From contig OX387602.1 in the NCBI GenBank assembly GCA_947568835.1, forward strand, positions 26,029,021 through 26,093,020: a DNA stretch of 64,000 nucleotides, written 5' to 3'. Each line of letters starts with the position of its first letter. The first letter of the stretch is position 1. This DNA comes from Protonemura montana. Taxonomy: Eukaryota; Arthropoda; Insecta; Plecoptera; Nemouridae. The notes below the pieces were generated by a model that saw only the letters and a list, made by a program, of their open reading frames with translations, was not told where the DNA came from and ran no database searches. The translations under genes were made by a program, and so were the position numbers. This document shows positions 1 through 64,000 of this stretch, piece after piece.

Positions 1-136
1 CCCTGTCGGGGAAGCCAGCCATGCGGCTGGCCCGCACATTTCTGGCTTGTGCCTAGTGCCTACCTATCAACGTCACGTACCGTCGGCTGCAGGTATACGC
101 CAGAGGCCCACATCTGTCACGGCGCCGTGGGTGGCC

Positions 137-173
137 GGGGGCGGCCGGGGGCGGCATGAGGGAGGCATGGGGG
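137..173 (+). repeat. GC-rich direct repeat, near-quadruplex
   Basis: GGCCGGGGGC occurs twice in tandem (133-152), followed by GGG and GGGGG runs. Loops are 5, 8 and 6 nt, slightly beyond the usual quadruplex limit. It lies in a GC-rich patch at the left edge of the window. Confidence 0.6.
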
Positions 174-3100
174 CGGATAGCAGAATCATATTGCTGCCAT
201 GGTATCGCAGTGCTTGCGCTGGAGTGGGAATCATCAACGCTCTTGGGATACATTGATACACATTAGAGAGAATTTGATTCAAACTTTTGAATGTATTCCC
301 GATAAGAAAAAAGGACGTGGTAGTGAGTGGCATGATAAAAGTCTGATGTAAAGTTGATCTCAGGAGGGTTTCAGTTCGCGGCGAACGTGAGTTGTTGTTA
401 AATGTTCTTGAATGCTTCTGGCAGAATGTGTGGTCGATGTGATTTCGCGTTTCGCTTTAGGAAGGTAGCAGCGGTGGTAAAGTATGACCAAAAAGGTTTA
501 AGACTTAACTGAAAGTACAGTTTTTCAAATAAAACTAAAAAAGACTTGCACAGACTATTTTAAGCACGTCGATTGAAACAAATTGGTGACATGTCAACAA
601 GCATTACATAACTGTTTTAAAACTGTAATCTCAAATCTTATTTTAAAACAAAATACTGTGTAAGGCTCTCGGCAGTTTTTAATCAAATGCGCAGGAACTG
701 CGACACTTTTATCAGTATTATGATATTAAAAGTCAAATTAATATTTTTGTGGTTATCCACTTGAACAGAAACAAATCTTCATTGGATTGAGCTGAGAAGA
801 AGCGACTAATAACCATCATCGAAAAGAAAGACAGCTAAAATCTCCTGCTGGCACTCGCAATCTTCAGGGTGTTTCTAGAGTAAAACGCGATGCACGTTGC
901 ATTTACACCGCTAAATGCAGTAAATCCTCTTACCCCTGGGGTGATTCATTGCACTTGAAGTGTGTTTGACAGACGGCATAGAAACTGTCACAGAACTGGG
1001 GCGGAATCATTACACGAATTCACCAGCCGAATCAATTTCCACACGAGCACCGGCACCAATTCCCATTACGCTGGTGGCAATGCGGTAAGATCCCATCATG
1101 GAAGGCCAACCACAACATTTCCGGTTGTCATCACTGGAGTTCAGAGAGTAAGATTATTAATAATTTGCCTGTTCACTTTTGACTTGAGGGTTGCAAAGGG
1201 ATTCCAGTCCAACTAATACTCCCCCGGGTTACCATATGTTTTTTTTATGAAGCACTTATAAAGGAAATAATAAAAGTGGCTTATTTCTAACCAAGAGGGA
1301 AGCAAGAGTATGTACGTTTTCCAGGTACTAGCGGAGATGAATGTGTGTTGCTGGAATGTTTTCAGAACAATTTTAGATCGAGAGGCAGTCGCGGAAAAGA
1401 TTTTTCCAGCGCCGTTTTAAATTTAAGTTTCTAATAAAATATCCGAGAAAGAACACAAATGAAAATTCTTGGCTTCCGACTTATAGTCTCAGATGAATAA
1501 AACATACAAAACAAAATATACATAGCTTCAATTGGTGGGCAGAAACCCTCCACCAGACTTTTCTTTTCATCTTTGATATTAACATGTTTCCCATCACAAG
1601 ATAGTATCTTCAGTCCTGAGATAGAAAATAGCAAAATGGGTTTTCTTCAAAAACTAATTTGCCTCAGACACCTTTCTCAGACCTTTCGATATAAAGCGCT
1701 TTTGACGTTTGAAATAAACCAAAATTCTAGATATTTTAATTGGCTCTCCAGTGACACGATATTTCGAGCTCATTGTTAAATTTAATACCGAAGTCCGGAT
1801 TCGCGTGTGAGCATTGTACGGCGAAATACCAAGCATTTCTTTGGTGAATAAATTTCAGTATAGCGTCGTTTAAAGCGAGTAATAAATCTAAGTCCACTGT
1901 TGGATAGATTGCATTGAATTGCGTACATCATTTTTATTATATTCGAACTGACAAATGGAGACAGGGTGTAATTGTGTAAGAAAATTACCCACCATACAAC
2001 TGCATTATTTACAGCTTTAATTCAAGCTGTTTATCAGAAAACCAAAGGAAAAAAACACTGAGCTTATAAGGTGTACTGTATCTTAGTGGAGCATGTGGTT
2101 AAATTATGTGTTGCGTTGGCATTTGAAATACGTTGGCAGGAAATAATGCTTTAGTGGTAATCTTCCACCGTGTTCGTGGTCTACCACGTTTCTGGGTGTA
2201 ACCTCGAATAGATTTATAATGAGGCTCCATGAGTTTACGAAGGCAGAATATGGCAGACAGCGAGGAAATTGGTTTCCCGATCAATTCCAATATCAATCAA
2301 ACTGCAGGAAAATGTGTCAATACTTTGTCTTGTGTAAAGTTGTTTTCTATGGTTTAGTCCGTACCATTGCGTTCTCGATGTACCGAGTCAAAAAAGTCGC
2401 ATGATTCATCTAGTGAACGGCATTAAAACAGCAGCCGGAATCCTTATTTTGGCTACATACTAAATATTCTTAGCAAAACTAGAAACTTTTGTCATTTTCC
2501 TGTCAATAACTCATAGCTTTTCCATTTTCTCCGAATCGAGCCTTGTGAGGCAGAAAGAAGTCAAGAACATGGGTAGATTTAAATTTGATATAGTGTTGCT
2601 GAAATAACGTATAATATACATGTATGGCAAACACAATAACTTTATTATTTCGCAATGAAATCCAGAATTCCCAAGATAGAAGTGAAATGGTAGCTCCAAG
2701 ATCAGATGAAACTTACGGATCCCACAAGAGATTTGTTACATTTGGTCCATCCTATACTGAACCTAGGCCTCTAGGAACTTGTGAGGGTCTTTGAGAAGGA
2801 AAAAATGAGATTACTTTTAAAGCAAATTTTTGCTAACACCTGTGGGTACGATTTATTCTTCTTTTATAACACAAGTACGCGAAACACACTGGCAAACAGA
2901 TTGGAAAATGTTTTGACCAAGTCTCAAAGGTAATGCTAGTTTAGTGTCCCCGCACTTACATTCGTTTTGCTGGCAAAATTGCGTACACAATTCCAATCCC
3001 AACTATTATCTAGCACTGGTAGTCATTTTAAGTGGCAGCTGCTTATAGTCATGAACAATATCATTGGTATTCTTAACGTTTACGCAATTTAAGCAGTAAT

Positions 3101-6100
3101 GGTCGATTGAATTGAGATACAAAAGATTTCGTGTACATTCTTTGTCATACCATTGATTGCGCAAGAAACTGTGTTCCAAGAAAATAGTTTCTTGTTTGTT
3201 TTTCCTTTATAAGAAAATGAAAACAAATAGAATTTCAAATATTTTCTAACGCATAACAATACACAGTAAAAACTCAATTCTGAAACCAATTCAGTTCTTA
3301 GAGTTCTTAGATTGTATAGGAATGAATCAGATCAATCTCGAATATAATTGAGTCTAGCAGACGTGGGAGTCCGGGCAAAAGGAGGATCTTGTAAGATAGT
3401 AGCAGATCTGGCAATCCGATTACGAGATGTGGAACCACGATCAAAATAAACACTCGTCTCAATAAGCCGATGGTGGCCAGTTGATCAGGAACTTTCCTGA
3501 AAAGTTTATCAAGCAGTTTTTTACCTTTTTAACAAAAATACGCGACAGCTTTAATATCTCTTCATATCTTCTTATTTAAAGAATTTAAATAAAAAAACTT
3601 GTAACAGGTGTTTTCAAAATTCGCAACTTTCTCAGGGATTTTGTTATGGCACTGCACAAGTTACAAACCAACGGGGAAAAATTATTTGAAGAATAATTGT
3701 GTAACTTGTAAGCATTTAGACAGAAAGCTAACATCAATTTTTGTAATTTGTGAATTAGTCCTACAACGGTTTATTTGCCAAAAGTTTCGTGCAAATTCAT
3801 GAGGTGCTGGAGGGTCGACAAACAAACGTTCAACAAAGCTCTAAATCGCTTTAAAGCTGCAATTTCAAGCATTTTGGCGATTAACCAAACCAAAATACTA
3901 CAGCGAGTCTGCCAGACTATTGCATCTGGTAGAATTTGACACGCGGAAATGTGACTTTGACTCATGAAAGCAATCAATCCTGCATATATATGTTGTAGTA
4001 AAGTGTGTAGGTTTGCTTATGAGATGTATTTGCTACTTGTACATAGAGAACAGACTCAGAGGTTTTGCATTACGTTCGATGTAATTGTTTTAGCTTGACA
4101 TTACGTGTAAACACCTCTCCACGTATTGCATTGAATGAAGCTCACATACCAGCAACGAATGCATTGCAGCCACATGTTTCCATCAATCTTAAATGCAAAT
4201 CAGGTTGTACTACAACTCGTCATCTGCAGAGACACAATTGAATCGTGCTATTGTCACCTTGATGAAAACTGAACGTTACTTAGCAAATACCACTATAGGT
4301 ATCTCACAGATCTCTCATTTTCACTTTGAATAGCATTCATTGTTGTGCTTTAACGCTCTTTTGCACACCAAAAGTTAGAGAAACACCACATGGCATTAAT
4401 CTTGGATGAAACATTCTGAATATTCCTGGTCCTGGAATCCGTTTTCTTAATTAAAATATGTCATGCTCAGCCATCGCACCTGGAAAATGGCAGATCTTTT
4501 AATCCATTCAGATTTGCAATGACTGATGACCATAATTTACAAGTGTTACGTTTCTAGGCTTCAGAACGATTTGCGTGGACACCGGCTTCTGCTCAGCCCA
4601 GCGGGGAAAAGAATAATTTCTCTTTTTCAGTTTTTTGACGCCATTGTAATAGTCGCACGTAAACAGCCGGTTGCCGCGAATAATTTATCATAACGAACGC
4701 GGCTAGAGGAGAAACAAATTTCTTTGTTTTGGCTCATTCCGCCGGCGCATCCATCATCAATGCCGTTGTTAATGAGGACAGCGTCGGGAAACCGCGTTAC
4801 GAAGATGCTGCTGGCGTGAGGCAAAGAAATGCACCACATTCAAATGGAAAACTAAAAAAAAAAATCTGCCTTTTCATTCATCTATTTGCGTTAAAAAGAG
4901 CGATGTTTCTTGTAGTACTAGCTTGATTAGAATGTCAGTCAGGCTTGCTACCAAAGAATGGACAGAAAACGAGTTAAATTAAACACAATTTTTCCTTTTG
5001 AAAATATAGCTGTGGCTTTGCAAATCATGGCGTGTGAATTGTGATTGATGTGAATGCATTTGATTGAACATGCATTCTGCCAGTTGATTAGTTTACATTG
5101 CGCAACTGCAAAAGATGTGTCGCGTGCATGTGCATTTGATCCAGCGGAAAAAGCGGCGTCATTTTGACGAACGACGCCTTGCGTCACGAAAATGTAAAGC
5201 AAGTTCCGGGTGCACCCGCTTGCGACGACGGCACTGGCTCGACTCGGCCGGTCGCACTTTATGCAAATCGATCAGATAACGAGTGCAGTGTGTGCTGATA
5301 GCATCGCACCCCGCTCATTATGGCACTCGTAATGATGGCTATTGAGGGTGAAACAAGTGATAACACGCGAATAACCGTTATAAGGGAACTAAAATGTTCG
5401 GTTGAAACACTTAAAAACTGTCATTATACATTTTTAATGTCAGTTATCAACGATTAAAAGTTAAAAATTATTTTCGGATAACAGACTTTAAAAGTTATAT
5501 CTTCCAACTTCGCCCTAAAGCAAGGGAAATACACAGGCAAATTACCATTTTTCTGCCGTTTCTCCCAGTCGAAAGATACGCAATTTTCATGTTTTAATCC
5601 CGTATGGTCTATATGCACCAGCGAAATTTGTTGAGCAAACTTGAACCGCATTGTTTTCAACGTCAATAAAGTCTACAACATGTGCATTAAGTCCCTTCTT
5701 CTCATGTTGACTATGTTCTCTTTTTTCCAGTATCACCAATCATACGGTTGTACCACCGACCTCCTAGCTTTATCAGATATTGTTAGTCAGCGTTGTATGG
5801 ACACAGAACACTGTGTTGGTTTGCTATGCATGTGAGAGAGGGTGTGCATCAAATCCCAGTTGTCCATAGATCAACGACAATCGCGTATATGTATGCGAGC
5901 GCGGTGTTTATCCTCGCCGAGGCATGCTACACCCGCGCCGTGCTCATTACATTGGTGCCATGTGTGGTGTGGGGAGACGGGAGGCGTTCCACAATCACGT
6001 GTCTATTGTGGCGGGTAAGCCCTGATGTGAAAATGTGTAAACCCGATATCATGGCCCGAGCGTTATTGCGGGTCGGGTACACTTGTTATTTACAAATATA

Positions 6101-6170
6101 ATACACCAGTAACTTATTGTCTCCAACATGAAATATAAATTGATTTTGGTTATTAAACTATTTCCTCGTC

Positions 6171-6237
6171 TATAATTATAGGCCTGTAATTATAGGTCTG
6201 TAATTATAGGCCTATAATTATAATTATAGGTCTGTAA
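6171..6237. repeat. AT-rich tandem and palindromic repeat (TAATTATAGGYCTG)
   Basis: Four to five imperfect units of about 14 to 16 bp built on TAATTATAGG, alternating GGCCTG, GGTCTG and GGCCTA. The unit is itself largely palindromic (TATAATTATA), so the whole tract can fold back on itself. Confidence 0.85.
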
Positions 6238-9200
6238 CGATCGATGGACCTTTCCCGTGGGTAGGTATGTCGAGGATTTTAATCAACTTGAGGCAGTAGT
6301 GCGATATTTTATGTAGCAGTGTAAAGGTTTGGTGACAAATCTACATGGAGAATTGATAGCGCGAACGAATCTCATCCCCTCACGATGGAATACATGTGGC
6401 CACCTTTAAAGGTGGTGCATCAGTCAATCGATCAAAAAGACATTCCGTTGGCCGACGCTGGGTCTGAGTACGTTTCGGCGCCTTGTGCCTCGACAAGGAC
6501 ACGGTATCACCAGCCAGAAGTAGGCGCAGTGATTTGTTTTCTGAAATGCATGTAGATAAATTACCGACAACAGTAGCGCCTTGAAAAGACATGAATGACA
6601 ACAATATTAGCTAAACATTATGTGTTTGCAAAGTTGCGCAAATTCAGGGCCGTTAAATGAATCAATTTAACAAGTTGCATGTGGTCATGTGCCAGGAGAA
6701 TGAATCACGTACGATAAATGCATTCCTGCCGCCAACTATTTTCAGAGATTGACTGGTGCAATATTTTAACAAAGTCCTTGAGCGAAGCCAATTGTGTTTG
6801 GAAATTGATTGGCGTCATTTCTCATCAAGTATCCTTTTCAGAATAATATGAAAACTTGAGAAAAGACGCAGTGGTCTGTTGAACGATGCCTAGCAACTCC
6901 CAACCAGCATCCACATACAGTACCTGGTGATTTCCGACGGAAACGAGCAAAACATATACGAGATTGTTGTATCACGACCGAAAATGTTGCCACCTTCGTC
7001 ACTGTTACCAACATTCAACCATATCTCACAAAAATAAAACATTAAAATATGAAACGTAACATATGTGTGTGTATGTGTGCAGGAAATAACTTTGGCTGAC
7101 AACGACAGAAGCCACTCTGTTGAGTGTGTGTCTGCGTAGCGAGTGTTGACAACTTTCTGCGATAAATTATCAAAAAGTTAGAATGAATGAAGAATACGCC
7201 CAAACGAAAAAACACGTTGCTTTAAAATACCGCATGGCGTTTGCGGGTTTTTACTTTTTGTACGAGAAGTAACCGAGAGTTTCTAGTTTTCAATTGTCAG
7301 AGAAATTATGTCCCAAAAAACGCTATCCTGCAATTTTTTTCATGGTAAGCAAAGAGAGAGAGAGTGAATAATGTAAAATGTAAAATGTGAATAATACCAA
7401 AACTTTTTTTGAGGTTTTCTCTTGGATTCTTCGTGTGGTACTTTGGCAACAAATACACATTGGCAACAGTCATATAAGGCCTCAGGTCTCTGGTTTATTC
7501 TATCAGAGGTCACCAACCCGTAGTACATTATTTGCTTTTGGTGAAGCTTACATTGTGAAGTAAGCTTACAGTGACAATAATCGACTTAAAGCTGATTTGT
7601 GAAATAATTCTCTGCATGGTTAGATACGGAAATGTACAGTTTGAAGCAAGGACGCATATTCATTTTCTCATATTTGCCGTATTTCCTGTCTCGATTGGCG
7701 CTTGCAGCCTTCGTGCTATCAAATTCCCGACCGCGAGTTTCCAGCTGTCTAGACCGGAAAATGCACGTTAGAAATATTGGGTGTCACAGAGCAGACGAAA
7801 GTGCGACATGTTTCATAATACACGATAAAACATTGTCTCACAAATGCCTTACGGCGAACTCTTATAAAAACCAATTCACGTGCAATATTTTAATAATGCA
7901 ATTCCTCTTTATTGCTCGGTCATATGAAAACGTGATCAATTGAATTCAGTTGAATTGGATTCAACGAAAAAATTCACCGAAGTAGAATTGAAAAAGTTTC
8001 TAAAGTTTTTGCGTATGTCGCAAGAATAAGAAATAAAGTGAACCAAATTTAAGATTTAATGGCGAAATAATTCCCATCTTGGGGCATTGCCTCTATCAAG
8101 CCACGATAATCAGGTGACAGAAAGTCAAGCTGCTGTTACCTTACAAGAAAATTGCCACGCCAACCACTCAATTTATACTTTCAATGCTTTTAGCTCACTG
8201 TTGAGAACTTCTTGATCAGAGTTCTATCTCTGATGGCCGCTTTTCTGAAATGCTGTGCCATGTTCCAATCAGCAATCAACTGGAGACAAGATCGCAATCC
8301 CCGTGTCCATGTGATAGATTTATCTACTCAACTACAAACCAAGACATCTCGAGTAAATATCCGAAATTGGACCAAATTTACGATATCATGTTTGTTCTCA
8401 AAGGTCACACGATTGTAACGAATAAACCGACATTTTCATACACTGCAAAAAAATACGAAGTATGCTGTCTCGACAAACGATTGGAACCGCACTATTCCGA
8501 AGAAGCACGTCCATTGTGCCAGCTTTGACGATACTACAATATGCAAGCCAAGTATCCATACAGCCTCAATTGCAAGCTCCAAACATGTTCTGCATTTGCA
8601 AGACTTACGGCAAGCTATTGAGCATTTTAGAGGGTTCTACAGATTCCATTGTGCTTTGTTACCATGTGCATACACCTTTCAAACCTCCAACCCAATTGTA
8701 GCACTCAAATTTGATATTATATCACACTCTTATAAAAGTTCTGTAGCGAATTTCGTCTGGAGACTTCCGCGAAGAAGCTAAGGAAGTTGAGGTTCGAGCA
8801 TATTTCTATCACGTCGTTAAGATCTGTATTTTCAATAAAGTTCTTCATTCTCGAAACGAGAAATGCTTATAAGCTGAAGGCAGAATTCTAAGTATGAGTC
8901 AAACTGTTTGGAAAATCTGTGAATGCTGAAGGCTCACTGGCCGGATAGCCAAATTCGCGAATTGTATACCGTGCTTCGAAAAATGCGCCAATCAGAAGTC
9001 AGGACTCAGGATTGGCTGGCAAAACGAAGGATGCCATTAGTAAGTTGGCAGAGCGTCGAGCGCATCTGGCTACGGCGTCTTTAGGTTAGAGTTCAAACAC
9101 CCGAAATTACGAGATATCGTGATACAACACATTTTCCAGTATTTGTGGATGTGATCACACAATCGGCACGAACAGTTATTGGAAGGTACTACTAAACTGA

Positions 9201-11239
9201 TTTTTTAATTAAATCTCGAATGCTCTGCGATCTATTCATGAATAGTTGAAACCAACCTCCCGTTTCCTTGCTGGCCAAAGTTGCCGCTCCTCATCAGCAA
9301 AGAAAGCTTGTGGCGGGAGGTCGTGTCAAGCAAATGCCTTGTGGCTAAAGTCCCGGAGAAACTAGCCAGCTTTTACAACAACTTCCCAGCAAGGATAATG
9401 GATTTATCCCTCGATCTAACCCTTGGGTTCGCAATCTCTACACGAGTAGGAAATTTGTAATTGATGACAGGGTAAAGGTAGAAATAATCTGTAAGCCTGT
9501 CCTCGGATTAAATTTCCTATCTTGCTTTTGCACACGCGCAAAACTTCCTCTGTATCAGTTTTCTTTAAAAAGCTTTCTCTTGCGTCGGAAAGTGACATTG
9601 CCATTCATTAATACCGCCAGCAACTTATAAAATGTCACACAGTTTTTTGTTCGTACCTAAAGTGACAAAGTCATGGTCTGTGGCTAGGCTAATTTTCCAG
9701 TATTTTCCAGCAATTTCCGTACAAATCGCGGGAATTTCCCACGCGGCGTCGGGGGCGTGCAGCGGCTTAGCCGTCGAGTGGAAATAATTTATAATCCTCT
9801 TACGTCTGCCGAGCGCAACGAGTTGACGCTCTCTTACCAGAACCCAATGTTTCACATCATTGTTTTTCCGGGGGGATTACAAAAGAAACCCATTTGGAAT
9901 TTCAAAATATTTATCAGCTGAATGGATAGTGATTTTTTTTTGTTTTCTCCGCTGTCTCGGGGAAAAGTTATTTACTGCCAATAAACGAGTGGTATGTTTT
10001 AATGCTTCTTTTCCCGTGAATGGCACCACCACCGAGGAACAAAACTCTTAAAGCTCAATTAGTCCGCCAATAATGAGATATAAATTATAACACTCGCCCC
10101 TCATTTTTTTCTGATCTTGCTTATCGTGAACCTTTGAGTTCGTTGCAGTAGCCAATCATTAATTGCGTCTCAATACATTGCGACAGACGCTCGAAAGCCA
10201 TGCACACCCAGTGATGCCTAAGACACTAGATAAGATGATTACCAACTTGTTGCTAAGCACCATGCGTATATTCGAGGTGGATGAAGTGGGTCGAGACAAG
10301 AATGGTATGCGTGTACCCTTGCAGCATGTTTTCCAGCCAAGTAACGAACTGCTACTACAAGGGTTTAGCCAATCAACCGTTATCGACGCTCTTGGGAATA
10401 TCGAATACACGGCACGATCGTTACTAATTTAGTAGACTTGGAATGATTCCGGCGAGCCCAGCATATTTCACAAAAAAACATGTAACAATTGGCCATGAAG
10501 ACGAAAACTGTCCAAATGTTGCTTCTTACAAGATATAAGCAGCCCACAAACTGCGACAAAATCATTTGCTCTACAAAACTTCCAATATATCCGGTTGCAT
10601 TTACAATATTGGAAATGGGTGCCAGTTCTTCTTATTACAAACTCGAAACTGAAAATATCGAAGAGATTTTTCGTCGTTGAAGGGCGATGGAACAGGGATC
10701 GCACATCGCTTAACATATTTTAATCTTCGACGTGTCAAGGAGTTCCTTCCTTGCATGGAGGACAACAAAACAAATTTCACATGAACGACTCCGCAATCAT
10801 TCACGTTCAGCCTGCAGACTATCGTATATTTTCCGCCAGCACACTTTTCCAGGCTCAAACGTCCATTGTGAGCGCATACCTCTACACGCGCCCCCCAAAT
10901 ATCAGTTCTCAATACCCCATTGTGACACCTCCTCTGTGCACAACATCCTCAAAAGGCTGATAGGTCCTTCACGAGTCTGAGAGCGGCCAAATCTTACAAT
11001 GGCCTCCAGAACTTTACTAGAGTTTCCAACAAGTGTTAAGTACTAGTTTCGGTAAATTATTATACTGTTGAACAGCAACTTTAGACAAAATAAGAAGACA
11101 ATCAGAATAATAACAGACAGGTAAAAACTGGTACTGAAAAGTGTGTTTCAAAGTAACGAACGCTAGTAAAAATGGCGACCATGCCCAGAGATGGCCACTC
11201 ACTGACTATCTACTTGGTGCCAGTCACTGCCATGTTAGC

Positions 11240-11400
11240 ATGCAAATGGACGCCGACGCCTCTCGACGCCTCTCCGAGACGCCATTGCGTTTGTGCGCGC
11301 GCTCGTGCGTGTTAACAGAACGTGCCTTCCCGTGACGTGGAGGCAGCCAGCTCGCACAACGTTCAACGCACGCCATCTAGCATCACGTGCATGATAATGA
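11240..11400. promoter_or_regulatory. CpG-rich patch with GACGCC repeats
   Basis: GACGCCGACGCC, CGACGCC, GAGACGCC and GTGCGCGCGCTCGTGCG lie within about 80 bp, with an octamer ATGCAAAT at the left edge (11240-11247). No adjoining exon was recognised. Confidence 0.25.
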
Positions 11401-14377
11401 TAACGTACTACTTTTATCGGTGTATTTTCATAAATGTGTTTTATGAGTTTTGTCGGTAGCTTAGGTGGCGCTCTAGGTAATAGGTTTATGATAAATGACA
11501 CCGTTTTATCATCATTGTCTACTGCTGAATTATTCATGCAACACATTCACACGAGGGGCGACTCACAAAACAAGCCAAGTCACCTTTTTTGCTTACGGCC
11601 AAGAGTCTTAAATTTCGCATCTGAGACACACAAAGTTGAGCTGAGTAGTGTCCCTATCTAGAGATCATTTTGTGTTTTCACCTTCAATATATTTTATCTA
11701 TTTTTTTTTAGTAGATTTCCCAACCGCTGGCAAATTCTTAGACAGTTTGAACTTTGAACTCACTTTTTTTAAGTCATGCACCACTCCTTCTATGCCGCAT
11801 TTCTTTCTATGTGCCTTGACACGTTGAAGCAGCAATTACTTTTGCTCCACTCTCTGCTCTGTTACGATGTTGTCCTTTTTTCCTGTGACTCTTATCACCT
11901 CTAACTCTGAACAACTTTTCAAGGGAAAGATTGGCAACTGGGGGTAAAATTTAATTGGTCATTCATAATTTGAAAGCAGAAATTGTCCAGCATTTACGCA
12001 CGCTAACCACAGGCTATGCGTCGCTCAAAGATAGAATGAGCACGAACTAAACTCTGCAATTTCCGTCTCACATTTGCAAAAACTGTTGGTTTCGTTTACC
12101 GAAACAATTAATCAACACGTATGGCACTCTCGCTAAATTGTAATTAGATTCATTATTCAAATATCCATTAGTAAAGATTACGTTCGCTATCACAATACAA
12201 ATACGACATTAATTTTAATACTAATGTATTTGTGTGTGAAATCAAGTAACAGAAGGCCATTTAGCTCGAGGCGGCAGTATGTTTTGCTTCAATTTCATGA
12301 TGGTGCTCGCCGCAATTGAGTAATGGAACCATCTAAAGAAACCGACATTGCGCGATATTAAGATAAATTAAGAAGTAGACACCAACTGTGCTTCACTCTT
12401 GTTGTGTGTGTGTGTGGGTGACCCCGCTGCACCTATCGATCTGCATTCTGGAAATTGACTCGGGAGCGACAGCAATAATGACGACCGGTGCTCATGCTGT
12501 GTAATAAGAGATGGAGATGGTTGCATCGAGAATCAATTTTCAAGGTAGATTGCGCTCGTATATGCAGAGGTCTAATGACAAATGATGCTTGCAATTGCAT
12601 GGTAACTCAATAGTGTAACGAGACCGATGATATCGCGAACCTACATGGCAGCATCCAGGCCGAAGCATCAGACAAAGACAAATTGTCTTTCAAATGTTGC
12701 AAGAAGAGATTGATTGGGATTTTTATAACGCATCAATCTTTATGAGATATTCGCACCTGACAAGTGCGCTGAAGAAAAATAGTAATAAATGTCGTTGAAT
12801 GAAGTGAAAAATGTCGCAAAATTCAAAATTCTGTTCAGCGTAAAGATCTGTAATGAGTGTCTTACGGCAGGGTTATAAGAGCACACGTGAATTGCATTTT
12901 AATGTTCGTATTTACCTGTCATTTAAATGGCTCGTGGGCTGCGAGCATAATTACTTCACGTTTTATTACACGCTACGCAGAATTCTCACTTTGAAGTAAT
13001 GAGGTGAAATATTTCATTAATTTCGCCCCACAAAATGGCAAAGTTTGCATTGGGGAACGATTCAAAATTTCACTTGTAGTTTCTTCCAGATTCAACTACA
13101 TTAGATACTCAAGACAGCGACTTCGAGAGACAGGAGTGCTCTCCGCAATTCCCTTTATATTAATTTTCTTTTTTCTTTCCGAGCCAAGAGAATAAACTTT
13201 GCTCCTTACTTATGTTTTACGACTGTAATTATTCCATATTGCGTTAAGTTAAAACGTTCCTATTTGTCTGAAACTTTTACACCCACCGCGCTTAGCCGCC
13301 ACTTGGCAAGTTATAGTAACAAACACCAAATGCAACGACGTGGACAAAGCCATGAACCAGTCCGCTCTTCATTCAATTCGCTTTATGCAAATCACTCTCG
13401 GTATCAATTCTACAAAACGCTGACGAATTTACCACCACAATTCAATCGATTTTTCATTTTTAAGTACACTCTAAAATGCAGGCTGCAGCTACCACCATTG
13501 AAATACAAGCACCCACAACGCGACATTCGTATGCGTCGTGCATTATACATGTACCGACGTGGAGTCAGTGACTTGCTCAGCGGTAATCGGATACAGCGTG
13601 CTCTGACGCGCCCGCTGACGGATGCTGCTATGATTATATGGTTGGATCTCTTGAGTGGCACTAGAATATATCCTCAGTTCGTTAGGCACAGGGAAATTCA
13701 TCGTTTTCTGTACGTATAGCTATGAAAAAATGTGATCCTGCATTTGTGTCTGGAAGGTTTTAACGGATGGGTAGCATCGAATAGAAAGCAGTTGCTTATG
13801 AAGTGCTACCCGTTCTCGTTAGTCAAGTTACTCATTCGGGTTTCATGCGACAAACTGGTGTTCTGAGTGTTTCTGTAAAATCAAAACGATGAAAACAGTG
13901 TTGGAAATACTTGGAATGTACTCCCACGTTCGTCAACTGAAGAAGGTTTAATTAATTACACAAAATAATTTAAATTCATACAAAACTTCTGTCCGACTTA
14001 TACTACACTTAGCTTGAAAGTAATCATAACTTTGCTTTGTCATGCAAATGAAGCAGAATGATTCGTAGAGTTATTTAGATCCTTAAAGATTTACAATTCC
14101 AATGGCTCGTGACTGCGGACCTATCCGATTTTTGCCGAAAAAAAAAACATCCCCGACAAAAATAAGGTTATTAGATTTGCTTACATTGAGCAAACAGCGT
14201 CAAACACAATTCGAAAGACAAAGTTTGTCGCATGACAATGACTTTGTTCCATCTCCACCGCCGCCAAGATCATCAGCGGCCTGGCAAGACACTTGAACTT
14301 CTTTTTCGAGCTTTTAATGGCTTTGGAAGACATTTTTTTCACACTCTAATTAAGCGTAGGGCGTTATTAATCAGATC

Positions 14378-14406
14378 GGGGTGGGGGTTGGGTGGGGGTT
14401 GGGTGG
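14378..14406 (+). repeat. Strong G-quadruplex motif
   Basis: Five G-runs (4, 5, 3, 5, 3) on the plus strand separated by loops of only T or TT, followed by TGG. This is a canonical intramolecular quadruplex motif with very short loops. It arises from a duplicated GGTGGGGGTTG unit. Confidence 0.9.
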
Positions 14407-15119
14407 CAGTCGACACAAAGGGACGCTGAGTTATATGTTTACTTGAGTTGCACAATAAAGATGCCGACGCCGAAAGAAAGGTGGGAGTGTCGGAGGGTGA
14501 AGAACGATAGGCGCGCGCAAATGACGCGGGTGCAATTTGTTCGACGGCCACCGTTCAGAAAAAAGTATCAGAAAAGTCATTCTAGGCCACCGTTTTCTTC
14601 CGCTTCTCTCGACGCGTTTTTGTTTGTCTTATGACACTTGCCTTGGGATATAAATGACCTTAAATGCCGACATTATTTTCTTTTAGTATGTAGACAAGAA
14701 ATTGTTTATGCCTCCGAAATAAAAACAAAGGGTAGAAACTGACAATAGATTAGATGAGGATGAATGGTAGAATTGAGGAATATATGTGATCGCTAAGAAG
14801 AATAAGTGGTTGTTTTTTTTAAGATTTGACCCTTCTTTGATGTCCTTTTTCTGTTTACAACCACGGGTCAAACAACTGACCTCATTGTTATTTTCTTAAC
14901 GCTCACCCTGGCTTGAAGGGCATACCCTTGAGTACGTGCAGAGTGCAGACACGAAAAGGAAAAACAACCTATTAAGTGAACCAAAAAGCACGAAATGAAC
15001 CGAAAAAAATCTGCCGGAACACTTAACATTAAGGACTTTCCTGTTTTCGGTTATCGGATTCTGTTAGGTACGAATCCCTAGTGATAACAACGCTCCAGTA
15101 CGTATTACACGCGTCAAGC

Positions 15120-15300
15120 GTAGGTACGTCGGGAAATTGATCAAAGAACCACTTCCGCGTGCAATTACCGCCGCCCGGCGCCCGACGCTTCGACGACATG
15201 CTCGCCGGCGTCGCGACGAGTCAACGGCGTCGTCAACCAACCCTTTCCTACCGCCCCAACACTTACCCCCGACGTGCACCCCTTCCACGAACATCTTGCT
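15120..15300. promoter_or_regulatory. CpG-rich patch
   Basis: Dense CpG with GCCGCCCGGCGCC, GCCGGCGTCGCGACGAG and CGGCGTCGTC. No clear exon adjoins. It could be an unmethylated regulatory island or simple-repeat-derived DNA. Confidence 0.25.
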
Positions 15301-18300
15301 ATATCAAAAACTCAATTAACTTAAATGGAAATGGTGTTGTATAGTCGTGCGATTATTAACTTTGCTCTCCACTCGATTACGGTGCTCTGGGTAAGAACTC
15401 ACTTACGACCGAAGAATGAACTTTCCACGCACTCGCACATATGCCGGCGCTTTCCACTCTTTCCACGCTTTTCCCTTATGTGGTCACCGCTGTTGGAGGT
15501 GCAAAGAGTTCAAATTTGATTTTTATCCGATGTAGCCTGTTGGTGGTTATTTCTTATTTTCTCCCCTATTTTTTAAAGAGAGCGTTCTCATCTTTTTCTA
15601 TTTAACAATTTAAATCTCATGTCTGAAAAATCAGATACGAGTATGTGTCGTAAAGTAATGCAGTGCAACTCCTCAAAATATATCATAGCTAGACTAAATT
15701 GTTTGTGATTTCGTTTTTTTTCATTTAATAACCACCCAACTCAGCGTGCTCCGGTTCGCGCTAAGCAAAACTTAAAACATATAACCCGCTATCCAGCAAC
15801 ACCCTACGACCCTCATTCTACGCCAGAAGCATTCTCTAGCCCATCGCAACATCGGCATCCCTCGAATCACGCACACAGAGTCGAACCCAATGAAACCCGT
15901 TGAGGGTCAACGCGTATCGAGCCGTGAAAATCATTAATTAGAATCAAACTAGCAGCATTTCTAGACTAGAAGCATCCATCCGATCCAATTAACTCTGGGA
16001 TAAACTAGTCAATCAGTCTCTGGCTGTAATTAATAGCGTCCAAATCGTGGGAAGCGTTGATGGACCATGTGGGAGGCCTGCAGGGAGAGTAATCACAACG
16101 AACCGCGATTTAAAGCCCTGGGATGGGTCATTTGCTGCAACCTATAACTGTGTCGTACGACGACATCTTTCACAGCGTCTTGGAATGGGGGGGTTTGGTC
16201 GTTCAACATTTAAACTGTGCTCTTTAAAAATTGGACTCATCCTCTGTAAATTGCATTTATTATGCTTTAATCGTCGATTTAAATACTTATAGTTAATTGA
16301 GCTCGAAAATTTCCCATCTCTTCTGTCAATATTTAGATTTGGGTAGTACTTACAATACAATTTGTCGACTGATTCGTGGAGATAGAATTCATGAATTTGA
16401 TTATTAAAATACAAATAACGTCAACTGTGAAATGAAGAATTTTCATCTGGCTTGCGGTATTTATAGCGTTATTTGGTTATTAGAGGAACGGAAACCAGAC
16501 CAGTAAATAGCTGAGTTCTACAGGAACGTTCACTAACGCTTCGGAGATATCGAAAAACACAAATTTTCTTATATCCGTAATCGAATCAGAATTGAGTCGA
16601 ATGAACGTTATCTTCGGCAATCCGTGAGAAAACTCAATAATGCAGGAGGAACGCTGGGAAAAGTCGTAATGGATAAAGTGGATATGGAGCTCTTCCCTGC
16701 ACCCCGCGGGGGAAAAGAAACGAGAACAACGTTTCTCATGAAAACGAGATCATCGAAGGTCTAAACGAATTTCAGAATTATGAACTCATTGAAAAGTAGA
16801 AATTGCGTTAAAATTTTACATGCGTCTTTAGAAACTGTTAACCTAAATATTAGCAATAATGCAGCGCATTAAAGTCAGAAATGTCAAGCGAAGCGGCGTC
16901 AAAGGATTTATATTTCTTTATTTCTTCTGGCCGACGTAGCATAGCTTCAGACTGGGTTCATTTTTCGTTTTAGAAAACCCATATCACAAAAGCAAATTGA
17001 AGACTTTAGCAATTAGAATAGTGAACTTTTGAACTCACAAATCCTAATGGCTTCACTATGTAAGACAGACAAGACGGTCGATTGAAAGGTAAGTTGGAAA
17101 GAAAGTTACCATCTTCGAAAGGCCGTCAGCCGACCGCGACCATCATTTTATTACGAAAACAAACTTTGTTCACCGTCACCACGTTTTCGTGCACCTAATA
17201 TCCCTAATGCATTTTCAACCGCCTTTTGCTCGCTTTGCTAGAAAGTAAAGGTCCACCAGATGCAGCAAAGTATTCGTAAAATCTAAAAACTTGTTCAGTC
17301 AAAATATCCAGTGCCCCTCTCCGAAATTTAAACCAATCCTATCGTCTCTACGTGGCTGCAATAATAAATCTATATTATCAGTTGAGAATTCAGAATAAGA
17401 TTGAGAGAGGACTCTTATCCCCTTGGCAAATTCCAATAAACCGAGAGTTGTCTTTGCAAGTGGAGCTGGAATGTTGTCTCATCAATATTCATTTTGATAC
17501 GAGTTTTTATGAAGTTATTATGATCACGGCAAAGCAAACACGGCATAATCTTGTGAGTCTTGGACAAGGTTGAGCATAAAACGTAAAGGGATGGCAGTTA
17601 TTCGCATTCAAATTGCATAACGACTCGAAAGAGTTTTGAATGTAAGACGAAGAAAACTAGCATGTGAAGGAAGAAGATCCGTTTTGTGACATTTTAAACA
17701 AATTGAATAGCAATAGACAAGACGAAAATGGTTATAATTAGTTTTCACAACATACTCGCTTAGCATTCTGGTCCCCAAATCTAGATAGGAAAGAGCCACA
17801 CTGCATTTTGCCGGGATAATACCGTTAACGTTGGTTTTGAGGAAAATCAAGGCAACGGTCAACACTATTCAAGGTAAGCAAAATCGTCGCTATGACCTCA
17901 ACATAGTACTTCGGCGACTGGTTAATTTGCATCGCCCGCTAACTATTCGTTTCAGGCGCATATAATACAAGCTTTAGTCAGGACCTTAACTTCCTGCTCC
18001 GGCGCCTTCCAACTCCAGCTTGAAGCAATATCACCCTGGCTGAGTCCACAAAATACGTTGCCACCGCATGTATTGAGGTTAATGGTTACTATGTTTCAGT
18101 CCAGCAGCCCCTGGTAAAATATTGTTCCAAGCCGAACGTTTTATGTGTCGAATTTCATTGTTACTTTAACAGTCCTAAGCTAAACTTGCTGTGCCGACGT
18201 TAATTGTCGATGCCTCAAAGTTTAATTTGTTTTTAGTAGATACCTTTATTAGCTTCTAAAGTTCAACGTCACGTTTTGTTCTTTCCTGTGGCTATATAAA

Positions 18301-19532
18301 AGTTTTGAACACCACAAAATTGCTAACTATTACATAGTAAAGAAAATTAGTATCGAGCAGAACTCAAACATGAAAAAGTTATTTTACAACCTTAGTAAAA
18401 ATATTTTTCTTTCATATCTCTGATGTGAATGTGAATACAAAAAGATGAAATGCGTTGTACATGTCGATATTGGATGAGATTCACTGGCCGCATTTTGTCG
18501 TCTTCATTCATAAAATCATAAACTTTATTGAATAGTGCCGAGGCGAGCTGGTAATACTTATTTGCTATGTCGGAGACAAATTCCCTCCTTTCCAATTTCC
18601 CGACAATGCATCGAAGGCACTTAGCTTTCTTGTCTCTCTTTTTATACAATAGACTTCGTTGATGAATCTCCTCGGATTCATTGGAGAAGTATCTTTGCCA
18701 AACGTGATCGGCGACATGTGTAAACCATGATTTCTACCGTGTAAAACACTCACCAGCTTCGAATGATTGATGTACCACAGCTGGCGTTCGACTCGGTATT
18801 ATGCAGAACATGACCTGTGGTCAGATTGTTGAACATTCTAGGGTCGAACTCAAATCTTCCTTCATCTGCAAAAAGGAAAATCACCCCTTAAACAGATGTC
18901 TCCTTGTCCTTGGACATGATATTTGTTCCACATATCCAAATTAACTTTATTTTATCTTTGCCTCTACCTAATAATTATAAATTATTATCACTAACGCATA
19001 CACATTTATGTTTGTTAGTAGACTCGTGTCTACTCGAGGTAACCTCAGCGCTAGTTTTGACAAAACCCAGTTCAAATAGTTTTTGTCAACACATTTACGT
19101 ATTTTTGTTAATTGATAATAATAATTACGGCAATATTTTACATACATCTGTATCTAAGTTACCCATAAAGGTATAAATAGCATGCACATAAAAATGTATG
19201 ACATTGGAATAGCTGAGACGAATAGCACAACCTTTGGAATACGGACAACTGAGCTACTATAGTTATACGAACAGGAAATATGTTAGGATCCGTTTTGTGA
19301 TGCAAGTAATAATATTTTTCTTGCTGTCAGTATCGCTTGAAATTGCCTCCTAATGTATGAACAGCCAGCAATTCGCTCACTAAAATACGTCTCAGGTCTT
19401 CGTACAGCATTGCGAAACTGTTAAAATAACCGAAGCCGCTGTACATTAAACATTAAATTGTTATTACAGGAATAAGCAAAACATCGCACAAGAATAACCA
19501 ATGAGGCTATTTTAAAATCGGTACAAGGACCG

Positions 19533-19554
19533 GCGGAATGCACAAGCATTCCGC
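19533..19554. repeat. 9-bp perfect hairpin, 4-nt loop
   Basis: GCGGAATGC, ACAA, GCATTCCGC. It is GC-rich and stable, but short enough that chance is not excluded. Confidence 0.6.
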
Positions 19555-20453
19555 GGACTGGAGTTAGTTGACTTGGTTTAGCGAACGCTCGAATCTAAGA
19601 GCTGTCAGAAGGCATGGCTAAATAGGTCTTAAATGACTGGTAAACCACGTGAAATTATGGTAAAACCAAAAGAAATTCAGCGTCTTTGATGTTGTTTCCA
19701 GTCCGGTGGGTCGAGACGACGTCAAGTAAAAGACGTTTTTTGAAAAGTGCTCACTGCTTTCAGAATGTTTTCAAGGAAATTGAGTTTCTTGAAAAAATGT
19801 TGTAAGATAACATCGTACTGCATTCATGAAGTTGGCAGCACATGCGATAAGCCATGTTTATAAAATTAATGGTAAATTTGTGTTTTCTTACAACAAGAAA
19901 GACGCGTTTAGCGAGGATCTAACACTTGTATGGTGGTGTCTAAGCAATCACTGCTTTCATAATGTAGTCAATTTTACTTTTACACAAATACCTTTTTTTT
20001 TTTAAATCAAGATCTAAGAGGACTTCAATTATGCCTCTTATTTTTTCGTAAAAAATTCTAAAAATCACCAAAATTTAAAACAGACTTCTAAAAAAAAAAG
20101 CATTTAGCATTCCAGGTAAGAAGTCTGTTTTGAAAGTAAATTACAACGTACGATAGACGGATAACGTTTTATGCACACATTTTGTTACGCTACGAATTTG
20201 TTTAGTGGGTCGGGCATGGCTTGCGCTGCGACCTGCATTAATGAGTTTTTTTTTTCCAAACCGTTCCACCCGCAGTAAATCATGTTTGACAAACGATCAC
20301 ATCCAAACTTAACTTACTCGAAATTTATTCTCCTAAAAGTTGATATACATGTCTCGTGGCGTTTTTTCTCTATGGACTTAGAAGTTCACAAATGAGGTTT
20401 ATTGATTGGCATATCTTTGAAATTCATGACCATGTTATGGCCGTGTAAAAATA

Positions 20454-20485
20454 CCCCCCCCCCCCCCCCCCCCCCCCCCTCCCCC
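20454..20485 (+). repeat. Poly-C tract (C26, T, C5)
   Basis: An uninterrupted run of 26 C, then T and five C. The exact length may be an assembly estimate, as such runs are hard to sequence. Confidence 0.95.
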
Positions 20486-20508
20486 AATAACTGTTTTTCA
20501 TTAGCTTG

Positions 20509-20713
20509 GTGGAGAAGCCAAGTTTGCTCTGCGGGCTGCGTCTAGGAGATTGTCGTGTAAATCAGTTATTTCTGGTAATTTCATGTCAATAAGTTTAATA
20601 TTTGATACAATTCTTATTTTTGGTTTTGTTATACAGTGAATATATCCCGCTGCAACCCTGTGCGATTAGTTCAGTGGAGGAGCCAAGTTTGCTCTGCGGG
20701 CTGCGTCTAGGAG
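20509..20713 (+). repeat. Direct repeat pair with 33-bp identical core, 165-bp spacing
   Basis: The core at 20516-20548 (starting AGCCAAGTTTGCTCTGCGGG) is repeated exactly at 20681-20713. One mismatch just upstream extends the match to 40 bp (GTGGAG A/G AGCC). The left copy starts 24 bp after the poly-C tract. It is too well preserved to be chance, so it is a recent duplication or two ends of an element with about 130 bp between. Confidence 0.9.
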
Positions 20714-21049
20714 GTAACGTCATAACTCGCTAATTGTTGGTTGAAAGTCAGGACTTCTCTAGCTGTGTATTAACAGCTGTAGATTTATACACACACTCAT
20801 TATACAAATTAATATTTGCCCTAAACACATATCCTTTAAGCGCAAACTCCCACGGATTCGTGAAAGTAGATAATTTTATATTCGAATTTAAAATATAATT
20901 TTGTGACGCATTTCCACAATTTACAATTGTAGATTTAATTCCTAGTGACATCAACTGATTTTCCAGCGTGGTTGATTTCAATCGTCTTTCTGAGAGCTCA
21001 CGCTAACGCTCAAGAAAATTGAAGTGACGTCCTTATCCATGTTCTTGTC

Positions 21050-21330
21050 AAGGTTTAGCAAGCAGTTCTCGCCGAGCCGCCGAATCAAGCTCCTGCACGC
21101 ATCGCGCATTTCGTTTTAATTCGTGGGGTGCAGAGAGGTGGGGAGATACCAAGCCAGTTGATCGCCTACGTGTCGGCACCTACTCGCTCCTGGGTTAGGC
21201 GGGTAATTGCTCGACGCAGAACCGATGTTGACACTTCATGCAACTAATCCTTGCGTTATTGCTACCAACTAACCACCGCGGCGGCGTCTGTGTGCGTCGA
21301 GGCCATTGCAACACGTACAACAGCTCGTAC
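21050..21330. promoter_or_regulatory. GC- and CpG-enriched patch
   Basis: Raised GC against AT-rich flanks, with GCCGAGCCGCCGAATC, GCACGCATCGCGCATTTCG and GCGGCGGCGTC. No ORF or RNA is recognised. Confidence 0.25.
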
Positions 21331-21571
21331 GTCTATTAATAGTTATCAAAACTAAGTTGGTTGTCAATTATTTTTATATGAGCATTCGCATTGTTGCCTC
21401 CCGTTTGTTGTTTTGTGTTGCTGTGGTGACCTATTTGTCATAACTTTATTTATAGTTGGCATTTGCAACATCCGTTTGCAATTACTGAAGTTGTGCGAAA
21501 CTGAATTGTGTGGGTGGATCTCTATTTCATATAAGCGAACAAAAAAGAGAATAGCTGTGTTCCACATATTG

Positions 21572-21590
21572 TGTCGTCGTCGTCGTCGTG
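21572..21590 (+). repeat. GTC trinucleotide microsatellite
   Basis: Six tandem GTC units (TGTCGTCGTCGTCGTCGTG). Confidence 0.9.
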
Positions 21591-23083
21591 AGTTAGACAT
21601 TCATAGAACATCAAGATTCTGCAAGGTTGGGTGGCCGTGGTCCTGATACTCACATTGTGTAGATAAAGTTGAGACTTTTTGCTTGCTGAATTATTCTAAA
21701 GCTAAAATCGACCGTTTTAAAGCTGATTACAGAGTTCAGCGAGAATTCTTTTGAAAAGTTCCAAAGCTAACACAAATTGCAAGGGAGTGTAAAATTGGAT
21801 TCAGACCTGTGTGAAGAGATCTCGCTCTGCTCGTTTTTACCGTGCAAGTTTAATAGTTACCCCAGTCCTTGATTGTGGATGTCGATGTATTTCTGTGCTA
21901 CAGACTTCGTTTTCCCAGCGAAATAGAATGCACAATAGAGGTTCGTTTGGGGCAGATCAGAAAACACCATTCTCATATGGCTTGTAACCTCTACAATATA
22001 TTTTGGGTAACTCAAACAGAAAACAAGCTAGAAATATTTCAGAAAACGAAATACAAAATATATACAATCAGATGAAAACTAATTTCATCGCTCCGTTGAT
22101 AATAAGTTTAGCAAACTGTGAAATTTATCAGATTGCAAATGCACTGTCATTTTCTATAAATGGTATACGCAAGATGTACTTTCCGACAGTTTAAAAGATG
22201 TGAAATGATTCCAGCAAAATAGCAGGAAACTGTTTCTTTAAGTTGTTAAAAGCGCACTTTTGAATCTTCACTGTATAGTCATCACCACATGTACAAAAAA
22301 AAACGTAATTTCTCAACAGCAAAATGTTATCTCTAGGAGCGAAGTCTAGACGTTCCGAAACGATGATTCTCAAAGTGGTTTCTTGTTCGGAGAGGAAGAC
22401 GTGAGGTTGTTTACTTCCATTGCATCGTCATACACAGTGCCACCCGACCGAGACGCCCTCCGACCCCACATTATCAAACATCGCCCACCCACTAAATATC
22501 GCACAGACCCCCCATTGAACGCAGTCGACGAGTCATGCTGGTTAGTGGGCTAAATCGATGTACGTTCACACCTCGTTAGGAATCATGGCGATAGCTGGCA
22601 CATGTGGAAACAGCAGGTTAACATCTAGAACTGGGCCACATAGTTATTGATTACATGATAGCATTTCTATGGTTCGCTTTAAATTATGCGTGGTTTTTCG
22701 AGAATATTCGGGACCATGATGGAATTAATTGCAACGTAGACGGATGGCGAGTAACTAGATGCTCATTTAATTTATTATTTGTGTATTTTTGGAGATGTAA
22801 TACTAATTTCTGTAAAAACTGATTCACCATTTCACTAATTTTATCCATTGAAAGCGTAAATGTTGTTTTTTCAGCTGTATTTTTATATTTTTTCCTCCTC
22901 ATAAAGATGTAATCGAAGTTCTGAAATGGCGTACAGAAATAAAAAAATATATACTTAAACCATCCGAACGTTGAGCCGTCGCCAAAGACATACACAAGCG
23001 AATGTAGATTTTATATCTTCAGAAGAGTGACATTAAAACGTGGTGGTAGTTAAACGCATTTCAGTTCAACGGCTAAGGCTGAA

Positions 23084-23108
23084 GGGGTGGGGGGGGGGGG
23101 GGGAGGGG
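23084..23108 (+). repeat. Poly-G tract (G4 T G15 A G4)
   Basis: Long G run on the plus strand that could form quadruplexes. Confidence 0.93.
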
Positions 23109-23257
23109 TAAGGTTGTAGCTTGTAAGATGTCTCGGAAATGACCGGATTTAGATGGCAGATATAGTTAACTGCATGATGGAAAATAGGGTCAGGGTGCAT
23201 TGTACAGGGAAACCGTTTAGCCGGTCATTGACGACAATCTCACAGCATAAATCTATC

Positions 23258-23282
23258 CGCCGACGCCGACGCCGACGCCGCG
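23258..23282 (+). repeat. CGACGC hexamer microsatellite
   Basis: About 3.5 copies of GCCGAC in an otherwise AT-rich region. Similar hexamer patches occur at 41.49 and 44.49 kb. Confidence 0.85.
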
Positions 23283-26200
23283 AGAACAGATTGTGAGCTC
23301 GTGGAGCAAAGTAGCCACTATCTACTGCAACGCCCCACTGTCTGTTTCGAAACGGACTCATTTCCATCGGTGAGATTGAATACAGCTCTTGGGAAAAAAT
23401 GAGCCTTATTGGACTGTCAGAACCAGAAAGGTTTCGTGTTTTTTTTTATTTTAAAACACTTTAAGCTTAATATTTTAGCATAATCAGAAGTTATCATGAT
23501 AGGTTGGTAGGCTGGACTTTTATTTAACGCAAATAAATATCAATTAGACACGCTTTGTAGATAAGCGTCTAGCTGGATTCAATTTGATCACGCAACTTTT
23601 TAGTTGAAACATATTTTGAAACGATTTACAAACTTTGATCAAACGAAAACCCACTAAACATGTTTCCTACTTCTCGTATCCTAAATTGAGGTGCAAGTTT
23701 ATTGCCTGACCGTGCTACATTGTGTACAATGGGTTCACAGATAAAGGTATCTATACGGATGTAAGATGTAGTGACAATAAAACTTCTCGAGAAGGTAAGA
23801 ACGCCGTTTGTGTTTTATGTTTTCTCGTAGATAGTGTATCTAACGAAACACATTATCCTGATTCCGAGGAAGTATGTGCAGCATTATCAGGAAACAACTG
23901 GCACTTATCGCGCTCGGTTCGGTCGGTGCAACGTGTCTTTCCTGACACTGCGAATATAAAGTTTGCCGACATTTTCAATAATGCATTCCATCTATTGCAT
24001 AGTAAATGCATTAGCTGTTTCGCAACCTAACGGTTTCGCCGGCAGCGGCGGAACTAGTGCCGAGGGCAAATAAAAACCAACTGCGTTTACAACTTGAATG
24101 ATTCAAGCGAATGGTATCACAAATTACCATAATACGGGCGCTCGGTACGAATACTTTCCGCCTCTGCTAGTGCACCACAAGAGAATCAAGTGCTACGAAA
24201 TCATAAAATAGATCTCAAAGAGTGATTTTCTTTGCTTGGTTGGAATAAGGTCCAGGGCAATATTTTTATACCTACTGAATAAGAAATAAGTTTTCCGAAC
24301 TACATCCCCAGTTATAGTCTTTTTTTTCTATTATTTCGCCTAGATACATTCTTAAAGAAGCAGTGAAAACAGATAGTATGTACATTCGTCGCATTCAAAC
24401 CGTCTTTAAATCCAGAATTATTTAAAGCACAGCACAACCAAGTTCAGCTCTATTTACCGCTCGACACATACATTAATCGAAAGGCGTGACACATTTTCAT
24501 TTCAAGTTGATATTTTATTGACGGAAATTTTTCTATAGCAACCAAATTAGCCTCCATCCTTTTAGCAGCAGCAGAAGCCAGCAAGTTGTTACACACAGAG
24601 TGGTCCATGAACAAAGCTTGTCTGCGACGCAAGTTTCCCCAAACCACGACATACGATGGGGAAATATTAAATGAAACGGCGGAACCAGACCATGTTGTGG
24701 GTACTCTACTCCATGCTAAGAAGTCTGGCCTTTTTTTGGACTTCCGCCAATCTCGATAGCGTCTCTTAGGTCAGAGTCAGACTCCCTACACTCTGCTAGA
24801 TTACTGTTTGGTATGGTACTTTAAAACTGGAGTTTGGTTTATCAGACTAGCGCCTGATAGTTCCAGAGGGTGCGTGTTGGCAACGCGCGGTGTGAATTAG
24901 CGAGCTCTAACAGACTTACAATGAGGTTATGATGAAGAGAATGAAGTGGAATGCTTTGACAGGCACGCGGAAAGCTTATCGTTGAAGCAAGATTGGGAAA
25001 TAGTCAGAACGGAGCGCAGGGAATAGAAAGGATCGACCGCAACGACGGCAAAACAGATTATTACCGTCTTGAGAAGATGCCAAATCTTTGTTCTCGGGGC
25101 CAGGGTTCCAAAGTCCACGTCAACGGCAATGGCAGACGGCACGACACAAGCGTTTCACCGTTGGTTTCACAGATGGGTGAGGTTAGGGCGCCTGATCCCA
25201 CCCGGTCCTACATGTGCGGCGCTCCTCTAACCAAGTTTGCAGGTTCGCTTCGGTGACTGTGGTAGTCGAGAAAGACGAAATCGAATTGCGTGATAGACCT
25301 CCTCGGTAGGAAGTTTTACGACTAAAAATTACGTTACGGCCGTAGTATTTGATCAACAGTTCTGGAAAAAACAACCATGTAGACAATCTCAACGGGAAAA
25401 ACAGACACACATTTCACTCGGAAAAACAACCTCTGGGTTGTGTTCTTCTTCTTGTGTCAATCAAGATTGGCATATCAGTTGGTTTCAAGTTTGCTCAAGA
25501 ATGAGTTGTCGTCGTTCTGTTTGTTTTTAGTTTAAATCAATTCTCTGAGGTATTGATTAAGGATAGATTGATAAGGGTTGTAAAATAACATACCGTTATT
25601 GCTTTTATTGTACCAAACTGAGGAGATTCTCGGAGACGAAACCAGAACGCGCTTCTCTGGGTACACGACATTATTTGCTCCCACTTCTTGTGGAAGCGAA
25701 CTCCCACATGTTTCCCCGATTTCTCTGCTTCTTAATCGCGGCGATAAAAGCGTTGCTTTACGAGCAGACGACGGCTCGTGACGTCTGTAAAAAGAAGTCG
25801 CGAAACGTGTGCAAAGGCACGTGTAAGGAACAACTGTTTTACTCGGTTCCTTTCGACCGCATGCTTCTGGGCGCTAACTTTAATTTCCTTTTCATTACAA
25901 CTTAACTTTAATTTCATCGCGCAGAGTCTCAGCTGGTGACATTGCTGGTTCGAAATACAGCATAAATATCTAGGGTCACGGTTTTTCTTCTTCTGCACAA
26001 ATCTGAGACGTCGTCTACTCCATGAGTTATTGTATACCGATACGGTGTATCGATTATTACTTATCTCCAAAACTATTTTCTTAACTTTTGCTATAAAGAA
26101 TGAAATGAGCCGAGCGATTCCATTTTCACGCCGCATCTTTCGGATCCCCTAGCGGTCGGTACCATATGCTCGCGGCCAGCAACCTTCTGTACATTTTATT

Positions 26201-29200
26201 GCTTGGTCGACTCCAAAGATCTTCTCATACCGGCGACCGGCAACGAAATGCTTAGAATTTTCACACCCTTGCATCCATTTCTCATGGCAAGCTTTATTAC
26301 AGTAAAATAATTTCAGGAAGCATCACAAATATTGTGAATCTTTCACCCCTTGTTTTTGCGGGCTGATTATTCTTTTAAAAGTGTTGTGAATCTGAATTTA
26401 CTGTTTCACAAGGGTGCTGACATTGTTTATTTAATATTTCAAATAACTCTGCATTGGAAATATTTTTATTGAGAATGCCGCAATTGTTTTGAATGTTTTT
26501 TACATTTCACACGAAATGGTTTTGAAATCTGTAGCAAAGGAAATATCAAAAGCGTGAAGGTTAAAAGAGGTGCATGATTTCAAACACGAAACCTAAAAAT
26601 ACGCCACGTTCGAAAGAGCGCAGCTCTGACGGAGATTATCTCTAAAATAGCGCATAAGAAAAATAAATTGCATCAAAGTCAGATCGAATGAAATGCTTTC
26701 AATTAATCACGCCACTGCAAGACCTTCAAAGAAGTCGCGAGACCGTGTAATGACCGGGATGTACTTTGCCGATGTGCAAGCTGCATTCTGAGTCTGGCAC
26801 AGAGCGTCAAAGAGAAGGAGGATGGGACGAGAACCCGCGCAAACAGCTGATTAAACACTTGTGTTGAGGGAGCGTCTGGAAATATTGCACTGAAGGAGTG
26901 CACTTGAAATTTGCACCGAGTGCCGTTTGTACCCGCGGGTTGCCACGGTGAAATCTCGCAATTGTCAGATATCACTCTCAAACTTGAAGCTACATCATCT
27001 CTATTGGTCCTTGAAAGTCTGTGAGCGAAAGAGGAAAGTAAGGTGCCCCTGAAAAGAACGACGGGCATAAAAATTTGATTGAGAAGGTAAACATATTGCT
27101 GAAGTACTTTTGAGCCAGTTATATGGCTGTGGAGGAAATCTGATTCAACGTTAAATTCACTTCGCGGCTCACCATTTTGAACGAAGTATTTGCTCGCCTA
27201 GAAATCTTTGCAAACCCAATTTGCTGAAAGACCGTTTAAAAATAATGTATTTTCAGAACAAATTAATCTTAAGTCTCAAACGGTGAAGTAAATTACCCAC
27301 TGTGCACTAAAATAATAATTAGGCAGAGTAATTAGAACTTTCTCTTCGGCTTGAAAGAATAAAACATATTCGATGGACTTTGATGAAGCTCAGTGAAAAT
27401 CAATATTTTTAGTCGAAATGCAAAACGATTTCACACCTACGCCAATTGGCACCTCTCGTGAAAACTGCCCAGACAGCCAATAAGATGCAAAAAAATTATA
27501 TTCAAACCTAGACTAGCTTCCAATCCGCACTAAAAGGATGTGACTAATCCATTAAAAATAATTACATTGTCTGCCATCTTTATTGGCTGGGACATTTTAA
27601 AAGGTGTGCAACTTCTAAAGTATGGGGAACAGAGGGTGCTCTAACCTAATGAGTGTCTTCTACTCCATTCAACAGGCAGCAAGCCACACCACACCGCATT
27701 ATCACAACGAACGCCCCAAGGTGGCGTCGAGCCTTTTAATAAGTTTTAGTTTGACTGGATCCCCAAGTTTCGAGTGGAGTGAAATAACCACCCAGAGCAC
27801 TCCCTCGGAAGATCATCTCAGCTGCTCACTGTTTCTTCTGTCGAAAGCCTTGCGGCGTTCAACCGGGTGATTTTATCATGCTGCCGACTGATGTGTGAAA
27901 CGTAGATTACTTCCTTGCGAAGGGCTGTGACTATTGGCTTCATGATTCTAGTTTGCAAAGTGTATCCTACAATTTCAAAGTACACGATTTAATCTATTGG
28001 AAAAATAGGAAAGTTAGAGAAAAGAAAATTTTCTACTTGACTTTGTAAGCTGAATCAAAATCTAACGGATTTAACATGACCTTTAAATTGTGTATGCTTA
28101 ATAGTGAGTTTGTTACCATTAGCTAATCTAGAAATATTTTTTCAGTAGATTGAAATGAATTCCGTTACAAACCAGATAAAATTGTATGTCAAAAATGTAC
28201 CAGTACAAGCAGAATTATGAATTTTTCAATTACTGAGTGACCTAATAGAGATCAAAAGTTCACATTTAATTAAGAAATGAATTACTAACGAAACTTTGAT
28301 CAAAGATAAGTATAGATTTCAGAGCTACACAAAGGCCAATTAGCGAGAGCTGTCAAGTTCCATCGAAAAATATCCACGAGACTAATTACTGCACAGAGCT
28401 AATGATGACAAACGAGATTTGTAATTAGCAGGGACATCTTTTTTTCTCTCTGATCACGAAAATAATTGAAGCTTATAGTCGCCGAGCCTGTTAACTGAGT
28501 TCTGCAATTGTTGACTCGCATTTGCGATTGGCAGAAGTGTCAACATGAAAGTGACTGGGAAATGAAAATAATGCCGAGCTGTGAAACGCGTGGCAGGGAC
28601 TGCTTGAAATATATTCCTTGTGTTTTAACGCATGCTTTATCAAGTTATAAGTATTTCTAAAATCAGTCCCATGACTCAATGGCACGTAGCATCTTTAGGT
28701 TTTCAAGAAAAGCTAGCGCCAAACTGAGTTTTAAATGCTATTTGAAGGTTGACTATTTCGTAAGTGATTAGTAAACTAAACCAACTGCATCATCACTGGT
28801 TACGAAAAGTTGCGGTCAAAAATCCAGTTCTGATGCTGTTATTCTGTAAACTAGCATTAAAGATTTAGAAGAAAAGCCATTTTACAGATTTTGAATTCAA
28901 TCGAGATTTTACCCTCGAGAAAGTAAAAATAGACAATTGTTTGCAACTTTGGGAAAACTGTTTCACTTAGCAGTAATTTTACCCATATCCAAAAAATGTT
29001 TGTTTTTATTTTTACATGTCTGTTCGTGCCACCGTTAAGGGAGACGATCAATTTTAACTCGTTCCTATTCGGCATAATAGACACTATTTTCTTTGTACTC
29101 CATTTTATAAACTTGCAAAATGGAAAAAGTGACCCATAAATCTATTTTCTTGTAACATTTTACTGCTAATGTTTGAAAATGAACTGTTTATCACTAGGAA

Positions 29201-32200
29201 TTTGTCTATTACAACGCATCAATCACCTATGGCTCAGCTCGCTCGTCTTCGCCACCTGGCCCCTTTAAGATCCTAGGTGAAATTAATAGACCCATGCCAC
29301 GTAAGAGGCTGAAAACACGTTTCGCTCCTGCGTTCTCATAAATCATGCACTTGATAACTATAAGTAGCGGGACCGAAGCCTGAAGATGTCACCCCTTTTC
29401 TAGGGGTTGTGAAATGGGGTGGGATGGGGGGTTGTGTTTAAACACAAACAAATAAATGGCCTTAAACTCTTAAATCAGCTTACAATGTCACAAGACTTAC
29501 ATCGATCTACTCACAGTGAAACTTTTGTTTTTCCTCTCTTTATTTCTAGAGACAGTTAATGAATTACAATTTGGCCAAGTTACAGATATAGCAAAATGTA
29601 AAATTGTTTCTTTTTTTCTTCGTTATTTTTGTGTAAAAAAAAATAAAAACTAATTGCGATGTTATCTTTGTCAATTAATTTCGCAGACTTTTCCACAATC
29701 TACGTCAAAAGCAGCGTGTGCGCTGGAACACAGCGCAAAAGTTGTCCCGAAAGAGGGGTCGGGGGAGGGGACTCTTCCAAAAACACCATCGAACGACGGG
29801 CAGGTCTGTAAACTCCCAAATGTATATCTGGGAAATTAAATAAAGTCGCTTAGATGAATAAACCAATCCGGAGGCTTCTGTCAGCAAGCTGGAAACGTTC
29901 CGCATGCTGTATTCCTCTCCTTCCCGTTGCCAGCGTAACTTTGCACAGCTTTATTTCAGAAATCTTCTTAATTTTACAAGTCGCGCACGTATAATTGGAA
30001 AAGTTATTAGGAAAAATGTTATCTGGTTTTCCCGGGCGCAACATGCAGATGAAGGACCGTATCAGCTTCGTCGTTTTGAACAGGGGAGGGAAAGGGGGGT
30101 TAATTTTCGAGTGCTACTCGTTGGCAGGCGAGAACTTTCACGTACAACTCAATGGATTGCAAAACTACAAAACCTTAAAAATGTGAAGCAAAGTTCAATC
30201 AAACAATTTTATTCCTTTTTTTTAATTCGTTTTGACAAATGGTGTACAATCACAGAGAGCGATGGAAACTAGACGCTTTGAAGTCCTTAACTTTGATCCG
30301 ATCTCTTCTCTGTCTAGCACACAAATCTTCCAGAGTTTTCACGCGTCTTTACCTGATTGTATAAAATAATTTTTATTATTAAAGTTCGTGAACTTCAGCC
30401 GTGCTTTCGGTCATAAAAGCGACTTAAAACGGACCATGTCTAGACCAAGCTGTAGAGATTATCAAGACAAAGGAAACCCACTCCGAAAAAAATCTTCCAT
30501 TTCTAACGCGATTCATTTTTAGAGGAAAAACACGATTCACGCGATGAATTGTGCTTTGAAAAGCACGCTAGTAATTTGTGCAGCTGGTCTCTTCAACCTC
30601 AACTTGAGACGCGTTGCTTGTCTAAAAACAGGTTCCATGATCGATCGATTTTATCATCACATCTCATCCCTCGTCAATATTTACTCACGGCGACGCGAAA
30701 CTTGGGTGTATAGGCAAATTTACTCGCTACCTTGTCTGTCTCTGATCGGCTTGATCCCTCGTATGTGAGTTCGCTCTCCCATAGCAGATAAGCGCTGCCA
30801 TGCTCGATCTAACCCGGCCGGTACAGACCATTGCACATGACTGGTCCCTGGAATTATCTGAAAGACGAACTAGCACAGAGCCGATAGGCTCTCGTGGTTT
30901 TACCTCTGAAAAGTGATGGTGGGCCTGGAAACACTCAGGTGAAGGCCACGCAAAATAAAGCGCTTTATTGTAATTGGGGAACACGGGGCAAAAACCAAAT
31001 CAAGAGCGCGGATATGAAAAGGATTTAATGGACTTGAATATCTTATAATTTCTTGTGTTTTCAAGTTACTACGAACAATGAAGAAAATGGAAATTCTATG
31101 CAATCATGGTTTTTGTGTATTCTAGTCACTGTTCAAATGGCAGATTTGTTTTTATTTGTTATCCAGTTTCTGTTCCTCTTCCTCGCGTACAACCCTTGGT
31201 GCACTATTCCACTTCGAGCTATTCGCTTCGAAATGTTCGTCCTACGCTCGTCCTTTATAAGCCTGAGCCAAGGGCATCGTCATCGTGGACTTTCTCCGAT
31301 AGTAAAGGGTCATCGCAAGTGAAGAGGAAACCATCTCTCTGGTAATATTGTAAGCCGCTTTATTTGCGAGGTAAACATAGTCCTCCCGCAAAGCTGCAAG
31401 TTAGTGGAATAGGAAAGATTAGAGCAGAAGCTAATTTTAATGCAACCCCCGTCACTTCCTGTGTTAATTTTTCATGTGCCTTGCATCACATCAGTCAGCC
31501 TCCGGTCGTGATGATCGAAACCACATCAGACTATTTCACCGATCACCGACCTGTGTCACTCACGAAGCACTCTTTTCGAAACTAAAACAAACCTCGATGG
31601 TAAATAGCGTACGTTATTCATCTCTTGGATGAAACCCGCACCGGAAAATCTGTAGATTATATAGAGAGGGCTCCTTCTAATGAAATACAAACAAAAGTAC
31701 ACAACGTAGAATCATGGACAGCAAACTTCAAAGCGTGTTTTTCACCCACATTTCATCTAGCGCTTGGCGGTATACCTTTTTTTCTTTCCTTTTTTTTTTG
31801 TAAAACAGGTTATATTTTAAGCAGAAAATTATTCGGTCGCTTATGGCTCAGTGAAGCGCGTGTTAAAACACCCAGTTCAGCTACGCGTTGCTATTTCAAG
31901 TTTTGTTGATTTATTGGCAGCATTACCTACCCGTGGCCTCGCCACTTTACATTGTAATATAGTTGCACCTTCGTTGCATTTTCCGACCCCGGGATAATTT
32001 TCCATCTTCCTTGAGTCATTTTTAAATTTATTCCACTTACATCGGAAAAAGTTGTCGAAACTTTTCACTTGTTACCACTTATTAATTTAAAACTTTGCTT
32101 TTGTGAACACATCTTTTTGTATCTTAACAACGATATTTTTGGTGCATCAACTGCATTTGAATTGTGTCTCGTTTTAGGCGACGGTGTTGAAAAAGAATTC

Positions 32201-33048
32201 GAACAACGACATTCCGTAAACATTAAGAAATTGTTTTCTTTTCTCTCGGATTTTCTTGAATTGTTCAACTGTTCCCACAGGTAAACCCGAGTCAGATTGC
32301 GTCAGAGGATTCACTATGGCACGAGCAACTTGTAATTTACCTATTCACAACTCACAGAGAGATAAGGCCGCAAAAAGCTACAAGTAAACACGCGTGTCAT
32401 GTTAATTAACTCCACCTGTGCATTACCCAGCGCTGAAATAACATGGAGCAAACCGAGGACTGCATGCATGCTGCGCATTTCAACAGGAACTTAATTCATG
32501 AAACCAAACATTGATTGATTGCCATTCAATCAACCACATCATTTGCAACATCGAACCGAAAGATAGAGCTGAGTTGATTGAGGAAACAAGGATTACGCGA
32601 TGATTGATTGAAACCAACTTGTAGATGAGAAGAAAGCATTAAATATAAGTTTCAACAAGCTACTAAAGATGCTCAGATTTCTTATTTAAATGCACATGCA
32701 TAATGTATTTTGTTTTGCATTGTCTTATTCTCTCAACTGCGTAATAAAATAGGCACATAACCATTTTTGAGACCCGACATCCAACAGTGTATTCCAACTC
32801 CCCACGAAAATAGAAATGTTCCCTTAAAATGTATGTCTGTTTGAACGGCGGGGTTGTTAAAAGTTTTTCCAATAAATCTAACAAACGATTAGGCCTTTAC
32901 AACGTTTATACTCCCTCAAGGATGACTTTTCCGTGGGAAACCAAGCTCCATTTGAGAACGGAATTCACGCATATCACGGAGTGTCCTGCAAGTTTGGCGC
33001 ACCACAAGGGACCCCTAGGCCCCACGATGCTGACGCCATTGACCACAT

Positions 33049-33073
33049 CCCCCCCCCCCCCCCTCCTCCTCCC
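33049..33073 (+). repeat. Poly-C tract (C15) followed by TCC repeats
   Basis: C15 followed by TCCTCCTCCC, a pyrimidine-only strand. Confidence 0.93.
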
Positions 33074-35206
33074 TTTCACCAACATCACCAACGCGGTTTA
33101 CTTTGTGTCGCTGTGGCTAACGCCGCAAAAATCAGAGGTCGAGTAAATTCGCCCATCAAAACGGTGCCCCGAAACACAGGCAGTTGCGTAGCACCAATGG
33201 AAAAGTTGTATATCGACGAAAGGGTTATTTTTAATTCATTCCAATTGAAAATCTAAATTTAGTAACAAAATTAAATATTTTCAGCGCTACATCACCTTTT
33301 TAATGGTTTTATGCCGTGGGCCGATCAGGGATTTTCTGCTGAGTTCGAAAACAGCAAGCACATTGCTTGTCCTTTGTTGAATAACACCGCGAATACTTAT
33401 TTCCACATCGAGTTGCTCCATTGTTTGGCTGCTCTGTTCTGCTATAGCAACGAATACTTGTCTTGAGCTTGCTCAACAAACTGGCAAGCGTAACATTGTG
33501 AGTTTTAAATAAGCGGAAAATTACTTGAATTAATTCGTCATATTTAGCATGCGAATCCTATTATGTCACGCTGAGTATTTACTTATTAACCAACAAATCT
33601 TTGGTAGATTAATTTCTGAAATGTTTTGCAAAAGCATCTTTATCAACTGTGCAAACGGTGTGGCCGGTGGAGGTGCCGAACGCGTACTTTTGACAGTTGC
33701 CACAGCAACGGAAAATGTTGCTTTGTTAAACTGACGTTGTCGTTGCCACGTTGTCATGCTACATCCTGCGTCTTTGTCTTGTTTTCAAAGCGCGGAATAA
33801 AGTTGGGCACATAATTTCCATTCATTATTCAGCGTTAGAGACGACGGCAGGCGGGCGCATGCGGTTCCAATTTCAAATTTCTACCATCACAGGGGATTGG
33901 TGTTTCCACAAGTATTTTATGATACTTGGAAAATTTTCGTGCTTTAGGGAAGACTTAATTTAACTGCATTGACTTTGCTATTTTACAACATGCGGACGAT
34001 GCTAAACGTTGGATCCTGCACCGGGTGTTTTACCAGTGCAGTGCAGAGTCACGCCGGTAGCATATGTCTAGGAGAGCTTTGGTGACCTAAAACCAGGAAA
34101 TCAGGGAAAACAGTGGGGGGTCTCCTACAAATCGAAAAATAAGTCCTTGGGGTGATCAAATACCCATGAGCTAAACAGACACGTAGCTTTTGGGGAAAAA
34201 CAAACAATTTGGTTGCCATTTTTCTTATCGACATTGCTGGCATTCAATTTTTTTAATTTTATTCATTATATAAAGCGAGGTTTCCAATTATTTGGGTCAG
34301 ACGATGTAACCACCACCGCCACAAAAGTTAAATTACAATTTAGCTAGTCATGTCTGCAATTTATTTTCAAAAAAACTCAATAAGCCAAAACAAACTATAA
34401 GGCCAATTTTTTAGGGCTGGGGGTGATATCTAGCGAACAACGCAATGGATGTTTAATGATTGGTAGAGTGCTACATGACCTAGAACTGCAGTCCGAGTGA
34501 GGCAAGATGACAAAAACTGTCAACGATCAGTCCAAATCGTGTCATAAATATTTCTGGCGAAATCTGCGAGAAGGTAGAGCTGGGGATCTCGGTGTTTTCT
34601 CCACATGGCAGAAATGAGTGACATTGACGAAGATAAATTTGTGGTTCTCAGTCAACAGCGTCAACAGGACGAATCGTCAGCAAAGAAATCGCTCAGAGAC
34701 GAGTTCTAGAAAGAAAACTTGACAAGAAATTGGAGGTGATGTTCCTAATTGAGTCGAGCGTCAGTTTACTATTTAATTAAGTAATTTGACTAGAACATGA
34801 TGGTTATTTTTCATAAATAAAAGGAAAATGTTCACATTTCATAACAGTTTATCTAGGGGTTATTTCATTCAAACATGAAATAAACTGCAATGATAGATTC
34901 ATAGCTCAATCGGAAATTGTATTAGGAAGTTAAATGGTCAACACTCATTTGAAAATTAAGAGGAAAGCTGCCCTCAGATTCGGGCACATTTGCACTGTAA
35001 TCATCTCTACTGTCTGCTAGTTATGACCTCCACTCACTTGCCCTACAATAATATATTCTTCGCTGTGAAATTAATTAACAAAGAAAAGCCATAACGTGTC
35101 ATGCGATTTCCTCCTTTCAAAAATATTTTTTTTATTTGACCGCGTCTCAGCCAACAAATCCATCTGAAAGAAGCTGCATGACGATTGAATCGGTCAGCCC
35201 ATATTA

Positions 35207-35237
35207 CGGGGTGGGGGGGGGGGGGGGGGGGGGGGGG
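35207..35237 (+). repeat. Poly-G tract (CGGGGT then G25)
   Basis: Uninterrupted G25 at 35213-35237. The exact length is uncertain for the usual sequencing reasons. Confidence 0.95.
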
Positions 35238-38200
35238 TGCTTTGCGTTATTTAGAAAAATATGCGGACGTGAGATAAATATGTATGGACTCATCTGCACT
35301 CATTTTCCTGCCCTGATATAAATTGCAAGCATAGAAATGTGCTGCTGATACGTGCCAGCCATATCGACCTGAAATACAACGCACTCATTGCAAGGTCTAC
35401 TGTATTTGCTTCGACGTGATTCGTGCGTTTAAAATACCAGACATGCCTACATTGGTGATAGGTAGGTATATATTGAACTTTCGTGTGCTAAAACAATAAT
35501 CCGGGAATCAATGTCCTCTTCTTGTAAACGTTTCGCGCATGTAATAGGCTGAAACAGACACGCACCCTCCAAGCTTGTACTAGAAAGAGTGCCTTCAAGG
35601 GATGAGCTTCATCGATTACCATGTAATATGCTTGACGATCTCCACGTAACACATTTTATCAGCGACTTTGGAATCGTCAACGGAAGGTATATTCAATCCC
35701 TTTGCCGATTATTCCTTTCGCCGTTTCTACGAACGTTATCAAAATGGCCACCACCTCCAGTAGATCGCATGACGCCGGCACTCGTAACGCATTTACTCAA
35801 CTCGTCCGTAGGGTGGCCTAGTCTGGTGAGGTACTTGTCATTGTTGTTATGTCGTTCCGAAAATATGCAGAGTTCCAGTGCCACTGGACAGTCAATTTCT
35901 AGCCTTAGCCACTTCGCGGCAAACCCCCATGACTCCACAGTCTTGAGCTAAGCGTTACCACTTCCCGCGCATTCATTTCACCCGTCCTGAATTTCTTTCA
36001 CTGCACTCCTGGTTTCAGCGAGGTACTGTTGTTGCAATAGAGTTAAAAGCCATCTTTGTTGGCCATTTTATTCCACCGATATTAGTCTCCAATTTGTGGA
36101 ACTCCTTTATTGCAGTCATTTAAGTTAAGGACGTTTTTGCTATGCCCTGTCGGCTTCTGGGATGTTAAAAATACAGTTGATTGTAAATACCCAAAGTACT
36201 TCTAGAACAACACGTGCTTTGTCGAATCATCACCCTCTGTTTGCTGGTTTTCTCATTGGCATGCCAACCACTATGTTTGCCACTCCTCTTGTTTGCATTG
36301 TGCTGAACAACTACAGGAAGCATCCTGCTCAGGTGCATTTCCCGGGAGTTTAAAGTGGTAACCCGATAATCATGTGTTTCTAGATTTTGGTAGACATAAG
36401 TTGGGCTTCTATTAACTCTTCTCAAAGTCGTTTTCTATCAAATTCAACTAAACTAGATTTATGATTTAACCTTTTGCCAAACTGTTCTTGCTTAAAATCT
36501 ATTTTAAGTGTTTATGCCTTGAGAATCGTGAGAACCTTGAGAACCTTGTTTAACCTTGAGAATAAATGCATTATCCACGTTGTTGAGTACCAATACTTAC
36601 CAGCTAGACATAAGTGGGTGTACACTAATTAAAATTATACAAGATGGTCCAGACCTCGGTCTATTCTCGTATTCGGAAAATTTCCGTTTCCCAATTGTTT
36701 ATTAATCGGAACGTTCCGTGGGTTGTAACGACCCTGATCGTCTCACAAGTGATGGATTTATCGTTGGAATTGTAGAAATTATCAACGAGCACAGAATTCA
36801 AAGTTGAAATACATTAAATAAACCATGGTGTTAGCTAAATTTGTACAGCATTCTCGTTGAATGCGTATAACAACACCAAAGCTTGTTGACAATTGTCTGC
36901 TTTCGGTTTTCTCTGTTTTCCACCATTTTCCACAACCACTCGACAAAAACAAATGGAGCTGGTGTTTTGTTCGGTTAAGCAGATTGCCCAAGTAACACAG
37001 CAAATATATTCAATGAAGCGCTGCACTGCGCAATGCTGTGCAGTAAATTCAGTAATTATGATGGAGCTTAGCGCCACTACAAGCTGTAGTAAAAAAACCA
37101 AAAATATTACTATCTATTTCCATCCTTGGCACTGAACAACCACTCTTGACATTAACCAGGATCATGTTTCTAGTCAGGCAAAAACTGACGACAGGTTTTG
37201 GTGCACAAATGACCATTGTTTGGGTGCTTGATTTATAAATTGGCCATCAACGTCATTCTTATTATATTGCATAGCCTCTTCACGCAATGTTGCTTCAAGT
37301 AGAGTTTACGGTTCACTTGAGGTAGATGGTTGATTCAATTAAATATTTGAATTTTATTGAGGGGTGAGTATCTATCCATAAAGTTACTACTCAAAACAAG
37401 ACATCTGCGGTGAAGATTGCAGCAACTTGTGAACGCTTTATCAACGAAACATGCAATACTGATTACAAAATATTTTGGTAAATACTATCTTATTCGTTGT
37501 GTTTCAAGTTCAGATCAGCCTGGACCCAAAATCTGCTTTAAAATCGCACGAAAGAAGAAGAGAATAAAACTAACCTCGACTACGTGCCTACCTCCCCTAA
37601 ATGCCATGTAAATAAAAAGCATGAACTCGTAAGAATACCCTTGATATTTAACCCTTGCCTTGATCATTTGTACCAAACGACTCTTCATAAAGTTACTGGC
37701 AAAATATTATAGGTACTTAATCAGTACAGCCCACCTCAATCTTATTTCGGCTCAGCATTGGATGGCGTACTTTTAGTTTTACCGTGCTCGCGTATGTTTG
37801 TATTACGACGTTTATATAGTCCGACAGCAGAAAATATTGGCTAGCCTGACATCCCTGCTGGGCGTATTAACAGGTCCAGTGTAGCTCAATGCTTTGCAAA
37901 TAAAAGTAACGACCCAGCTTTCTGGGGGGTACTCTCAATTGGTTTTATTGATGGAGCATTAAGGCAGACGACGCCTGGTTACCACTCACTCTCTTTCGAG
38001 ACCGAGCAACGCGCCTCGCATGGGAATCGCTCGACTCCTTTCTGATGCCCCCGAATAATAAACCCTTTATTTCACCAAACCAACAGACGGCAGGATTTTG
38101 TTGGTGCATCCGATGCTGCTATCGAATTCAATAAACAACCGTTTTAATGCATACTATTTAATATCAGTTTAAATACAGTATCCTAATAAATCGGGTCTGC

Positions 38201-38584
38201 CAGAAAAATAGTTTATTGGAATACCCAATTCAGGTAGTTAACCAGGGGTATCAATAATCTCATAAAGCAGGATTATATAAGCGATTCCACTGGGAGTTGA
38301 AATTAATTACTGTATAATGATGGATAAAGCAATGAAAGGGAATATGGATGAAATTGGATTAAAATATTGTTTGAAGTTTTTTTTTTAGAAAAGACTAGAA
38401 ACGGTTTGTGCTTATCTCCCTAATTGCGTAATCCTGTAAACTGTAGCCCCTGGAAGTAACATTCAAATTAAATCGGAATGATAATAATATTGAGGTCGTT
38501 TTTGTTCAGTACACCAAGTTTTAGTTACAATAAAACGTGAAATGAAATATTGTGACATACCACTATTTAGTCCAGAAGTAAGTA

Positions 38585-38611
38585 TGGGGTGCTGGGAGGG
38601 GGGGGGGGGGG
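38585..38611 (+). repeat. Poly-G tract (G14) with upstream G runs
   Basis: GGGG, GGG and G14 runs within 27 bp on the plus strand. Confidence 0.92.
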
Positions 38612-41484
38612 TCTTCACTCAACTGTACCCTGTCAACCTTTACCATGCAACTTCTTCAGGCTAAGACTACCTCACCCTACGAACGCCTGGGGCTGCACCT
38701 GCCTCTCTGCAGGCGTACCAACTGTTTGAATAGCTGCCCCACCTCAGCCTCTACGCTTGTCGGAACCACCGCGGTCCAATTTCCTCCCAGCGCTGATGAC
38801 TCGCGATTGCTTTAAACATAAAAAAACAGTTTGAGGCCGCTCAGCTTTGCAGAGAACGCAATTTCGCAGGTAAAATTTGCCGTTCCTCGAGGATGAATTT
38901 TGCTTCTCGCGGCGAAGTAGATTAATTGGTTGAAATGAAATTGCTTCCTGCGATTGCACCGTTTTAATCAAGAGAGTATTTTGAGATGAACCTGTCTTCT
39001 CTTTAAAATAAATACACCAGCTCGATTACCCTCATTTACCTTTCCATGGGCGTCAATTGTGAAGACGCTCATGGTTTCATTTTGTCTTCTATCGCTTAGA
39101 TCTGATTGATTTACCGGCAAGCAAATGACTGTTCGGCTGAATAAATTATTACGCCCATCTGTAACGAGCGTAGACCCGTCGCATATAATTTTATTGAATT
39201 GGTGCCATCAGTACTTTTGCTATAATTCTTGGGATATCAAAAAACCCATATAATCTATTTTAGCTCTACATTATTTTAAAGATTCAATGAGCTTGTCTAT
39301 CCGTTGAGTAACTCGGACAGATTGAGTCGAGTGTGTCGCATACCCCAAGGAAATCACCGAGTTTCCTTCATTAAGTTCACCCGCACGGAGTTGTTATGAT
39401 CGCACTACATATGCCCCATGGTGAATACATAATTGCATGCACATCATGAAACATTGAAAAGATTATGCACGAGCCTTGCCTCTCGTAGATAAGATAAAAA
39501 GCATTGTTAGTGGTATCGACATCGCTCGCGCCAGGCAAAAACTTGCTTGTTTGTTACGAGAAAACAAGAAATAAAATTGACGGAAAACAAAGTTTCAATA
39601 GGAATTCTCTGGAGGCTGTTTAAAATTTTATCCAAGATGAGTAAACAGAGCTGGTCGGCGCATGGAGTGGAAGAAAGTAATGGTCTAGCTGGCTCAATCA
39701 AGAGTTTATTCGGTGATTTTATGATTGTTCTGTTTGTGGCAAACCATGAACTTTGCTTTTAAAAACTCTTTAGGGATTCATTTGATTATAATCCTCTAAT
39801 TCTCTCTTTCGATTCACAATGCAACATTTCTTTAGAATTTCACTTCAAGTATTAACAGCCGCCGTACACATTCATCACCTTCCACGATCAGAGGCTGCCC
39901 GAGTCTTGAGAAATATCAACGGCGAATTTAGCGTCAACTTGTGCGGCGGAATAGGATGGCAGTGGTCTGTTCTATTACTAACGTTTTCGCTCGCATTTCG
40001 TTAACGCTCGCATAAAGAAAAAACTTCTTCGTTGTTATAAAAACTTGAGTAAGCATTTCGAAATCGGTGTGAAACGAGACTTTTAGCAGTACACGATTGA
40101 TTTTCGATCAAAGTTGTGTAAGTTCAAATGGCATGAAGGGTGTTCACTTTGCTACTTTCAAAATTGACATCTCTTGATCGAAACATACCGAGTTGAACAA
40201 AGAAAAACACTTCTTTTAATACCTTTTGTATTCCCTAAAGCAGTTGCAGATATATCCGGTTCAAATTGGCTTACTTTTCTAGCGTGGAGGTGTTGGATTC
40301 ACCCAAACAATCATTTGGAAGTGATCCGTCAAAAAAGACAGTTGTGTAATTCGCACCATAGAAACTGCAGCTCTTGAATCACCCGCTTCTAAGAGCAATA
40401 TGCTTCGACTATCTAATATTTCAGCTACGGAATGTTAAGACTATTTCATTTGACAAACAACTACCAGCGTGCCAAAGTAAACTTTTAGCCCGGGGATTGG
40501 TTTCTTGGCATGGATCAGCGGGAAAACGCGCCGATCGCGCGCGTGGTCCAGATGACAAGTTTACAACGGGCAAAATTAGTTGGAAGCTCAGGCACCATCG
40601 CTTGGATTTCTTTCTTAGTGCTGCTAGCGAACGCGGCTTTCTTTCGCCACTGCAAATAAAACGGCGGGGAAATTGTGATTGCCGTTATTTTATTTGCAGC
40701 TTTTTTGAAGCGGGAAAAAGAGTGTTAATCATGTTGTGGTCCTGTGGAAGTATCTAGATGTCATCGTTTAGACCATTACTTTGAAAAAGCAATCTTTTCG
40801 AGTTCTCGCCCGATGGATTATCTTGTTTAGCGGCTTCGGAAAGAGGCTAAAAGGTTTGCCTTGGTGAAATAAAAAAGTAGCTCGTGTCTGTTTGAACGAA
40901 TTGCTTTGAAATGTATCACCAAGACTAGATTTGAGTGGCAGCAGCGGTTGATGCTTTAAACACCCAGAATTAACCCAGCCCAAGAGAAGCGGGAAATTTA
41001 TTTCGTGCAACAGGTTTTTTGCAATAGAGCTGCCGAACAAATAATGAACGTTCCAACTCGATAAAGGGTTATTTCTAAACAGCGCACGGGACAGCGTTAC
41101 TATGGCACAACTATCTTAAAATTTCAACCAGAACTCCTCGACCGGAAAAACGTTGCTCTAGTTTCATCTGTTTTCTTTCCAAATGGTTTGTGGACAAATT
41201 ACTAAAAGACTAATAAGTTATAACCAAGAAGCTATGAACTTTATAAAAGCGTAAAGACGCCATCGCTGCAGAAGAAACTTTGCAGAATTTGGCTCGGGAA
41301 GAAAATCATTTCTTGTGAACGCGACCGAGTATCTGTCATTGTTACATTGAAGGAATATTGAAATGAAAGGTCGATGCCGCGCACTTTGCTCGCCGTCAGA
41401 ACTATTGAGTGTTCGTGCACTTTCCGTGATTAACGCTTCGCCTAGTCAGAGAGACTGCGGGCACGTCTGGCTGCCTCACCCTCT

Positions 41485-41517
41485 CGGCGTCTACGTCGGC
41501 GTCGGCGTCGGCGTCCG
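41485..41517 (+). repeat. GTCGGC hexamer microsatellite
   Basis: CGGCGTCTAC followed by GTCGGC units. It has the same hexamer core as the 23.26-kb tract on the opposite strand and sits within a CpG-rich patch. Confidence 0.85.
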
Positions 41518-42488
41518 ATTCGAAGCTGAAGATCTGATGAAAACAACGAGGCTGTCGCTCCTTTTCGTTTCATGACGCTAGGTACATTGTGCTCGTCGTA
41601 GTTCGCCGTATAGAGCTTCGATGTCGTAACAGAATCGGTAGACTATGAAGATTTCAGACGCGTTTGACGCTTTGCCATGCGATGAACTTGTGCTGGGTGC
41701 ATGCACTCGAATGTGGAAGTAATTATTAATCAATGAGACTGTGTTATTCTTCGAGCTGCAAGAAACTCTGCAAGACTAGAGTTGATCTTGTTTACTCAGA
41801 TTTGTGGCCTATCATATAAATGCGTCACTGTGATTTTGTGTAGCATTGTTGTGCTGGATATTAGTGTTATATTCAATTCGTGGTCATTTACTGCAAGTTT
41901 TTGTTCGAAACGAAAGTATGATTGCTTAGTTTTAAGGATTTTGAATTTTCATCTTCGACGAATCAAAAAATTTAGCAGTACAAACAAAAATCAAACTGTA
42001 AGGAAATGAGGATGAGTCAGAATTGGCAGCTCAATAGATGTTCAAATCGTAAAATGTCTGATAAAATCAGCATTGAGTAGCTTTGCGTTGCGTTTGGCGT
42101 CAAGTTTTTGCATCCATTCAGCTGCTACTTTAAAATAACATTGCTAAGTGATTCAATTCAATTTCATAGACTATCATTGAATAAAAACATCGTTGAATAG
42201 TTTTGCCTCTAGCCCCATGCATATCTTTTATATTAATATTGCATTGCTGAAATATTATTCATTTTTCATTTTTTTCTCATAAAATATGGCGAGCAATCGA
42301 TGCTTTTATTACTAATTTCAATTGACATTAATATCGTACATTCATTACTATTATAATGATTATCAATTATCGATTTACGATTAAAAAAAGTTAGTGTCAA
42401 TTTCAGAATTGGTTGGATGCACGCAAACCAATTATCAAGTCACTCCTAAATAAATGATCAAAATTTTATTATTAGGAAAACTAATAGG

Positions 42489-42666
42489 GGACTCGAGCTT
42501 CGATCTCCACCTGTCGCGGGTGTTGCTCTAACCATTAGAGCTACATGAACATGTCATTTTTTAGAAGATTTTAGTGCATTTGAAGAAAATTTTGGAGGTT
42601 ATTAGAGTTTCTAACAATAAAATACTTTGCCCATTGCAAGCATTTGCAATTTAAATCATATTTCGC
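42489..42666 (-). repeat. Degenerate single-head copy of the tRNA-related repeat
   Basis: The minus strand reads GTAGCTCTAATGGTTAGAGC (D-arm like, GCTC/GAGC), ACACCCGCGACAGGTGG and AGCTCGAGTCC. To its right are AAGATTTTAGTG, AACAATAAAATAC and TTGCAATTTAAATCA, the same order as the 63.2-63.6 kb element. The T-stem and acceptor do not pair well and position 33 is G instead of T, which rules out a functional tRNA. Confidence 0.75.
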
Positions 42667-43486
42667 AAGTTATCAAAATACAAAAAAAAAGTAAGTGCAT
42701 TTTTTTTTCGAAATGTTTGCCCACTTATTCTCAGATTGAAACACGATATTGCTCCTACATCCCACGTTTTACGAACATATAAGATAATAGTGATAGAAAA
42801 TGCTGTAATATTTGACCCGTGATTATTGATGGCTCACAACTAACTATATAATGATAACCAGATGTACGACGAAGTAAAGTCTCAAATGTGACAATGCATA
42901 TAGGTCACATCAATAAATAGTTACTTCTATAAAATATACAAATGCATAACAGATAATAGATCTACTTACACAATGGATTAACAGCTATACTTGTAGCGGA
43001 TTGAATTTCACAAATATCCAGAGCATCGTTTGTGGATGAATTAAGCACGAATTTGTGTATTCATTGCTGTAATTATGCATCACAATTCGAAAGTATAGAC
43101 GACTTGCACATTCATAAATCATAGAATTGACAGCCGAAATCAGATCAGATTTAGAAACAGTTGATAACGCATTTACGGGTTTTGTCTATTTCCAATTTCG
43201 TCATCCAGATCCTTTATCGCAACGAAATCAATGCAACAGATAGGTAAATGTATTGATTCCCGTTCCAGATATAAAATCGAAATCCAACGCGTGGACCTGT
43301 TCGACAATAATTTTCCCCATTTCTCATCTGACTGTCGCTAAGCGTCCATTGGTTCTTGGTGTTTGGCTTTGAGCGTGGACAACCTTCAATTAATATGATT
43401 TGTCAGGATTTAGCCACTAAATGAGTAGCTAGGTCGTCAAAGTACATGGATAGTGGGCAAAAGAAAGCAACTAGGATTTCGTACAA

Positions 43487-43632
43487 GTCATATCAACTAG
43501 GATAGTGGAGAGGTCATATCAACTAGGATAGTGGACGGGTCATAGCAACTAGGATAGTGGACAGGTCATAGCAACTAGGATAGTGGACAGGTCATAGCAA
43601 CTAGGATAGTGGACAGGTCATAGCATCTAGCG
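43487..43632 (+). repeat. 26-bp minisatellite, five full units plus a partial
   Basis: GTCATA(T/G)CAACTAGGATAGTG starts at 43487, 43513, 43539, 43565, 43591 and 43617, always 26 bp apart. The last unit decays after GTCATAGCATCTAG. Units have no spacers between them, so this is a simple tandem array. Confidence 0.93.
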
Positions 43633-43927
43633 GGTAGATACTGCGTAAAGCGCAGCTCGCCACTTGGCTGGTCGCAACCATGAGTTAAAATGTGCGAAAT
43701 TGAAAGCAGCATCGCATCGGTGATTTACCGCTGCATTGTTTCTTGTACAAAAAGTAAATCCATGGCCATACCGCATGAAATATCGCCGCACAAAACAAGA
43801 ACAGCTTGCGGCACAATGGGGAATAAATCACGCTCCATGCTCTCCAATGTATGCTTTTGGTACCTACTATAAATGTAGAGATAGGATACCTGAATTAAAC
43901 TTTGTTATCGTAACAAAATGCATGTGA

Positions 43928-43957
43928 ATATTTCCAATGAATTCTCATTGGAAATAT
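43928..43957. repeat. Perfect 13-bp hairpin with 4-nt loop
   Basis: ATATTTCCAATGA, then ATTC, then TCATTGGAAATAT. The arms are fully complementary. It could form a cruciform or RNA hairpin; no gene or poly-T tract adjoins it. Confidence 0.85.
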
Positions 43958-46900
43958 CTTGCCAATGAATTAATTGCCTATTATAATATTACGAAATAAT
44001 TGACATGACAAGGTAAATATGCTCGAAGAGAATAATAACATGATGAATCGACAAACGCAAACATTTTCATGAATGTACTGCACCATAGTAAATAAAAGTT
44101 GTCATTTCTGTCAAGTACCATTGAGGGACGGCTTGGAGGAAAGACGAATAAACTTTCCGAGACAAACGTGTAACGTGTAACCAGAAAGTTTGGCATAGTT
44201 TCTACTTCCTAGCGGACAACCTCTGCACCACGGGGAAGTTCAGTATGCAACGTATTTATCTCAATAAAAATAATTCAGCACAGCTGAAGCTCACTTCCAG
44301 ACATTGCAGTAGCGTTGCTTCACCCCAGTAAAGCATCCTTTTGAAAGGTAGCACTCGCATTCAACCAGCCAGGAGCAAACCGCGTTCACATCCTCCTTAA
44401 TTCAGTTTTCAAAGCATTTCTCCGGCTGCAAATAATAGCGGCCGCGTAAAGCATGACCAAACGAGCAGTTCGGCGTACTGTGAGGTCGACGCGACGCCGA
44501 AGCCGACGACGCCGACGAGGCCGAGGGAGAATCGCCACCACTATGACCCCGTCGGTAAACGGGTTACGCACTGGCCGTGATGTATTTGCCAATCAAGCGT
44601 TACAATTGCGGGGAGTGAAGTTACACATTCGGTTCGTTAGGACTGAGGCCTATTGTCCACCACAACATGGCAACCCCATACAATTAGAGCATTATCGTGG
44701 ACGGGGAGAACGAAGTGTGGTGGTCAAAGGACCTTGTGATACGTGGGAATCAAGAATATCCAAGAGAATTCTTTTTATGAACATATGTCGCGGTGGTTTT
44801 ATCTTTTGCAAAACCATGTGGGTGATATCTGGTAGAGAAAAATGTGTGATTTTAAAAACAATTTAATTGCAGAGCAGATGTATGAATGTTTTCAAGAGCC
44901 ATTATTGCAATAATTACCAAACTAATTTCGTCTTCTTGCACAAATCAAAAGAACGCGTCTGAGATATGTTCCTCACACTTCTCTTGACGGTACCTCTACG
45001 CGTTAAGATGAGGTGAAGCAAAGCCGAACACGAAAGCCAGACAGAACACATTAAAACTCGTGATGGACGATTTAAGTGTTGTCTGGAATTCTGCCATTTC
45101 ATTTCACATTTGCTTCGCATGGGCCGTTTGGCGGCCGTCCGCTGTTGCTCTCAGGATTCTATCAATTGCATGCGCGGTATGTAGAACTGCAACGACCTAC
45201 AACTCGCGCGCAGGATAATCTTTCTCTTTCTGGCGAGACACTGCAGTATAAGGAAAGTGTTGTGAATGAAAATGGGAAAGTTTCGCTAGCCGTTTGGGCG
45301 AACTGTAAATAATAAGAGGTTGACCCAAATATGATCGAAACGGTCGCGAATCCTGTGGGACCGCCGGAGCAAGGAAGGTACCTGCAGGATGGCGACGCAA
45401 AACCCCGCTCGACGAGGTTACAACGAATCAACGAACCCACGCGGAAATATCGACCACATCCACGTTTAGGTATTTCAATAAATGCTTTTCAACCGACTAC
45501 ATCGAATTTTCAAAAATGGAAAGTTACTACGTCGTTCGTTTACTATTTCTTGTTACAGACTCATGTTTCTAAAAGTTGTCCTTTATCCGACTGTAGTTTT
45601 TTTTTTCTTACAACAGTAAAGCAACGCCTATTTTAAAATTTAAACGTTTTTTCAGGATTCACCAGTAACCTATTGCCTTTTTCTTTTGGGTTAATGTTGC
45701 GAGAAGCTTGTATGATCGCCAATTTTTACTGGGGGTTTTTATCCTGAAAAAAAAAACATCTATAGATAAGTGCCTCCAAAAGTGTAAGAAAATGCACATT
45801 TGACAAACGTAGCAGCCCCGACAAAGCTACTACGCTAAGTTCGCATAGCAGTGATCGGCACCCGACTATTTTGGAGGAGTGATCTCGAGTTGATTCGCTG
45901 CGTAATTGGATTTGCGTAACTTCCGCCCATGGACGACGCTCAAGCTCAAGTCCCGGGCCGCGGAAAGCAATTAAAGGCATCACTCCCCGCCCCATTGTTT
46001 TCCAACGCCACGCCACGCAATCAAATCAATCTCTAATTATAATTCTTATGCGCCCGGCCGCTAAGTGCAAAGCTCCAATGAGATTCTTCAGCGAGTTTGT
46101 GTCCACAGTCTCGACGTGGATGACCTGATTTTTGTGTAAACAGATCGCGTTGATGAGTGAATTGTAAAGCGACAACGATGGGGTTTCTTGCACGCAGCAT
46201 GCGGTGCTGCGCTCCTTCGGCATGTGAAATACAGTTTAAATGTTGAGTCTAACATCGGAAGTGGTATCGAATCTTCAATTATTATTCCTAGCCGAGTCTC
46301 GCGTGTCAACTGCATATGCTGCGATGTAAATTGCAATCTCATCGAGATTATAGTTTGGTAAAACTAATAAAAGCAAAAGTAAATCTCTGGTTTAATTAGG
46401 TCTTCCATCTTACAGTCATTAGGAGGAGGAGAGACGCGCCGGAAGTAGGTATGTGTACTAAGCTAGCTAGAAGTATAGGTAGTCGAATTTTGACTACACG
46501 ACATGCGATGCATATCCTTGCCAATTAATTCTACCCCAATTAGCATGAGAAACATAAGAAACTGTTTTCCGAGCAAGTTTCTCTGAGTTTTGTCAATAGA
46601 ACACCACCCTCCACCCCCACTTGCCACCCCCACACAGATCACACGCGCTTGAAATTGTCATCTGCCGGTGGACCGCGTCTCTGAGGGCACTTCTTGAGCG
46701 AGACCTCCTTGCCCAAAGTAGGAACTGGAGTACGACCGTGATTTGTTAGTCAACTTTCGAGGCATGTCAATAGGTTTCTGTTGATTTTGGCATCCAAATT
46801 TGAACGAACATGCGGAATTCTTGAGCTAAGGATTTCTAATTCACGAGCAACTTTCAAGAGGTTGCTTTGGGTAGCTAGCTCCTTTTTGTCGTCGGTCTCA

Positions 46901-49075
46901 TGCAGCTAAATATGAAATTGAAGTGTACAGTTCACGAGACGCCTCCGTCTTGACTCGACCTTGAAGAGCAATGCATACGGTTACGGTGCACAGCATACAC
47001 GCCAAATGCACAGACGTGAAACTCGTTCAACCTCAATCTGGACCGCATTGTCTCCGACAACACTGCAGTGCATCCCGACGCTGGCTGGTCGCGTCTTTTC
47101 TTGTTTCTAACCAAGACTGTCAGCCCCACGAACATCGAGCGCGCTACCAGCGCTAGTTAGCACGGAACAAGCGGCAAGAAGTCGCTCGCTAAGAACAATT
47201 TGTTCCACTCACCAATTACAGTCAAAAATAAATGCACGAAAACGCCACTTCCGAGCTCCCGAGAAGAAATTTGACACCAAACAGACACATTGAGCACATT
47301 TTAAATCTTGGCACTGCCATTTCACCCCTTCTTAACAGTACCCGTGTGGCCCCTAGCTGTGCGGTGTGCTCTTAGTCCCTAGGCCTCGGTCACGCCTCGG
47401 AAGTTAATCATACGAGATAAGGGAGATAAAGCGAGTCACACGGCGCGCGAAGGGCTGAGTTTAATTTCGAGCCCCATGCCGTCTTGGCTTTGGTCTTGGC
47501 AAGGCTTATACGGCTAAGAGAGTTGCGAGGCGCAAAAGTCTGTTGTAAGCCTCGCGCGAGCCTGTAGGACATTTACAGGACGCCTATTGAATTACAGAGG
47601 ATACGTTAGGTGAGAGCCCAAGTTGGAGGTGAAATGTTATAGAAATAATCATTATTGCTGTGTCAAAAGGTCCGGTCTCTGAGATTTGCTTCTGGTGTTA
47701 ATGCGAAGACAAGACGAGTGGGCGAGAGAGTAAGCACAGTAATTAGTTGGAAACGATGAGAAGAAATCCGGTTCAAATCAGGTAAAAGAGAAGAAATAAA
47801 TCTTAAAGTTAGCTTAATCCAGGACAGCAAAATCGAAATGCTTTCCGAATGAGATAAAAAAATCCCAGCTAGGAATGTCAAAGAACCGATAAATTTTATT
47901 GCACCCCCGGAAACTGAAAAGGAAACTGTATCCGCGCATCGCGGCCGATTTCTCTAGCCGCGTGCGTACTTCGGCCGAGCCGGATTGGCAAGACATGACA
48001 TGAATGGAACGTAAAGTACCACCCCAACCGACCGCCGACGATCATACATTTGGCGTCTCGCTCCACGAGAACTTCTTTCAGATGCTGGCCGCCGCCGAGG
48101 ACGCCAGAGTAAATCTTTGTGCTGGCACCGTTTCGTGAAACTAAATTGATATTGGAAAATGCCCGGGAAATATACTGAGGTCGCGTACAGTGAGGGGTCG
48201 TCATCAAAAGGGGTCGTTATTAGTATTTGCTGCAAAAATGACGACATCGCTTTTTCTTTTGACAACGAAAATGAAAGTGAATTGCACATGACTGCGATTG
48301 AGCCGTCGGCGACATCCAAAATCCGCTCTAATGCCAAACGAAATATCCGCAATTTTTTTGGCTTTTGGTATCTAATTATAAAATATTATAATATTATTTC
48401 AAATACTTGCTCTATGCCGTTATAGAGCATGTATTTATTTCGGCAGCAAACCCAAGGAAGATAATTATGAGGATGAGAAAGTTGGAGACAGCAAACTTTT
48501 AAAAGCTTTCAAGTTTTTAATAGAACTTCTAGAATGGCGAGTCAAATTTTGTGGCAAGCTTTCAGTAAGTGCTCGATAATATAGTTTACTGGCTTGCTAG
48601 TTTATTCGAGACCGTTATACGTAAAGTTTGTCTGTACTCATTATTATCATAATGGAAGTTATTGACGATTCCGAATGAAAGTTTATCCCGTAAATTAAGG
48701 TTATGGCCAATTATGTCTAATATCTACGTGGAAAGATTTATTAAAATAGTTTTAACTGCTACATTCCGAAATTAAGAAATACATGTGCACCAGTATATAA
48801 AATCAAAATACACAAGAAAAACCGAATGACAGCGATGTTTACGTTGGGTTCTAAATTCAATTCGCTTCGACTTTCTTTGTATAAAAAATAACTCTAAAAT
48901 TAACTCACTTGCTAAATAATCCCTAGACAGGTTAACTAACCCTGTGACATTAGATTACCCTCGGCTGATTACTCAGTAATCACTCACCGGTGGTGACAGA
49001 CGGATGCTGAGGGCAGATTGGAAGACGACTGCTGATGGTCTACTGGCGAGACGATACAAGGCGATCGCTCTCTCA
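43958..49075. other. No gene recognised
   Basis: Contents: the hexamer tract at 44.5 kb and a C-run cluster at 46.61 kb. ORFs at 44453-44866, 45331-45636 and 48159-48425 are not recognisable and lack exon signals I would trust. Confidence 0.55.
44486..44526 (+). repeat. Degenerate GACGCC/GCCGAC hexamer tract
   Basis: CGACGCGACGCCGAAGCCG followed by more GCCGAC-like units. It makes an arginine-rich ORF start that is a by-product of the simple repeat. Confidence 0.8.
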
Positions 49076-49275
49076 CCACGGCCACATTGAGATAGGTGTG
49101 CGCGCGTGCTGCCGCCCCATGCTTATACTAGAGCGCCGCGAAGCGTCGGCCGGCGTCGCCTCCATCCGACGTCCGTCGCGGCGCCTGCGCCCGACACGAC
49201 GCCTCGCGTGCAAGACGTTACGAGGATGCATCGACAACGCCGCCGCTGTCGCTAATCGATTGCCACCGCCCTATT
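49076..49275. promoter_or_regulatory. CpG-rich patch, possible promoter
   Basis: By my count about 33 CpG dinucleotides lie between 49078 and 49260, in a region whose flanks have few. It contains GACGCC/GGCGTC-type words. It is followed immediately by an ATG (49293) opening a hydrophobic signal-peptide-like stretch that ends at a GTACGT donor (49347). A promoter plus first exon on the plus strand is possible but unproven. Confidence 0.35.
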
Positions 49276-49346
49276 CTTCAGACATTTCGCGAATGCAACA
49301 ATGGGCAATTGTTATTTTCATTACCATTGTTCAGTGTTGTTGTATG

Positions 49347-52300
49347 GTACGTATAAAGTGCACTATAGATTTTACTGGCGAGTTATTTCAGACTATGACT
49401 AGTTGCTAAAAAAACGAGTTCAGGAAAATGCTCACAAAATGCCTTTAAATTATGTCTTTTGTGTATCCTCCGTGGTTTTTATAGGAATTTTCCATAAGAG
49501 TGAAATGCGATAAGGGGTAAAATTAAAGTCGTTGCTGCAGTGGACCAACCTCGAAACGGTGTTAAGATATCCCCTTGGCTTGGCAAGGGGCTATGGACCC
49601 GGCTGGCGAGTTTATGAACGAGAGCGGAGGAATTATTGTCCAGACACCAGACAATAGAAGAGAATCCCTCGAAAAGTTGCACGATTTCAGCTGGCAGCGA
49701 GTCGCACAGCGGTCATGTCCCATAACGAAACTTTTCTTTCCGTCCCCCTGAGATAAGACCAATTTTTCGCAATAATTTGTCGCGGGCCGCGACGCAAAAA
49801 GTGTCGATGTGAACTAGAAATTGACTGTTGTCGCGCGTCCGATTCGTTGTCTCGTTGGTCGCGGCGGGCCGGGACGCGCCGGTTGCTGTTTCACCTCGTT
49901 GCGCAGATCCTGCAAGACCTCGATAAGCCGATCCAATATTGTTCTCCGCAAACCGAGAGGAAACATTCATAAAACTTGGCGCTGTTGTGGTGATAGAAAA
50001 TCTTGGTGCGCCGCGCGGCAGTGTCTGATCTCATTTTAAAACGGTATAAGAAACATACCAGAGAAGAGTGTTCTTATTGTGCATTCGTTACGCAAATCTT
50101 ACAACATTTTACAACGATTTGAAAAAGTCGCGACTTTAAATGAAAATAAACAATAAATAAAAATGAGAAAGGCGGAAAGAATATGAGAGAAAGAATGAAT
50201 TTGAAAGATAAACAAGCACTTAAAATAAAAATGTATGTGAATGGGTAAATACCAGAAATCGCAATTTCTGAAATGGAACATGGCTGTTTCGCTGGCACGC
50301 AGAATTGACGCTCTTTATGGATCTTCTTCCAAGACATTCACAGAGGATTCATTACTCCAACATGACAAACATCGAAAGAGCAACAACAAAGTTTCAAGAC
50401 GCACATCTTCAAGAAAAGAAACTGAACTGAAAGGGAACAGAAACAATTCTTGGGGAAATGTCACGCAAAAACCACATACTCGTATCCGGCATCAAAATGA
50501 AATTAATTATTCTCTATGAGCTAACAAGGAGTAACCCCGGCACCTAATTAACCTCGGTCACCAACTAATCCTTCCACCACACCTGCGCGGAGAAGGTGAC
50601 AGTTAGATACTTGGCCGCGTTACGCGACCATACCCCACCATATATGTGTAAATATGTTATGTTACAATGCGAGCAAAGCAACACATAGTGCTTTTGTTGT
50701 TCAACCTGAGGAAAAGCGTTGTCAGAGTTAGAGTTCATTTTCATTTTCCAAGAGCTTGCAAACATTTGCTGTCTCAACCTGAGAATCCACCATGCGTGTG
50801 ATATGCCTGTCCACTGGTATCATCGCATTTTTGCAGCGCGTACTGGCAAATTAATTCGAAGCACTTTCTGTTTTATTATCTTTGTAAGTGGTTATACCCA
50901 TCGAGCTTGTGTTTTTCAAGTAGGGTCTACCATGTAATTTTGTTCAACTATGTTTTGAATTTAAACTTACTGGCTTTCAAATTCAAACGCATCACTAAAT
51001 GGTCGTTATAAAAAAGATAAAATAATTGCTATTTCAGGAAAGCTAACAGCTGTATTTGTCTAATTTTAGTGCTTTTGTTGGACACTCTATTCTTTGGGAG
51101 ATCGGTATTATTGCTGGGTAGTATTGAGTGCTCAACTCAATACGAATAATGTAAGTTTACGTTTCACAATTCTGCACGACTGGAAATCTATTTTTGACAA
51201 AGAAAAACTAGCCAGATCTAAAAAATGGAATAAGCTACAAATGGATGCCGATCGCCCAACCAACGCCTGACCAGGGCATGTATTGCTTAACATCAACTCA
51301 TCCAACTTGTTCTTACATATTTAACCAAATGATCACTGAATTTACATCCCTTCTTGTTTCTGTGCTCGATTGTTGTGCTCGATTTTGTATGCAATGTGCA
51401 CATTTGCAAATGCTGTCATAAAGCGTATATATTTTTTAATTATGTCTGCTGTATTTTTTACTTTTCGAGCAATATAAATTTATAGTGAGCTTACTCCGCC
51501 TATTATATCAATACAAAATGTTTATTGCGTTACAATGGTCGAAATTGATGTCTAGTTAACGTGACATATGCTGTTATTACTGTGGAGTTTAGTTATTTAG
51601 CAGTATAAATAATACATGACACAGGGTTCCTTCAAACTTACTTCATATTGAGAATGTCTCATGTAGCTCTCGCCGAAGGTTACCAGTAATTTCATTGGCA
51701 GGTAAGTAATGCAGCACTTAGCTTTTAGATCACCCTAAGTATGGTGTCACACTTAGACACGGATTTACATTTGCACTTTACGCTAGAACTCACCGATCTC
51801 TTTTAACTAATGAGGGGCCTTCGCGACAACCGCCTCGTCAACGCTACCTGTGCAAATACCCAGTCTATGCCGGTAAACTGCAGGTGAAAATCTGAACTAA
51901 CTCGGCCATCGCACCGAATATTGTAAGTGTATATGGGAATTGTGTTGCCGCTTTAGATGCATAAGTAGTTATCCTGTTAGGTTTTGGGTGTTAATATCCC
52001 ATCTAATCACCTTTCAAGCTGGAAGTCAATTCTAAGTTGATGATTGAGGACAGGGAGGGCAGCTGCCATGACTATATAATAATCTGTGAATGTCTAATTA
52101 ATAGTGGCTGGTATACCTACATACCAGACAATTACTGATCATAATCCTCCCCAGCGCTGTATAGTTGCGTCATATGTGATCAATGATCAACCTGTTGCAA
52201 TAATCACAATGTCGACATCATCCACACAATTGATAACGCATAACCATCCGGTCTATCACAGGAAACTCCCAATGTGATGGATTGATGTTTGGCTGGGTTA

Positions 52301-53242
52301 TTGAAATCTATCATGGATTAAGGATTGATTGATATACTTATATCGATGTCTGGCATGGATTCAGAATTGATTCACGCGAGCATTGTCTCTCATGACAGGA
52401 ATACCTACTTTAAATTTAGAAGCAAAGCGCATCACTAGAACATTACACATTCGATGGGAAATGAGTTTACATTCTAAACATGGAACATTGAGGTAATCTT
52501 TTCAATCATTTGTATGCTTCTCGATTTGTGCGGTTCTTGATTTGCGGCGCTTTCCAATTATACTTTTCTCGGAAACGAACCAATCCTTTTCTGTAGCCTG
52601 AGTCAGGAACGTGCATGAAAAAAAATTCTAGAAGGTATCAAGAAACTTTTTACGTGCGAAATTTTAATTTGGTGCTGTACTATAACCGAAATTGAAAAAT
52701 TCTTGCCAATTTTTACAGAAATAAGAGTTAGAGAAAACTCTCCTAATAGTTCTGGAATAAATGTGACCAAAATAATATTTATTCATAATTATAGGCGATA
52801 TAACACAGCCACTCATAGTAGGTACCTAGCACCTACTAGTACATGCTAGTACCATAGAATAATGACAGGTTAGCATTATTCTATGCTAGTAAGTACCTAT
52901 TAGCAACTCCTAGCATCTTTTGTTATGGCATAAGTTTTGCAGTAGCAAGGGTATAGAAACGTGCATTGTAAATTAAACTCTGAGCTCTGGGTCTCAAGAT
53001 TGACACCAGCACTCAAATGAAGAGGGAAGAGAGCCGGATTCAAAGCGTATGATGTTCCCATCAACAATAAGGTAGAAATTACTGACGAGAACCATGAATG
53101 TGTAAAGATGTGTCCGTTAATTGGAACCACTACCATCTGACAAAACGTAGGACATGGTTGCGGATGCAGAGAGAGTAGGAAATGGATAGGGTTCTTTAGT
53201 TGTGAAAGGGTTTAAAAAAGTAGTCGGTATAATTATAACTAA
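49347..53242. other. No gene firmly recognised; 3' flank of FAM234 at the right end
   Basis: A 92-codon ORF at 50241-50519 (plus) is serine-, lysine- and arginine-rich with no known domain. The hairpin at 52.86 kb and AATAAA on the minus strand at 52778-52783 lie toward the FAM234 3' end. Confidence 0.5.
52853..52885. repeat. Perfect 12-bp hairpin with 9-nt loop
   Basis: CATAGAATAATG at 52853-52864 pairs with CATTATTCTATG at 52874-52885. Further imperfect pairing involves the surrounding CTAGTA and GTACCTA words. It lies about 750 bp past the FAM234 stop. Confidence 0.8.
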
Positions 53243-53248
53243 TTTAAT
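53243..53248 (-). terminator. Candidate poly(A) signal (ATTAAA) for FAM234
   Basis: ATTAAA reads on the minus strand about 395 nt after the FAM234 stop. A canonical AATAAA on the same strand lies farther away at 52778-52783, about 860 nt after the stop. No AATAAA was seen closer. Either or neither may be used; these hexamers are common in AT-rich DNA. Confidence 0.2.
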
Positions 53249-53288
53249 AATGGAGAAATTAATACTAGACTATATATAGATAGAGAAA

Positions 53289-53336
53289 TGATTGATTGAT
53301 TGTTGATTTGAGATTGTTGATTTGAGATTGTTGATC
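53289..53336 (+). repeat. Short tandem repeat (ATTG then 14-bp ATTGTTGATTTGAG units)
   Basis: ATTGATTG is followed by ATTGTTGATTTGAG at 53299 and 53313, and a partial third unit at 53327. It lies in the 3' flank of FAM234 and could be within its 3' UTR. Confidence 0.75.
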
Positions 53337-53642
53337 AAGGGATCCTCCAAATGTATGCTAATAAAAATAAGATACTGAAAGTCAAGGTATGGAGCTCATT
53401 CAAGAATATAAATATTTCAGTAGGTACAAACCCTTCTGGGTTGCTTCTTACAATCAATACAGAACACATTGAACAATATATTTTTTCAACTCTAGTCAAA
53501 AGAAAGCATTCTTTGTAAAATTTCTTCACACAGTTCTTTATGCCATGACTTACATGTTTAAAAATAAAACACACACCACACTTTGCTACTACGCACATAA
53601 ATAAAATATATTTCACAAAACAAAAGCCTCGGCAAAAGCTTA

Positions 53643-54151
53643 TTACTTGCATCTTGATCTGAAGTATCCTTTCCCATTCCACCCCAGATAACCCGGCCAA
53701 CTTTGCTTGTTGAATGGCAGGACGGTGGAGCAGCGTTCGTTGAATGCAAGATTGACGCAGCGGCAGGTCACTCGAATCCGGTACACCGTCATCTGGCCAA
53801 GCGGCATGTTGACAGAGTCGAATGAAGCTTGTTTGGCCTGCTCCCTGGCGGAAGATCCAGGCACCACGCAGTCAGCGGTGACAGAAGACTCGATTGCGGC
53901 TGCATCCATCCCCAAGAACTTGCCTACGAAATGTAACGCGGTAATTTCATTGCAATTATGATTGCCTCAATACCTAGATGAATAACTGAAATGAAACTCA
54001 CTGGAATCTCGGCGTGCCTCGGCTAGCTTTTGCTGGACGCATTCTCGGAATGAAGCACCACCTTGCGGTTCCGTTACCGCTGGCAACCAGTATGTGGCGA
54101 ACACAACGTCTATGCTGTCCTTGCTTCCATCCAGAGATGGTACCAACGATC
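53643..54151 (-). other. FAM234: FAM234 exons 11-12: conserved C-terminal module
   Basis: Exons 54151-54002 and 53923-53643, joined across a 78-bp intron, code for residues 854-996. Seen directly: a VDVVFATYWLP stretch, a GQMTVYR stretch, cysteines at 957, 959, 968 and 995, and a W/G-rich end (SWPGYLGWNGKGYF). I associate these motifs with the C-terminal part of invertebrate FAM234 proteins from memory of the family. The even spacing of cysteines suggests a disulfide-stabilised extracellular module, which is inference. Confidence 0.8.
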
Positions 54152-57100
54152 CTGTCAGACAGGCAAAAATAATATCAACCCAATATTATTAAATTTCCAT
54201 TTTTTGATTAAATCAGATTTAATTAATTGGATGACAAGGTAGTGAAATTAGACTAACCTGTTGATGACAGTCGCTGAATCCCATTGACTTGCATCCGTAT
54301 GTTCGTAGCTTCCCTCTTTTCTAAATGCTTTCTAACACCTCTCATGGTCTTGCTCCTCTCATCTCCCTGTAGCATATAGCTGTCTCTGATTTTTGGCAAA
54401 AAGCTCATCTTTTCTCTTTTTTCCTCGCTTATCTCTGATTCGCGATCTTTGACCTCCGCTTGTCCAGAGTCAGTGTTGCTCGTTACAACGTTCTGGTCAC
54501 CTCCACTAGATGGAAGGCTGTCCTCCTGCTTCCCAGTACCTCTTGCCTCGGTTAATTGATTATATAACTTCTCCCGTCTCCGGCTTCTTTCATCTCTCTG
54601 CCTATCATAACCATCCACCAAGCGAGGATCGTACTGTGATTCATAGTCCATATCTCGGCCAGAAAGTTGTCCCTCGAAAGTCCTATCAGGAATGTTCCCT
54701 TCGCTGAGCTCTTGATAGGTTGCCGGTTCATTTTTTTCCTGCCATTGTCGCTGCCACTGCTGGGGGTTGTGAGGATGGTTTGCAAGCCTATCTCCGTGTT
54801 TCCTCACATTGGGATATTTTGCGTGGTCGTTTAGATACCCGGATATCACCTCTTCCTCTTCTCCTCGGTAATCCCCGGGTCTGTGCGCGGAGTTCGCATG
54901 ATGATGCCCTTTGCCAACAAGAAGTGGCTGGTTTTCCTTGTGGCGGAAGATCGCTTCGTTAGGCTCGGGAGGCACGGCATCCTTTCTAGCGGCCTGAGGA
55001 GACTCGGCTACAGGATTGGTTACCAGGCGCATATATGATTCTCTGAAGTCAGGATGTGTCTTCATGTACTGTTGGGCTTCCAGATATGTATTCATTGAAT
55101 TGTTGTATTCAAGCTCTTCGCGAGAGTCTAAAAACCGTCAAGGAAAATAATAGTTAGGACAGCTGCACAAATGGAGAAAATAACCCATCGATTTAATACA
55201 GTTTGACAAGTATTGTTTGTTATTTTACCAGAACTGTACACTGCAACCCCAGGAGGAGGTATGTGCTGATTCAGCACCCACAGCTTGTATGTTTGAGTTG
55301 AGTTGAACCTTATTTTGCACCAGTCAACTTTATTTTGAGTCTGACTTGATTTACCTGAAAAAATAAAGGGACTTGTCAAAATTTAACATTATTTTAATGA
55401 CACAGCATAGAGTGCAGCTTTATCCATTAGAGATGCATTACCAATGTCATAGCTGAAGGGGCTTGTAGAGTCATCGTGACCAACGCAGTATGCTGACCAG
55501 TAGAGCAAAAGGTCATTGCCCGGTCCGTCCATACTGATGCTCAGACCAGCAGACTGAGAAGCCAGCGAGTCTGTTAGAGGCTTTTGTATCGTGGTCCCAC
55601 TCTTTCCATCCAAAAGAGTAGCCTAGAAAGACACAATACATTTTTATTTTATGTTTATCAAAGACAATTTGCACAGCAAAAACCAACTACATGTCCTGTT
55701 TATAGATTTGATTAAATTAACAAACCTGTGAATAGTAGTACACAGGAAATCCAGGACCTGTCTGATATTTGACAAGGAAGTCTGGTACATCATCTTCATT
55801 GAAGTATGCAGGAATTGGAGAGCTGAAACAACGGTATTATCAGAAAATATGACAGGTAAAGAGAATTCAAATGCCATTGTATGTCAAGAAACACACTTAT
55901 AGTTACCTAAATGTTTCTGACGAAGGAGTGCTGTAGTTCCATAAGCGTTGGAATGTCAGACCATCAAATGCCAGTACTTGAGAACTGAACAACGAAACTA
56001 CGATATCTTCGTATCCGTCGCTGTTGATGTCGACTAGAACTGGTGCAGACATAACTCCTTTTGCCTCATCATGGTAGATTGTCTTCAGCTGCAATCAGAA
56101 AAAGGAAATTTGAAAAACCAAGGTATCATCAAGCCAGATCTTTACCTCCAGACTATCCAAAGCACCCTACCCCTGTCATGTCCCCGGCAACCAGTGCATC
56201 CAACGTGATCGCATAGAGACCTCCTGGTGCAGCCTGCCCACCCGTGCCAAACAACACAATGGTCTGGCTGTCCGGCTGGACCACGGTCTGCGGAGCGTAG
56301 TACGTCTCCTCTCCGCCCGGCATGTCCAGCTGGCGTAGCAGCCGGCCCGAAGCCCCGCTCACCAGCACCATGTGTCCCAGGAATCCGTCACCTGAAATGT
56401 ACATACTTTGTTTGTATTTTTTTTGTGAGTATTTTGGAAATTTAAGTATTTAGAATATTTTGAAGAAGTTGTAAAGAGAGAGAAAGGCTTGTATAGAATA
56501 AAAAAAAAGGCTTTTGTAGAATAAAACAGTCAACTGCTCTTTTATGAAGTAAACCACACTTTTTACAACCATAATACTCTAGTCATACTACCCTGCCCTA
56601 GCAAATTCAGCTTTATACTAGCTTTGACTCAAAAGTCGACCTCCCAGGTGCATTTATCAAATATGTGACATACCAGACATTTGACCTACGTACAGTGTTA
56701 TCATTTTTGTAATTAGAAGCTGCAAATTAGCAGGCCCTTTATTTAAAATAAACATTCACCCGTTAAGGCATCTTCTGTGTGCGCAGCTAAGATGTCGAGG
56801 ACACCGTCACCGTCCACGTCTTGTAAAAACCTTCCGGCATATACGTCAAATGTTTTCTCTTGCTGTTCCAGAGGACGGTACTTCCACAGCAAGCTGCCAT
56901 CATGCCCGTTGATCACCCTCATGGCTCCACCCTGATCGGCAAACATCAGTGTCATCGTCATTCATTGGACATGAACAGTCATTTATCTAAATATATATAC
57001 CACGTAACAAATACAATATTTAATCTACGAATACTAAAACATAAGGACAAAGCTTATGGCTATGTATCTGTACTATTTAAATGAATAAGGCATGGGCATG

Positions 57101-58303
57101 CATGTATGCAATATCTTTACATTTGAACAAGAAGCATCATCTTTAAAAAAGTGTTAACATTTTAGACCAAGCTTACCTTGCCAGTGGCAAGGCAGTCTTT
57201 GACAGTATCCCCTGTGAGATCTGCGCTACAGTCAAGCCAATAGACTGTGTGCGGCATCCAGTGTTGCCAAACCACATCGCCTGTCTTGCCATCAAGGGCC
57301 AGCACCCCTCCCAGACACGGCGCTGCTCGGTCAAGGTACACTCGGCACACGACGGGCGGTACGTTCTGCTCATCCGCTCCTGTTAAAGGCAAGGGAAGTC
57401 TCTATCTTAGCAAGCCAGTCATTCTTTCAGTTGTGTGTCAGATAAAGGTCAGTGACTGCTTGGACAGTTGGTTAATTATCATAAATTATAAGCAAAAAAA
57501 TTATAAAATACTTACAAACACTTGCGAAAGAAAAAATAAGCAATGCAAAAACGAGAAAACGAAAAACATCTGAAAATAAATAAAATCAAAATGAAACGAA
57601 TACGCCTTTTTATAACATGGCTGAATTTGGTAAAATATTAATTTTTGCATTAGAATAGCATTTATCTTGAGTAGGCATTAGTAAGTGTGAGAACTTACCT
57701 GTTCCATATCCAATGACAATATCTTCATTTCCATCATGATTGATATCATTCAAAAAAATACTAGATTCTATCGTTAGCTTGGGTAATGACTTTGTCCAAA
57801 TGTCCTTTGTAAATATGTCAGTGCATGGAATTAGTTCATTTTGGGAGGTGGGCCCTTGTTGGCCAATTTTCCAAAATGATAATCGATTCACTGTACTTGG
57901 TAACCATAGGAAGAGGATAACCACTAGAGTGATAAACCCTGGAAAGAAAAATGTTATTATTTTTCTCAATCTAGTAGCATAAGTAACCATAAAGACCATA
58001 AGAAACCATTTTTTTTTTAAATCCCTTTTACTTACCTATAGCTAATGAAATAGCAATTATCCCATAACAACATGGGATGCAAAGTCCACGGCAAGATGCG
58101 GTTTTAATTACTTCACCATGAGGCTGGTTTGATTTGTGCTTTCTTCTTGGAGCCATAAGTGGCCGTTTCACACCTCTTTCCTCATCCATCTTCGAACTAT
58201 TTCTGCCATCACGAATAAAAACTTCGTCTTCAATTTCGTCGCTTACATCCTCGTCATCAAAACTGTCCCTTACAGCTATCATTTTAGAATTTGAATATGC
58301 CAT
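53643..58303 (-). CDS. FAM234: FAM234/ITFG3-family single-pass membrane protein, 12 coding exons, 996 aa
   Basis: Coding exons on the minus strand, in transcript order: 58303-58036, 57938-57699, 57379-57177, 56931-56760, 56391-56171, 56088-55907, 55822-55726, 55622-55442, 55354-55229, 55127-54258, 54151-54002, 53923-53643. All introns are GT-AG and the joined frame stays open for 996 codons to a TAA. The ATG has A at -3 and G at +4, and an in-frame TGA lies two codons upstream (58307-58309), which fixes the start. Residues 1-79 are a charged cytoplasmic tail; about 81-102 is one hydrophobic segment, so a type II topology is expected. The ectodomain has FG-GAP-like calcium-loop motifs DINHDGNED (154-162), DLTGDTVKD (223-231), DVDGDGVLD (275-283), DINSDGYED (388-396) and FNEDDVPDF (436-444), with NxS/T sites at N419 and N539. 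The C-terminus (854-996) has VDVVFATYW and GQMTVYR motifs plus several cysteines, as I recall from invertebrate members. It is longer than the vertebrate proteins (roughly 550-620 aa) because of exon 10. The molecular function of the family is poorly known. Family assignment is firm; the choice between A-like and B-like is not attempted. Confidence 0.95.
54258..55127 (-). other. FAM234: FAM234 exon 10: 290-residue charged, low-complexity insertion
   Basis: At 870 bp this is about three to nine times longer than the other exons. It codes for residues 564-853 in one open frame flanked by good splice sites (TTTTTAG acceptor, GTTAGT donor). The peptide is hydrophilic, rich in E, R, Q, N, D and H, has no cysteine, and includes HHH and EEEE runs. 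It separates the propeller-like region from the conserved C-terminal part (exons 11-12). It is probably a disordered linker. Vertebrate relatives do not have this length here, so it is most likely a lineage-specific expansion. It is in frame with both neighbours, so omission would also keep the frame (870 is a multiple of 3). Confidence 0.85.
58036..58303 (-). other. FAM234: FAM234 exon 1: cytoplasmic tail and start of membrane anchor
   Basis: Codes for residues 1-89 and ends in phase 1 at a GTAAGT donor. The tail is acidic around residues 15-32 (DDEDVSDEIEDE) and basic around 45-60 (KRPLMAPRRKHK), and the basic side lies next to the membrane. This charge layout fits a cytoplasmic N-terminus. 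A CxxCC cluster (75-79) sits at the membrane edge and could be palmitoylated, which is inference. The hydrophobic segment is split by the first intron and finishes in exon 2 with ITLVVILFLWLP. Confidence 0.9.
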
Positions 58304-58827
58304 TCTTCAGAGAATTTTTATTTTTGAATGAAATTGTAGGTACTGAATTTAAACTTTTCTATATCACTTAAAAGTAAGATTTACATATGAATGACAGTGA
58401 CATATTGTGATCCGTCAGGAGAAATGGGAGAAATACTATTTTAATAAACATTTTAATCAAGTATTATTTAAAATACAGAAGGCGTGTTTGATATTTTGGT
58501 ATTAAGGGACTAAATTTGAGCTAGTTAAGCGTGTAAATTAGCAATTTCGTGCATTTAATCTGAACTGACACAAATGTTGACAGCTTTCTGGCTGCACTTG
58601 TTGGAGAGCAACGAGTACCAACCGTAAAAGTGAAAAAGAAAACAGAGTTACTATTTGCACTGCCAGATAAACGATCGCTGTGCTGAAACACTATTCGCAC
58701 GAATTCATTCACGAGAAAGGCCCGCCACCTGTAATAAGCCATTCGCTCGGCTGCCAACTAAAATTCCCAACAAGTAATGTGGCATTGTTTGAATACTAAT
58801 GGGACTGCGCGAATGCTTTTAAACACG

Positions 58828-58912
58828 TTTCACCCATCCAATACCTGACCCAGCGATGTGTTGCTTAAAGTCGGTGATCTCAGAAGACAGAACTCGTTGC
58901 TTCCAACACGCT
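58828..58912 (-). repeat. Short 5S rRNA-derived repeat, solo copy
   Basis: On the minus strand this reads GTGTTGGAAGCAAC, then ATCACCGACTTTAAGCAAC, then GTATTGGATGGGTGA. These follow the order of the 5S rRNA internal promoter (box A region GAAGTTAAGC and box C region GGATGGGTGACC) with several changes. It lacks the 91-bp tandem array and the downstream body of the two larger copies. It lies about 525 bp upstream of the FAM234 start codon in the same orientation, so it may overlap the promoter or 5' UTR. The divergence and missing 3' part argue against a working 5S gene. Confidence 0.75.
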
Positions 58913-59219
58913 GTGCCCCCCTTGTTTTTGTATTAGTATTTCATTACTTTTGGCGTTTGCATGGTTCATGTATAAGCATGAGAACTAATATGATATGTAA
59001 CAGCAAATAGAGTTATAGGACCTAAGAAACTAGTAATGCAAGATGCCATTTCAGAAACTATCTGTTTACACGCATGGGCTTCACATCCACTAGTGGATAC
59101 TTAGCTCGCAAAATCTAAAACGCCATCTAAAGGCACCAACTCAACATGGCGCAACGAGAAAACAGCCTACAAAACTCATAAGCGCTAGCCTTAAAAAATA
59201 CGTGATGTACTGAACGAGA

Positions 59220-59422
59220 CAGGCTAACAATAAAAAAATTTGGTTTTCATTTATTTGCGAGAATGAAGGGGGGCTTCTCCCTTGAAATTTTTACAGATGA
59301 TAGAGTACGTTATGGGCTTTCGATCCGTGATGGTCTAAATTTTTGGCCCAGCCCTGGACAAAAAAAGGCTAACTTTTACAAAATTTTTGTTAACATTTAT
59401 TAGCGAGAAAATGAAGGGGGGG
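59220..59422 (+). repeat. Degenerate direct repeat, about 146-bp spacing
   Basis: AGGCTAAC followed by an A/T stretch, then TTTATTnGCGAGAA and TGAAGGGGGG, occurs at 59220-59281 and again at 59366-59422. The second copy abuts the 5S-headed element that starts at 59431. It may be an older repeat into which the SINE inserted, or part of a longer composite element. Confidence 0.5.
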
Positions 59423-59430
59423 TATTACCT

Positions 59431-60158
59431 GTTTGGCGTGTTGGAAACACCAGTTCTCGTTAAATCACCGAAGTTAAGCAACACTGCGCTGGGTCAGGTA
59501 TTGGATGGGTGACCATCATACACATGACCAGTTCTGTTCGGGAGAGAGGTTAGAGAGATGAAAGTTAAGCAACACTGCGCTGGGTCAGGTATTGGATGGG
59601 TGACCATCATACACATGACCAGTTCTGTTTGGGAGAGAGGTTGGAGGGATGAAAGTTAAGCAACACTGCGCTGAGTCAGGTATTGGATGGGTGACAATCA
59701 TACACATGACCAGTTCTGTTCGGGAGAGAGGTTGGAGGGATCAAAGTTACGCAACACTGCGCTGGGTCAGGTATTGGATGGGTGACCAACATACACATGA
59801 CCAGTTCTGTTCGGGAGAGAGGTTGGAGAGATGAAAGTTAAGCAACACTGCGCTGAGTCAGGTATTGGATGGGTGACCATCACACACATGACCTGTTCTG
59901 TTCGGGAGAGAGGTTGGAGGGATGAAAGTTAATATAGGAACTTCACTCGCCTTGCTTATCAACCTCTCGACAGCATGGATTTATGGAGAAATCCTGTTGT
60001 TCGCGTTATACCGTCCTTCGGAAGGGACGTTAAGCCGGTGGTCCAAGCTTTTCAACAGAAGTAGGGTACGTGCAGTCACCGGGTTTCCCCGCCTCCCTTC
60101 TAGGCTAGGTTAGATTAATCATCATCCTCATAATCATCCGCTCATACACCGTCACCAT
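59431..60158 (+). mobile_element. 5S rRNA-headed SINE-like element with five 91-bp head units
   Basis: The element starts with GTTTGGCGTGTTGG and a 5S-like segment (CACCAGTTCTCGT, ATCACCGAAGTTAAGCAAC, GTATTGGATGGGTGACC). The GTTAAGC core then recurs at 59473, 59564, 59655, 59746 and 59837 (GTTAC in the fourth), and the last junction is at 59928, so the spacing is exactly 91 bp each time. The body (59928-60158) has a GC-rich pseudo-palindrome, CGTCCTTCGGAAGGGACG, and ends near an ATCATCATCC tract. The same body is present in reverse at 62.1-62.4 kb. No clear target-site duplication was found and the 3' end looks shortened. The 5S head predicts Pol III transcription from internal boxes A and C; no coding capacity is seen. 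Confidence 0.85.
59473..59927 (+). repeat. 91-bp tandem array, five units, 5S rRNA-derived
   Basis: Five units of exactly 91 bp. Each holds a box A-like core (GTTAAGCAACACTGCGCT), a box C-like core (GGATGGGTGACC) and a spacer with CCAGTTCTGTTCGGGAGAG. Units differ by a few substitutions; for example, GCTGAGTCAGG replaces GCTGGGTCAGG in units 3 and 5. There are no length differences. Confidence 0.9.
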
Positions 60159-62098
60159 GTAATTTAAGGCAATTCGAGTAACTTAATGTGTACAATAATA
60201 AGAATATACTGAGGTACCTTTAGGCGGAAGGAAAATTTGGAAGTGGAAGTTACAGGAATTCCAGATTTACAAGCCCCGCAAATTCGTGAAATTTCTTTTC
60301 ATCCAGGGATCGCAATCAAAAGGCTATAGGGTTGTAAATTTTTATATCACAACACAATATATAGAATGACATTAACATCGCCATCAAATACAATTCAAAT
60401 GCTTTAACAATATCTGAATTACTATTTACGTGTTTGTGTTTACGTAAATCTTGCTGACTGTGAGAGTGATTCATTTGATATTTCCAAGCGTTTGTTCCGT
60501 GAGGTCAGTGGTCATGGCCGATTATAATCTGTGATTTGTGGAGATTATAATCAATCGCCCAGCATTAGCTTAACTTAAGACGCGCGAAAACCATGAAAAA
60601 CGAACGTCCGAGGCGGGCCTCACGGGTGCAAACAGGAACATTATGCAGGCGAGCGATAAAGTCCTATGGCTTGTAAATTTGGTCACATGAATCTCAAAGC
60701 ATCTGAGGAAACTCTACTCTCCCTTATGACTCGATCTGCTATGATTTTACGTTAACTTAATTGACCCAATATTACATATTCTAGGCGTAAGGCAAGCTAA
60801 GAGAAAAAAACGCAACATGAGAGAAGAGAAAAAAAATTGGACATGAAAACTAGAAGATCAAATTAACCTAATTCCAGCGACCCTCAACGATGGACAAAGC
60901 GACAAAGAAACAACCATTCGACACCAAAACCGAACAAACCGAACAAACCTAACAAACCTAACAAACCTAACAAACCTACTACGGTTCGGTACCGAACCTA
61001 TCTAACTGTGAAGAACGGAATAACCTCTAGCAAGAACCTACAACAATCCAAAACTTGGACAGGAAGTCTAACAACAATGGCCTTGTCCCCAAATTTTTCT
61101 CGACTTCTCTCATGTCACACAAATGAATCAAGAATTATGAATATTTCCCGAACTCGAGACGCAAACAGCCTCTGAACTGACGTGACGTTAAGCCCCACAA
61201 AGCAAGCAATTAAATATGTTATCTAACTAACAAAAGTTGCCCCATGTTTCCTCAGAGCCCCGATAAAACTCTCACAGAGCGTCCTCGCTACAATTTCCAG
61301 GGCTTGAAGCAAGGTCTCGTCGGAGGAAGCCAAGATGCATCGGCTTCCAGCAGCGGCTCGTGGAGTTCACCTGAAGACAACAGAATAAAGTGACATTAGA
61401 CTCATTGCCAGGTACATGACGACTCTTGCACTCAGTAAAACATGCTCCGGACAGCTACGTTTACTCGGGGAAAAGTGCAAATCCAGCTTGGACGAAATGA
61501 AACACTAGATTTTTTTACTTGTCATGAACCTTTGATTGGGTTTAGTTTTGTCAGCTGTTTTCTAGTGTTCACGACGGGTCGAAAGTCAGTGCAAAATGCA
61601 AACGAACTGTTGTGGAGATCAAGAACTAGTTTTTGCTAACATTGCACTGCTTCATTGAATGTGGAAAATGTGTGGAAAAAGTGAAGAACTGGCAAACAAA
61701 GAACTATTTTCTTGTGGACTTGAGAACTTGGATAAAGCTTGCGCTGATATTTCATTGTTGGGAACGAAGGATTAACATAATATATTTGTGCCAGCATTGT
61801 TGGGATCTGTCAATAGAGTGCGTTTACCATTGCGGTAAGTGTATCAGTCATATATTATCAGATGTATGTGAAGGCTCGTGCCAACTTACATCTATCGACG
61901 CTGCAGTAGCGACGTCTCGATGACGCAGGTAGGAGATTGGATTCTGTCCCACCGCGACCAGCAATCGGATCGCGGACAACGTTCCATGTAAACCAAGGCT
62001 GAGTAGAAACCTGCGTGAAAAGGAAGGCCGCGGATTAGTCGACACATTCTATTAGTTTCCGCTAGACGGTCGCTAGCGACAACTTTTCGAGGTCAATT
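60159..62098. other. Non-coding spacer between the two long 5S-headed elements
   Basis: Apart from the 9-bp repeat at 60.93 kb, I see no recognisable gene, RNA or mobile element here. ORFs are short (96 codons at most) and unremarkable. Confidence 0.5.
60933..60979 (+). repeat. 9-bp tandem repeat (AACAAACCT), five copies
   Basis: Five head-to-tail copies of a 9-mer, the first reading AACAAACCG. They are followed at 60983-60998 by the perfect 16-bp palindrome GGTTCGGTACCGAACC. The repeat lies in non-coding DNA between the two 5S-headed elements. Confidence 0.8.
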
Positions 62099-62113
62099 CC
62101 AAGTATGTGCCAC
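62099..62113 (+). repeat. Target-site duplication, left copy (15 bp)
   Basis: CCAAGTATGTGCCAC, identical to 62817-62831. It flanks the 3' (AAT-tailed) end of the minus-strand SINE. Confidence 0.92.
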
Positions 62114-62816
62114 TTATTATTATTTGTGGTGTTTAACGACGCACTGTTTTGACAACTGGCCATGCGGCACTGGTCTAATGGCGTCGGTGAATGAGTGGAT
62201 GATGATGATGAACCTAACCTAGTCTAGAAGGGAGAAGGGTAAACCCGGTGCCGGCACGTAGCCTACTTCTGTCGAAGACCAAGGGGACCACCGGCTTAAC
62301 GTCCCTTCCGAAGGACGGTACAACGCGAACAACAGGATTCCTCCACAAATCCATGCTGTCGAGAGGTTGATAAGCAAGGCGAGTGAAGTCGCTGTACTAA
62401 CTTTCATCCCTCCAACCTCTCTCCCGAACAGAACTGGTCATGTGTATGATGGTCACCCATCCGATACCTGACCTAGCGCAGTGTTGCTTAACTTTCATCC
62501 CTCTAACCTCTCTCCCAAACAGAACTGGTCATGTGTATGATGGTCACCCATGCAATACCTGACCCAGCGCAGTGTTGCTTAACTTTCATCCCTCCAACCT
62601 CTCTCCCGAACAGAACTGGTAATGTGTATGATGGTCACCCATCCAATACCTGACCCAGCGCAGTGTTGCTTAACTTTCATCTCTCCAACCTCTCTCCCGA
62701 ACAAAACTGGTCATGTGTATGATGGTCACCCATTCAATACCTGACTCAGCGCAGTGTTGCTTAACTTCGGTGATCTAACAAGAACCGGTGTTTCCAACAC
62801 GCCAAACCGTTCGGTC
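62114..62816 (-). mobile_element. Complete 5S rRNA-headed SINE with four 91-bp head units and target-site duplication
   Basis: Read on the minus strand, the 5' end lies at 62816 and continues into GTTTGGCGTGTTGG, CACCGGTTCTTG and ATCACCGAAGTTAAGCAAC. Four 91-bp units follow (TTGCTTAAC on the plus strand at 62757, 62666, 62575 and 62484). Next comes the same body as the 59.9-kb copy, with CGTCCTTCGGAAGG (palindrome near 62310), a CATCATCATCATCC tract, and a 3' end CGTCGTTAAACACCAC plus an AATAATAATAA tail. It is bounded by perfect 15-bp direct repeats at 62099-62113 and 62817-62831. Head, body, simple-repeat tail and duplication together are the hallmarks of a LINE-mobilised SINE of the 5S class (SINE3-type). 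The TTAAACACCAC end resembles tails common in invertebrate retroposons, from memory. Confidence 0.92.
62393..62760 (-). repeat. 91-bp tandem array, four units, 5S rRNA-derived
   Basis: Four units with 91-bp spacing inside the minus-strand SINE. They match the 59.5-kb array in unit length and sequence but differ in copy number. In 5' to 3' order the variant positions read CTGAGTCAG, CTGGGTCAG, CTGGGTCAG, CTAGGTCAG. Confidence 0.9.
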
Positions 62817-62831
62817 CCAAGTATGTGCCAC
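62817..62831 (+). repeat. Target-site duplication, right copy (15 bp)
   Basis: CCAAGTATGTGCCAC, identical to 62099-62113. It flanks the 5' (5S-like) end of the minus-strand SINE and defines its exact start at 62816. Confidence 0.92.
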
Positions 62832-63198
62832 GTAAGTTCGACGCTGGGGGTCGATTCCACGAATGGGAACAAATTCTCAGGAGGGTAGTTATGCTTTGGT
62901 TTGGTGCAGGGAGCTTGACATCCATGCAGTGCTAAAGTAAGATGGTAAAAAGCGTACCTCTAGTTTTGTGGTCCGGCACATTCCATCGTAAGTCTCTTGT
63001 CTGAGGGAAGTCGTATCGCTTTGGTTCCTCGAAGTCTTCACGGTCACTTTCCTTGATCGCGACCAAAAACTGCAGACTGTAGATAAAACAAAAAATACGT
63101 TAGTCACGAGTACCAGCAGTTTGCAACGCCACTGGGACGGGCAGATGCGAAATTTAAACAAGAAAATAACAATGGACAGACTCGTTTTTTTAATTATT
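62832..63198. other. Non-coding spacer
   Basis: This lies between the 5S-headed SINE and the tRNA-related inverted repeat. A 90-codon minus-strand ORF at 62889-63161 is not recognisable and has no supporting signals. Confidence 0.4.
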
Positions 63199-63220
63199 CT
63201 ACTACTACTATTATTCTACT

Positions 63221-63579
63221 ATAACCGTCTCAAAAATTGATGCCCAAACGCGGACTCGAACCCCGACCTCCACCTGTCGTGGGTGTTGCTTTAACCAATT
63301 GAGCTACTTGAACCCCGATCTCCACCTGTCGTGGATGTTGCTCTAACCAATTGAGCTACTTGAACCCCGATCTCCACCTGTCGTGGATGTTGCTCTAACC
63401 AATTGAGCTACTTGGACCCCGATCTCCACCTGTCGCGGGTGTTGCTCTGAACCATGGAGTTATTTGGGCACTGTCTTTTTGAGACGATTTTAGTGTAATG
63501 GCTCAATAATTCAGAGCAACACCCAGGTGGAGATCGGGGTTCGAGTCCGCGTTTGGGCATCAATTTTTGAGACGGTTAT
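63221..63579. repeat. 56-bp inverted repeat, 247-bp loop
   Basis: Arms 63221-63276 and 63524-63579 are reverse complements with a single mismatch. The loop holds the remaining tRNA-like heads and TTTTTGAGACGATTTTAGTG. The arms include the box B and the CGTTTGGGCATC flank. Confidence 0.9.
63258..63465 (-). repeat. 52-bp tandem array of tRNA-like heads, four units
   Basis: Exact 52-bp spacing over four units. Internal junctions join the T-arm of one unit straight into the D-arm region of the next (GGGGTTCAAGTAGCTC), so only the outermost unit keeps an intact box B. Units differ by a few substitutions. Confidence 0.88.
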
Positions 63580-63645
63580 AGTGTTGTTAATAATAAAATA
63601 CCCCGCTCCTTGCAAGCGTTTGCAATTTAAATCAGATTTCATCCT

Positions 63646-63963
63646 AATGGACAGACTTGTTTGGTGCAAGGAAAGTTAGAAGAATCGATTCTTGCAGGGG
63701 ATTTATTGTGGAAAATGCTGATAGAATCGTGGCTTACCATTGGTTAGTCGAGCAGTGTGTCAATCTTCCTTCTTCACCAGAGTCTCGGGAGACGAAGAGT
63801 TACGGGCGCTGATTGTGGAGCCTCGAGGTCAGCTGGGAATCGAAGGACAAAAATAAAACAAACGTTAGGCGGACAAATCTCACCGTGCAGAGTTGCATCG
63901 AGTTTCAAAATTTTCCCGAAGCTTTTCAAAACTCCTAGGAGAACTGTCATTCTCATCAAATAC
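63646..63963. other. Non-coding spacer
   Basis: I see no recognisable gene or repeat. A 63-codon minus-strand ORF at 63774-63965 runs into the edge repeat and is not recognisable. Confidence 0.4.
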
Positions 63964-64000
63964 ACTAGAATCGTCTCAAAAAGCCAGTGTCCAAGTAGCT
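63964..64000 (+). repeat. Truncated copy of the tRNA-related repeat at the window edge
   Basis: The reverse complement of this stretch matches 63458-63494 (ACTTGGACACTG..TTTTTGAGACGATT) with a few substitutions. It is therefore another copy in the opposite orientation that runs out of the window. Confidence 0.7.

Follow-up and report, generated by a model that had tools for sequence, protein, structure and literature searches.

Two unrelated families of small mobile elements in the genome of the plecopteran Protonemura montana, one derived from 5S rRNA and the other from a tRNA, appear from their sequences to carry the promoter region in tandem arrays of variable length, and a single insertion can have arrays of different length in its several copies. 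In both families head number varies genome-wide, which makes it a family trait and not a product of local slippage. Taken as a whole, the evidence is best explained by regarding these arrays as early-stage SINE-derived satellites, a reading in which we have good confidence.

The window analysed here is a stretch of 64,000 nucleotides (contig OX387602.1, positions 26,029,021 to 26,093,020). An earlier note had described in it 5S-derived elements with five and four 91-bp head units and a tRNA-derived element with four 52-bp units, and both TRF and Rfam bear this description out. The features are as follows.

58830-58911, minus strand: truncated, diverged 5S-type fragment (self-BLAST, 84% to 59436-59512)
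59431-59470, plus strand: left 5S element, 5' leader, 5S-like (Rfam RF00001 match 59423-59543, plus strand, 46.3 bits)
59471-59932, plus strand: left 5S element, five 91-bp head units, each the 5S internal-promoter part and a linker of about 47 nt (TRF period 91, 5.1 copies, 94% matches; unit alignment)
59933-60158, plus strand: left 5S element, single-copy body, 3' end lost or diverged (homology to the right element and other copies)
62099-62113, minus strand: right 5S element, target-site duplication, 3' side, CCAAGTATGTGCCAC (second copy at 62817)
62114-62397, minus strand: right 5S element, body and 3' tail
62398-62767, minus strand: right 5S element, four 91-bp head units (TRF period 91, 4.1 copies, 94% matches; four by anchors)
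62768-62816, minus strand: right 5S element, 5' leader (Rfam RF00001 match 62695-62815, minus strand, 59 bits)
62817-62831, minus strand: right 5S element, target-site duplication, 5' side
63171-63187, no strand: tRNA-type inverted pair, left target-site duplication, AATGGACAGACTCGTTT, one mismatch to the right copy
63188-63485, minus strand: tRNA-derived arm, border approximate, with four 52-bp units at 63254-63454 (TRF period 52, 3.8 copies, 94% matches; unit listing); tRNA-Ser-like (Rfam tRNA match 63241-63313, minus strand, 33 bits; ARAGORN call tRNA-Ser)
63486-63645, plus strand: second arm, which has a single tRNA-like unit and differs in its tail (self-BLAST inverted match 63218-63276 / 63524-63582; sequence)
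63646-63662, no strand: tRNA-type inverted pair, right target-site duplication, AATGGACAGACTTGTTT

The right-hand 5S element (62114-62816, minus strand) was inserted complete and is flanked by a 15-bp target-site duplication; around the left-hand element no target-site duplication was found in the window. Further 5S copies also have target-site duplications (L036, L040, L102, L103 and L110, as well as L037 and L053). The 91-bp block has AAGTTA at each end and sits inside an element composed of leader, unit and body, of which copies with a single head exist. A leader was found in 28 of 40 body-anchored loci, and leader and body border the arrays at many loci, with one or both ends missing in some (L001, L011). 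In the passages drawn on here, the papers on HaSE3 (PMC3272025) and PxSE4/5 (PMC8010984) describe 5S-derived SINEs (SINE3) as having a 5S-related 5' part with an internal promoter region, a body, a 3' tail and target-site duplications. The elements studied here resemble them in these features; however, those passages mention no multiplied heads, and neither main text contains the word "tandem".

The earlier claim that everything outside the multiplied part is single-copy is correct for the 5S elements. For the tRNA-type element the tRNA block had been taken for a head, and this part of the claim fails: about 175 nt precede the block in the fuller copies (L091, L095), with similar stretches in L074, L076, L084 and L088, and therefore the block is not a 5' head. 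The family accordingly lacks the tRNA-like sequence at the 5' end by which tRNA-derived SINEs are recognized. The four-unit copy in the window has a degenerate first unit and forms one arm of an inverted pair in tail-out arrangement (approximately 63188-63645), bordered by a 17-bp duplication with one mismatch, and the 52-bp block is enclosed by the short direct repeats TCCAAGT and TCGAGT. Target-site duplications in this family vary in length and were also recognized, by reading of the sequence, at L091 and L096 (L091-L100 are ten plus-strand places picked from 3,070 tail matches). A TIR DNA transposon was considered for this family and ruled out by reading of the loci, since neither the length of the inverted part nor the target-site duplications are constant. 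Self-BLAST detected no direct terminal repeats in the window elements. Neither of two window ORFs nor a 39-aa peptide from the duplicated segment had a Pfam match, and one of the two ORFs had no PDB match and no homologue. Sequences resembling a tRNA or 5S also lie within the Helenus, Ajax and Cassandra TRIMs, mobile elements with LTRs, and the portion of PMC10886601 drawn on here gives target-site duplications of 4-5 bp for Helenus and Ajax; unlike Helenus and Ajax, which are TRIMp3 elements, those in P. montana showed no LTRs, and their clear target-site duplications measure about 10-17 bp.

Pattern searches, used for the genome-wide counts and places, revealed, with up to 3 mismatches allowed, 24,936 unit-unit junctions of the 91-bp type (12,497 + 12,439) and 13,035 of the 52-bp type (6,355 + 6,680) in the 258-Mb genome. 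With exact anchors, 5S elements with one, two, three and four heads numbered 1067, 248, 213 and 132, respectively. Since head number is variable genome-wide in both families, arrays are not confined to a single locus, the case in which the earlier note would have attributed them to local slippage. In the tRNA family the array fills 3-kb loci with 45-58 units (L070 and L073, which overlap). Tandem runs other than whole promoter units exist as well: a 15-bp sub-unit is repeated in a locus seen as L015 and L034, and a tandem family has a period of about 148 bp, its window copy adjoining the left 5S element and having no Rfam or tRNA match.

Copies of single insertions reveal that unit number changes in place. 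The flank of the right-hand 5S insertion occurs 18 times in the genome, and at the 12 copies that resolve at a constant 61-bp offset the element has one head (1 copy), two (4), three (5) or four (2). Among the matches listed, the left-hand insertion has 3, 3, 4, 5, 6 and at least 12 heads, at an offset of 48 (47 in one copy) or in exact 91-bp phase. These 5S unit numbers at duplicated sites were read from coordinates, and from letters in the window itself and at L082; the rows used for the arithmetic were picked by eye among the matches listed for one to four heads, and 45 places were taken in from the 100 listed among 625 pattern matches to the ~148-bp-period family. A tRNA insertion with shared flanks has 4, 4 and 2 units, and another has 6, 7 and 9, with identities of 99.5% and 96.5% and gaps of 52, 104 and 156. 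As to whether arrays are inherited with the element or formed after insertion, a question the earlier note had left to a comparison of flanks, arrays do change after insertion and, in one instance described below, were inherited with the element.

Arrays this regular are far beyond chance. Units within an array are closer to each other than shuffled units are (0.042 vs 0.056; 0 of 1000 shuffles), and arrays carry private variants. Higher-order repeats occur: the distance between 91-bp units drops at lag 2 (0.032 vs 0.040 at lag 1), and the tRNA array at L070 has a 4-unit higher-order repeat (0.033 at lag 4 vs 0.059 at lag 1). As tandem arrays pose difficulties for assembly, one might ascribe them to misassembly of repeated DNA, but the exact 91-bp and 52-bp phase, the variants private to each array and the concordant flanks at many loci make such an artefact scarcely credible.

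Template slippage or switching during reverse transcription, also put forward earlier, would make the arrays at the moment of insertion. The multiplied block ends at short direct repeats, which a reverse transcriptase could use too, but this account leaves unexplained the differing unit numbers at copies of one insertion, the arrays of 45-58 units and the higher-order repeat at L070. Most of the variation does not call for template slippage, given that unit number differs between copies of a single insertion; slippage is refuted as the sole cause, although the first duplication could still come from it, and we regard it as improbable.

The earlier proposal of a mechanism shared by the two families survives in part: a shared process is likely, but the data do not tie it to the promoter as such. 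If more promoters were selected for, additional A/IE/C or A/B boxes would raise transcription and hence copy number. In both families it is the promoter part that is multiplied, and in tRNA arrays the A-box part is the least diverged (2.7%, with the A-box and B-box borders within the unit placed where we assume them to be). Site 22 of the 91-bp unit, where G is presumably the usual 5S letter, is also mostly G in array units (55 G, 25 A and 2 T, leaderless first units set aside) and A in 10 of 11 readable single heads. Against such selection, the 5S part of the array unit diverges by 3.6% vs 2.8% for the linker, the tRNA B-box part (4.2%) is no better conserved than the middle (4.0%), units other than whole promoters form tandem runs too, and the 1067 one-head 5S copies exceed the two-, three- and four-head copies together (593). 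With no greater conservation in the 5S part than in the linker, the data do not support the promoter-as-such reading, and we consider selection for promoters very improbable. The change of unit number in place, the private variants and higher-order repeats, and a 5S promoter part that is not specially conserved together point to satellite expansion at the DNA level as the main engine.

For position along the chromosomes we rely on distance to the contig ends, not to the telomeres themselves. In the 5S family on contig C1, two-head copies lie at a median of 2.14 Mb from the end vs 4.63 Mb for one-head copies (P = 1.4e-5, among the matches listed), and cut-offs of 3-6 Mb give P values from 1.3e-5 to 0.026. 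For the tRNA family, with places merged to loci by hand, the effect is weak (medians of 1.28 vs 2.34 Mb, P = 0.014; fixed cut-offs, P = 0.46-1.0); the length of contig C3 in the distance test (27.2 Mb) was estimated from its highest coordinate. Leader-bearing 5S copies had two or more heads in 15 of 19 cases at 0-3.5 Mb vs 0 of 9 at about 5-17 Mb; loci L031-L060 are the first 30 exact body-motif places and L101-L110 ten plus-strand places chosen from the same list at about 5-17 Mb, the single head being partial in L106, L107 and L108. The middle 20-80% of C1 compared with the rest shows no significant difference (5S junction vs one-head loci, P = 0.14; tRNA, P = 1.0). A 2-19 Mb cut picked post hoc gave, for the 5S family, P = 0.0021 in the comparison with body loci and 0.00019 in that with one-head loci, the latter covering C1 only, and P = 0.30 for the tRNA family. 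One-head 5S copies are also denser near contig ends (among the matches listed, 43 of 77 lie within 5 Mb, against an expected 30%), and several duplicated copies with two or three heads lie far from contig ends (C2, C5).

The 5'-truncated 5S element at L037 opens at position 53 of a unit, immediately beyond a 14-bp target-site duplication, and seven full units follow. As the truncation point abuts the duplication, the RNA that was reverse-transcribed had no fewer than two heads. A multi-head element has thus been copied to a new site at least once, as seen at this locus. This element would suit an account in which a few multi-head sources were retrotransposed as SINE subfamilies and head number was mostly inherited, an account that overlaps with SINE-derived satellites. 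The bodies of multi-head copies are slightly younger (4.4% vs 6.3% from the consensus, P = 0.015), multi-head status shows weak clustering on the body tree (9 changes vs 12.3 after shuffling, 18/500; L031, L052 and L054 left out), and 13 of 24 arrays contain both family-wide states of site 22. Such mixing needs inheritance of mixed arrays or exchange between loci, copying of a single head in place being insufficient. However, the body tree is nearly a star with scattered labels and decides little, copies of one insertion differ in head number, and none of the nine leader-bearing copies at about 5-17 Mb is multi-head. Inheritance of units by position was looked for and not seen: first units share no more identity across elements with other first units than with the rest (0.060 vs 0.058), nor do last units (0.058 vs 0.057), and first and other units do not differ significantly at site 22 (P = 0.14). 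We judge multi-head subfamilies an unlikely account of the arrays, while noting that expansion in place and multi-head inheritance are not exclusive and that both routes would feed arrays.

Under our preferred reading of early SINE-derived satellites, a single-head element would insert via target-primed reverse transcription, as the target-site duplications suggest. The short direct repeats around the head may then permit slippage or unequal exchange, yielding a tandem duplication, after which unequal exchange or slippage between whole units would probably add and remove units in place. In the 5S family these changes would be more frequent toward chromosome ends, accompanied by local homogenisation and higher-order repeats. 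Some multi-head copies, of which L037 is the one example, would be transcribed and retrotransposed as multi-head RNA to give arrays elsewhere. The extra promoters would require no function. It is conceivable, although we put it somewhat below an even chance, that these steps form a closed SINE-satellite cycle, from multiplication in place through transcription from an upstream head and multi-head retrotransposition to the seeding of new arrays, and that this cycle, not independent duplication in place, founded many arrays, the satellite spreading as a mobile element, perhaps in two unrelated families. The mixed site-22 states and the origin of L037 from a multi-head RNA are observations that bear on such a cycle.

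More than one Pol III-type region per element is found in the Twin SINE of Culex and in dimeric SINEs such as Alu, but there a fixed dimer and not a variable array is carried by the family. The closest parallel is the SINE-derived satellites (sSats) of squamates. In the sections of Vassetzky et al. (2023; PMC10702118) used here, a portion of a SINE makes up the tandem unit and the ends of the element persist where the array stops, unit number is highly variable, and subtelomeric preference and alternating dimer patterns are described; at orthologous loci of two rattlesnakes unit number is equal in 74% and differs by one in 14%. The arrays of P. montana likewise have a SINE portion as unit, element ends at the array edge, unit number variable between loci and between homologous loci, alternating dimer patterns and partial homogenisation. 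Whereas sSats come from tRNA-related SINEs, here a 5S-derived SINE is also involved, leader and body are often kept, and one multi-head copy was retrotransposed (compared with the same sections of PMC10702118). The 5S-related satellites of Hoplias, Physalaemus and Plantago are also tandem repeats but, by the titles cited in PMC12692304, come from 5S rDNA and not from a SINE head with leader and body.

The authors of the sSat study state, in the same sections, that restriction of sSats to squamates is uncertain (PMC10702118), and our findings would add a 5S-derived SINE, and a further genome, to the known range of SINE-derived satellites. The right-hand insertion provides a natural experiment, as it occurs at 18 sites and 12 of these resolve to one to four heads; the birth of satellites, the gain and loss of units and the effects of position may all be measured within a single assembly. 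If multi-head RNAs retrotranspose often, a mobile-element route of spread would be open to satellites.

Within the window (C1:26029021-26093020, C1 being contig OX387602.1, in a 258-Mb genome assembly of 34 contigs), which has a CpG observed/expected ratio of 1.0 (with the assembly size, suggestive of an invertebrate), a promoter-bearing block, here called the head or unit, is multiplied in three elements:

59431-60158, + strand: left 5S-derived element, five 91-bp units
62114-62816, - strand: right 5S-derived element, four 91-bp units
63254-63454: tRNA-derived repeat, four 52-bp units

Alignment of the 91-bp units resolves each into a 5S internal-promoter part (~44 nt, by assumed box positions) and a linker (~47 nt). 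Only this block is multiplied in the 5S elements; the leader (the 5S-like 5′ part) and the body that follows the heads are both single. The two 5S elements are mutually inverted, heads-out, and the right-hand one is bordered by a 15-bp target-site duplication. At 63188-63645 two tRNA-type arms stand in inverted orientation with their differing tails outward; the repeat listed above is one of these arms, and a 17-bp duplication with one mismatch encloses the pair. The window also holds a further copy of the tRNA-type element at 42489-42664 (81-91% identity in pieces), a 26-bp tandem repeat at 43466-43630 (6.3 copies) without an Rfam or tRNA match, and a tandem run of AAACCTAAC at 60927-60978 (5.8 copies), which we take to resemble telomere-like repeats.

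Multiplied heads are real and family-wide. An earlier note had described them at one 4-kb locus for two unrelated Pol III-type families, and in both the trait extends through the genome: pattern searches recovered unit-unit junctions at 12,497 + 12,439 places for the 91-bp block (at most three mismatches) and at 6,355 + 6,680 for the 52-bp block, with no match to the reversed-pattern controls of either search, so that the trait is not confined to this locus. The tRNA unit-tail boundary occurs at 1,518 + 1,552 places. Leader-to-body distances between exact anchors gave 1067 5S copies with one head, 248 with two, 213 with three and 132 with four, a census that misses copies with mutated anchors, a loss that presumably affects all head classes about equally. 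A leader was present in 28 of 40 body-anchored 5S loci, and these had one head (13 loci), two (5), three (3), five (3), six (3) or eight (1). Read by eye, eight of ten tail-anchored tRNA loci had one unit beside the anchored tail, L092 having three and L098 two. Long runs occur as well: the 3-kb loci L001/L008 contain 21 full 91-bp units and one partial without an element end, and the overlapping 3-kb loci L070 and L073 are filled by 45 and 58 of the 52-bp units.

Comparison of flanks, which the same note had proposed for separating inherited arrays from those formed after insertion, found different unit numbers at copies of one insertion. Three lines of evidence establish that unit number alters after insertion. 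First, the genome contains 18 copies of the sequence flanking the right-hand 5S insertion, on C1, C2, C4, C5 and C11; 12 of them have the anchored element exactly 61 bp away, the spacing seen in the window, and among these one copy has a single head, four have two heads, five have three, and two, the window included, have four. The second four-head copy is borne out by the sequence of L082 (98.08% identity over 2,187 bp). Window 61825-64000 is a segmental duplication, of which L082, at C1 25.10 Mb, is a copy; an exon-like stretch inside it had no Pfam match. Second, the left-hand flank is a member of a repeat family with 268 + 357 matches, and head numbers derived from the coordinates of anchors and junctions are three, three and four at offset 48 (one at 47) among the matches listed, versus five in the window. 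At C1:22.42 Mb the flank-to-body distance is longer by exactly 91 bp, giving six heads, and at C1:20.98 Mb exact junctions fall at phases 9 and 11, and therefore at least 12 heads are present. Third, copies with common flanks have 4, 4 and 2 units at one tRNA insertion and 6, 7 and 9 at another.

Arrays can also be mobilised. The 5′ end of L037 lies at unit position 53, directly after a 14-bp sequence that is found again past the 3′ tail; behind the truncated first unit come seven full ones. Since a head cut short could not be completed again at the insertion site, the template RNA had at least two heads, and L037 is the single clear case of array retrotransposition; its units 2-3 and 4-5 look like later local duplication. 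L011 and the first array of L025 likewise start inside a unit, as do L041 and L055, in which no target-site duplication was found.

Units within a 5S array are more alike than shuffled ones (0.042 versus 0.056; 0 of 1000 shuffles), and six private variants are each common to at least two units of a single array. In 5S arrays the distance between units dips at lag 2; the tRNA array L070 shows its dips at lags 4 and 10. Neither first nor last units show special kinship across 5S elements, and the promoter part of 5S arrays is without special conservation; within tRNA arrays, slightly higher conservation is seen for the A-box part but not for the B-box part. Both site-22 states are present within 13 of 24 arrays, which are therefore not simple copies of one local head; the mixtures are inherited or exchanged.

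The blocks are bordered by short direct repeats, AAGTTA on either side in single-head 5S elements and TCCAAGT and TCGAGT in the tRNA block, which could have supported strand slippage, unequal exchange or template switching, and the sequence would fit all three alike. A 92-bp tandem type (leader plus promoter part, joined at shared GACC or ACC in L051) adjoins 91-bp arrays in L051 and L022/L046, unit variants alternating in L051. Inside a 5S element at L015/L034 (one locus, C1 ~275.5-278.7 kb) a 15-bp sub-unit, corresponding to unit positions ~40-60, is repeated in ~80 copies or more, and by coordinates the left 5S flank repeat is arrayed with a period of ~148 bp at C1:30953069-30958854, C4:160568-162647 and C4:2089051-2091009; the occurrence of both argues for a general DNA process. 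Inverted duplication of the tail is frequent in the tRNA element: read by eye, seven of the ten tail-anchored loci L091-L100 show a second, reversed tail on the 5′ side. Such pairs, tails outward and with target-site duplications of variable length, look as if two RNAs had been target-primed from both strands.

Among the matches listed, two-head 5S copies on C1 lie closer to a contig end than one-head copies (median 2.14 versus 4.63 Mb; n = 29 and 77; P = 1.4e-5), as do tRNA junction loci compared with tail loci on C1-C3 (1.28 versus 2.34 Mb; n = 22 and 77; P = 0.014), a comparison that was not significant with fixed distance cut-offs. When C1 was earlier divided into its middle 20-80% and the rest, neither the 5S nor the tRNA family showed a significant difference. 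Multiple heads occurred in 0 of 9 leader-bearing 5S copies at ~5-17 Mb of C1 versus 15 of 19 at 0-3.5 Mb. This is a tendency, because one-head copies are also denser near contig ends, with 43 of the 77 lying no more than 5 Mb from one, and several duplicated copies with two or three heads sit in contig interiors.

Among described systems, the SINE-derived satellites of squamates come closest; as described in PMC10702118, they have partial-SINE units in variable numbers, a subtelomeric preference and dimer patterns, and can differ in unit number at orthologous loci, and the authors leave their occurrence beyond squamates undecided. Other SINE-like tandem repeats, in amphibians, are catalogued in a review (PMC9659126). 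A literature search by titles and abstract openings, with subscription papers mostly outside it, returned no 5S-SINE-derived satellite, which is weak evidence of absence. Early SINE-derived satellites, resizing in place, are the best explanation for the arrays, at least one multi-head copy having been mobilised by retrotransposition.
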